From contig CAKKQC010000075.1 of assembly GCA_919901855.1 (NCBI GenBank), positions 1 to 40,017 of the forward strand: a stretch of 40,017 bases of DNA. The letters are read 5' to 3'. This DNA comes from a bacterium (GTDB lineage: Bacteria > Oederibacteriota > CAKKQC01). Positions 1-40,017 of this stretch are shown piece after piece. Below the pieces are notes generated by a model that worked only from the letters and a program-made list of their open reading frames with translations, was not told where the DNA came from and made no database searches. How positions within the stretch are numbered: the stretch's first letter is position 1; each line of letters begins with the position of its first letter. Made by a program: the position numbers and the translations under genes.

Positions 1-1
1 C

Positions 2-547
2 CCCGCGTCGGCTCCCGCCGCGGCCGCGCCGGCGCCGCCGCCTTTGCCATCGGCCCCCCCGAGACCCGCGGCGACGCCACCGGCGGCTCCGCCGCTTCCT
101 TCGCCGTCGACGCCGGCTTCGGCGCCGGCGTCGCCGTCAACGCCGGCTTCGGCGCCGGTTCCGGCAGCGGCCCCCAAGTCGCCGGTCCCCCAGCCCGTCG
201 CCACGCCCCCGCCGCCGGCCGCTCCCCCGGCCGACGCCGTGCCGGCGCCCGGGAAGGTCACGGCCGAGCTCGAAGGCTCGACCGTGGTCATCAAGTGGAA
301 CCCCGTCGCTTCCAAGGTCCCGCTCGCGGGCTACCTCGTCTATCGCGCCTTCCCCGGCGACGACACGGGCGCGCCGCTCAACAGCGCTCCCACCACGGAC
401 ACGGTCTGGCGCGACCGGACCGCGAAGGAGGCCACGACCTACGTGTTCTGGGTCGTGGCCCAGACGCTCGAGGGCAAGCAGAGCGCCGCCTCGGCCAAGT
501 CCAAGGTCGAGATTCCGAAGACCGGAGGCGTCGTCCCGTTCTTCTGA
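2..547 (+). CDS. Fibronectin type III domain protein, N-terminus cut by window edge
   Basis: The frame is open from the first bases of the window, so the N-terminus lies outside. The visible part starts with about 80 residues almost entirely of Pro, Ala, Ser and Thr, including two copies of a PSTPASAPAS-like decapeptide, which look like a flexible periplasmic or surface linker. The last 90 residues form one fibronectin type III-like beta-sandwich: a VPAPGKVTAEL start, a VVIKWNPV strand, a GYLVYR strand, a WRDRTA turn and a YVFWVVAQ strand. The protein ends VVPFF. It is followed 8 bases later by the amidase gene and is probably co-transcribed with it. The specific role is unknown; binding or scaffolding at the envelope is inference. 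The first TTG in the window (44) is unlikely to be the true start because the Pro/Ala-rich reading continues upstream of it. Confidence 0.75.
   Translation, partial: PASAPAAAAPAPPPLPSAPPRPAATPPAAPPLPSPSTPASAPASPSTPASAPVPAAAPKSPVPQPVATPPPPAAPPADAVPAPGKVTAELEGSTVVIKWNPVASKVPLAGYLVYRAFPGDDTGAPLNSAPTTDTVWRDRTAKEATTYVFWVVAQTLEGKQSAASAKSKVEIPKTGGVVPFF
101..160 (+). repeat. 30-base tandem repeat, two copies, in the Pro/Ala-rich linker
   Basis: Bases 101-130 and 131-160 are near-identical 30-base units with about three differences, encoding SPSTPASAPA-like decapeptides. The unit length is a multiple of three, so copy number could change without breaking the frame. Confidence 0.8.
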
Positions 548-555
548 TCGCGACC

Positions 556-1827
556 GTGAGCGGCACGCCGACCCTTCCCGTGCGCCTCTCCCGCCGACGC
601 CTCGCCACGGGCGCCGCGGCCTTGGCCGGGTGGCTCTGCCTCGCGGCCGGCGTCCGGGGCGACACGGTCAGGGCCGCCGTCCGGCAGGGCGACTCCGTCC
701 GGAATCTCCAGGTGCGACGGGAAGGCGGCGAGCTCCTCCTGCCCCTGCTCGCGTGCGGCCCCCTCCTGGGCGCGGACGCGAGTTGGGACCCCGCCACCAA
801 CCGGTGGCATCTCAGGAGCCGGGCGGTCACCGCGGGCGGCTTTCTCGACGAACCCCTCCTGACCCTCGGCGGACAGCCCCTCCTCGTCCGGACCCCGCCG
901 CGGCTGATCGGGGGGCTTCCCTTCCTGTCGCTCGAAGCCGTCCGCCTGCTCGGACGGCGCGGCTGGGACACGGACGTGGCGTGGAACGAAGCGAAGAAGG
1001 AGCTCGTCGTCCAGCCGGCGCAGACGCAGGCGGACCTCGGACCGGAAGCCTCCCGCACCCGCGCGCTCACCGCACCTCCCGTCCCGCTCGGCGCGCGCGT
1101 GATCGGCCTGGACCCCGGACACGTCCACCGCTCCGGTGCCGGGGGCCTTCGCGGCCTCAACGAGGGCGACCTCGGACTGGCGCTCGCGCAGGCCGTGGCC
1201 GCGACCACGATCGCCGACGGCGTCGCCGCGATCCTGCTCCAGGACGGAACCACCCCGCTCGAGCCGTTCGAAGTCGCGAGTCTCGCCAACACGCTGGAAG
1301 CACGCGCGTTCGTGAGCTTCCACGGCTCCGAGCACGGAGATCCCGGCGTGGCCGTCTGGATCTGGGGCCTCGGAAACATGGGCGGTGCCGGGATCGCGTT
1401 CGACCCCTTCGAGCCGCCTGGCGGATGGACCGGCACCGCCCAGGCCCAGGTCGACCGGTCGGTGGCCCTCGCCCGGCGGATCGCGGCGGCCATCGAATCG
1501 GCGGGCATCCCGACGCGCGGGCCGCTTCCGGCCCCCCTCCTCGCGCTCGAAGGCCTGGCCTGCCCGGCCGTCGTCATCGAGTTCGAGGGGCTGGGCACGC
1601 ACGAAGGCGCGAAGCTCGCGATGGACGAAGCTCTCCGGAGCCGGCTGGCCGCGGCCGTGGCGCAGGCGTTGCTGGCATTCGCCCCGGGTAACGCCGCCGG
1701 GGCCCCCGCCGCCGGAGGGACACCGGACCCCGGAGCCGCGGAATCCGCCACGACTCCGACTCCGCCTCCGCCCGCTCCCGCGGACGGCGGGGCGGCCGCC
1801 ACCGGGGGGGAGGCGGCCAAGCCGTGA
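556..1827 (+). CDS. N-acetylmuramoyl-L-alanine amidase (Amidase_3) with N-terminal copper-amine-oxidase-like domain
   Basis: Predicted zinc amidase that cuts the bond between MurNAc and L-Ala of peptidoglycan in the periplasm. From GTG 556 the product has 423 residues. Residues 12-35 form a signal peptide with an SRRRLA pattern before the hydrophobic stretch, which could be a Tat signal (E. coli AmiA and AmiC are Tat substrates). Residues 55-155 resemble the copper amine oxidase N-terminal-like domain often paired with amidases. The catalytic domain spans about 180-375: LDPGHVH (His189), E203 in LNEGD, FHGSEH (His256) and VVIEFEG (E342) match the usual metal ligands and catalytic Glu. A Pro/Ala/Gly-rich tail ends the protein. 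The next gene starts inside its stop (GTGA overlap). The start was chosen because it opens directly on the signal peptide, 8 bases after the previous stop. Confidence 0.85.
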   Translation: MSGTPTLPVRLSRRRLATGAAALAGWLCLAAGVRGDTVRAAVRQGDSVRNLQVRREGGELLLPLLACGPLLGADASWDPATNRWHLRSRAVTAGGFLDEPLLTLGGQPLLVRTPPRLIGGLPFLSLEAVRLLGRRGWDTDVAWNEAKKELVVQPAQTQADLGPEASRTRALTAPPVPLGARVIGLDPGHVHRSGAGGLRGLNEGDLGLALAQAVAATTIADGVAAILLQDGTTPLEPFEVASLANTLEARAFVSFHGSEHGDPGVAVWIWGLGNMGGAGIAFDPFEPPGGWTGTAQAQVDRSVALARRIAAAIESAGIPTRGPLPAPLLALEGLACPAVVIEFEGLGTHEGAKLAMDEALRSRLAAAVAQALLAFAPGNAAGAPAAGGTPDPGAAESATTPTPPPPAPADGGAAATGGEAAKP

Positions 1828-2375
1828 AGCGCATGATCGTCCTCCTTTGCGCCGCCGCCCTCGTCGCCGCCGGAATCTTCCTCTGGCACGGTAAACGCGG
1901 CACTGCGGTCACGGGCCCGGTGGTCGCAGTCGCGCCGGGCGCCGAAGCGATCGACGTCGTCGTCTGCTACCCCCCGAAGGCGGGACTGGAGCCGGTCGAG
2001 GAAATCCGGCGTCGCCCGAAGCCGGCGTCGCCGCAGGACCGGCTGGTCCAGCTCGTGGGCGAGCTGCACCAGCCGCCCGCCTCCGCGGACGCGCTCCCCC
2101 TCTTCCCGCCCGGCCTCACCCCGCGCGCCGTCTTCCTTTCCGCCGACGGCGTGGCGTACCTCGACGAGCCCGTGGCGGCGCTCGACCGGCCGATGGGAGC
2201 CCGTGACGAGATCGTATTCGTCCGGTCGATCCTGCGCGCGATTGCGAGGAACTGCCCGGACGTCAAGGCGGTCGTCTTCCTCGCCGACGGGGCGACCCGC
2301 CCGCGGCTGTGCGGGCACCTCCCCGCCCACGGCCGGTACCTGATTCCCAAGCTGGTGCCGGCACGCGCCCGGTGA
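1824..2375 (+). CDS. GerMN domain protein
   Basis: The 183-residue product has an N-terminal hydrophobic segment (MKRMIVLLCAAALVAAGIFL) that anchors it or sends it to the periplasm, then a GerMN-type alpha/beta domain from about residue 42: VVVCYPPKAGLEPVEEIRR, a helix DRLVQLVGELHQPP, LTPRAVFLSADGVAYLDEPV, and EIVFVRSILRAIARNCPDV. GerMN domains were named from spore germination protein GerM but are common in non-sporulating bacteria next to cell-wall amidases, exactly as here; no spore gene is visible nearby. The GTG start overlaps the amidase stop by four bases, arguing for translational coupling. An ATG at 1833 in frame is the alternative start. The role in peptidoglycan remodelling is inferred from the neighbour. 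Confidence 0.8.
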   Translation: MKRMIVLLCAAALVAAGIFLWHGKRGTAVTGPVVAVAPGAEAIDVVVCYPPKAGLEPVEEIRRRPKPASPQDRLVQLVGELHQPPASADALPLFPPGLTPRAVFLSADGVAYLDEPVAALDRPMGARDEIVFVRSILRAIARNCPDVKAVVFLADGATRPRLCGHLPAHGRYLIPKLVPARAR

Positions 2376-4639
2376 CCGCCACGGCCGCGGTGGACGGGCG
2401 GGATCTCGCGCCGGTTCGCCGCCGGCTGTTCGCGGTCTGGGCACTCTGGGTCTGGCTGGCCTGGCTCTTCTCCCGCGAACTCCTCGACTGCCGCCACCTC
2501 CCCGCGGTCGTCTCCCACCTCTGCACGCCGCCGTGGCCGGCCGCGGGAACCGCGCTGCGCTCCGCGGCGCTCGCCCTCGCGGGCGCGGGGATCACGGCGC
2601 TCGCGGGAATGGGCTGCGGCCGTGCCCTGCTCGGGGTCATTTCGCCCGCGGCCGGGCGGTGGCTCGCGCTCGCGGCCGGCCTACCGCTCCTCGCGCTGGG
2701 CGCCCAGGGCGCAGGCTGGCTCGGCCTGGCAGCCCCGCAGGTTTTCGCCGCGGTCGCCGCCATCGCCGCCGCCGCCCTGCCGGCCCTTGGCCGGCGGGGA
2801 GCCGCAGCGGCGCTGCCGCTCCTTGGCCGCCCCCTTGCCCTGGCTCGTCGCGCGGACCCGAGCGGATTCCTGGTGTGGATCCCCAGGGTCTCGGTCGCCG
2901 CGGTTCTCGTGGCGTCCTTAGCCCCCGAGGTCGCCTGGGACGCCGTCGTCTACCACCTGCGCGTCCCGTCCCTGTACCTGGTCGACCGCAAGATCGTGCC
3001 CCTGCCCGCGATCTTCCCCTCCTACTTTCCGTTCACTGGCGAGACGCTCTTCCTCGTGGCGCGAAGCATCGGCGGCGACCCCGCGGCGCGCCTGCTTCAC
3101 GCTCTCGCCTGGCTCGCGGCCGCCGAGGGCGTCGCCCGGCTCGCCGCGCGCGTCTGGTCCCGCGACGCCGCCCCCTGGGCCCGGGCCATGTTCCTCACCC
3201 TCCCGTTCGGCATGGTGATCGCGAGCCGGGCGTACGTCGAGTTCTTCCTCGTCCTCTCGCTCGTGGGCTCGCTCCTCGCCCTCACCGCCCCGCGGCCGCG
3301 ATGGCTCGCGGCCGGATGGCTTGCCGGCGCTGCCTTCGGCACCAAGTACCTCGGAGGCGCCGCGGCCGTCGTCCTCTTCGCCGTCTCCCTCCACCGTGCC
3401 CGGCGGGGTCGTCTCGACCCCGGGGGTCGCTTCGACCCGCGGGGCCTCACCGGGCCCGGGCCCCGGCGATTCGCCGCGGCGGCCCTCGCGGCCGGCGGCG
3501 CCTGGCTCGTCAGAACCTGGGCTTGGACCGGGAACCCCGTATACCCCGTGCTCTTCGGCGGCCTGCGCTGGACCCCCGCGGACATGGCGGGCTGGCGCGA
3601 CGATGCCCGCGCCCTGCACCCCGATCCCGCCGGACTCCTGGCCGCGCCGTGGCGGCTCATGACCTCTCCGGGCTCCGACGGCGCCTTGTCGCCGCTCGTC
3701 CTGATCGCCGTGGCCGGCCCGCTCCTGTGGCCCGCCGCCCGCCGCGGGAAGCTCTGGGGGGTCGCGCTCGCGCTCTTCGTGATCTGGGGGCTGACCGCGC
3801 CGCTCGCGCGCTACCTGACCCCCGCCCTCGCGATCGCGTGCGTCGCCGGTGCCGGTTGCGTCAACGGAGCGGGGCTCGGCCCGGTGGCACGCCGGTGGAT
3901 GACCCGGCTGTCGCTGGCGGGCCTGATCGGCTCCGTCGCGTGCGGCGTGAAGGCGATCCAGTTCTCGACCGCCTCCTACGATCCCGCGCTCGGCAAGGTC
4001 ACGCCCGCCGCGTACCGCGCCGGGTACTTCCGGCCCGAGGGATACGAGGGCGTGCTCGCCGCGGCGGAGAGCCGCGCACCCCCGCGCGGCCGCGTGTACT
4101 TCCTCGGCCACGTCTTCAGCTACGACCTGCCCCGGCGGGTCTGGTTCGAATTCCTGTACGTCCGTCCCCCGCTCTACTGGTGGCTGAAAGACGCCGGCTC
4201 CGCCGAGCGCGTCCGCGTCGTCGCACGCCAGGCCGGACTGACCCAGATCGTGTGGCACCCGCTCGGCGGGCTCGCGATCCTGGGGAAGAAGCCGTGGCTC
4301 ACCGACTGGAACCCCGCCCGCCTGCGCGCGTACCGGGAGTTCTGGGCCCTGCATGTGCGCGAAGCGGAACGCCTCGGCGACTGGGTGGTCTTCGACGTGC
4401 GGGCCACCGCCGGACCCGTGGCGGCCGGGCCCGCCAGCCCGGCCGGAGCGCCCGCGGCCGGACGGCCGTGGGCCGGCCGGTCCCTGCCCGGCACCGAGGG
4501 GATCACGGGGCCGGCGGACATCGCGTGGCAGGCGGGACGCAGGGCGGACGCCGCCCGGCTGGCCCGCGAGGCCATCGCGAGGTTCCCGGACTTCCCCGAT
4601 GCCCGACGCCGGGTGCGCGAGTACGGGGGCGCTCCCTGA
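2372..4639 (+). CDS. Multi-pass membrane protein, GT-C glycosyltransferase-like, with C-terminal TPR-like helix pair
   Basis: From GTG 2372 (GTGA overlap with the previous stop) the product has 755 residues. It has many hydrophobic helices through most of its length and the early motif WDAVVYHLRVPSLY after the first helices, followed by IFPSYFPFTGETLF. This resembles lipid-linked-sugar glycosyltransferases of the GT-C/ArnT kind, where an acidic residue in the first periplasmic loop is catalytic. Near the end a soluble stretch (FLGHVFSYDLPRRVWFEFLYVRP) precedes a short TPR-like segment (ADIAWQAGRRADAARLAREAI). A likely cytoplasmic loop near residues 345-365 is made of two tandem hairpin sequences (see repeat at 3405). 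No exact family can be named; a sugar-transferring role is inference. Co-directional with the O-antigen ligase-like gene, suggesting work on the same glycan. Confidence 0.6.
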   Translation: MTATAAVDGRDLAPVRRRLFAVWALWVWLAWLFSRELLDCRHLPAVVSHLCTPPWPAAGTALRSAALALAGAGITALAGMGCGRALLGVISPAAGRWLALAAGLPLLALGAQGAGWLGLAAPQVFAAVAAIAAAALPALGRRGAAAALPLLGRPLALARRADPSGFLVWIPRVSVAAVLVASLAPEVAWDAVVYHLRVPSLYLVDRKIVPLPAIFPSYFPFTGETLFLVARSIGGDPAARLLHALAWLAAAEGVARLAARVWSRDAAPWARAMFLTLPFGMVIASRAYVEFFLVLSLVGSLLALTAPRPRWLAAGWLAGAAFGTKYLGGAAAVVLFAVSLHRARRGRLDPGGRFDPRGLTGPGPRRFAAAALAAGGAWLVRTWAWTGNPVYPVLFGGLRWTPADMAGWRDDARALHPDPAGLLAAPWRLMTSPGSDGALSPLVLIAVAGPLLWPAARRGKLWGVALALFVIWGLTAPLARYLTPALAIACVAGAGCVNGAGLGPVARRWMTRLSLAGLIGSVACGVKAIQFSTASYDPALGKVTPAAYRAGYFRPEGYEGVLAAAESRAPPRGRVYFLGHVFSYDLPRRVWFEFLYVRPPLYWWLKDAGSAERVRVVARQAGLTQIVWHPLGGLAILGKKPWLTDWNPARLRAYREFWALHVREAERLGDWVVFDVRATAGPVAAGPASPAGAPAAGRPWAGRSLPGTEGITGPADIAWQAGRRADAARLAREAIARFPDFPDARRRVREYGGAP
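3405..3438 (+). repeat. Two tandem GGGTCG-N3-CGACCC hairpins inside the coding frame
   Basis: 3405-3421 is GGGGTCG, TCT, CGACCCC (7-bp stem). 3424-3438 is GGGTCG, CTT, CGACCC (6-bp stem). They encode a hydrophilic loop GRLDPGGRFDP between membrane helices. A third member of the same core, AGGGTCG-TCCT-CGACCCT, lies at 6433-6450 at the end of the operon. Confidence 0.75.
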
Positions 4640-4668
4640 GGCGGCTCGCGCGGATCGCCCTCCTGGCC

Positions 4669-6417
4669 GTGCCGTTCGCGGCGCTGGCCTGCGCCCCCCG
4701 GCTCACGATGGAGCAGTTCGAGCTGCCCAAGCACTTGGGGTTGCTCGTACTCGCCGGCGTCCTGCTGGCCGGCGGCGCCGTCCCCGGCCCGCGCACCCAG
4801 CCCGCGCTCCTGGCGTGGATGGCGGCCGTCGCGGCGTCGGCGGTCGGCGCATCCGCGCCGTCCGCCGCGTGGCTCGGCGATTACGAGAACCTCGAGGGCG
4901 TGCTCACCTGGGCCTGCTACGCGGTCCTCTTCCTCGCGGGGGCGGGCCTCGACCACGGCCAGGCGCGGCGGTTCCGGACCGCCGTCGTCGCGGCTGCCTG
5001 CCTCGGCGCCGCGTACGCGCTCCTCCAGCAGGCCGGGGCGGACCCCTTCCGCGGCGAGCGCTTCCGGCACGTCCGGGCCTTCGCCGGCAACCCGGACTTC
5101 CTCGCCCAGCAGATGGCCATGGCGATCCCCCTCTTGCTGGCCCGCGGTGCCGGGGGTGTCCCCACCCTCGGCCCCGTAGGTGTCTTCACCTGCAGCGCCG
5201 GCGGTGTCTTCACCGTCGGCGCAGTGGGTGTCTTCACCCTCGTGCTCGGGCTCACGGCCAGCCGGGGCGGCCTCCTCGGCGGGATCGCGGGGTGCGTCGT
5301 GGCTTTGGCCCCCCTGCCCCGGACGCGTCCCGCTGACGCGGGACGCCGGTGGCTTGGGGCGGCGGCCGCCGGCGCCGCCGGCCTCCTCGTGGCCGAACTC
5401 CTGCTCCCGGCCGACCTCTCGCTCCACGGACGGCTGGAAGACCTCGCCGCGGGGCACGGACTCGCCCGGACCCGCGGGATCATGTGGGAAGGCGTCGCCC
5501 GGGCGGCGCGCGAGCGCCCGCTCCTCGGCCTGGGTCCCGACGGATTGGGCGCCGCGTTTCTGAGGACCGCCCCGCCGGGTTGGGCGGACCTCGAGGGGCT
5601 GGGCACTACCGCGCGGAAGGCGCACGACGAGCCCCTGCACGTGCTCGCGATCGCGGGGGTCGCCGGGCTCGGCGCGTGGGCCTGGCTCCTCGCCGTCGCG
5701 TTCCGCCGCCCGGAACGCGACCCCGCCGCTGTCGCCGCGCTCTGCGCGGCCCTGATCCACAACCTCGTCGGGTTCTCGACCGCGGCCACCGCGCCCGTCG
5801 TCTGGGTCCTGCTCGGCCGGCTCAGCTCATGCAAACCGGAGCAAGACACTCCTGGAGTCCCGGTCGGCACGAGCGGAGTTTCGGCGTACGCCGAAACTCC
5901 GAAACGCGCCATCCTCGTGGCCCTCGGGCTCATGCTGGCCGTCTTTGGCGCGTTCAGGTTCAGCGCCGATGCGTGGGCCTACCGGGGCAACGAGGCGGCC
6001 CGGGCGGGCGCCCCCGGCCGCGCGACGGACGCGTTCCTCGTCGCGGCGCGGCTGGCGCCGTGGGAGGCCACCTACCTCGTGCGCGCCGCGAGCGGGCTCG
6101 AGCAGTCCGGCAGGCCCTCCGATGCGCTCCCGCTCTACGAGCGGGCGGCGGCATTCTCGCCGGCCGACGGCATCCGGCTCGGCCACGTCGGGCGGGTTTC
6201 TTTCGCCCTCGCCTCGGCGGCGCGGAACCGCGGGGCGCGCGACGAGGCGTACGCGACACTCCTCAAGGCGGTCGCGCTCGCGCCCTCCCAGCCCAGCCTG
6301 TACGGGGCGGCGATCATGGCCGCGCAGCAACTGGGGAACCGCGCCGATGTCGACCGGCTGGTCGCGGATCTCCGCGCCCGTGAACCCGGCTGGGCGCAGA
6401 AGATGTTGGGCCGGTAG
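4669..6417 (+). CDS. O-antigen ligase/polymerase-like membrane protein with TPR C-terminus
   Basis: The product is about 582 residues with ten or more membrane helices. It shows features of the Wzy/WaaL family: a QFELPKHLGLLVLAG start, the loop FAGNPDFLAQQMAMAIPLLLA, a SRGGLLGGIAG helix, and a large loop with RGIMWEGVARAARERPLLGLGPDGLG and HDEPLHVLAIAGVAGLGAW. A TPR domain follows from about residue 430 (NEAARAGAPGRATDAFLVAARLAP and repeats). The family joins or polymerises lipid-linked glycans in the periplasm. GTG 4669 is the first conventional start, but the frame continues upstream as a good first half of helix 1. A CTG at 4636 in a CTGA overlap with the previous stop would give a complete helix and repeat the overlap style of this operon, so the true start may be 4636. 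Three repeat or palindrome insertions lie inside the gene. Confidence 0.75.
   Translation: MPFAALACAPRLTMEQFELPKHLGLLVLAGVLLAGGAVPGPRTQPALLAWMAAVAASAVGASAPSAAWLGDYENLEGVLTWACYAVLFLAGAGLDHGQARRFRTAVVAAACLGAAYALLQQAGADPFRGERFRHVRAFAGNPDFLAQQMAMAIPLLLARGAGGVPTLGPVGVFTCSAGGVFTVGAVGVFTLVLGLTASRGGLLGGIAGCVVALAPLPRTRPADAGRRWLGAAAAGAAGLLVAELLLPADLSLHGRLEDLAAGHGLARTRGIMWEGVARAARERPLLGLGPDGLGAAFLRTAPPGWADLEGLGTTARKAHDEPLHVLAIAGVAGLGAWAWLLAVAFRRPERDPAAVAALCAALIHNLVGFSTAATAPVVWVLLGRLSSCKPEQDTPGVPVGTSGVSAYAETPKRAILVALGLMLAVFGAFRFSADAWAYRGNEAARAGAPGRATDAFLVAARLAPWEATYLVRAASGLEQSGRPSDALPLYERAAAFSPADGIRLGHVGRVSFALASAARNRGARDEAYATLLKAVALAPSQPSLYGAAIMAAQQLGNRADVDRLVADLRAREPGWAQKMLGR
5155..5238 (+). repeat. Four 12-base repeats at exact 24-base spacing, in frame
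   Basis: GGTGTCYYCACC occurs at 5155, 5179, 5203 and 5227 (the last three are identical GGTGTCTTCACC), each followed by a different 12-base spacer. Each repeat is itself a small inverted repeat (GGTG...CACC). It encodes four octapeptides starting GVPT or GVFT within the O-antigen ligase-like protein. Confidence 0.85.
5325..5346 (+). repeat. Perfect 9-bp inverted repeat with 4-base loop
   Basis: GCGTCCCGC, TGAC, GCGGGACGC, inside the O-antigen ligase-like gene, encoding the hydrophilic stretch RTRPADAGRR between two membrane helices. Confidence 0.75.
5874..5901 (+). repeat. 28-bp perfect palindrome inside the coding frame
   Basis: The left arm CGGAGTTTCGGCG and the right arm CGCCGAAACTCCG flank a central TA, so all 28 bases are self-complementary. 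It encodes GVSAYAETP in a hydrophilic linker just before the last membrane helix and TPR region. The AT-richer arms stand out against the surrounding GC-rich code. Confidence 0.9.
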
Positions 6418-6432
6418 GACGCTGGGAAGGCG

Positions 6433-6450
6433 AGGGTCGTCCTCGACCCT
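6433..6450 (+). terminator. Hairpin between convergent genes, possible terminator
   Basis: AGGGTCG, TCCT, CGACCCT (7-bp stem), followed on the plus strand by AGTTTATAA. It lies 15 bases after the O-antigen ligase-like stop and overlaps the stop codon of the convergent DUF11 gene. The T-run is weak, so the terminator role is tentative. It shares its core with the hairpins at 3405-3438. Confidence 0.4.
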
Positions 6451-9400
6451 AGTTTATAACGATGCGGTAGCAGGCGCAGCCCGAGGTCTCGACCCCCGCC
6501 ATGGGCACCGTCCACCGCAGCCACCGCGTTCCCGCCACGGGGTTCCCGTTCGTGAACGACGCCGGGGGCGGCGGGGCCGCCGACGCCTGCGTCGAATACG
6601 CGACCGTCACCGCCACCCCGTCCGTCGTCCCGCAGTTGAACGCGTTCACCGACGCCTCCGGCACGAACGTCGTACCCATCGGTATCGCGTCCGTGATGAC
6701 GAAAGTGAACGCCGACGCCGACGAGTAGTTGCTCCAGCACACCTTGAACTGCACCGTGTCCGCCGACGCCGCCAGCACGAGCCGCGGCGACTTCGTCAGC
6801 TCCACGTCCGCCCCGACGACCATGATCGACGCCAGTCCCGTGATCGTCCCGTCCGCGGTGTCGGCCGCCACGATGCTTTGCAGGCCCAACCTCGTCAGGA
6901 CGACATTCACGAAGATATGCACGCCGTTGTCGTTCGGGACCCCGGCGCAGCCTCCCATGCTCGCATGCCACGTGTAGTTGTACGCATCCATCCCCGTGCC
7001 CCCGATCTTCGCCGTCTGGTCCGTCGAGGTGAACGACGCCGTCCCGCAGTAGTCGGTCTTCGTCTGGCTCGTCTGTCCCTGCACGACCACGATCGTGATC
7101 CAGAAACTCTCGCCCGTGAACACCGTGGGCGGCACCAGGATGTCGTAGAAGATGCCGCGCTGGAGGAAGGGCGCCGTGTAGAATTTCTCCCCCACGTTCA
7201 TGGTGATGTACTGGCCGATGACGTCGCCGGGATTCCCCGCCGCCAGGACCTGGATCTTCCAGTTCAGGGTGTTCGGCGCCGTCGTGTTGGATATCGCCCG
7301 GAACGACACGCATTCGTCGACGTCGTTCGTCGTGTAGGTCGCGGACGCCTGAATGCCGCCGGTCGCGGCCCCCGACGAGAGGTTGAGCACGAGGTTGATC
7401 TTCGGACAGAAGACGTCGATAGTCGAGACCGAGTAGCCGCCGGCGTCGTGGGCGGCCTGGTTGGTGTAAAGCCAGTACTGCTGCCCCGTCTGCTGGCCCG
7501 CCGTCGCTGCGTCCGCGGCGTGGAGCATGGACCCGCCCGAGTACTGGTCGACGATCGCCCGGCCGCCGTACGCCTGTCCCTTGCCCGTCGTGAAGATGAC
7601 CTTGTAGAGCCGGTACCGAATCGCGAAGCACCCGGTCGTGTAGTTGTCGCCGTAGATCTCGGGGTTGGCCACCCCGGAGAAGCCCGCGGGCACCGTGCCG
7701 GAACACAGCGTGGGCGTCCAGGTTCCCGAGTAGCCGACCAGGTCCGTCGAGACCGTCTTCGGGTTCGGGGACTTGGCCGTCGGGTCCAGCGGCGCGTACC
7801 GGTGGACCTCGTAGTTCAGGGCGACGGCGCCGAGGTTCTGGAACGCCGCCACGTCGGACGTCCCCGGCAGGTGGCCGCAGAACATGTAATAAGTCGCGGG
7901 GTTGCCGAAGTTCACGAGCCCGCCGTTCTCGCGGTTCGGCGCCAGGCTCCCCATGTCGTTGTACGCGCCGCCCACGCCCAGACCGGGCCAGGCCTTCTCC
8001 ACGATGAGCTTCGTGTTCGACGAGATGACCCGGTAGTGGTTGGCGACCGTGGGCACGAAGTCCCACTGGCTCCCGTTCCAGACGTCCTGCGTCTTCGCGA
8101 ACTCCCAGGCCAGCAGGGCCGGGTTCCACGCGAAGATGAAGATCGTGGTCGGCTGGGTGTCGTCCGTGTTCACGCAGTAGAGCGTGTCCACGGTCGTCAT
8201 GTCGGTCGCGTGCGTCCGGCAGTACGAGTAGGCGATGTACCCGCAGAACGAGAGCGACGTCGTCCCCGCGTACGTGTTCGCGTCCTGGTTGCCTCCCGCC
8301 AGGCACATGGACAGCTCCCAGATCATGGGCGCGTTCGAGACCATCTTGTGCAGGTAGTTGAACGGCAGCGCGGGCCACACGCCGGCGACGTACTCGTTCG
8401 GGACGTACCGCGACGGCGCCCGCTCGACCTTGCACCCCATCTCCCAGTCGATCGGCGGCCCGCCCGTGCAGGTCCCCGCGAAGACGTCGATCTTGGGGGA
8501 GACCCCTCCGGCGGTCGCGAAGGGCGAGCAGACGACCTCGCAGGGCGCCGCCGAACAGCACCATTTCTTGTAGAGCTGGAAGTCGCATGCCTTGTTGAGC
8601 GGGTAGAACGAGATGAAGTACGTCTGGTTCACGCACCCCTTGAACCAGGAGGACTCGGCGCCCGCCCACCCGACGTAGCTCACGAACGTGGTGCGCAGCA
8701 CGACGCCCGCCTGGTGCGTGAACGACCGCAGGTTCTGCGCCGACCCCGTCCCGCCCACGACGCCCGTCTGCCCCCAGGCCAGGATCGACGCCTGGTCGAT
8801 CATGACCGCCCCGACTGTCGTCGACTGCCGCACCTTGCCCTTCCACCGCACCGTCAGCGTGAACCCCGGCGGCAGGTCCAACTGCCACGTCAGGATCGTG
8901 TTCTTCGCCCCCGTCACGACCTTGCCCGGGCTCGCCGCCGCGCACCCCGACGGCGTCATCGTCCACCCCGTGCACGGGTCCTCGATCCCCTGATCCTGGC
9001 TCCACGAATCGAGCTGCGTCGGCACCGTGTCCCAGATGTGCACGTTCCACCACGTCCTCGTCGACGAGATGTTCTTCACGAACAGCGAGTAGATGATCTC
9101 GTCGTCCGACTGGCCCACCCGCGGCGCGAACAGGATGTCCTGGTCGCCCAGGAGCCAGAAGTAGTACCGCTTCACGACCGTGGCCACCGTGTTCGAGGTC
9201 GACCCCGGCGGACAGCCCCCGGCCGGTTCCCAGGACGTGTGCACGCTGTTGAAGAGGAACTGCCCCTCCTGCGCCGCGAAATCCCCGGACCCCGGCTCGA
9301 ACGACTCCCCGTTCCCCCAGTCGATCGTCGCGGCGAACACGATCATCCCCGTCGCGCCCCCCGCCGTCGTGAACGGGCCGGGTATCGTCCACCGCAGCCG

Positions 9401-10225
9401 CGTCGGCGGACCCGGGTCGGGGTCGTACCCGGGATCGGGCACCGACCCGATGCCGGACACCCAGTGCATGAACGTCGGCAGCGTGTCGATGATCCACATG
9501 TTGCTCACCGGCCCCGCGCTCGGCTTGCCGTAGAAAATGGTGTAGAGAAGAGTGTCCCCCGGCGCCGCCACGTCCAGGTTCACGCTCTTCATCGAGTACC
9601 GGATCGTCTTCGGCGCGGGGTCCGACGTCGGCCCCCAGTTTCCCGCCGACCCGCAGGAATCGAACACGCCCCCCGGCCAGGCCGGGTTCACCGTGTCGTT
9701 GAACCCGAGACCCAGCTCGACCGTGTTGCCGTCGCCCGGACACGGCCCGATGTCCACGTACGTCATGATGTTCGGGTAGCACGAACACCCCCACGACGGA
9801 GCGTCGCAGACGTTGCTCATAACCAGCGGCCCGCCGCCCCAAGTCCACGCCGGAAAACTCTGGACCCCGATCGTCCAGTTGCCGGCCCACGTCATCGTCT
9901 GCACCGCGATGTTCGTCTTGGACCCGCACACGACGTCGAAGTACACGCCCCGGATGTCGCCCGTGCCGCCCCCCGAGGCGGTGCCGTAGTTCAGGACCGT
10001 GAGCCCCACGATCTGGTCGGTCGTGCACCACGTGCAGATCGTGGCGTCGCAATCGTCGAGAGTGAAGACCGCCGCGGGCGCCTGAACCCAGTTGGGAAAC
10101 AGCGTGTCGATGTCGCTGAACGGCGGCACCGACGACGCGTAGGCATCGTTGAAGTAGTTGGCCCGCCCCGCGCCGGCCACCAACAGCCAGCACGCCGCCA
10201 ACGCCGCCACCCGGATTCGCTTCAC
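6449..10225 (-). CDS. Large secreted DUF11-type protein (paralogue A)
   Basis: From GTG 10225 the product is about 1258 residues. The start opens on a signal peptide (VKRIRVAALAACWLLVAGAGRA) and has GAGGAG nine bases upstream; an ATG at 10261 would add 12 residues. The order is: a Cys-rich N-terminal domain (CDATICTWCTTDQIVGLTVLNYG); two DUF11-like beta-sandwich modules (DTLLYTIFYGKPSAGPVSNM; DDEIIYSLFVKNISSTRTWW); a middle part of about 500 residues with no family I recognise; and a final DUF11-like module (DTVQFKVCWSNYSSASAFTF) ending in GCACYRIVIN. DUF11 modules are typical of extracellular adhesive or structural proteins. There is no LPXTG, PEP-CTERM or Por-type sorting tail. It is the downstream member of a tandem pair; paralogue B matches it throughout, so the pair arose by duplication. 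Surface or extracellular location is inferred. Confidence 0.8.
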   Translation of the reverse strand: MKRIRVAALAACWLLVAGAGRANYFNDAYASSVPPFSDIDTLFPNWVQAPAAVFTLDDCDATICTWCTTDQIVGLTVLNYGTASGGGTGDIRGVYFDVVCGSKTNIAVQTMTWAGNWTIGVQSFPAWTWGGGPLVMSNVCDAPSWGCSCYPNIMTYVDIGPCPGDGNTVELGLGFNDTVNPAWPGGVFDSCGSAGNWGPTSDPAPKTIRYSMKSVNLDVAAPGDTLLYTIFYGKPSAGPVSNMWIIDTLPTFMHWVSGIGSVPDPGYDPDPGPPTRLRWTIPGPFTTAGGATGMIVFAATIDWGNGESFEPGSGDFAAQEGQFLFNSVHTSWEPAGGCPPGSTSNTVATVVKRYYFWLLGDQDILFAPRVGQSDDEIIYSLFVKNISSTRTWWNVHIWDTVPTQLDSWSQDQGIEDPCTGWTMTPSGCAAASPGKVVTGAKNTILTWQLDLPPGFTLTVRWKGKVRQSTTVGAVMIDQASILAWGQTGVVGGTGSAQNLRSFTHQAGVVLRTTFVSYVGWAGAESSWFKGCVNQTYFISFYPLNKACDFQLYKKWCCSAAPCEVVCSPFATAGGVSPKIDVFAGTCTGGPPIDWEMGCKVERAPSRYVPNEYVAGVWPALPFNYLHKMVSNAPMIWELSMCLAGGNQDANTYAGTTSLSFCGYIAYSYCRTHATDMTTVDTLYCVNTDDTQPTTIFIFAWNPALLAWEFAKTQDVWNGSQWDFVPTVANHYRVISSNTKLIVEKAWPGLGVGGAYNDMGSLAPNRENGGLVNFGNPATYYMFCGHLPGTSDVAAFQNLGAVALNYEVHRYAPLDPTAKSPNPKTVSTDLVGYSGTWTPTLCSGTVPAGFSGVANPEIYGDNYTTGCFAIRYRLYKVIFTTGKGQAYGGRAIVDQYSGGSMLHAADAATAGQQTGQQYWLYTNQAAHDAGGYSVSTIDVFCPKINLVLNLSSGAATGGIQASATYTTNDVDECVSFRAISNTTAPNTLNWKIQVLAAGNPGDVIGQYITMNVGEKFYTAPFLQRGIFYDILVPPTVFTGESFWITIVVVQGQTSQTKTDYCGTASFTSTDQTAKIGGTGMDAYNYTWHASMGGCAGVPNDNGVHIFVNVVLTRLGLQSIVAADTADGTITGLASIMVVGADVELTKSPRLVLAASADTVQFKVCWSNYSSASAFTFVITDAIPMGTTFVPEASVNAFNCGTTDGVAVTVAYSTQASAAPPPPASFTNGNPVAGTRWLRWTVPMAGVETSGCACYRIVIN

Positions 10226-10261
10226 CAGCCCGTTCTCCTCGTCTCCCCCCCCAGTCGCCAT

Positions 10262-10267
10262 GATTAT
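10262..10267 (-). promoter_or_regulatory. TATAAT -10-like box upstream of DUF11 paralogue A
   Basis: TATAAT on the minus strand in the 62-base gap between the two DUF11 genes, 36 bases before the GTG 10225 start and one base before the ATG 10261. No convincing -35 is visible. If used, it places the RNA start near 10255 and favours GTG 10225 with its Shine-Dalgarno sequence. Confidence 0.4.
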
Positions 10268-10323
10268 AACCCCGCCGGAACCCGCCTGTACGCGACGGCT
10301 CCCGCGTTCCGCCGCCCGTCCGG

Positions 10324-13300
10324 CTAGTTCACCCTGATCCGAAAGCAGGCACAGCCGCTCGTTCCGACCCCGACGATGGGTACCGACCACCGCAGCCACT
10401 GGGTGCCCGCGACCGGGTTGGCCGTGGTGAAGGACGCGGCGGCCGGCGGCGTGGGAGTCGCCACCGTCGAGTAGGCCACGGTCATGCCGGTCCCGTTCGT
10501 CGTCCCGCAATCGAGCCCCGCCACGCCGGCCTCGGGGAGGTACGACGTGCCGATGGGCACGGCGTCCGTGACCACGAACGAGAACCCGGACGCCGAGGAG
10601 TAATTGCTCCAGCAGATCTTGAACTGCACCGTGTCGCCGGAGGCCGCCACCGTGAGCTTCGGTTGCTTGAAGAACTGGATGTTCGCGCCCGTAACGTTGA
10701 TCGCGGTGACCCCGTTGATCGATCCGTCGCTGGTATCGTTGGCGACCAGCGACTGGAGCCCGAGGCGGTACATGGTGACGTTCACGAACACGCGGACGCC
10801 GTTCTCATCGGGCGCGGCGGAACACGCCGGAACGGCCGAACTGCTCGACCACGTGAAATTGTACCCGTCCATGGCCGCCCCCTCGATCCGGGCCAGGGGG
10901 TCCGTCGAGGTGAAACTCGTGCTGCCGCAGTAATCGATCTTCGTCGTGCCCGTGTTCAGGACGACGACGACCGTGATCCAGAACGGCTGGCCCGAGAAGA
11001 CCGTGGGCGGGGCGATGATTTCGTAGTGCACGCCGGTGGACACGAACGGGGCGGTGAAGAACTTCTCCCGGAACTCCTCCTGGTGGTACATCCCGATGAG
11101 CTCCCCCTGCGTACCCCCGGCCAGGAGCCGGATCCGCCAGGGGACGGAGTCGACCTTCGTGCCCGGAAGCGGCAGGAACCCGATGCATTGGTCCGGGCCG
11201 TCGCTCGTGTAGGTCGCGCTGAATCCCGCCACGGTGCTCACGGCCTGGACCGCCATCCCCGCCGAATGCGCGAAGAACAGCAGGGAGTGGGTGGCGGGCC
11301 CCGAGTACTGGTGGAACCAGAAATCCTGCCCCGTAGACCGGCCGTCCGCCGAGTGGATGACCCGGCCGCCCGCCCAACTCCGCATCATGTTGGCGCCCGC
11401 GTTGACCGAGATCGTGCCGCCCGACTGCCACTCGATCTTCCACGAGTTCGCGGTGCCCCCGGTGCCGTTCGCCAGCCGCTCACCGATGAACCCCGAGATG
11501 AACGGGTTGACCGGGCCCGCGAGCCCGGCGTCCGTCGTACGGGTAGCGACGTAGTCCCATACGCCCGAATTTCCGGCCAGGCTCGGCGGAATGCCCTGGA
11601 CGGCCTGACCGGGGTACCGGGAGCGGTAGTGGTAGAGCCGCCATACGGACGGCACCGCGGGGTCGCAGTTCCCGATCATCATGTTCTGGTTGCTGTCGGC
11701 GTCGTGGTAGCAGACGATGTAGAAGGTCCCGGGGCCGCCGGGCCTCGACGTATTGAGCCCGTTCTCGGCGGTCGGCACGAGCCCCCCGTGCTCGTTGTAC
11801 CCGTACGGCACGCCCGTGGGGTCGCCGATGGTCCCGTAGCCCTGGTAGACCAGGAGCCGGGCGTCCGACGAGATGATCCGGTACTGCCCCTCCTCGTTGC
11901 CGACGCAGCCCTGAAACGGCATCCACAGGCTCGTCGGATCGACGTCGCTGCCCCGGACATAGCTCCAGCTCAGGAGCGTGGGATCCCACTTGAAGATGTG
12001 CGCGGTCGTACCCAGGGCCGGCTTGGCGACCCCGTATTCGTCGACGCTCGTGTTGAAGACGACCCACGACTCGCCGTAGCCGGCGGTGAGGTCGCACGTC
12101 GCACCGTTGTAGAGGCAGCGCCGGTAGGAGTAGAGGCAGAACCCCGCATGGTGGAGCGACGTCGACGGGAGGTACGTGTGCGCGTCCCCGCCGGCTCCGA
12201 TCTCGGGCATGAGCATCCAGAGCACGGGCGCGTTCGCCGTCAGCTTGAACAGGATCGCGTTCGGCGTCGCCAGGCAGGGCGGCGGCATGAAGTACTGGGC
12301 GGGCGACCGCTCGGGCCCGCATCCGCCGTACCCGCCGTCGGCGAACCCCCCCGAACAGGTCCCCTGCATGGCCGTGATCGACGCGCTCTTCCCGCCCACG
12401 GCGGCGAAGGTGGCCGCGCCCGCGTACTGGAGCTTGCGGAGTTCGAAGTTCGTGGCCCGGTTCAACGGGAAGAAGTTGATCTTGAGGCCCCCGGCCGGCA
12501 GGTCCCCGCAACTGTTGCTCGAGGACGACTGGCCCACGTAGCTGAAATACGTCGTGCGCAACACTATGGGCGCGAGATGGATGAACGTGCGCGGCAGGCG
12601 GGCGTTCCCGGTGCCGTCGACCCGGCCGGTCGCACCCAGCGCCATCACGCTGACCTTGCTGATCGCCGTCGCCCCGGCCGTCACGCCCGCGACCCGGACC
12701 TTGGCCTTCCACTTGAGCTCCAGGGTCTGACCCGGCTCGAGATCGAGCGTCCACGTCAGCAGCGTCTTGCCCGCCCCCACGGTCCAGTTGGGCGCCCCGA
12801 CGGCGCATCCCCCCGTCGGCGTCATCGTCCAGGCGCCCAGGCACTGGTCCGGGAACCCGGTGTCCACGTTCCAGACGTCCAGCTCCGCGGGGACCGTGTC
12901 CCAGACGGACAGTTTCCACCAGGTCTTGGACGACGACTCGTTCCGGATGAAGATCGAATAGATGATCTCGTCGTCGGGCTGGCCGACCCGGGGCGCGAAG
13001 AGAAGGTCCTGGTCCGCGACCTTCCACATCAGGTACCGGCGCACGATCGCGCCCACCGGCGGGCTCAGGTGGGCCACGGGCGCGCAGCCGGAGCCAAGGA
13101 ACTCGACCGCCGCCGTGTTGTCCAGCCGCGCCCCCTCGCGAGCCGCCAGGTCGCCGCTCCCGGGCTCGAACGCCTCCCCGTTCCCCCAGTCCACGCTCGC
13201 CTGGAACCGGACCTCGCCCGTGGGGCCTCCCGCCGTCGACCCGCCGGGCAGGGTCCACCGCAGGCGCAGGGGCGGTCCGGGATCGGGGTCCCATCCGGGG

Positions 13301-14064
13301 TCCGGCGCGGGCACGCCGCTCCCCGCGATGTAGTGCGTGTCCGCGGGCAGGCTGTCCATGACGATGAAGTTCGTGATCGCGGCCCCGGGCCGGCCGTAGT
13401 AGATCGTGTAGGCGACGGTGTCGCCGGGCGCGACCGTGGTCTTGTCCGTGGTCTTCGTCACGTACCGGATGAACTTCTGCCGGCCCGTGCGCGCCTGGTC
13501 GTAGTTGGGCACCTGGCACCCGCACGCGTCCATTAGCCCACCGGGGGTCGCGGGGCTGATGACGTCGTTGTACGCAATACCCATCGTGACCTCGGCCCCG
13601 TCCGTCGGGCACGCCCCGATGTCGGCGTAGACCCAGAGCATCGCGGTGTTCGAGCATTGGTACATCGGATCCCCGCCCGAGTACGGCACGTCACCGGCCC
13701 AGGTCCAGGCCGGGTTGGTCGTCGTGCCCGTCCAGATGCCGGCATAGGTCATGGTCTGAACGGTCACGCCCTTGGCGGCGCAGACGACGCTGAAGTAGAC
13801 CTGTGCCAGGTCGTTCGGACCCGTCGCGTTACCGTAATTGAAGATCGTGAGCCCGACGATGTCGCACGTCGGCGTGCCGGCGCAGGTGGTGTTGTCGCAG
13901 ACGGTGAGGGACGACACCAGGACGATCACGTTCTTCCAGTTGGGGAAGAGAACGCTGAGGGTGTCGTTGGTCGTGGCCGGGCCCTGGTCGAGAAGGCAGT
14001 CCGCTCGCACACCCGCGACCGGGAGGACCAGGCACAGAACCACCCCCCGCCACCGCGCGCGCAT
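10324..14064 (-). CDS. Large secreted DUF11-type protein (paralogue B)
   Basis: From ATG 14064 the product is 1246 residues, beginning with signal peptide MRARWRGVVLCLVLPVAGVRA. Domain order mirrors paralogue A: a Cys-containing N-terminal domain (CDIVGLTIFNYGNATGPND), DUF11-like modules around DTVAYTIYYGRPGAAITNF and DDEIIYSIFIRNESSSKTWW, a long central region with conserved Cys, Trp and Tyr but no known family, and a last module (DTVQFKICWSNYSSASGFSF) ending GCACFRIRVN. The phrases DPDPGPP-LRLRWT and VDWGNGE-FEPGSGD are almost shared with A. An in-frame ATG at 14124 sits six bases after TATAAT and could be a leaderless start adding 20 residues; I kept 14064 because it opens on a normal signal peptide and has a G-rich ribosome-binding stretch (GGTGGGGG) upstream. 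Function is unknown; extracellular matrix or sheath component is a guess. Confidence 0.8.
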   Translation of the reverse strand: MRARWRGVVLCLVLPVAGVRADCLLDQGPATTNDTLSVLFPNWKNVIVLVSSLTVCDNTTCAGTPTCDIVGLTIFNYGNATGPNDLAQVYFSVVCAAKGVTVQTMTYAGIWTGTTTNPAWTWAGDVPYSGGDPMYQCSNTAMLWVYADIGACPTDGAEVTMGIAYNDVISPATPGGLMDACGCQVPNYDQARTGRQKFIRYVTKTTDKTTVAPGDTVAYTIYYGRPGAAITNFIVMDSLPADTHYIAGSGVPAPDPGWDPDPGPPLRLRWTLPGGSTAGGPTGEVRFQASVDWGNGEAFEPGSGDLAAREGARLDNTAAVEFLGSGCAPVAHLSPPVGAIVRRYLMWKVADQDLLFAPRVGQPDDEIIYSIFIRNESSSKTWWKLSVWDTVPAELDVWNVDTGFPDQCLGAWTMTPTGGCAVGAPNWTVGAGKTLLTWTLDLEPGQTLELKWKAKVRVAGVTAGATAISKVSVMALGATGRVDGTGNARLPRTFIHLAPIVLRTTYFSYVGQSSSSNSCGDLPAGGLKINFFPLNRATNFELRKLQYAGAATFAAVGGKSASITAMQGTCSGGFADGGYGGCGPERSPAQYFMPPPCLATPNAILFKLTANAPVLWMLMPEIGAGGDAHTYLPSTSLHHAGFCLYSYRRCLYNGATCDLTAGYGESWVVFNTSVDEYGVAKPALGTTAHIFKWDPTLLSWSYVRGSDVDPTSLWMPFQGCVGNEEGQYRIISSDARLLVYQGYGTIGDPTGVPYGYNEHGGLVPTAENGLNTSRPGGPGTFYIVCYHDADSNQNMMIGNCDPAVPSVWRLYHYRSRYPGQAVQGIPPSLAGNSGVWDYVATRTTDAGLAGPVNPFISGFIGERLANGTGGTANSWKIEWQSGGTISVNAGANMMRSWAGGRVIHSADGRSTGQDFWFHQYSGPATHSLLFFAHSAGMAVQAVSTVAGFSATYTSDGPDQCIGFLPLPGTKVDSVPWRIRLLAGGTQGELIGMYHQEEFREKFFTAPFVSTGVHYEIIAPPTVFSGQPFWITVVVVLNTGTTKIDYCGSTSFTSTDPLARIEGAAMDGYNFTWSSSSAVPACSAAPDENGVRVFVNVTMYRLGLQSLVANDTSDGSINGVTAINVTGANIQFFKQPKLTVAASGDTVQFKICWSNYSSASGFSFVVTDAVPIGTSYLPEAGVAGLDCGTTNGTGMTVAYSTVATPTPPAAASFTTANPVAGTQWLRWSVPIVGVGTSGCACFRIRVN

Positions 14065-14130
14065 GATCGTCCCCCACCACCCCTTCAGGCCGGCGGCAGG
14101 CTCCGCTCCCGTTCGCCCCCGCATGCCTGC

Positions 14131-14136
14131 ATTATA
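14131..14136 (-). promoter_or_regulatory. TATAAT -10-like box upstream of DUF11 paralogue B
   Basis: TATAAT on the minus strand, between the DUF2723 stop (14151) and the DUF11 gene. It is six bases before an ATG at 14124 and 66 bases before ATG 14064. No clear -35. Confidence 0.45.
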
Positions 14137-14150
14137 TAGAGACTCCGCCT

Positions 14151-16094
14151 CTAGGGCGGGGGGCCGAGCCGTCCCAACTGGCGGCGCGCGTAGGATGCGT
14201 ATGGGCCGTCCGGCCCCGAGCGCGCCAAGGCGGCCTGGAATGCGCGCCGAGCGTCCTCTCGGCGCCCGACCCCGAGGAGCAGATTCCCCGCGTTCAGGAG
14301 CATCTCGGGCCGCGCCAGCCCTTCGGCCATGAGCCTCTCCCAGACTGCGAGCGCCTCGGCCGGCTTCCCCGCGCGCTCGAGCGCGAGGGCGTAGTTGTTG
14401 AGCGCCCCTTCGCGGTCCGGCAGCTCCGGGATGGCGAGCGCCCGCCGGAATCTCGGCAGGGACTCCGCCGTCATCCCGGCGTTCGCGAGCACGTCCGCGT
14501 ACTGGCGCTGGTACTTGCCGCAGAGACCGATGAGCCACCCCTGGCGGACGGTCAGCGCCCGGCGGTCCCGGTCCCACCCCCTGGTGCGCATCCACAGCGC
14601 GCTCCCTGGCCGCATGGCCGCTCTGTCGCGGTAGATCTCGTAGACGGCGTCCCGGACCTCCCGGTGAAGTCCCGCCACCACCTCCTCGCGCGAGGGATTC
14701 GTCATGGCGCAGGAACGGCCGGCGCGGAGGGCGGCTTCGGCGACATCACGGCTCCACACGTCCTCGGTCCGCGTCCACGGCGGCGAGGCGAGCACCCCCG
14801 CGGCCTCCGGCACCGCCTTCGCGATCCGCTCCCGCGACGGAGACCAGACGAGGAACCCCTGCGGAATCGCGACGACGTCCGTACGGAACTCCTCGACGAG
14901 CTGGAGGTAGAAGGTCGGATAGATGACGTCGTCGCCGCTCGCGAAGAAGACCGCCCCGCGCGGCAGGCCCGCCAGCCGGTTCCGCCCGTAGTCGTACTCG
15001 AGGCTCATGCGGTTCCGCCCGGCGAGCGGCGCGTTCCGGAGGGCGAGCCCGGCGGGCGCCATGACCGCCGCCACCATCGCGACGACCCAGATCCGGGAAA
15101 CCGGAGTCCACGACGCGGAAGCCCATCCGCGGGCAAGCAGGCACCCCGTCCCGAACGCGAGGAGCCAGACGACGGGCAGCAGGTAGAACTCCCGTCCGGT
15201 GATGTCCAGGCTCGCGGCCAGCGCGAGCCCCGTGGCCGCCGTCAGCCAGAACACGGGCGCGACCGCGCCGGCGGACGTCGTCCAGGCCACCAGCCCGGCG
15301 AGTCCCGTGACCGACCCGAGGAGAGCCTGGTCCCGGAGCACGGCGAGCGTAGCCCCCAACCGGCCCTGCGCGGGCATCCCGACCTTCTTCCCGTACGTCT
15401 TCGCCCGGAGGTAGTCCAGATCCGCCGTCCAGGTGACCGGGCGGTCGAGCATGAACACGGGCGCCTGCGCCGCGCGCACCGGAGGATAGAGGAGCTTCGG
15501 GCTGACTCCGGCGACGAAGAGAACGGCGCACACGGCCACGGCCCGGGGGGAAGGACGGGCCACCCGCCACGCGAGCCACACGAAGCCGGGCAGCACGTAC
15601 AGGGTCTGGAGGTGGTGGGCGAATGATGCGCCGAGGAGGAGCGCGAGGGCGGGGACCCGCCATCCCGACACCGACCCCGCCAGGAGGGTCCCCAGGCCGA
15701 GCAGGTTCAGCGGATACTTGTCCGAGATCGTGGCCTGGTACCAGCACGCCTGCGTGAGCCCCAGCGAGAGGCTGGCGACCACGCCGCACGCGACCGAGGA
15801 ACGCCACCCGAGGCCGAACCGCGCCCGGGCCTCGCGCGCGGTCAGAGCGTATAGCGCCGCGCACGCGGCGGCCGAGGCGGCCGCCGAGAGCAGGTTGAGC
15901 CGGAACGCGACCGAGCCGGCCGGGAGCGCGGCGAAGAGCCGCCCGACGAGAGCGTAGAGCGGATAACCCGGCGGGTGCGAGATCCCGAGTGTCGCCGCCA
16001 GGGTCGCGAACTCGCCGGAGTCCTCGCCGCCCAGCGACGGCGAGAGCCCGGACAGGTACCAGCCGAACCAGGCCAGCCAGACGACGGCGGTCAC
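14151..16094 (-). CDS. DUF2723 multi-pass membrane protein with C-terminal TPR
   Basis: The product is 647 residues from GTG 16094. The first helix (VVWLAWFGWYLSGL) is followed by the DUF2723 signature GGEDSGEFATLAATLGISHPPGYPLY (residues 22-47): an acidic first-loop motif as in GT-C glycosyltransferases. The family includes the eukaryotic O-mannosyltransferase TMEM260, so sugar transfer at the membrane is a fair inference. About ten helices are followed by a soluble region and TPR-like repeats (ADVLANAGMTAESLPRFRRAL; GALNNYALALERAGKPAEAL; EMLLNAGNLLLGVGRREDARRAF). TACAAT lies six bases before the GTG and no Shine-Dalgarno sequence is evident, suggesting a leaderless message. It is divergent from the MFS gene and directly upstream of the DUF11 pair, whose secreted products could be its substrates; that link is speculative. 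Confidence 0.8.
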   Translation of the reverse strand: MTAVVWLAWFGWYLSGLSPSLGGEDSGEFATLAATLGISHPPGYPLYALVGRLFAALPAGSVAFRLNLLSAAASAAACAALYALTAREARARFGLGWRSSVACGVVASLSLGLTQACWYQATISDKYPLNLLGLGTLLAGSVSGWRVPALALLLGASFAHHLQTLYVLPGFVWLAWRVARPSPRAVAVCAVLFVAGVSPKLLYPPVRAAQAPVFMLDRPVTWTADLDYLRAKTYGKKVGMPAQGRLGATLAVLRDQALLGSVTGLAGLVAWTTSAGAVAPVFWLTAATGLALAASLDITGREFYLLPVVWLLAFGTGCLLARGWASASWTPVSRIWVVAMVAAVMAPAGLALRNAPLAGRNRMSLEYDYGRNRLAGLPRGAVFFASGDDVIYPTFYLQLVEEFRTDVVAIPQGFLVWSPSRERIAKAVPEAAGVLASPPWTRTEDVWSRDVAEAALRAGRSCAMTNPSREEVVAGLHREVRDAVYEIYRDRAAMRPGSALWMRTRGWDRDRRALTVRQGWLIGLCGKYQRQYADVLANAGMTAESLPRFRRALAIPELPDREGALNNYALALERAGKPAEALAVWERLMAEGLARPEMLLNAGNLLLGVGRREDARRAFQAALARSGPDGPYASYARRQLGRLGPPP

Positions 16095-16100
16095 GCGCCA

Positions 16101-16106
16101 ATTGTA
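16101..16106 (-). promoter_or_regulatory. TACAAT -10 box of the DUF2723 gene (leaderless geometry)
   Basis: TACAAT on the minus strand with a six-base gap (TGGCGC) to the GTG start at 16094. It lies in the 79-base divergent intergenic region shared with the MFS gene. Confidence 0.5.
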
Positions 16107-16161
16107 CTTGGGATGGGCCGGGCGCGGGCAGCGGATGGATTTCAGGTTCCGCGATGGCCTG

Positions 16162-16167
16162 TAGGAT
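16162..16167 (+). promoter_or_regulatory. TAGGAT -10-like box of the MFS gene
   Basis: TAGGAT followed by AGGAGG and then ATG 16174 with no spacer. AGGAGG abutting the start codon is too close for normal Shine-Dalgarno use, while the TANNNT-N6-ATG geometry matches the neighbouring units. Confidence 0.4.
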
Positions 16168-16173
16168 AGGAGG

Positions 16174-17469
16174 ATGCGTCCGCGCCCGATACCGTACGTG
16201 AGGAACTTCCTCCTCATCCTCGCCCTCGAGGCCCTCTGGGCATTCGGGACATGGCTCGCCCACCCCATGACCGTCATGCCCCAGTTCATCCTCCGGCTCG
16301 GCGGCACCCCGAGCTGGGTCGGCGCCCTCTCGTCGCTCTGGGCGATCGGCACCGGGTTCGGCGCGGCTTTCATCGGCGTCGTCGCCGCCCACCGGATCCG
16401 GCTATCGCGCTGGACCGGCTGGATGCACTTCGTCGCGATCCTGCCCTGGCCCGTGCTGATCCTGATCACGCTGGCCGTCGAGGCCGGGTCGATCTCCCCC
16501 CGCATGGCGCTCGGGCTCACGCTCGTGGACCTCCTCGTCTTCAACCTCCTGATCGGCACCCTCGTCCAGCTCTACTTCGTCATCCTCGCCCGCACCCTCC
16601 CCGAGCGCGGGCGGGGCATGTGGTTCGGCGCGATCTTCTCGATCTCGAGCTGCGTGGGCGCCATCGCCCCGTGGGTCGCCGGACGCTGGTTCATCGGCGA
16701 GACCGCCGGCCTGACCGATTACGCTCGCATCTTCGCCGTCACCACCGTGTGCTTCGTCGCGGGCACCATCCCGTTCTTCTTCCTCCGTGAACGGCCGGGC
16801 GCCCCGGAACCGCGCCGGACGATCCGGGAGAACCTCGGCCGCCTGGTCGACCGGTGGCGGGGGACCTCGGCCCTGCGCCGGTACCTGGGCTACCGGTTCG
16901 TGCTCGAGCTGGGCGCGCTGTCCGGCGGCTTCGCCGCCACCTACGCCCGCGAGGAGGCGCGGCTCTCGGAGCACCGCGTGACCCAGCTCGGCATCCTCGT
17001 CGTCGCCAGCGAGGCGGTGGCCAGTCTCGGGTTCGGCTGGCTCTCGCGGTGGCTCGAGCGCCGCCGGTGGGGCGTGCGCGGCGGCTACCTGCGGGCCCAG
17101 GCGGCCGCGCAGGCGGTGTCGTACGTGGCGCTCGGCTTCGCGGCCGCCGGTCCGGCGGGGCCCGCCGCGATCGGCCTGATCGTCGCGATCGGCGTCCGAG
17201 TCTGCGCGGACTTCGTCCTGCATTCGAACATCCTGCTGACTCTGGGCGGGCGGCAGGGCCGGCTGGACGCGATGGCGCTGGGGGCGATTACGCTCATGCC
17301 CGCAGCGATCCTCGTTCAATACGGCGGCGGGTGGGCCATCGAGTGGTTCGGCCACCGGCGGGTGTTCCTCGTCGCCCTCCTCGCGGCCCTCCCCGCGCTC
17401 GTGGGGCTGTGGCGCCTCGGCGGCGAGCTCTCGCGCTCCCCGGCGCCGCAGGAGCGGCGCTTAGGGTGA
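16174..17469 (+). CDS. Major facilitator superfamily transporter
   Basis: A 431-residue protein with about twelve hydrophobic helices in two halves separated by a basic cytoplasmic stretch around residues 205-240 (RERPGAPEPRRTIRENLGRLVDRWRG). The N-terminal half has a PQFILRLGGTPSWVGALSSLWAIGTGFGA pattern seen in MFS proteins that lack a clear antiporter motif, and the second half has GYRFVLELGALSGGFAATYARE and RLDAMALGAITLMPAAILVQYGGG. The substrate cannot be told. The length is normal for a 12-helix MFS carrier. It is divergent from DUF2723; the stop codon lies in an inverted repeat that precedes the next gene. Confidence 0.75.
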   Translation: MRPRPIPYVRNFLLILALEALWAFGTWLAHPMTVMPQFILRLGGTPSWVGALSSLWAIGTGFGAAFIGVVAAHRIRLSRWTGWMHFVAILPWPVLILITLAVEAGSISPRMALGLTLVDLLVFNLLIGTLVQLYFVILARTLPERGRGMWFGAIFSISSCVGAIAPWVAGRWFIGETAGLTDYARIFAVTTVCFVAGTIPFFFLRERPGAPEPRRTIRENLGRLVDRWRGTSALRRYLGYRFVLELGALSGGFAATYAREEARLSEHRVTQLGILVVASEAVASLGFGWLSRWLERRRWGVRGGYLRAQAAAQAVSYVALGFAAAGPAGPAAIGLIVAIGVRVCADFVLHSNILLTLGGRQGRLDAMALGAITLMPAAILVQYGGGWAIEWFGHRRVFLVALLAALPALVGLWRLGGELSRSPAPQERRLG

Positions 17470-17481
17470 CCGTGTCACCCT
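17463..17481 (+). terminator. Inverted repeat AGGGTGAC-CGT-GTCACCCT overlapping the MFS stop
   Basis: Perfect 8-bp arms with a 3-base loop. No T-run follows. It ends 12 bases before the TACACT box of the lipoprotein gene, covering its -35 area, so it could be a weak terminator or an operator. Confidence 0.4.
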
Positions 17482-17492
17482 CGCCGCCGTGC

Positions 17493-17498
17493 TACACT
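17493..17498 (+). promoter_or_regulatory. TACACT -10-like box of the CsgG-like lipoprotein gene
   Basis: TACACT nine bases before GTG 17508, in the 38-base gap after the MFS gene. Its -35 area falls in the preceding inverted repeat. Confidence 0.4.
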
Positions 17499-17507
17499 GG
17501 CTCAATC

Positions 17508-18305
17508 GTGAACCACCCTTCGCTTCGCCGCCCTGGCGCGTGGCTCCTGGTGCCGGTCGTGCTGGCCGCCTGCGCCACCAAGCCGCGCCCCCCGGTCTAC
17601 AACCTCTGGGGCCACGCCCGGGTGGCGGTCGTCCAGTTCTCCAACGCCTCGCAGGATGCCGCGCTGGCCGGCGAGGTCCGGGATGCGGTCGTGGCCGAGC
17701 TCAAGCGGCTAGACGCCGTGCCGGTGGCCGATGCGCCGTCCCCTTCGGCGGGCTCCGCCTCCCCGTGGACCGACGCGGACTGGCGGAGGGGCATCGCGGA
17801 AGCGACCGGGTGCGACCTCCTCCTCGTGGGGTCGGTCGCGAATTACCGCGAGTCGCTGGCCGCCGAGGAGCCGAAGCGCGTGAAGTCGCGGCTGTCGTAC
17901 GGCTCCCGCTGGGGTTGGGCCGACCTGGGCACGGCGCACCTCGACTGCGTCCTGCGGCTCGTGGACGCGAAGACCGGCGCCGTGGTCTGGAGCCGGGCGG
18001 TGCCCGGCGACGGAAAGCAGGGGCGCTGGACCGAGCTCGGCTGGCCCGGCGACACGTCCTCCGCCCCGGCCGAGGGTTGGGACGCGCTCAAGGCGGCTGC
18101 CGCGCCCCCCCCTCCGGCCCCCGGCGCCGACGGCCTGCTCCGCGGCGTCGAGCCGCTGGTGACCGCGGCGCGCGCGGATGCGATCGCCGAGGTCATCCGG
18201 ACCGTCTCGAGCGACTTTGTCGGCCGGGACGGCTGGGAACCCCCCTCCAGGCCGTCCGCGGCCGGAGCCGTTCCTGCGGCCGCCGGAGGAACGCCCGCTC
18301 CGTGA
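17508..18305 (+). CDS. Lipoprotein with CsgG/FlgO-like domain
   Basis: A 265-residue product from GTG 17508. The signal peptide ends in a lipobox LAAC with Cys22, so it should be lipid-anchored. Residues 32-185 (ARVAVVQFSNASQDAALAGEV, VVAELKRL, GCDLLLVGSVANYRESL, CVLRLVDAKTGAVVWSRAV) follow the pattern of the CsgG/GNA1162/FlgO group: a conserved first strand, a helix that pairs with outer-membrane partners, and a 'capable of reporting which gene product is present' style GS(V/A) strand. The C-terminus is Pro/Ala-rich and disordered. Members of this group often sit at the outer membrane as assembly or secretion accessory proteins; the exact role here is not known. The rlmN gene follows with its own -10 box. 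Confidence 0.7.
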   Translation: MNHPSLRRPGAWLLVPVVLAACATKPRPPVYNLWGHARVAVVQFSNASQDAALAGEVRDAVVAELKRLDAVPVADAPSPSAGSASPWTDADWRRGIAEATGCDLLLVGSVANYRESLAAEEPKRVKSRLSYGSRWGWADLGTAHLDCVLRLVDAKTGAVVWSRAVPGDGKQGRWTELGWPGDTSSAPAEGWDALKAAAAPPPPAPGADGLLRGVEPLVTAARADAIAEVIRTVSSDFVGRDGWEPPSRPSAAGAVPAAAGGTPAP

Positions 18306-18330
18306 CCGTCCGCGCCCCCGCGGAGGCCCG

Positions 18331-18336
18331 TATAAT
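18331..18336 (+). promoter_or_regulatory. Consensus TATAAT -10 box of rlmN
   Basis: TATAAT seven bases before GTG 18344. The expected RNA start is at the start codon itself, so the message would be leaderless. No recognisable -35. Confidence 0.55.
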
Positions 18337-18343
18337 TGAGACC

Positions 18344-19354
18344 GTGCACTCGCTCAAAGGCCTGCTCTCGGACGAGCTCGAGACGCTCGCGGTAGGGGAG
18401 GGCGCCCGCCCCTACGCGGGCCGCCAGCTCTTCGGGTGGCTCTACGCGCGCGGCGCGGAATCCTTCGACCGCATGACCGACCTGGCGCTCCCTTTCCGGG
18501 AGCGGCTCTCGACGCGCTACCGGATCGACGAGGGCCGGGTCGCCGGGGAACGGGCGTCCGTGGACGGCTCGACCAAGCTCCTGGTCGAGTTCACGGACGG
18601 ACAGCGGGCGGAGTGCGTGATCATCCCCGAGGGCCGGCGCGTCACGCTGTGCGTCTCGACCCAGGCCGGGTGCGCCCGCGCGTGCGTCTTCTGCGCTACC
18701 GGGGCCGGCGGCTTCCGCCGGAACCTGACCGCGGGCGAGATCGTGGAGCAGGCGGTGATCGCCCGGCGCCGGCTGCCCCCGACCAACGTCGTCTTCATGG
18801 GGTGCGGCGAACCTCTGGACAACTACGACAACGTCCGGCGGGCCGCGCTCCTCCTGACCTCGCCGAAGGGGTTCGCGCTGGGAGCGCGCCACGTGACCGT
18901 CTCCACGGTCGGCGTCGTGCCCGGCATCCTGCGACTGGCCGAGGACCGGGTGCCGGTCCGGCTCACGGTCTCGCTCTCGGCGCCCGACGACGTCCTGCGG
19001 GCGCGGCTGGCCCCCATCGCGAAGCGATGGCCGCTCGAGGAGCTGCTCGGCGCGCTGGAGACCTGGCGGAAGGCGACCCGCCGGGACCCCACGATCGCGT
19101 ACGTGCTGCTCAAGGACGTGAACGATTCCCCGGCCCAGGCCCGGAAGCTCGCCCCGATCGCGCGGCAGCTCGGGGCGCGGGTCAATCTCATCCCGTACAA
19201 CGAGGCGCGCGGGTTCGCGCGATCGACGCCCGAGGCCGTGCGCCGGTTCCACGAGATCCTGATGCGGCTCGGCGTCATCGCGCTCATCCGCAAGGAACGC
19301 GGGTCGGACGTCGCGGCCGCCTGCGGCCAGCTCACGGCCGGGGAGTCCCGGTGA
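18344..19354 (+). CDS. rlmN: Dual-specificity 23S rRNA (A2503)/tRNA (A37) methyltransferase RlmN
   Basis: Radical-SAM enzyme that methylates C2 of A2503 in 23S rRNA and A37 of some tRNAs. From GTG 18344 it is 336 residues. It has the N-terminal RlmN accessory domain (ARPYAGRQLFGWLYARGAESFDRMTDL), the CxxxCxxC iron-sulfur motif in GCARACVFC (Cys110, 114, 117 from this start), VFMGCGEPLDNYDNV for SAM binding, RLTVSLSAPDD and the C-terminal GSDVAAACGQL carrying the methyl-accepting Cys. I chose 18344 over the GTG at 18302 (which overlaps the previous stop) because family members start about here (HSLKGLLSDEL) and TATAAT lies just upstream. The PASTA gene overlaps its stop by four bases. Confidence 0.95.
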   Translation: MHSLKGLLSDELETLAVGEGARPYAGRQLFGWLYARGAESFDRMTDLALPFRERLSTRYRIDEGRVAGERASVDGSTKLLVEFTDGQRAECVIIPEGRRVTLCVSTQAGCARACVFCATGAGGFRRNLTAGEIVEQAVIARRRLPPTNVVFMGCGEPLDNYDNVRRAALLLTSPKGFALGARHVTVSTVGVVPGILRLAEDRVPVRLTVSLSAPDDVLRARLAPIAKRWPLEELLGALETWRKATRRDPTIAYVLLKDVNDSPAQARKLAPIARQLGARVNLIPYNEARGFARSTPEAVRRFHEILMRLGVIALIRKERGSDVAAACGQLTAGESR

Positions 19355-20292
19355 GGGCGGGCCGGGCGCTCGCGGGCCTGCTCAAGCTGGGTGCCGCCTA
19401 CCTCGCGACAGCCCTGCTGGCCGCCTTCGTCACCATCCGGTTCTTCGCGCACGGCACCAACGTGGCGGTGCCCTCCCTCGCCGGCCTCGACCTGAAGCAG
19501 GTCCGGCAGACGCTCGCCGCCCTGCGGCTCGAGGTCACGCTCGGCGGCGAGGATTACAGCGAGACCGTCCCGCCCGGGTGCGTGATCGGCCAGCAGCCGG
19601 CCCCCAACTCCCGCGTCAAGCGGGGCCGCCGGGTGAGCGTCGTCCTGTCCCGCGGGTCCGAGAAGGTGACGTTCCCTTCTCTCGTGGACTCGACGCTGGA
19701 CGACGCCGAGTTCCTGCTCCGCCAGCTCGGCCTCGAGCTCGCGGCCGTCACGCTGGTGCCCTCCATCCTTCCCAAGCGGCGGATCCTCGCGCAGGCCCCG
19801 GCCCCGGGCACGACGGTCACCCGCGGCCAGCCCGTCCGGCTCCTGGTGAGCGACGGGCGGGCGATCGCCACGCTCCCAATCCCGCTGGTGACGGGACTGC
19901 CAACGCGGGACGCACTCGCCCGCCTGCGGGAGGCGGGACTCAAGATCGCGGAGATCACGTACGAGACCGCCACGACGTTCACGGACGGCACCGTCTTCGC
20001 CCAGGACCCGGCGGGAGGGTTCCGCGCCGCGGCGGGAGACGCCGTGAGCCTGAAGGCCGCCCGGTCCGGCACGTCGAGCGGACTCGCGCGGTTCGTGGTC
20101 TTCAACTTCACCGTCCCCGACGGGCCCGCGCGAAGGGTGCGGACCATGATCGTGGACGAGGCGGGCACCGTCGAGATCGGGTCCAGCGTCGAGGAGGGCG
20201 GCCGCGTGCTCCGTTTCTCGACGCGCGTCCAGGGCGACGCGGTGGCTCAGTTCTTCGTCGGCGGGACCCTCACGGAGGAGCGCAAGCTGTGA
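19351..20292 (+). CDS. Membrane-anchored triple PASTA domain protein
   Basis: A 313-residue product from GTG 19351, whose GTGA overlaps the rlmN stop. A single membrane helix (about residues 10-32) is followed by three PASTA repeats at roughly 37-101, 105-168 and 172-236 (VAVPSLAGLDLKQVRQTLAAL; VTFPSLVDSTLDDAEFLLRQLG; IPLVTGLPTRDALARLREAG), then an 70-residue beta-rich tail. PASTA repeats bind peptidoglycan fragments and are usually attached to a Ser/Thr kinase or a penicillin-binding protein; neither is present here, so this is a stand-alone PASTA protein in the periplasm. Its 3' end overlaps the convergent cyclo-ligase gene by 46 bases. Confidence 0.9.
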   Translation: MRAGRALAGLLKLGAAYLATALLAAFVTIRFFAHGTNVAVPSLAGLDLKQVRQTLAALRLEVTLGGEDYSETVPPGCVIGQQPAPNSRVKRGRRVSVVLSRGSEKVTFPSLVDSTLDDAEFLLRQLGLELAAVTLVPSILPKRRILAQAPAPGTTVTRGQPVRLLVSDGRAIATLPIPLVTGLPTRDALARLREAGLKIAEITYETATTFTDGTVFAQDPAGGFRAAAGDAVSLKAARSGTSSGLARFVVFNFTVPDGPARRVRTMIVDEAGTVEIGSSVEEGGRVLRFSTRVQGDAVAQFFVGGTLTEERKL

Positions 20293-20891
20293 CGCCGGCC
20301 GCGGCCGAACCGCACGCGCTCCTCCGTCACCACCGCGTCGACGGGCGCGTCCCGAGGCTCCCGGGGCACGCCGGCCAGGACCTGGAACTCGAACGCGAGA
20401 CCGACCGCGACCGCCGCCGTGCCGGGCAGGAGGGCGTCGTAGTATCCACCGCCGTACCCGAGCCGGTCGCCATAGGGCGAGAACGCGACGCCGGGCACGA
20501 GGACGAGGTCCGCCTCCCCCGGGTCGACGAGGGTGGCGGGATTGTCCGGCGGCTCCGGGATCCCGAACCGGCCGGGCGCGAGCCGCGTCTCCGCCGTGAT
20601 CCGGTGGAACGCGAGGCGGGCGCCCCGCCCGGGCGGCGGCCCCAGGACCCGCGGCAGGGCCACGACGCGCCCCTCGGCGAGCGCCCGGCGGACCAGCGGG
20701 GCGGGGTCCGCCTCGCCCCGAAACGCGGCGTAGGCCAGGATCACGTGGGAGCGCTTCCACGCCGAGAGGCGGTGAACGCGGCCCGCGATTCCGCGGCTGC
20801 GCTTCGCACCGTCCCGCCGGGAGAGCGCCGCGCGGCGCCCAAGGAGCTCCGCCCGGAGGGCGCGCTTGGAGGATTCCGGCCCGGTCGCCAT
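20247..20891 (-). CDS. 5-formyltetrahydrofolate cyclo-ligase
   Basis: Converts 5-formyl-THF to 5,10-methenyl-THF with ATP, returning the stored folate to one-carbon metabolism. A 214-residue product from ATG 20891. Family marks: KRALRAELLGRRAALSRRD at the N-terminus, VILAYAAFRGEADPAPLV, VVALPRVL, ARLAFHRI, RFGIPEPPD, DLVLVPGVAFSPYGDRLGYGGGYYDALL (the substrate and ATP-binding signature) and DAVVTEERV near the end. A second ATG at 20903 would add four residues but overlaps the TACAAT box. The 46-base tail overlap with the PASTA gene adds an atypical basic C-terminus. It is divergent from the lipoprotein gene at 20916 with a very short shared promoter region. Confidence 0.93.
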   Translation of the reverse strand: MATGPESSKRALRAELLGRRAALSRRDGAKRSRGIAGRVHRLSAWKRSHVILAYAAFRGEADPAPLVRRALAEGRVVALPRVLGPPPGRGARLAFHRITAETRLAPGRFGIPEPPDNPATLVDPGEADLVLVPGVAFSPYGDRLGYGGGYYDALLPGTAAVAVGLAFEFQVLAGVPREPRDAPVDAVVTEERVRFGRGRRHSLRSSVRVPPTKN

Positions 20892-20901
20892 CGTGTGGGC
20901 C

Positions 20902-20907
20902 ATTGTA
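20902..20907 (-). promoter_or_regulatory. TACAAT -10 box of the cyclo-ligase gene
   Basis: TACAAT on the minus strand, ten bases before ATG 20891. It lies in the 24-base divergent gap, so the promoters of the two genes must overlap. Confidence 0.45.
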
Positions 20908-20915
20908 ACAGCGTC

Positions 20916-21818
20916 GTGCTCCTCGTCCTGCCCGTGCTCTGCTCCGGCTGCCTGCCGCTCCTCCTCGGGAACGCGCGGGTGCTCCACCCCGGCGAGCTCG
21001 CCCTCTCCGTCGCCGGAATGGGCCGCACGGAGAGCCTGCCCGCGGGCGTCGACCAGGCGGGCCCCGCCGCCGCGGTCGCCGAGGTCCGGGGCGGCCTGCC
21101 CGGGGATATCGTGGACACGGGGTTGACCGTGTACGCGCCGTGGACCTTCGGCTGGGACCTCAAGTGCCAGATCCTTCACGGAGGGACCTGGACGCCCGAT
21201 GTCGCCGTGCGCGCGGACCTCGGCATTCTCCAGCCCTCGTTCGGCGGCGCCCTCCTCGTCTCGCGGTCGGCCGGGCCGGTCACCCTGACCCTCATGGGCG
21301 GGCGCGACCGGCGAACCGAGCGGCTCTGGCGCTCCGGCAAGGGGGCGAACTCGCTCGAGTCCGAGAACTACGTCAAGGACGTCGTCGCCTGGGGGGTCGG
21401 GCTCGAGTGCGCGGTCGGCGCCTCGGACGACCTGTTCGCCGGCGTCGTCTGCTGGGATCCCACGACCCGGTCCGAAAGCCCCAAGACCGGCCAGCCTTTC
21501 GGCGCGGACGAGGGACGGACCTGGGCGGTCACGGCCGGCCTGCGCATCCGGTGGAAGGTCGTACGGCCCGCAGCCCCCAGGGCGGCCCTGACCGCCCTGC
21601 GCGGCTACGTCCTGACCGAGCCGACCCCGGACGGGTTCGAGGTCGGCCAGCCCGGCATCTACCGGGCCGTCGTCCTGCTCGACGAGTACACGAAGATCAC
21701 GTCGGACGGGAAGCCGGTGCCGCGCGGCGACCTGAAACAGGGCCGGGCGGTCGTCATCCAGGGCATCGCCCTCCCGAAGCCCTCGACCTTCCTCGCCCGG
21801 ACGATCGAACTGCAGTAG
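20916..21818 (+). CDS. Putative outer-membrane lipoprotein, hypothetical
   Basis: A 300-residue product from GTG 20916 with a short hydrophobic leader and a lipobox-like LCSGC (Cys12). The leader has no basic residue, so the start could be the in-frame GTG at 20895. The body alternates short beta-like strands with aromatic residues (TGLTVYAPWTFGWDLKCQIL, VAVRADLGILQPSFGGALLV, VTLTLMGGRDRRTERLW, VAWGVGLECAVG), as in small beta-barrel or beta-sandwich envelope proteins. The last 70 residues (GIYRAVVLLDEYTKITSDGKPVPRGDLKQGRAVVIQGIAL) look like a small OB-fold-like domain. I do not recognise a named family. It is co-directional with ispE, nine bases upstream of it. Confidence 0.6.
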   Translation: MLLVLPVLCSGCLPLLLGNARVLHPGELALSVAGMGRTESLPAGVDQAGPAAAVAEVRGGLPGDIVDTGLTVYAPWTFGWDLKCQILHGGTWTPDVAVRADLGILQPSFGGALLVSRSAGPVTLTLMGGRDRRTERLWRSGKGANSLESENYVKDVVAWGVGLECAVGASDDLFAGVVCWDPTTRSESPKTGQPFGADEGRTWAVTAGLRIRWKVVRPAAPRAALTALRGYVLTEPTPDGFEVGQPGIYRAVVLLDEYTKITSDGKPVPRGDLKQGRAVVIQGIALPKPSTFLARTIELQ

Positions 21819-21826
21819 CCCGCGCG

Positions 21827-22669
21827 ATGCTCGTCCGCGCCCCGGCCAAGATCAACCTCTTCCTCCGTGTCGGGAGCCGCCGCGCGGACGGGTACCACTC
21901 GATCGAGACCCTGTTCCACGCGATCGGGTTGTACGACGACCTGACGTTAAAGCCGGCGAAGACGCTCTCGTTTCGCGCAACGGGCATCCCCTCTCCATCA
22001 TCGTCCGGCAACCTCGTTCACCGCGCCGCCCAACTGCTTCGCCAGGAGACCGGCTGCATTCGGGGAGCCATGATCCGGCTCCACAAGCGCATCCCGCTCG
22101 GCGCCGGGCTCGGCGGCGGCAGCTCGGACGCGGCGGCGACGCTCATCGGGCTCAACCGGTTGTGGCACCTCGGCCTCTCGCGGAAGCGCCTGCTCGCGCT
22201 TGCGGCCCGCCTCGGGTCGGACGTCCCGTTCTTCCTGCAGGGCGGCACCGCCGTTGGGACCGGCCGCGGCGAGCGGCTCCGCCCAATCCCCTCACGGCTC
22301 CGCGCGTGGGCCGTCCTCCTCAAGCCGTCGTTCGGCGTGTCGACGAAGGACGCCTACGCCGCGCTGGACCGCGTGAAGTCCCGCCCCAGACCGTCCGTCT
22401 CCCTGGGCGCCATCGAGCGGGCCGTCCATCGCGGCAATCTCACCGCGCTCCGGGTCCACAACGACTTCGAGGCCGTCGTCTTCCGGATGCATCCGTCCCT
22501 CGCGCGCCTGAAGTCCTCTCTCCTCGATGCCGGCGCGACCACGGCGTTCATGACCGGCAGTGGTTCCACCGTGGTGGGGCTTTTCATCCCGGGCGGACAA
22601 GCCCGACGGGCGGCGAGGAAGTCGGCCGGGCGTGGAATCTGGTCCGCGGCTGCTCCGTTATCCCGCTAG
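21827..22669 (+). CDS. ispE: 4-diphosphocytidyl-2-C-methyl-D-erythritol kinase
   Basis: GHMP-family kinase of the non-mevalonate (MEP) isoprenoid pathway; phosphorylates CDP-ME at its 2-hydroxyl. A 280-residue product, normal length. It has APAKINLFL (catalytic Lys8), RADGYHSIETLFHAI for substrate binding, the glycine-rich ATP loop PLGAGLGGGSSDAAA (residues 90-104), LGSDVPFFLQGGTA with the catalytic Asp132, and the GHMP C-terminal FMTGSGSTVVGLF. It starts at ATG 21827, eight bases after the previous stop, so it is probably read with the lipoprotein gene. It ends one base before the convergent RHS gene. Confidence 0.95.
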   Translation: MLVRAPAKINLFLRVGSRRADGYHSIETLFHAIGLYDDLTLKPAKTLSFRATGIPSPSSSGNLVHRAAQLLRQETGCIRGAMIRLHKRIPLGAGLGGGSSDAAATLIGLNRLWHLGLSRKRLLALAARLGSDVPFFLQGGTAVGTGRGERLRPIPSRLRAWAVLLKPSFGVSTKDAYAALDRVKSRPRPSVSLGAIERAVHRGNLTALRVHNDFEAVVFRMHPSLARLKSSLLDAGATTAFMTGSGSTVVGLFIPGGQARRAARKSAGRGIWSAAAPLSR

Positions 22670-22670
22670 A

Positions 22671-24512
22671 TCAGAAATCCCAGAGCCCTTTCGGGACCTC
22701 GGCCGGGAGTCCCAGGTCCAGCGGCTGGGTGTCCCCCGTCGCCGTGATGAGGTCGCGTGGGACGCCGCCGTTGTCGTAGCTGAGCTTGTACCGCTGGCCG
22801 TTGTCCAGCACGACCTCGTCGATCCGGCCCCGCCGGTTCGTCGGCTGGTCCTGGTCGGAGACGTAGATGAACCGGATCCACCGGCCGTGGCTCTCGCGCA
22901 GGTACTCGGGCTGATCGAACTCCGCGTTGTAGCTGATCTCGACCCAATCCCCGGTGGAATCCTGCGCGCGCACGAGGTGGCCCTTCGCGTCGTACGTCCA
23001 GCGGGTGTTCGTCCCGTCCGAGTTGTCCAGCCGCAGCACGTTGAGGGCGTCGTCGGTCGCCCGGCGCTGGTTCGTCGACTGCGGGGTCCCCGTCTGGTTG
23101 GGATCGTCCGTGCGCTTCGTCTCCGTGCGCTCGATGACCACGCCCCGCTCGTCGTACTTGTCGGTGACCACCGTGCGAAGCTGGCCGAGCACGATCTCGG
23201 TCGTCCGGTCGAGCGCCCACCGGTAGTTCAGCCGCATGACCGGCTGGCCGGAGGGGTCGACGATCTCGGCCACCCGGTCTTTCGCGTCGTACATGATCCC
23301 GTAGACGGGGTCGGACTTCAGCCCCACGGAATCGCGGCGCCGGATCTCGGCCACTCTACCGTCGCCGTCGTACCGGTACTCGACGCTCTGTTGCGTGTTC
23401 GAGGTCACCCGCGCGAGCCGGCCGCCCTCGTTGTATTCGTAGAGCATCTGGGTGCCCGCCGTGGACCGGATCTGCGTGATCCGCCCCTCCACATCGTAGG
23501 TGAAGAAGATCGCCGGGCCCTCGACCGACGTCTCGGGCGACTCCGACCCGGCCTGGAGCTTCATGCCGGGCACGAGCCCGGATTCGGTCCGGATGTTCCG
23601 CACCTCGATGAGTCTCCCGCCGTCGTACTTCAGCCGGAGGCGGAACGGCAGCGGGTTCCCGATCTCCTGCAGCAGCCCGGACCCGTCGAACCGGAGGAAG
23701 AATCCCGTCACGTCCGTGATGAGGTAGCCGGTGCCGGAGCGCGTCAGCGCGTCGTCGAACCCGTCGGGCGATTTCCAGTGGTCCGGGCCCTCGGGCTTGT
23801 AGCAGAACCGCGACCCGTCCCAGCGCGTGTACTGGACGGACATGTCCTCGTTGAAGTCGAGCCGCGCGGCGAAGCTGTGGGTCCAACCCGGCCCGAAGGG
23901 CCCCGGCGCGCGCTGGAGGCCGTTGTAGATCCGGTAGCACATGACGTTGAGGCCGCGCCAGAGCGCGGCGGCGTCCAGCGAGCAGATGAAGAGGTTCCCC
24001 GTGAACGTGTTGATCACGGGCGAGACCGTGAGCCCCTGCCCGAGCAGCGAGGACGCCCCCATCGCGTTGGCGTAAGTCCGGCTCAGGAGCGCCGAGAGCT
24101 GGGTCATGAAGACCTGCGTGCGGGGATCGGACGCGTTGCCGGCGAACAACTGCGACTGCTCCCGCGGCGTGTTCAACGGCATGAGCGCCCCGCTCGACAC
24201 CGGGTAGGGCGCGAGCCGCGGCTGGTCGAGGAAAACGCCGCTCGGCAGGGAGAGGCGCAGGAGGTCGATCTGGGCCAGCCGCTCCTGGCGGCGCGGCAGC
24301 GCGATCCGGACCGCGATCGGCTGGTGGTTGGACGTGACCGTCGGGATGCCCAGCCCGTCGCGGACGAGCAGCGTGAGGCACATGGACCCCGGGATGATGG
24401 GCTGGTCCGACCCCGGATACGAGGCCTGGGTCGGCGCCCCCGCGCACCCGTGGAGGAGCGGGAGGAGCACCGCCAAGGCGGCTGTAGGTCCGAAGCGACG
24501 CACTCCTGTCAT
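22671..24512 (-). CDS. RHS/YD-repeat lipoprotein with DUF6531-like domain
   Basis: A 613-residue product from ATG 24512. The signal peptide ends LLHGC (Cys23), giving a lipid anchor. Residues about 150-220 carry the DUF6531-type motif seen at the head of RHS proteins (INTFTGNLFICSLDAAALW, GPGWTHSFAARLDFNED), then RHS/YD repeats (LRLKYDGGRLIEVRN, FFTYDVEGRITQI, YEYNEGGRLARV, YRYDGDGRVAEIRR, TRWTYDAKGHLVRAQD, LSYDNGG). The repeats wind into a shell in larger RHS toxins. The protein is short for the family and ends without the core-associated motif or a toxin domain, so it is not an obvious toxin. No immunity-type gene follows. Divergent from the RhlE gene. Function unknown; surface structure is likely. 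Confidence 0.8.
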   Translation of the reverse strand: MTGVRRFGPTAALAVLLPLLHGCAGAPTQASYPGSDQPIIPGSMCLTLLVRDGLGIPTVTSNHQPIAVRIALPRRQERLAQIDLLRLSLPSGVFLDQPRLAPYPVSSGALMPLNTPREQSQLFAGNASDPRTQVFMTQLSALLSRTYANAMGASSLLGQGLTVSPVINTFTGNLFICSLDAAALWRGLNVMCYRIYNGLQRAPGPFGPGWTHSFAARLDFNEDMSVQYTRWDGSRFCYKPEGPDHWKSPDGFDDALTRSGTGYLITDVTGFFLRFDGSGLLQEIGNPLPFRLRLKYDGGRLIEVRNIRTESGLVPGMKLQAGSESPETSVEGPAIFFTYDVEGRITQIRSTAGTQMLYEYNEGGRLARVTSNTQQSVEYRYDGDGRVAEIRRRDSVGLKSDPVYGIMYDAKDRVAEIVDPSGQPVMRLNYRWALDRTTEIVLGQLRTVVTDKYDERGVVIERTETKRTDDPNQTGTPQSTNQRRATDDALNVLRLDNSDGTNTRWTYDAKGHLVRAQDSTGDWVEISYNAEFDQPEYLRESHGRWIRFIYVSDQDQPTNRRGRIDEVVLDNGQRYKLSYDNGGVPRDLITATGDTQPLDLGLPAEVPKGLWDF

Positions 24513-24521
24513 GACGTGCCC

Positions 24522-24551
24522 ATTCTCCGCCCCGCCGTGACGGTGAGTCAA
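24522..24551 (-). promoter_or_regulatory. Promoter of the RHS lipoprotein gene
   Basis: On the minus strand, TTGACT (24551-24546), an 18-base spacer and GAGAAT (24527-24522), nine bases before ATG 24512. This is the best -35/-10 pair among the short-leader promoters here. Confidence 0.5.
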
Positions 24552-24580
24552 ACCCGGCGCGCTGGTCGATCTTGGGCTGC

Positions 24581-24586
24581 TAGAAT
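24581..24586 (+). promoter_or_regulatory. TAGAAT -10 box of the RNA helicase gene
   Basis: TAGAAT followed by six bases (GGACAA) and GTG 24593; no Shine-Dalgarno sequence. Leaderless geometry. Confidence 0.5.
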
Positions 24587-24592
24587 GGACAA

Positions 24593-25927
24593 GTGAACCC
24601 CCCCGCTTCAACTCCCCCATCGGGTTTTTCCGGCCTCGGAATCGCCCCCGTTTATCTCGAGGCCCTCACCCGTCTGCGCATCACGACGCCGACGCCGATC
24701 CAGCGGCAGGCGATCCCGGTGGCCCTGGAGGGCAAGGACGTCGCGGGCATCGCCCAAACCGGCACCGGCAAGACGATCGCGTACGGCATCCCGATGATGC
24801 AGCGGCTGGCGGCATCCCAGGGGCTGGGGCTGGTCGTCCTGCCCACGCGCGAGCTCGCGATGCAGGTGGACGAGGCCCTCCGCCGGATGAACTCCGGGCT
24901 GCGCACCGCCGTCATCATCGGCGGGGCCGGAATCGGCGCCCAGCTCGACGCCATCCGCCGCGGGCCCCAGATCGTGGTGGCCACGCCCGGCCGGCTCAAC
25001 GACCACCTCCAGCAGCGGACGATCCGGCTGGACGGTGTCCATGTCGTCGTGCTGGACGAGGCCGACCGGATGCTGGACATGGGCTTCGCCCCCCAGATCG
25101 ACCGGATCTTCCAGAACCTGCCCAAGGACCGCCAGACCCTCCTGTTCTCGGCGACGATCCCCGACGGCATCATGCGGATGGCGTCGAAGTACATGCGCGC
25201 GCCGATCCGGGTGGAGGTGGCCCCGACGGGCACCACCGCGGCGGGCGTGACGCAGGAACTGTTCGTGCTCCGGAAGGAGGAGCGCAACCGCCTGCTGGAC
25301 AAGCTCCTCCAGCAGTACCCGGGGACGACGCTCATCTTCTCGCGCACCAAGCACGGGGCCAAACGGCTCGTGCAGGTGATCAGGAACATGGGCCACACGG
25401 CCGCGGAGCTCCACGCTAACCGGTCGATGTCCCAGCGCCGCGACGCGCTGGAGGGGTTCAAGGCCGGCAAGTACCGGGTCCTCGTCGCGACCGATATCGC
25501 CTCGCGCGGCATCGACGTCACCGGCATCGGGCTGGTCCTGAACTACGACCTGCCGGACAATCCCGAGGACTACGTCCACCGCATCGGGCGCACGGCCCGA
25601 GCGGGCGCCGGGGGCCACGCGATCTCGTTCGTGGCGCCCGAACAGCGCGGCGACGTGCGCCACATCGAGCGGCTGATCCGCAAGAGCCTCCTCGTTTCGC
25701 CCCTGCCGGAGCTGCCGCCCGAGCGCCGCCCCCCGCCGTACGTCGCGCCGTACGTGGACCCGCGCGCGCGAGCGTTCCCGCGCCAGGGCTTCGGGCCCCG
25801 CCCGGGCGGACGTCCGGGTGGCCGGCCAAGCGCGCCGGGTGCGCCGCGCACGTTTGGTGCGCCGAACGCGTCCAGCGCCGGCCCTCGCCGGCCGTTCTCG
25901 GGTCCCCCTCCCCGCAGACGCTGGTAA
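24593..25927 (+). CDS. rhlE: DEAD-box ATP-dependent RNA helicase, RhlE type
   Basis: Unwinds short RNA duplexes with ATP in ribosome assembly, RNA decay or cold response. A 444-residue product from GTG 24593. It has all core motifs: FSGLGI and Q-motif (PTPIQ, 33-37), Walker A AQTGTGKT (54-61), PTRELA (84-89), TPGR (131-134), DEAD (155-158), SAT (186-188), SRGID (304-308) and HRIGRTAR (329-336). The tail from residue 370 is Pro, Gly and Arg-rich (GFGPRPGGRPGGRPS), as in RhlE helicases that use a basic tail to bind RNA. The symbol is by subgroup; a CsdA or DbpA role is less likely because their RNA-binding domains are absent. A GC-rich hairpin follows the stop. Confidence 0.9.
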   Translation: MNPPASTPPSGFSGLGIAPVYLEALTRLRITTPTPIQRQAIPVALEGKDVAGIAQTGTGKTIAYGIPMMQRLAASQGLGLVVLPTRELAMQVDEALRRMNSGLRTAVIIGGAGIGAQLDAIRRGPQIVVATPGRLNDHLQQRTIRLDGVHVVVLDEADRMLDMGFAPQIDRIFQNLPKDRQTLLFSATIPDGIMRMASKYMRAPIRVEVAPTGTTAAGVTQELFVLRKEERNRLLDKLLQQYPGTTLIFSRTKHGAKRLVQVIRNMGHTAAELHANRSMSQRRDALEGFKAGKYRVLVATDIASRGIDVTGIGLVLNYDLPDNPEDYVHRIGRTARAGAGGHAISFVAPEQRGDVRHIERLIRKSLLVSPLPELPPERRPPPYVAPYVDPRARAFPRQGFGPRPGGRPGGRPSAPGAPRTFGAPNASSAGPRRPFSGPPPRRRW

Positions 25928-25933
25928 CGGAGT

Positions 25934-25951
25934 CCCCCGCGAGGGCGGGGG
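25934..25951 (+). terminator. GC-rich hairpin after the helicase gene
   Basis: CCCCCGC, GAGG, GCGGGGG, seven bases after the helicase stop. No T-run follows. It ends ten bases before the TACAAT box of the next gene, so it may be a weak terminator. Confidence 0.4.
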
Positions 25952-25961
25952 TCCGCCGGAG

Positions 25962-25967
25962 TACAAT
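25962..25967 (+). promoter_or_regulatory. TACAAT -10 box of the UroD-like gene
   Basis: TACAAT, then seven bases (CCACACC) and ATG 25975, with no Shine-Dalgarno sequence. Confidence 0.5.
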
Positions 25968-25974
25968 CCACACC

Positions 25975-27186
25975 ATGAGCCTCCCACACGAGGTGCCCTA
26001 CCGGCCCGAGCACGTCGCGATGGCCCGCGAGCTCCTCGAGGAGACGCGGCGCGCGGGCGGCCTCGCCCCCGTCGACCTCGAGCGGTTCTGGGCGGAGGAG
26101 ACACTCGGCCACCGGGACCCGTTCTCGCCGGCGAACCCCCGGGTCCCCTCGTGGCTCAGCCTCAACGATCTCTGCGTCTTCGACGAACTGGGAGTGCCCG
26201 AGGACATGTGGCGCTGGGGCCATGACGAGCCCTGGCACCTGGAACTCGCCCGCGCCTACAACGACCGGGCGGAGAAGATCGTGGGCCGCCGGATCATCCC
26301 CGAGGCCCCCGCCCCCGACCCCGCCACGGTCTACCCGGAGCCGCGCGGCCTGCATGACGTGTTCGAGGCCCGCAACGAGTGGCACGGGCAATCCTGGTGG
26401 CTCCGGCAGTCCGCGCACACCCCCGCGGAGCTGCGCGCCCTCCTCGACCGCGTGGACGGACGGGATCTCCGAAAGGTCATCCTGCCCGAGGGCTGGGAGG
26501 CGGCGAAACAGCGGCTCATGCCGAAGGGAGTCCGCCCGCCCCTCTACCGCTGGCAGCGGGGCCCCGTTACCTTCGCCATGTCCGTCTACGGCGTCGAGAA
26601 CCTGATCGAGCTGATCCTCGAGGACGAGCCGCTCGCGATCCGGTTCCGCGACACGATCCGGCGCGTCATGCTCGGGATCGTGGACCTCCTCGACGCCGAG
26701 GCCGGGTATGGAAAAGGCGGGGCGCCGGGCGGGTTCCAGTTCAACGACGACCAGTGCGCGATGCTGAACCCGGCGATGTACGAGCTGTTCGGCTGGCCCA
26801 TCCTGAAAGCACTCTTCGACCGGCTCTCGCCGAACCCGAAGGATCACCGGGGCCAGCACTCGGACTCGGCGATGGGGCACCTCCTGCCCCTCTTGGGCAA
26901 GCTCGACCTCACGTACGCGAACTTCGGCCCGACCCTGACCGTGACCCGGATCCGCGACCATCTCCCCCACGCCGTCATCCACGGCCAGCTCGCCCCGTAC
27001 ACGTACAGCCGCAACGACGCGGAGGGGATCGTGCTCGAGTGCCTGCGGGACGTGACGATGGCCCGGGAGAAGCGCGGGCTGGTCTTCGAAACCGCCGGAT
27101 CGATCAACGAGGGCACGTCGCTGGCGAGCATGCGGCTGGCGATGGCCGCCCTCGACCGGTTCGGCCGGTTCGGGCGGCAGCTCTAG
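25975..27186 (+). CDS. Uroporphyrinogen decarboxylase-like (UroD/MtaA) family protein
   Basis: A 403-residue product. The second half follows the TIM-barrel pattern of the UroD-like superfamily: RWQRGPVTFAMSVYGVENLIELILEDEPLAIRFRDTIRRVMLGIVDLL, an FNDDQCAMLNP motif, LDLTYANFGPTLTVTRIRDHLPHAVIHGQ, and a C-terminal GLVFETAGSINEGTSLASMRLA like the GCEI/NVGTP-type end of the fold. True HemE is shorter and has an N-terminal RQAGRYLPEY motif, absent here, so this is not the haem enzyme. The superfamily also holds corrinoid:coenzyme methyltransferases (MtaA, CmuA) and catabolic methyltransferases; the substrate cannot be told. No corrinoid protein lies nearby. Convergent with pit. Confidence 0.65.
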   Translation: MSLPHEVPYRPEHVAMARELLEETRRAGGLAPVDLERFWAEETLGHRDPFSPANPRVPSWLSLNDLCVFDELGVPEDMWRWGHDEPWHLELARAYNDRAEKIVGRRIIPEAPAPDPATVYPEPRGLHDVFEARNEWHGQSWWLRQSAHTPAELRALLDRVDGRDLRKVILPEGWEAAKQRLMPKGVRPPLYRWQRGPVTFAMSVYGVENLIELILEDEPLAIRFRDTIRRVMLGIVDLLDAEAGYGKGGAPGGFQFNDDQCAMLNPAMYELFGWPILKALFDRLSPNPKDHRGQHSDSAMGHLLPLLGKLDLTYANFGPTLTVTRIRDHLPHAVIHGQLAPYTYSRNDAEGIVLECLRDVTMAREKRGLVFETAGSINEGTSLASMRLAMAALDRFGRFGRQL

Positions 27187-27187
27187 G

Positions 27188-28195
27188 TCAGCGCCAGCCG
27201 AGCAGAGCGAAGAAATGCCATGAGAGGGCGGCGACGAGCGCGGCCGCGGGTATGGTCAGGACCCACGCCCAGACCAGCGTCCCCGCGATCTGCCACTTGA
27301 CCGCCCGGATCCCCCGGGTGGCCCCGACCCCGATGATCGAGCCCGTGATCGTGTGGGTCGTGCTCACCGGAATCCCGAACCAGGTCGCGCCGTAGAGGCA
27401 CAGGGCCCCGGCGGTCTCCGCCGAGAATCCATGGACGGGCTGGAGGTGGCAGATCTTCTGGCCCATGGTTTTCACGATGCGCCAGCCGCCCATGAGCGTG
27501 CCCAGCCCCATCGCGGCGTGACACGAGAGCACGACCCAGAGGGGGATGTCGGCCTTCTTGTCGAGGATGCCACCCGCGATGAGGACGGCGAGGATGATAC
27601 CCATCGTCTTCTGGGCGTCGTTGCCCCCGTGGCCGAGGCTGTAAGCTGCCGACGAGAGGAGCTGGAGCCGCTTGAACAGCCCGCTGACGCCCGACGGCGT
27701 CGCCCGGCGAAAGACCCAGTACGTGATCACCATGAAGACGAACCCCATCGCCATTCCGAGCACGGGCGCCACGATGATGAACACCGCGATCTTGGTCAGC
27801 CCGGGGACGATGAGCACCCCCCAGCCCGCGTGCGCGACCGCGGCGCCCGCGAACCCGCCGACGAGCGCGTGCGACGAGCTGGTCGGAATCCCGAGCCACC
27901 ACGTGATGAGGTCCCAGACGATCGCGCCGATGAGGCCCGCTGCGAGCACGGCCACCGTGACGGACGAGGGATCCACGACCCCCTTCCCGATCGTGCGCGC
28001 CACGTGGAGCCCGAAGAACAGGAACGCGATGAAGTTGAAGAATGCGGCCCAAACCACGGCCTGCGAGGGTGAGAGAACCCGGGTCGAGACCACGGTCGCG
28101 ATCGAGTTCGCCGAGTCGTGGAACCCGTTGACGAAGTCGAACGCGAGCGCGAGACCGATGATCGCGACCACCACCCACAGCTCCGTCGTCCCCAA
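27188..28195 (-). CDS. pit: Low-affinity inorganic phosphate transporter (PiT family)
   Basis: Ion-coupled symporter for metal-phosphate or phosphate in the inner membrane. A 335-residue product with about ten helices and the two PiT signature repeats: FDFVNGFHDSANSIATVVSTRVL near the N-terminus and LGHGGNDAQKTMGIILAVL in the second half, plus WLGIPTSSSHALVGGFAGAA and GIPVSTTHTITGSIIGVGA. The start is TTG 28195: AAGGAGG lies five bases upstream, and the ATG at 28200 is out of frame. It is the last gene of the phosphate block and has its own promoter with a Pho box-like repeat in front, so it may be induced by phosphate limitation, unusual for a low-affinity carrier. Its stop is two bases from the convergent UroD-like gene. 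Confidence 0.92.
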   Translation of the reverse strand: MGTTELWVVVAIIGLALAFDFVNGFHDSANSIATVVSTRVLSPSQAVVWAAFFNFIAFLFFGLHVARTIGKGVVDPSSVTVAVLAAGLIGAIVWDLITWWLGIPTSSSHALVGGFAGAAVAHAGWGVLIVPGLTKIAVFIIVAPVLGMAMGFVFMVITYWVFRRATPSGVSGLFKRLQLLSSAAYSLGHGGNDAQKTMGIILAVLIAGGILDKKADIPLWVVLSCHAAMGLGTLMGGWRIVKTMGQKICHLQPVHGFSAETAGALCLYGATWFGIPVSTTHTITGSIIGVGATRGIRAVKWQIAGTLVWAWVLTIPAAALVAALSWHFFALLGWR

Positions 28196-28209
28196 TTCAT
28201 CCTCCTTCC

Positions 28210-28223
28210 CCGGTCATGACCGG
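28210..28223 (-). promoter_or_regulatory. 14-bp perfect palindrome in the pit leader
   Basis: CCGGTCATGACCGG, just downstream of the TACAAT box and 14 bases before the TTG start; it would lie at or just after the RNA start. It could be an operator or a leader hairpin next to the AAGGAGG site. Confidence 0.4.
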
Positions 28224-28229
28224 CGACCC

Positions 28230-28257
28230 ATTGTACAGTTGACGTGGGAAGTGTAAA
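28230..28257 (-). promoter_or_regulatory. pit promoter
   Basis: On the minus strand TTTACA (28257-28252), a 16-base spacer, TACAAT (28235-28230). The -35 hexamer is also part of the second half of the Pho box-like repeat, the usual arrangement for PhoB-activated promoters. Confidence 0.55.
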
Positions 28258-28268
28258 GGGGCGTTAAA
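28251..28268 (-). promoter_or_regulatory. Pho box-like direct repeat in front of pit
   Basis: TTTAACG-CCCC-TTTACAC on the minus strand: two 7-base half sites with a 4-base linker, 11-base period as in PhoB sites. It matches the site in front of the porin-pst unit (33984-34001) at 13 of 18 positions and overlaps the phoU stop codon. Confidence 0.55.
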
Positions 28269-28947
28269 GACCTTCTCCCGCTCCCGCCGTTTGGCCGGGA
28301 TGCCGGATGTCCCGGCCCTGGACCATGAAGATGACCTCCTCGGCGATGTTGGTGGCGTGGTCGCCGATCCGCTCGAGATTGCGCGCGATCAGGAGCAGGG
28401 CCACCCCGCCCGGCACGTTCGACACGTCCGCCTGCATCAGCCGGACCAGCTCGTACAGGGACTCCTTCTTGAGCCGATCCTCCTCGTCGTCCCGGCGTAT
28501 GACCGTGTCCGCGAGCGCGGCGTCGCGCCGGGCAAATGCGTCGAGCGCGTCCCGGAGCATGGCGATCGCGAGCTCCGCCATACGCGGCACGTCGAGGAGC
28601 AGGCGGTCTCCGGGCGCCAGGGCCAGCATCGCCTGCGTGTTCTGCGCCACGTTCACGGCCTGGTCGCCCACCCGCTCCAGGTCCGCGTTCATCCGCGACG
28701 CGGCCATGACGAACCGGAGGTCCGACGCCGCCGGCTGGAACCGGGCGATCAACGACAGGATCCGCTCGTCCACCTCCAGGTGCAGGCCGTTCACCTGCTC
28801 TTCGCTTCGGTGGATTTCGGGCAAGCGATCCGACCGACCCTCGACCAGAGCTGCCACGCCGACGCGGATCATCTCCTCCACGAGGCCACCCATGGCGAGC
28901 AGGCGCCGGACCAGCTCGGCCTCGATCTCCTCGACGTGCCGCTCCAT
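28264..28947 (-). CDS. phoU: Phosphate signalling protein PhoU
   Basis: Peripheral cytoplasmic protein that links the Pst transporter to PhoR and keeps the Pho response off when phosphate is ample. A 227-residue product, normal length, all-helical with the two PhoU repeats: an N-terminal RHVEEIEAELVRRLLAMGGLVEEM start and the two metal-binding helices DLERVGDQAVNVAQ and NLERIGDHATNIAEEV (E/DxxxD). ATG 28947 has GGGGAGG six bases upstream. It starts 12 bases after the pstB stop, as in most pst operons. An ending GQTAGAGEGL is uncharacteristic but short. Confidence 0.95.
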   Translation of the reverse strand: MERHVEEIEAELVRRLLAMGGLVEEMIRVGVAALVEGRSDRLPEIHRSEEQVNGLHLEVDERILSLIARFQPAASDLRFVMAASRMNADLERVGDQAVNVAQNTQAMLALAPGDRLLLDVPRMAELAIAMLRDALDAFARRDAALADTVIRRDDEEDRLKKESLYELVRLMQADVSNVPGGVALLLIARNLERIGDHATNIAEEVIFMVQGRDIRHPGQTAGAGEGL

Positions 28948-28959
28948 GATGTCCTCCCC

Positions 28960-29769
28960 TCACCCGAACCGGCCGGTCAGGTACGCCTGCGTGCGCGGAT
29001 CGGCCGGGTTAGTGAAGATGCGGTCCGTGGTCCCGAACTCGACGAGCTCGCCCAGGAGCATGAACCCCGTGAAGTCCGAGACGCGGGCCGCCTGCTGCAT
29101 GTTGTGCGTGACGATCACGATCGTGTATTCGGCCTTGAGCTTGAGCAGGAGCTCCTCGATCCGGGCGGTCGCGATCGGATCGAGGGCCGAGCACGGCTCG
29201 TCGAGGAGGAGCACGCGCGGCCGGACCGCGAGGGCCCTCGCGATGCACAGCCGCTGCTGCTGGCCGCCCGACAGGGCGGTCGCCGGCCCCCGCAGTTTGT
29301 CCTTGACCTCGTCCCAGAGCGCCGCCTGCCGCAGGCTCTCCTCGACCACGCGGATGCGGCTCGCGCGGTCGCCGAGACCGTTCAGGACCAGCCCCGCGGC
29401 CACGTTGTCGAAGATCGACATCGTGGGGAACGGGTTGGCCCGCTGGAAGACCATCCCGACCTCGCGCCGCAGGAGGACGGGATCCAGCCCGGTCGTGTCC
29501 TCGCCGTCGAGGAGGATCCGTCCCTCCATCGTCGCGCCGGGCTGGGTCTCGTGGAGCCGGTTCAGGCACCGGATCAGCGTGGACTTCCCGCATCCGGACG
29601 GCCCGATGATGGCCGTGATCCGCCGGGCCGGGAACGCGAGCGTAACGCCCTTGAGGACCGGGCCGGCCCCGTAGCCCGCCACGAGCCCGACCACCTCCAT
29701 TGCCGGCGGCGACGAGGCGGAGACGTCCGGCGCCGCCTGGTCGGGACGATCGAGCGTGGACTGGTTCAT
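28960..29769 (-). CDS. pstB: Phosphate ABC transporter ATP-binding protein PstB
   Basis: Cytoplasmic ATPase that powers high-affinity phosphate import by PstSCAB. A 269-residue product. Walker A GPSGCGKS (56-63), Q-loop VFQRANPFP (Gln109), signature LSGGQQQR (166-173), Walker [13 protein letters not shown] (187-198) and the switch His in [14 protein letters not shown]. The PstB-typical RANPFPMS-like sequence is present. The first 23 residues (to PPAMEVV) are an extra tail. ATG 29769 overlaps the pstA stop by four bases (ATGA). Confidence 0.96.
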
Positions 29770-30626
29770 GATCCGGTTCCTTCCTGGCGGGGCTGCATGA
29801 GTGCCCGCGCCGCGAGATTGCCGGCGAGCACGACGATGAGGAGCAGGAACGCCGCGGCCCAGGCCTGTCGGTGCCAGTCCTCGTACGGCGAGATCGCGTA
29901 GGAGTAGATGACGAGCGGGAGGGCCGCGATCGGCTGGAGCCATCCCTGGTCCCAGTGCCGGGCGCCGAACGCCGTGAAGACCAGGGGCGCGGTCTCGCCG
30001 GCGACCCGGGATACGGCCAGCAGGCTCCCAGTCATGATCCCGCGCGACGCCGTGGGCAGAACCACGCGCGCGATGACCTTCCAGCGCGGAACCCCGAGCG
30101 CGAGGGCGGCCTCCCGCACGCTGACCGGCACGAGCCGCAGGAACTCCTCGCTCGACCGCAGGACCAGCGGGATCATGATGACGGCCAGCGCGACGCTCCC
30201 CGCGAGCGCGCTGAAGTGCTTGAGGGGCAGGACGACTACCGTGAAGGCGAAGATTCCCGTCACGATGGACGGGATGCCGTTCAGCACGTCGGCGCAGTAC
30301 CGGATCGCGAACCCGAACCGGTTGCTGCCGTATTCCGAAAGATAGGTCGCGCCCAGGACCCCGACCGGGACGCCGAGGACCGCCGCCAGCCCGACGAGCT
30401 TGACCGTGCCCACGATCGCGTGCGCGATCCCGCCTCCGGGCTCCCCGACGGGCCGCGGCAGACGGCTCAGGAAGGCCCAGGTCAGCGACGACACGCCCTT
30501 CCACGTGATGTAGGCGAGTAGGACGAACAGCACCGAGAGCGCGACGGCCGTGCAGACCGCCGCGAGTCCGAACATGACGGCGTTAGTGCGGCGGCGGCGG
30601 GCGAGACCGGCGTCCGGCGGCGTCAT
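29766..30626 (-). CDS. pstA: Phosphate ABC transporter permease PstA
   Basis: Inner-membrane subunit that forms the phosphate channel with PstC. A 286-residue product with six helices: [22 protein letters not shown] first, a periplasmic [27 protein letters not shown] typical of PstA, and the coupling-helix [29 protein letters not shown] (EAA-type motif) before [12 protein letters not shown]. Starts at ATG 30626 in an ATGA overlap with pstC and ends in the same way into pstB, so translation is coupled through the three genes. Confidence 0.95.
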
Positions 30627-31564
30627 GACGCCCTGACCGTCGCCCGGTGGATCATGAGCCGGGCGATCGCGTTCACGACGATCGTGATCCCGAACAGGAC
30701 GAGCCCGATCGCGACCAGCGAGTGCACGTAGAGGTCGGAGGAGGCCTCCGCGAACTCGTTGGCCAGCACCGCCGCCATGCTGTAGCCGGGTTCCAGGAGC
30801 GAGAGCGACACCTTCGGCGTGTTGCCGATGACCATGGTCACGGCCATGGTCTCCCCCAGCGCCCGCCCGAGCGCGAGGAAGACCGCCCCCGTGACCCCGG
30901 ACCGCGCGTACGGGAACACGACCAGGCGGACCACCTCCCACTTCGTCGCGCCGAGCCCCAGCGCGGCCTCCCGCAGGGACCGGGGCACGGTGAGCATGAT
31001 CTCGCGCGTGATGCTCACGATGTACGGCAGGATGATGAACGCGAGCAGGAGGCCCGCGGTCAGCATCCCCACCCCGTAGGGCGCCCCCCGGAAGAAGGGC
31101 AGGAACCCGAGCGTCCGGGCCAGCCACGGCTCCGCCCAGCGGACGAGCGGCACGAGGATGAAGATCCCCATGAGCCCCATGATCACGGTCGGGATCGCGG
31201 CCAGCAGTTCGATCGCGAACGAGGCCGCGTCCGAGAGCCGGCGCGGCGCCACCTCGGCGAGGAACACGGCGGTGCCCAACCCCAGGGGCACCGCAACGCT
31301 CAGGGCGAGCGCCGAAGACACGAGCGTCCCCCAGATGAACGGCCACGCCCCGAAGACCTCGGCCACGGGGTCCCACGTGCTCGTCCAGATGAACGGCAGG
31401 CCGAAGGCCCGCCACGCCAGCCGGGAGTTCACGGCCATCGTCCCGCCCATGGCGACGGCCAGCCCCACGATGACCAGGCCGAAGGCGAGGGTCATCCGCC
31501 GGAACGCGTCGTCGGCCCCCCAGCGGGGACCGGCGAGCGCGAGAACGGACGGCGACATCCTCAT
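30623..31564 (-). CDS. pstC: Phosphate ABC transporter permease PstC
   Basis: Inner-membrane partner of PstA. A 313-residue product. First helix at about residues 24-46, then the PstC-like WTSTWDPVAEVFGAWPFIWGTLVSSALAL, FLAEVAPRRLSDAASFAIELLAAIPTVIMGL and the cytoplasmic coupling loop REAALGLGATKWEVVRLVVFPYARSG followed by GRALGETMAVTMVIGN. ATG 31564 is seven bases after the pstS stop; an ATG two codons later (31558) is also possible. Confidence 0.95.
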   Translation of the reverse strand: MRMSPSVLALAGPRWGADDAFRRMTLAFGLVIVGLAVAMGGTMAVNSRLAWRAFGLPFIWTSTWDPVAEVFGAWPFIWGTLVSSALALSVAVPLGLGTAVFLAEVAPRRLSDAASFAIELLAAIPTVIMGLMGIFILVPLVRWAEPWLARTLGFLPFFRGAPYGVGMLTAGLLLAFIILPYIVSITREIMLTVPRSLREAALGLGATKWEVVRLVVFPYARSGVTGAVFLALGRALGETMAVTMVIGNTPKVSLSLLEPGYSMAAVLANEFAEASSDLYVHSLVAIGLVLFGITIVVNAIARLMIHRATVRAS

Positions 31565-31571
31565 GACCGGT

Positions 31572-32597
31572 CTACCGGATGGTCTCCACGGCCTTCGCCA
31601 CCATGCCGTTCACCGAATCGGGAAGGGGCGCGTAGCCCAGCCCCCCCGCCATCCCCTGCCCGTCCTTGAGCATCCAGCGCAGGAAGCCTTTGAGGATCTC
31701 GCCCTTGTTCCCCGGATTCGCCTGGTAGACCAGCAGCCAGGTATAGGTCGAGATCGGATAGGCGTCGTCGCCGGCCGCGTTCGTGATCGAGACCCGAAAG
31801 TCCCCGGGCATGGAGGAAGCGGTCCCCGCGGCCGCGGCCGTCACCGCGGCCGTGTTCGCCTTCACGAACTTGCCCGCGAGGTTCCGGATCGCCGCGTACG
31901 ATAGATGGTTCTGGTCCGCGTAGATCAGCTCGACGTACCCGATCGCGTACGGGGTCTGCTTGACCAGCCCCGCCACGCCCTCGTTGCCCTTGCCGCCGAG
32001 CCCGACCGGCCAGTTCACGGCCGTGCCCTTGCCGGCGGTCCTGAGCCACGCCGGACTCACCTTCGAAAGGTAGTCGACGAGGCAGAACGTCGTGCCGGAC
32101 CCGTCGGACCGGTGCACGACCGTGATCGGGTTCGCGGGCAGGGCGACCCCCGGGTTCAGCGCCGCGATCGCGGCGTCGTTCCATCCCCGGATCTTCCCTA
32201 GGAAGATGTCCGCGAGCGTGGGCCCGTCGAGATTGAGCGTGTCCACGCCGGGCAGGTTGAACACCACGACGACGGCCCCGAGAACCGTCGGGAGGTGCAG
32301 GATCTTGCCGTCCACGGCGAAGAGCTGGGCGGACGTCATCGGCCCGTCGCTCGCCCCGAAGTCCACGGTCCGGGCCGTGATCTGGCGGATGCCTCCGCCG
32401 GAGCCGATCGATTGGTAGTTGATCCGGACGTCCGGGCGCACCTTCTGGTACTCGTCGAACCACTTGGAGTAGATCGGGTACGGGAACGAGGCCCCCGTAC
32501 CCACGAGCGTCGTGGCCGCCATGGCCGTCCCGCCGGCCGCGACCGCCATGGCGAGCGCGAGCGCCGGGAAGCTGCGAAGCGTCTTCCTGGTTGTCAT
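31572..32597 (-). CDS. pstS: Phosphate ABC transporter substrate-binding protein PstS
   Basis: Periplasmic phosphate-binding protein of the high-affinity system. A 341-residue product with a classic signal peptide ending in GGTAMA at about residue 27. Phosphate-binding loops are visible: GTGASFPYPIYSKWFDEY (33-50), YQSIGSGGGIRQI (61-73), DFGASDGPM (79-87) and VVHRSDGSGTT (160-170), as in PstS of the non-lipoprotein type. The C-terminal part includes YPISTYTWLLVY. ATG 32597 has AAGGAGG five bases upstream. It lies 23 bases after the porin gene and is very probably co-transcribed with it. Confidence 0.96.
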   Translation of the reverse strand: MTTRKTLRSFPALALAMAVAAGGTAMAATTLVGTGASFPYPIYSKWFDEYQKVRPDVRINYQSIGSGGGIRQITARTVDFGASDGPMTSAQLFAVDGKILHLPTVLGAVVVVFNLPGVDTLNLDGPTLADIFLGKIRGWNDAAIAALNPGVALPANPITVVHRSDGSGTTFCLVDYLSKVSPAWLRTAGKGTAVNWPVGLGGKGNEGVAGLVKQTPYAIGYVELIYADQNHLSYAAIRNLAGKFVKANTAAVTAAAAGTASSMPGDFRVSITNAAGDDAYPISTYTWLLVYQANPGNKGEILKGFLRWMLKDGQGMAGGLGYAPLPDSVNGMVAKAVETIR

Positions 32598-32620
32598 GAC
32601 ATCCTCCTTGTCGACACGCA

Positions 32621-33883
32621 TCAGAACTTCACCGTTGCATCCACCTGGATGCGGTTGATCCTGTCGGGCACGTTGATCTTCGCGCCCGTCATGACGTAGC
32701 GCTTGTCGAGCAGGCGCACGTTGAAGACCTTGGCCTGGAAGGTCACGAACCCGTTCGGGGTGTACGCGATCCAGGCGATGTTGCCCTTCCGGTCCAGCCC
32801 GCCGTCCCCGAAGTCGGAGTCGGCGACGTCGGCCACCGTGCAGTCCCACGCGGCGCGCTTGTAGTAGTACGCGACCTCCCACGTCCCCGGCGCACTCGCC
32901 TTCCCGAGCTGCGCCCCGATCTGGTAGCCGCCCGCGGACCGGCCGATGAACGACCCCGGCGGCAGGGCATGCCCCGCCTTGGTCCCGCTCCAGGCGGGGT
33001 CACGGGCCTCGCGGTTCGCGATCACGGTGCCGGCCACCGCGAACGGCAGGGATATTCCGGTCATGGGCACCGGGATCCACGTCGAGACCTGCGCCGTCAG
33101 CTCCGCGACCCCGTAGCCGTCCATCAGGGTCGAGCTCGCGCGCGTGTTCCCGAGCTGGACCGGGCTCTGGTTCAACTGGCCGTCGTTCACGTGGAGCCAC
33201 TTGTGGAAGGCGCCCGCCACGATGAGCCGGGACGCGGCCGGCAGGGGCATCTCGAATCCGACCTGCTCCGAGAGGGTCCAGGGATCGTTCCCGTTGGCCG
33301 ACCATTCGTCGTCCACCATCTGCATCCCGTTGGCAAACACGCGGAGCGAATCGCCGACGACGTAGCTCAGGGACTCCCCGAAGCCCTCGGGGTTGAAATC
33401 GCCGTCCCAGACGATGTCCGAGGAGTAGAGCCGCCAGAGCGGATTGGCCATCCGCCCCGCGCTCAGGGCGATCGTCCCGGCGTCACCGAGCAGGGCCGGG
33501 GACCACGAAATGTAAGCCTGGTCGATCCAGATGGCCTTCTGCCGGCCCAGCCCCGAGAGCGTCTGGTTGGTCGAGACCGCCTCGCCGGTGCCGGAGGCGA
33601 GGCTCGCCACCGCCTTCAGGTCGTCCTTGAGCTTGTAGTCGAGCTTCATGCGCAACCGGTACCGGATCCGGTTCCGGTCCTTCGGGACCTTTCCCGCGAC
33701 GAACCGCGTGGACGAGGGATCGTCCCGGTAGTCGTAATATTCCTCCCGGATACGGATATCCCCGCCGATCGTGAGGGTGTCCACCTGCGTCGACGGCTTC
33801 ACTTCCGGCAGGTCGGGCGCCGCTGCCGCGTTGAGCGGCAGGCAGGCCATCAGGGCCGCCGCCGCGACCATGATCTTCTTCAT
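32621..33883 (-). CDS. Putative phosphate-starvation outer-membrane porin
   Basis: A 420-residue product with a signal peptide (MKKIMVAAAALMACLPLNAAAAP). The mature part has beta-barrel strands of alternating pattern (IGGDIRIREEYYDY, IRYRLRMKLDYKLKDDLKAVASLAS, IDQAYISW, GTIALSAGRMANPLW) and ends in Phe after IQVDATVKF, the usual signal for outer-membrane insertion. This fits the bacterial 'putative porin' family with the opening IRIREEYYDYRDDP. It is the first gene of a unit with pstS, behind a Pho box-like repeat, so it probably lets phosphate or phosphate esters cross the outer membrane; substrate choice is inferred from position. AGGAG lies ten bases before ATG 33883. Confidence 0.85.
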   Translation of the reverse strand: MKKIMVAAAALMACLPLNAAAAPDLPEVKPSTQVDTLTIGGDIRIREEYYDYRDDPSSTRFVAGKVPKDRNRIRYRLRMKLDYKLKDDLKAVASLASGTGEAVSTNQTLSGLGRQKAIWIDQAYISWSPALLGDAGTIALSAGRMANPLWRLYSSDIVWDGDFNPEGFGESLSYVVGDSLRVFANGMQMVDDEWSANGNDPWTLSEQVGFEMPLPAASRLIVAGAFHKWLHVNDGQLNQSPVQLGNTRASSTLMDGYGVAELTAQVSTWIPVPMTGISLPFAVAGTVIANREARDPAWSGTKAGHALPPGSFIGRSAGGYQIGAQLGKASAPGTWEVAYYYKRAAWDCTVADVADSDFGDGGLDRKGNIAWIAYTPNGFVTFQAKVFNVRLLDKRYVMTGAKINVPDRINRIQVDATVKF

Positions 33884-33971
33884 CTCCGCTTGCTCCTTCT
33901 GCCCGGCCCCGTTACCGGGGGTCCTTGGGCCATCTCGTCTTGTCTGTTTCTGGCTCAAGGTTACGGCGGGC

Positions 33972-34001
33972 GTGCAAAGACGGGATGAAGGGGGCGTGAA
34001 A
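33972..34001 (-). promoter_or_regulatory. Pho box-like direct repeat in front of the porin-pst unit
   Basis: On the minus strand 34001-33984 reads TTTCACG-CCCC-CTTCATC, the same 7+4+7 layout as in front of pit, and a third degenerate half site TTTGCAC follows at 33978-33972. It lies in the 148-base gap between phoR and the porin gene, about 100 bases before the porin start. A weak TAACCT follows as possible -10. The leader also holds a small CCCCG-GTAA-CGGGG hairpin near 33909-33922. Confidence 0.55.
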
Positions 34002-34031
34002 CCTTCCGGACGTGGAGAAGAGCTGGCTACT

Positions 34032-35459
34032 TCACGCCTGGACGATCGGCAGTCTGACCCGGAAGGTGCTGCCCTGTCCGACGGTGCTCTCAACCGACGC
34101 TTGTCCACCGTGGGCAAGCGCGACATGGCGTACGATCGAGAGCCCGAGCCCGGTCCCGCCGAGCTCGCGCGACCGCGCCTTGTCGACCCGGTAAAACCGC
34201 TCGAAGATCCGGCCCAGGTGTTCGGGCCCGATGCCGGGGCCGGTGTCGATGACCTCGAGGACGGCCTCGCCCGCCTCCCGCCGGAGGACCACGCGGACCC
34301 GGCCGCCCGCCGGCGTGTACTTGACGGCGTTGTCGAGCAGGTTGTCCGCCACCTGCCGGAGGGCCTCGCGGTCCCCACGCACGGCCAGCGGCTCCGGCGA
34401 GATCGCGGCCTCGAATCCGATCCCCTTCGCCCCGGCCGCCGATTCGAGCGCCCGGACCGAGTCCTGGACGGGGTCCCGGAAGTCCAGGGCCTCCCGCTCC
34501 AGCGCCGCGCCGCCCGACTCGACCCGGGACAGCGCGAGCAGGTCGCCGACGAGCCGGCTCAGCCGCTCGGCCTGATCCCGCACCTTGGCCAGGAACCCCC
34601 GGTGCGTCTCGCGGTCCATGGCCGGATCGTCGATCAGGGTCTCGGCGAGCCCGCGGATAGCGGTCACCGGAGTCTTGAGTTCGTGCGATACGTTCGCGAC
34701 GAAGTCCTGCCGCACGGTCTCGAGCCGGCGAATCGCCTCCATCCGTTCCTCCAGCCGCCCGGTCATCCGCTTGAACGCTGCGGCCAACTGGCCGATCTCG
34801 GCCGGCGCATCGGTCCGGATCTCGCGGTTCGGACCGCCCCCCGCGATCGATTCCGCGGCCTCGGTCAGCGCAGTCAGCGGTCGGGTGACCGACCGGGCAA
34901 AGAGGAAGCCGAGCATGAGCCCGCCCGCCGTCGCGATGAGGACCCCCAGGATCACAAGGGTGCGGACGTGGGCGAGCCGGTCGCGGACAGCGGTCAGCGG
35001 CAGGGCCGCGCGCGCGTATCCGAGTAGACGACCTTTCCTCCCGATCGCCACGGCCACGTACATCATGTCCACGCCCAGAGTGTGGCTCCACCTGGTCGCG
35101 ACGCCCGCGCCCGCCTCGCGCGCCGCCAGGATCTCGGGCCGGGTCCCGTGATTGTCCATCCGCGCGGGTTCCTCCTCGGAGTCCGCGGCCACCACTCCGT
35201 CGGCCCGCACGATCGTGAGCCGGGTCGCCACCTCGGAGCCCAGCTCCCGGATGCGCGCCTCGAGCGCCGGCCCCCGGAAGCCTCCGTGCTCCGCGAGGTC
35301 GCCGAGCAGGACGGCCTTGGCCCGCAGCGACGATTCGAGGTCGTGGCGCGCGTCCCGGTCGAGCCGCCACCCGATCAGGAGTCCGAGCGCGACGGTCGTG
35401 GGCACGATGAGCGCGACGTAGCCCGCGTAAAGCCGCCAGAGCAACCGGGTGCGGAACAA
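34032..35459 (-). CDS. phoR: Phosphate regulon sensor histidine kinase PhoR
   Basis: Inner-membrane kinase that phosphorylates PhoB when phosphate is low. A 475-residue product: helix 1 (12-32), a periplasmic or PAS/Cache-like region of about 130 residues (LTIVRADGVVAADSEEEP), helix 2 (about 166-188), HAMP (190-242), the H box FVANVSHELKTPVTAIRG (His259), the N box LRQVADNLLDNAVKYTP (Asn377), G1 VIDTGPGIG and G2 ELGGTGLGLSIVRHV. An extended periplasmic domain makes it like PhoR/PnpS of Gram-positives rather than E. coli PhoR. The start is TTG 35459, three bases after the phoB stop; this is the only start that includes helix 1 fully. It could be another kinase, but the neighbours support PhoR. 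Confidence 0.9.
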   Translation of the reverse strand: MFRTRLLWRLYAGYVALIVPTTVALGLLIGWRLDRDARHDLESSLRAKAVLLGDLAEHGGFRGPALEARIRELGSEVATRLTIVRADGVVAADSEEEPARMDNHGTRPEILAAREAGAGVATRWSHTLGVDMMYVAVAIGRKGRLLGYARAALPLTAVRDRLAHVRTLVILGVLIATAGGLMLGFLFARSVTRPLTALTEAAESIAGGGPNREIRTDAPAEIGQLAAAFKRMTGRLEERMEAIRRLETVRQDFVANVSHELKTPVTAIRGLAETLIDDPAMDRETHRGFLAKVRDQAERLSRLVGDLLALSRVESGGAALEREALDFRDPVQDSVRALESAAGAKGIGFEAAISPEPLAVRGDREALRQVADNLLDNAVKYTPAGGRVRVVLRREAGEAVLEVIDTGPGIGPEHLGRIFERFYRVDKARSRELGGTGLGLSIVRHVALAHGGQASVESTVGQGSTFRVRLPIVQA

Positions 35460-35462
35460 GGG

Positions 35463-36161
35463 CTAGCTCTCGGCGTCGCGGAACCGGTAACCGACGCCGC
35501 GGATCGTCTCGATCAGCTCGCGATGGTCCCCGAGCTTCTTCCGGACCGCCAGCACGTGGACGTCGATGTTGCGGTCCACGACCACCGCCGACTCCCCGAT
35601 CACGCGGGTCAGGAGCTGGTCGCGCGTGAACACGCGACCCGGATGGGAGGCGAGGAAGTGCAGGAGCCGGAACTCCGTCGCGGTCACGGTGACCGGCTTC
35701 CCGTCCACGAGGAGCTCGTGGCGCGCCGCGTCGACCACGATCCCTTCGCGCACGATCCGCTCGCCCTCGCCGCGCTCCTCCCGCAGGGGCCCCCGGCGCA
35801 GGACCGCCTTCACCCGGGCGAGCAGCTCCTTCGGGCTGAACGGCTTCGTCACGTAATCGTCGGCGCCGACCCCGAGCCCGAGCACGATGTCGGACTCCTC
35901 GCCCTTGGCCGTGACCATCACGATCGGGATCGGCTTGGTGACGGGGTCCTCTTTGAGCCGGCGGCAGATCTCGATCCCGTCGAGCCCGGGGAGCATGAGG
36001 TCGAGGAGGAGGAGGTCGGGGGCCTCGGTGCGGACGACCGCGAGGCCCTCCTCGCCGTCCCGGCTCGTGATGACCTTGTACCCCTCGCGCGCGAGGTTGT
36101 ACCGGATCACCTCGAGGATGTCCGCCTCGTCTTCTATGACCACGATCCGTCCGGCAGCCAT
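35463..36161 (-). CDS. phoB: Phosphate regulon response regulator PhoB
   Basis: OmpR/PhoB-type response regulator. A 232-residue product. The receiver domain has the acidic pair Glu10/Asp11, the phosphorylated Asp54 in LLLDLMLPG, Thr84 and Lys107 (DDYVTKPFSPKELLARV). The C-terminal winged helix has TATEFRLLHFLASHPGRVFTRDQLL and the wing DRNIDVHVLAVRKKLG...ETIRGVGYRF, all PhoB-like. It is upstream of phoR and downstream of cfa in the same direction; TAGGCT lies seven bases before the ATG, giving a likely leaderless start. No Pho box-like repeat is seen in front of it. Confidence 0.93.
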   Translation of the reverse strand: MAAGRIVVIEDEADILEVIRYNLAREGYKVITSRDGEEGLAVVRTEAPDLLLLDLMLPGLDGIEICRRLKEDPVTKPIPIVMVTAKGEESDIVLGLGVGADDYVTKPFSPKELLARVKAVLRRGPLREERGEGERIVREGIVVDAARHELLVDGKPVTVTATEFRLLHFLASHPGRVFTRDQLLTRVIGESAVVVDRNIDVHVLAVRKKLGDHRELIETIRGVGYRFRDAES

Positions 36162-36168
36162 GGACTTC

Positions 36169-36174
36169 AGCCTA
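36169..36174 (-). promoter_or_regulatory. TAGGCT -10-like box of phoB
   Basis: TAGGCT on the minus strand with a seven-base gap to ATG 36161, within the 29-base gap after cfa. The match to consensus is weak and the phoB gene may instead be read from the cfa promoter. Confidence 0.3.
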
Positions 36175-36190
36175 CACCCTCGGAGCGCGG

Positions 36191-37414
36191 CTAGGCCCGG
36201 TACAGGTAGTCGCGCGTGAGGGGCCGGACGTTGTCGATGCCCGGCGTGGCCACGACCTGGAAGAGCTCGTTGTCGGCGTGGGCCATCATCGCGATTCCGT
36301 TTACCAGGTAGAGCCGGAACATCCGGACGAACGGGTCGCCGTACTGGGCCCGGAACTCGTCCGCGTGGGCCTCGAAATCCGCGGCCCAGCGCCGGCACGT
36401 GAGCGAGTAGTGCAGCCGCAGGTTCTCGACGTCCTGGACGCGCATCCCCTGCTTCTCCAGGCACGTCGCGATCTCGACCAGCGTGGCCGTATAGACGCCC
36501 GGGAAGATGTACTTGTTCCCGAACGCGAGCGAGATGCCCGGACGCTGCTTCCCGATCGTGTGCAGGACGAACGTGCCCTTGGGGTTCAACGACTTCTTCA
36601 CGACGCCGAAGAACCGGTCGTGCCACTTCTTGCCCACGTGCTCGAGACAGCCCACGGAAACGACCTTGTCGAAGACCTTGTTCCATTTCTCGATGTCCTG
36701 CCAGTGGCAGTGCTCGACATGGATCTTGTCCCCGAGCCCGGCCTCCTTGATCCGCAGATTCCCGAACGCGGCCTGCTCCTTGGACAGCGTCACGCCCACG
36801 CCCGAGATGCCGTGATGCTGGGCCGCCCAGATGAGCAGGCCGCCCCAACCGCACCCGATGTCCAGGAGGGTCTCGCCGGGCTTGAGCAGGGCCTTCCGGC
36901 AGACGTGCTCCCGCTTCTGCTCCTGCGCGGCATCGATGGAGTCGTCCGGCGTCTTGAAGTAGCCGCAGGAGTAGAGCACGTCCTTGTCGAGCCACTTGGC
37001 GTAGAAATCGTTCCCGAGGTCGTACGGTTCGGAGATGTACCGTTTGTCGGTCTCGTACGTGTGCGGCTGGTAGAGGGCCTGCCAGAAGACCCGGAGGTAG
37101 CTGGGCAGGTGCCGGAGGATCATCGTCGGCTGGCCGGAGACCCGTCGAAGTTCGGATTCGAGGTTCGAGGTCAGGGCCATCATCAGGAAGTCGAGCAGTT
37201 CCCCCTCGATGTCGAGGGCCCCGTACATGTACGCCTCGCCGAACCCGAGGTCGACGTTGACCATGATCGCACGCATTGCGGCCTCGGTCCGGAGGACGAG
37301 CGTGAATTTCGGGGTGCCCTCGCCGCCGTAAGCGACCGTGGACCCGTCGGGATACCGGACGGCGAATGGGGTGCCTCTCACCCCGGACAGGATGCTGTGG
37401 TAGAGCTTCTTCAT
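36191..37414 (-). CDS. cfa: Cyclopropane-fatty-acyl-phospholipid synthase family methyltransferase
   Basis: SAM-dependent methylation of unsaturated acyl chains in membrane phospholipids. A 407-residue product, normal length. An N-terminal domain (to about residue 125) is followed by DLGNDFYAKWLDKDVLYSCGYF (132-153), which is the family hallmark, then the SAM motif LLDIGCGWGGLLIWAAQHH (183-201), GVTLSKEQ, VSVGCLEHVG and the C-terminal LRLHYSLTCRRWAADFE. Cfa, mycolic acid and tuberculostearic-type methyltransferases share this, so the product could be cyclopropane or a branched chain. TATGAT lies 11 bases before ATG 37414. It is the first gene of the block that leads into phoB, but a regulatory link to phosphate is not shown. 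Confidence 0.9.
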   Translation of the reverse strand: MKKLYHSILSGVRGTPFAVRYPDGSTVAYGGEGTPKFTLVLRTEAAMRAIMVNVDLGFGEAYMYGALDIEGELLDFLMMALTSNLESELRRVSGQPTMILRHLPSYLRVFWQALYQPHTYETDKRYISEPYDLGNDFYAKWLDKDVLYSCGYFKTPDDSIDAAQEQKREHVCRKALLKPGETLLDIGCGWGGLLIWAAQHHGISGVGVTLSKEQAAFGNLRIKEAGLGDKIHVEHCHWQDIEKWNKVFDKVVSVGCLEHVGKKWHDRFFGVVKKSLNPKGTFVLHTIGKQRPGISLAFGNKYIFPGVYTATLVEIATCLEKQGMRVQDVENLRLHYSLTCRRWAADFEAHADEFRAQYGDPFVRMFRLYLVNGIAMMAHADNELFQVVATPGIDNVRPLTRDYLYRA

Positions 37415-37425
37415 CGTTCTATTGA

Positions 37426-37431
37426 ATCATA
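37426..37431 (-). promoter_or_regulatory. TATGAT -10 box of cfa
   Basis: TATGAT on the minus strand, 11 bases before ATG 37414; predicted leader of about four bases. It abuts the 3' end of the upstream gene remnant. Confidence 0.4.
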
Positions 37432-37437
37432 TCCGGG

Positions 37438-37563
37438 TCACCGGCCCACGAGGGTGATGGAGCAGATGCCGTACGGGGGAAGCGTGAATGTCTCGTCGAA
37501 CCCGGCCGCGGGCCTTCCGGTCGCGTGGTAACGCGTGGCCGCAAGCGGTCTGCATCCATACTC
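37438..37563 (-). pseudogene. C-terminal remnant of a protein, possibly a glycoside hydrolase
   Basis: A minus-strand frame that ends at TGA 37438-37440 reads ATRYHATGRPAAGFDETF followed by TLPPYGICSITLVGR. The frame is closed upstream by a stop near 37617 and has no ATG, GTG or TTG start in its readable part. The FTLPPYGI-ITL end resembles the last strand of the C-terminal beta-sandwich of arabinofuranosidase-type or related glycosidases; that assignment is a guess. It looks like the stub of a gene whose 5' part was lost at the tRNA-associated boundary. Confidence 0.35.
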
Positions 37564-37759
37564 CCTATCGCCTGCGATGACATGAGCCGTAGCCCTGCGA
37601 TCGGGTTCTCGGCGCTACACTGAATGGTGATTGGGGCGTAGCCAAGTGGTAGCTCGCAGACTCGCTGGCGCGAGTGGTATAGGTTATGGACTGTCGCCTT
37701 CGGCGACCCGCGCGCTAAGGCACGGGAAGTTTGCGAGGCAGGTGGTTGGGTATTCTCTT
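37564..37759. other. Boundary region with no intact gene
   Basis: Between the gene remnant and the intact tRNA-Gln I see no convincing CDS. It holds the tRNA fragments described separately, small hairpins (CTCGC-TGGC-GCGAG near 37661-37674; GTCGCC-TTC-GGCGAC near 37693-37707) and the stop codon of the recombinase frame at 37715-37717. Confidence 0.5.
37631..37727 (+). pseudogene. Broken copy of the tRNA-Gln 5' half
   Basis: 37631-37651 is identical to the first 21 bases around the 5' end of the intact tRNA-Gln (37759-37779), and TAAGGCACGGGA recurs at 37716-37727 (intact copy 37778-37789). Together they rebuild the tRNA 5' half with about 64 foreign bases in between. No anticodon arm or 3' half follows, so it cannot make a tRNA. 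Confidence 0.7.
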
Positions 37760-39502
37760 TGGGGCGTAGCCAAGTGGTAAGGCACGGGACTTTGAATCCT
37801 GCATTCCCTGGTTCGAATCCAGGCGCCCCAGGCGTTTATGACAGTGATCAAACCGGTTAGTGTCGAGTTCCTGACAGCCCGTCTCAAGGAGTGGTCCCAT
37901 CGCCGGTAGCTGGCGCAGCGTCAACCGCACGGTCCGGTCGCGGCCGTCGTAGACCACTTGCGCTACGAGCAACCGGAAGAGTTCCTGCCGCTCAGTCGGT
38001 TCCAACTGGTCATAGACCTTCGTGATCTCGGCGAGGTTTGCCCGCAGGACCTCCGCGTCGATGACCCGTCCCCGTAGCCGGTCGATCTCGTTCCGGACCT
38101 TCGCCAGATTCCCCTCAAGCTCGGCCTTCTCAGCCTCCAGCGCCTTGAGCTCGCGAGCGACGAGCCCCAGCTCGCCTCCCTCCCGTCCCAACCGCGACAG
38201 AGCCTGAACGAGGCCGGTGGCGTCCTCGGACACCCGCCGCACGTCCCCCTCCAGCTGGTCCCGGCGGCCAGCCAGCAACGGCAGCTCGGTCACCGACGCC
38301 GCCTGCGCCTCGCCGACGATCCGGTTGAGCAGATCAGGGTTCGTGGAGAGGAGCTTGAGGCGGGCCACGATGTTGGCCTCGAGCGGTTCCGCGGCCACGG
38401 CTCGGACCGTGCATGCGGCCGTGCCCTGATTGTTCGCGGACGTGCACCGGTAGTATCGGTACATGACGCCGGACCGGCCCTTCCCCGGTGAGGGGGTCAT
38501 GGTCGACCCACAGACCGCGCACCGTACCAGCCCCTTGAGCAGGAAGGCGTGCCGATTCAGCCCAACGCGCACCGAGTGGCTGTGCCCGCTGTTGGCCGTA
38601 AGCCGAGCCTGGACCCGGTCGAACAGCCCGATCTCGATGATCGCCAGATGCTTCGCCGACACGAGCTCGCCGGTCTCCAGCTTCAGCCGGCCCGTGTAGT
38701 GCACGTTCGTGAGCAGATAGTGCAGGATCGGCCGGGTGAAGAGTTTGCCACCCTTGCGCACGCCCTTGCCCGACCGGGCTTCGTACCGCTTGGTCCGGTG
38801 GCCCTGGGCATTCAGGTACTCAGCGAGCCGGCGCAACGACGGGTCCTGCAGGTACCTCTCGAAGATCAGGCGGATCAGGGCGGCCTCGGCCTCGTTGACC
38901 ACCAAGGCCTTGTCCGTGAGATCGTAGCCGAGGATCACGGGGCTCCCAGTCCACAGCCCGTTCTTACGCATGGCGGACAGCTTGTCCTTCGTCCGCTTGG
39001 CGATGGTCTTACGCTCCCACTGGGCCATACCCATGATGACGTTCTGCATGAACTCCCCGGCGGGTGTCTCGCTGTCGGCGGGGTCCATGACGCCGTAGAA
39101 CTTGGCACCGTGCTCGGCGAGGAATTTGCGCAGCATCAGCCCGTCCAGCATGTCCCGGCTGAGCCGGTCGCTGGCTTTGGCCACGACGGCCTGGACCTTC
39201 CCGGCCTCCACGGCCGCCATGAGGTGATGCAGGCCGGACCGGTCCATCGTGCCGCCCGATTTCTCGTCGCTGAAGACCTCGGGGTAGACCTGCCAGCCCT
39301 GTTGGACACGGATCTTGATGTAGTCACGGCAGTACGATTCCTGGGCAGCCAGGGTCGTGAACTGGCCGTTGACCTGGTCCTCGGTGGACGCTCGGACGTA
39401 GATGGCCGCGCAGATGGTCGTGGGCGTTACGGCCTTCTCCGCTCCCGCTACCCCGGTACGCATGTCAGGAGCCATGAGGGCGGAATCTCCTGGTGAAGTC
39501 AA
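37715..39502 (-). CDS. Large serine recombinase (integrase) reading antisense through tRNA-Gln
   Basis: Site-specific recombinase of the large serine type used by phages and mobile elements. A 595-residue frame from TTG 39502 (GGGAGG six bases upstream, 4-base overlap with the gene before); ATG 39475 is an alternative. N-terminal resolvase domain: AAIYVRASTEDQ with nucleophile Ser39, SDEKSGGTMDRSG, AKASDRLSRDMLDG, and AQWERKTIAKR. Recombinase domain about 185-300 (LGYDLTDKALVVNEAEAALI). Zinc ribbon with CAVC (328-331), Cys353 and Cys364. A coiled coil follows (VARELKALEAEKAELEGNLAKV). The last 38 residues are the antisense translation of the tRNA-Gln gene and flank (RLDSNQGMQDSKSRALPLGY), so the native C-terminus was probably replaced or extended at integration. 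Transposition or integration substrates are unknown. Confidence 0.9.
   Translation of the reverse strand: MTSPGDSALMAPDMRTGVAGAEKAVTPTTICAAIYVRASTEDQVNGQFTTLAAQESYCRDYIKIRVQQGWQVYPEVFSDEKSGGTMDRSGLHHLMAAVEAGKVQAVVAKASDRLSRDMLDGLMLRKFLAEHGAKFYGVMDPADSETPAGEFMQNVIMGMAQWERKTIAKRTKDKLSAMRKNGLWTGSPVILGYDLTDKALVVNEAEAALIRLIFERYLQDPSLRRLAEYLNAQGHRTKRYEARSGKGVRKGGKLFTRPILHYLLTNVHYTGRLKLETGELVSAKHLAIIEIGLFDRVQARLTANSGHSHSVRVGLNRHAFLLKGLVRCAVCGSTMTPSPGKGRSGVMYRYYRCTSANNQGTAACTVRAVAAEPLEANIVARLKLLSTNPDLLNRIVGEAQAASVTELPLLAGRRDQLEGDVRRVSEDATGLVQALSRLGREGGELGLVARELKALEAEKAELEGNLAKVRNEIDRLRGRVIDAEVLRANLAEITKVYDQLEPTERQELFRLLVAQVVYDGRDRTVRLTLRQLPAMGPLLETGCQELDTNRFDHCHKRLGRLDSNQGMQDSKSRALPLGYAPKRIPNHLPRKLPVP
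37760..37831 (+). tRNA. tRNA-Gln (anticodon TTG)
   Basis: 72 bases fold as a complete cloverleaf: acceptor TGGGGCG with CGCCCCA, D arm GCC-AAGTGGTAA-GGC, anticodon arm CGGGA-CTTTGAA-TCCTG with TTG at positions 34-36, T arm CCTGG-TTCGAAT-CCAGG and discriminator G. CCA is not encoded. It reads Gln CAA (and CAG by wobble). It sits antisense to the 3' end of the recombinase frame and is preceded by a broken copy of itself, marking it as a likely integration site. Confidence 0.93.
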
Positions 39503-39687
39503 CCTGCACCTCCCGGCAACGCCGCGATCTCGGCGGCCAGGGCGTCGCCAAAGGCGCGATCCTGCGCGGCTTCTTGGCGCTGGCGCTCAACCACCCGCAG
39601 GACACCCTTGGCCAGGATCTCCGTGATCCGGCGCAGGCGATCCTCTGGCGTGAGGAAGGCGTAGTCGCCGAGCGTATCGGTCTTCAT
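39499..39687 (-). CDS. Small protein upstream of the recombinase
   Basis: A 62-residue product from ATG 39687, overlapping both neighbours by four bases (ATGA with the gene before, TTGA with the recombinase). The sequence has two helical parts: LTPEDRLRRITEILAKGVLRVVERQRQE and RAFGDALAAEIAALPG. I do not recognise a named family. Small acidic or helical partner genes directly before serine recombinases are common in mobile elements and may act as directionality or regulatory factors; this is inference. Confidence 0.65.
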   Translation of the reverse strand: MKTDTLGDYAFLTPEDRLRRITEILAKGVLRVVERQRQEAAQDRAFGDALAAEIAALPGGAG

Positions 39688-39938
39688 GGCCGCTCCCGCG
39701 TGAGCCTGCGTAGGACCACGTCGCCCCCCAGCTCGCGACAGGCCCTCAGGAAGCGGTCGAGTCGCTCGATGACCGCGGGCGCGTACAGCTTGGGTGGTGA
39801 CCCGCCACGGCGCGAGGCAGCGAGTTTGGACGGCAGGTTGAGGGTATTCGCCAACTCCGAGAACTGCGGCCTCCGTTTCCCCACCCGCTCAGCGGCTTGC
39901 TGCACGGTCAGCAGGAAAGGCACATTGAGAGCCCGCAC
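39684..39938 (-). CDS. Putative small DNA-binding (excisionase/MerR-like) protein
   Basis: An 84-residue product from GTG 39938. The start FLLTVQQAAERVGKRRPQF resembles the first helices of MerR/Xis-type winged helix-turn-helix proteins (LTVxxAAexlG), followed by a KLYAPAVIERLDRFLRACREL stretch; basic residues between (KLAASRRGGSPPK) could contact DNA. It overlaps the following small gene by four bases and leads the three-gene recombinase cassette. A role as regulator or recombination directionality factor is inference. The start is uncertain because the window ends 79 bases upstream. Confidence 0.5.
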   Translation of the reverse strand: MRALNVPFLLTVQQAAERVGKRRPQFSELANTLNLPSKLAASRRGGSPPKLYAPAVIERLDRFLRACRELGGDVVLRRLTRERP

Positions 39939-40017
39939 GGCGCTGGGGGTTTCCGTCCCACCCCTAGCAGGATGCTGAAAAACTGACGGAAGTCATTGCG
40001 ATGGACGTGAACAGTCG

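Follow-up and report, generated by a model that had tools for sequence, protein, structure and literature searches.

The control site in front of the porin-pst-phoU unit of this bacterium is, judged by its sequence, a genuine PhoB-type operator of the ordinary kind. It is probable, in our view, that this unit is activated by PhoB at positions 34001–33969 and that the similar 18 bases in front of pit, which consist of the end of phoU and the -35 element of pit itself, are not a second operator. Both sites are located in the window, i.e. the whole stretch of 40,017 nucleotides that was analysed, where the genes phoB, phoR, porin, pstS, pstC, pstA, pstB, phoU and pit follow each other in this order on the minus strand. 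The genes and sites of this region are as follows:

35463–36161, minus strand: PhoB-like response regulator; best model TIGR02154, under its cut-off
34032–35459, minus strand: PhoR/PnpS-like sensor kinase, below the equivalog cut-offs
33969–34001, minus strand: predicted Pho box for the porin-pst-phoU genes, made up of three direct repeats of 11 bases, TTTCACGCCCC CTTCATCCCGT CTTTGCACGCC
33958–33963, minus strand: putative -10 hexamer TAACCT, 10 bases past the third 6-base unit, with TAGGCT at the equivalent place in the sister genome
32621–33883, minus strand: outer-membrane porin (Porin_5; Pfam PF16930, E 3.4e-33)
31572–32600, minus strand: pstS (TIGR00975, above cut-off)
30623–31564, minus strand: pstC (TIGR02138, above cut-off)
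29766–30626, minus strand: pstA (TIGR00974, above cut-off)
28960–29769, minus strand: pstB (TIGR00972, above cut-off)
28264–28947, minus strand: phoU (TIGR02135, above cut-off), TAA stop at 28266–28264
28251–28268, minus strand: claimed pit Pho box; the unit TTTAAC (28268–28263) lies over the phoU stop and the second half is the pit -35 region
28230–28257, minus strand: pit promoter of the sigma-70 type, TTTACA-16-TACAAT, the only promoter-like site in 27100–36400
27188–28195, minus strand: pit, low-affinity phosphate transporter (PHO4 family; PF01384, E 9e-96), TTG start

The operator of the porin-pst-phoU unit

In the window, the box TTTCACGCCCC CTTCATCCCGT CTTTGCACGCC keeps the 11-base period and contains two strict units of the form NKTMAY and a degenerate third one (CTTTGCACGCC), followed by CGCCG TAACCT. 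In the sister genome (G001), the one further genome of the class that was compared, the box ATTCACCCGCC CTTCATCGGGC CTTCATGGAGC has three strict units and is followed by CGCCG TAGGCT. The repeats in these two genomes point to an operator of three units, of which the sequence-only reading had seen the first two. In both genomes 10 bases separate the third 6-base unit from the -10-like hexamer, and the same gap between the last unit and TAGAAC or TAAAAC is common among pst promoters, many of them acidobacterial. The box thus lies upstream of the -10 in the place of a -35 element, TAACCT itself being a weak match, and it is conserved in the orthologous promoters of G001 and of the Elusimicrobia. 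When a PhoB matrix was built from the Pho boxes of other genomes, with the window left out, the porin site ranked first of the 80,000 positions in the window, with 14.1 bits (p = 0.0014 by shuffling). The earlier proposal of a PhoB-type operator before the porin-pst unit is borne out by this top rank, by the conservation in G001 and by the grammar common to pst promoters, which is described below.

To define this grammar, tandem NKTMAY units with 11-base spacing were searched in the 260 bases before pst (or before a porin ahead of pst) in 83 loci, drawn from 80 PstS loci of named genomes and from loci belonging to the phylum. At least two consecutive units were present in 65 of the 83 pst promoters, compared with a shuffle expectation of 0.55; the pattern was chosen after some of the promoters had been viewed, but the excess is far larger than this freedom allows. 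As these promoters come from several phyla, the grammar is not specific to the lineage, as had been suggested for the box. It spans the pst promoters of the Elusimicrobia (CGTCAC/CGTCAC, then GTTGAC), the Acidobacteria (often four units, ATTCAT, ATTCAC, TGTAAC and TGTAAC), the Verrucomicrobia (TGTCAC/CGTAAC) and the class to which the window belongs.

The PHO box is the direct-repeat operator of PhoB/PhoP, with the repeat CTGTCAT in E. coli and GTTCACC in Streptomyces (PMC4415409). The box in the window resembles it in having 11-base direct repeats before a pstS-type operon with an adjoining PhoB/PhoR pair, and its TTCAY core is similar to the Streptomyces GTTCACC. However, it differs in having TTCAY instead of GTCAY, three units, GC-rich spacers and a PhoB helix without Arg201. 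Concerning the definition of the box across phyla, the literature search yielded general reviews only. The porin-pst loci of the Elusimicrobia (L031–L036, L061, L071) share with the window the gene order porin-pstSCAB and three repeats with 11-base spacing, whereas their units are CGTCAC/CGTCAT with GTTGAC/GTTTAC as the third.

It was also observed that PstS from these Elusimicrobia loci is about 62–73% similar to that of the window, while for PhoB the similarity is only 43–46%. There are hints in these sequences that the transport unit was transferred between lineages.

The sequence-only reading had put forward TTTMACGCCCC-N-TTM as the operator consensus and expected it before phosphatases and other Pho genes. 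In the window's own genome (G000, 4.68 Mb), exact matches to TTTMACGCCCCNTTM occur only at the pit and porin-pst sites, and allowing two mismatches or fewer gives 39 matches, compared with 35 when the pattern is reversed as a control, i.e. no enrichment. None of the ten inexact matches that were inspected precedes an evident Pho gene; the majority fall within coding sequence, and those between genes (e.g. L006) have no evident phosphate-linked gene downstream. No Pho box is visible by eye upstream of the two PhoA-type alkaline phosphatase genes (G000:C6:344668 and C6:54862), a strict box is not found before phoB, and PhoD was not found in G000 or G001. A role of this pattern as the consensus of the regulon is not supported.

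A better statement of the operator, on present sequences, is TTCAY-N6-TTCAY. The looser pattern TTMAY-N6-TTMAY gave eight matches in G000 (one in the control) and 16 in G001 (six in the control), among which the porin-pst promoter is the only one before an evident Pho operon. Most of the others fall within genes or lie antisense across ATGAAN start codons; the few intergenic ones in G000 and G001, whose adjoining genes were identified no further, do not precede an evident Pho gene. The looser pattern was rejected on the basis of these other matches. For this GC-rich, uncultured lineage, TTCAY with an 11-base period provides a usable operator definition, in which the CCCC spacer is not required.

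The 18 bases in front of pit

The two 18-mers compared in the sequence-only reading, TTTAACGCCCCTTTACAC before pit (28268–28251, minus strand) and TTTCACGCCCCCTTCATC before the porin-pst unit (34001–33984, minus strand), are both present and do agree at 13 of 18 bases. The identity is unevenly distributed, with 10 of 11 in the first repeat and spacer but 3 of 7 in the last seven bases. Its significance depends upon the null that is chosen: when the porin site was fixed beforehand and the 105 nt upstream of pit were shuffled 5000 times, 13 of the shuffles attained 13/18, whereas about 27% of the shuffles give at least this value when the best pair is sought across both upstream regions, as is done by eye. 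The 18-mer before pit was also correctly described as covering the -35 hexamer, TTTACA (28257–28252), which lies 16 bases from TACAAT (28235–28230).

With the independent matrix in the 11-base register, the pit site ranked 11th of the 80,000 positions (3.9 bits, shuffle p = 0.054), a background score amid the noise of coding sequence. The TAA stop of phoU (28264–28266) falls within the first unit of the claimed box. This unit, TTTAAC, is a perfect Pho unit, but the second, TTTACA, breaks the near-invariant A and C/T (Y) positions, so that no NKTMAY pair with 11-base spacing exists here and only a 10-base-spaced variant with one mismatch fits the unit pattern. When spacings of 10–12 bases are allowed, a choice made post hoc, TTTAAC-GCCC-CTTTAC scores 13.1 (p = 0.007). 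TTTAAC ends 27 bases and CTTTAC 17 bases before TACAAT, neither of which is the 10 or 21 bases of the activation phase.

In G001 and in most of the relatives seen, pit adjoins an upstream DUF47 gene. In G000, pit sits behind phoU without DUF47, and an orphan DUF47 is present on another contig; hence, pit has been rearranged to its place behind phoU. From its -35 through the -10 to an ATG, its promoter can be aligned with that of DUF47-pit in G001 (TTTACACTTCCCACGTCAACTGTACAATGGGTCGCCGGTCATG vs TTGACATCCGACCTCCACCCGCCCACAATGGGCGCCGTCATG). The alignment score of 32 was attained by 0.17% of shuffles (p about 0.002) and by 90 of 10,806 windows of real sequence, a count that includes those over both promoters themselves; among the 26 gene upstream regions of the window, that of pit alone attains it. 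This homology was spotted after the fact and has approximately 45 bases of support. A search of the G001 promoter revealed no Pho unit pair, and such a pair is also absent from the promoter of the G000 orphan DUF47. Due to its alignment with a promoter that lacks the Pho pair, the second half of the claimed box is best read as an inherited pit -35. The background matrix score and the likeness to a promoter free of Pho boxes argue against an equivalent copy of the box at pit; the look-alike is most likely made up of the phoU end and an ordinary promoter element, and as such it is unsuitable for defining the operator of the lineage.

Two further features of the pit leader were considered. A perfect 14-base palindrome, CCGGTCATGACCGG (28210–28223), lies between the -10 and the ribosome binding site and could be a repressor operator or due to chance. 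A hairpin hiding the ribosome binding site was discounted, as the folding of the leader is unexceptional (z = 0.61). Elsewhere in G000, a DUF47/PhoU_div gene located apart from pit (G000:C79:22269–22865, L206) has the promoter TTGACA-17-CACAAT about 8 bases before its ATG, and because of this short distance its transcript is possibly leaderless.

The recognition helix of PhoB

The recognition helix of PhoB in the window and in G001 is DRNIDVHVLAVRKKL or near it. In an alignment with E. coli PhoB, which supplies the numbering of positions 194, 200 and 201, Thr194 is replaced by Asn, Arg200 by Leu and Arg201 by Ala. The boxes are of the type TTCAY in the window's class and GTCAY or GTAAC in most of the Arg201 lineages sampled, and L109, with His201, likewise has units of the TT type. 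In the complex of E. coli PhoB with DNA, Arg201 is hydrogen-bonded specifically to a guanine (PMC3973317). Pairing of the loss of Arg201 with a TTCAY operator is a lead rather than a result, since exceptions occur on both sides: L086 has Arg with TT units and L050 has Asn with a GT unit. The lead concerns a possible pairing of residue and operator at Arg201 that is testable. In the distant family f5 of the same phylum the PhoBs have Gly at 201; a switched operator in this family was considered and rejected, as strict 11-base pairs were lacking before porin and phoB in the loci checked, the sole exception being an AT-rich match before the L164 porin.

Regulation of pit and alternative explanations

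According to the explanation that we favour, phosphate starvation would lead phosphorylated PhoB to turn on the porin-pst-phoU operon. PhoB would bind head-to-tail on the NTTCAY direct repeats, spaced every 11 bases, and contact RNA polymerase at a promoter whose -10 (TAACCT) is weak and which lacks a good -35. The 18 bases ahead of pit would consist of the last phoU codons beside the -35 of pit's own near-consensus promoter, which was apparently retained from an ancestral DUF47-pit operon through the rearrangement behind phoU. pit would be expressed from this promoter and probably also by read-through from the PhoB-driven operon, as no terminator-like site is predicted in the 68-base gap between phoU and pit. 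Read-through would also be the simplest route by which pit could share the control of pst.

Independent of the 18-mer, control of pit by PhoB is plausible a priori, because strict Pho pairs occur in 10 of 34 DUF47-pit operons of relatives, compared with 0.55 expected. Several of these pairs overlap the promoter or follow it (L098, L129), which is consistent with the orfA-pit operon of S. meliloti, where pit is repressed on Pi starvation (PMC3131613). According to reviews, the regulation of pit differs among species (PMC4415409), and the PhoP of S. coelicolor binds upstream of pitH2 but not of pap-pitH1 (PMC7866108). G001 and most relatives resemble the S. meliloti orfA(pap)-pit and the Streptomyces pap-pitH1 system, the latter without a PHO box, in having DUF47/pap before pit, and variable pit regulation is a further point in common; the window differs from them in that its pit follows phoU and lacks DUF47. 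Thus, the earlier implication that pit is PhoB-controlled may hold, through read-through from the pst operon or in view of the boxes in the relatives' DUF47-pit promoters, but it is not demonstrated by the 18-mer.

Several other explanations of the two sites were weighed. The pit site could be a genuine, weak PhoB operator at which PhoB, bound to TTTAAC and the overlapping -35 at a spacing of 10 or 11 bases, blocks RNA polymerase so that starvation represses pit. Repression would be expected of any PhoB bound here, since the site is out of the activation phase (its units lie 27 and 17 bases from the -10, in contrast to the 10 bases of the porin promoters of the class) and covers the -35. The perfect TTTAAC, the p value of 0.007 with flexible spacing, the placement of the Pho pairs in L098 and L129 and the S. 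meliloti precedent all agree with it. However, the 11-base register is poor, the stop codon of phoU lies within the first unit, and the sister DUF47-pit and G000 orphan DUF47 promoters have no Pho pair, and we regard such repression as rather unlikely. A more elaborate scenario, in which PhoB of the class lost the guanine-reading Arg201 (now Ala, with Leu for Arg200), the operator changed from GTCAY to TTCAY and pit, once separated from DUF47 and placed behind phoU, acquired from the phoU stop codon a half-operator through which PhoB damps its promoter, is less probable again.

The proposal of the sequence-only reading, that the pit site is an equivalent Pho box activating pit alongside pst, draws upon the 13/18 identity and the 7+4+7 layout. 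Against it are the weak second unit, the wrong phase to the -10, near-consensus -35 and -10 hexamers that should need no activator and a consensus that is unenriched in the genome, and it is accordingly judged very unlikely. A further possibility, that the two sites are chance matches in GC-rich DNA and not PhoB operators at all, would agree with the presence of just two exact matches in the genome and the lack of a regulon-wide pattern; but the porin site is top-ranked, is conserved in G001 and follows the grammar of 65/83 pst promoters, which makes this possibility hardly credible.

In two of the Elusimicrobia loci (L035, L061), a CGTCACGCGTTCGTCAY box nearly identical to that of the pst promoter was found between DUF47-pit and phoB, ahead of DUF47-pit and directed at it.
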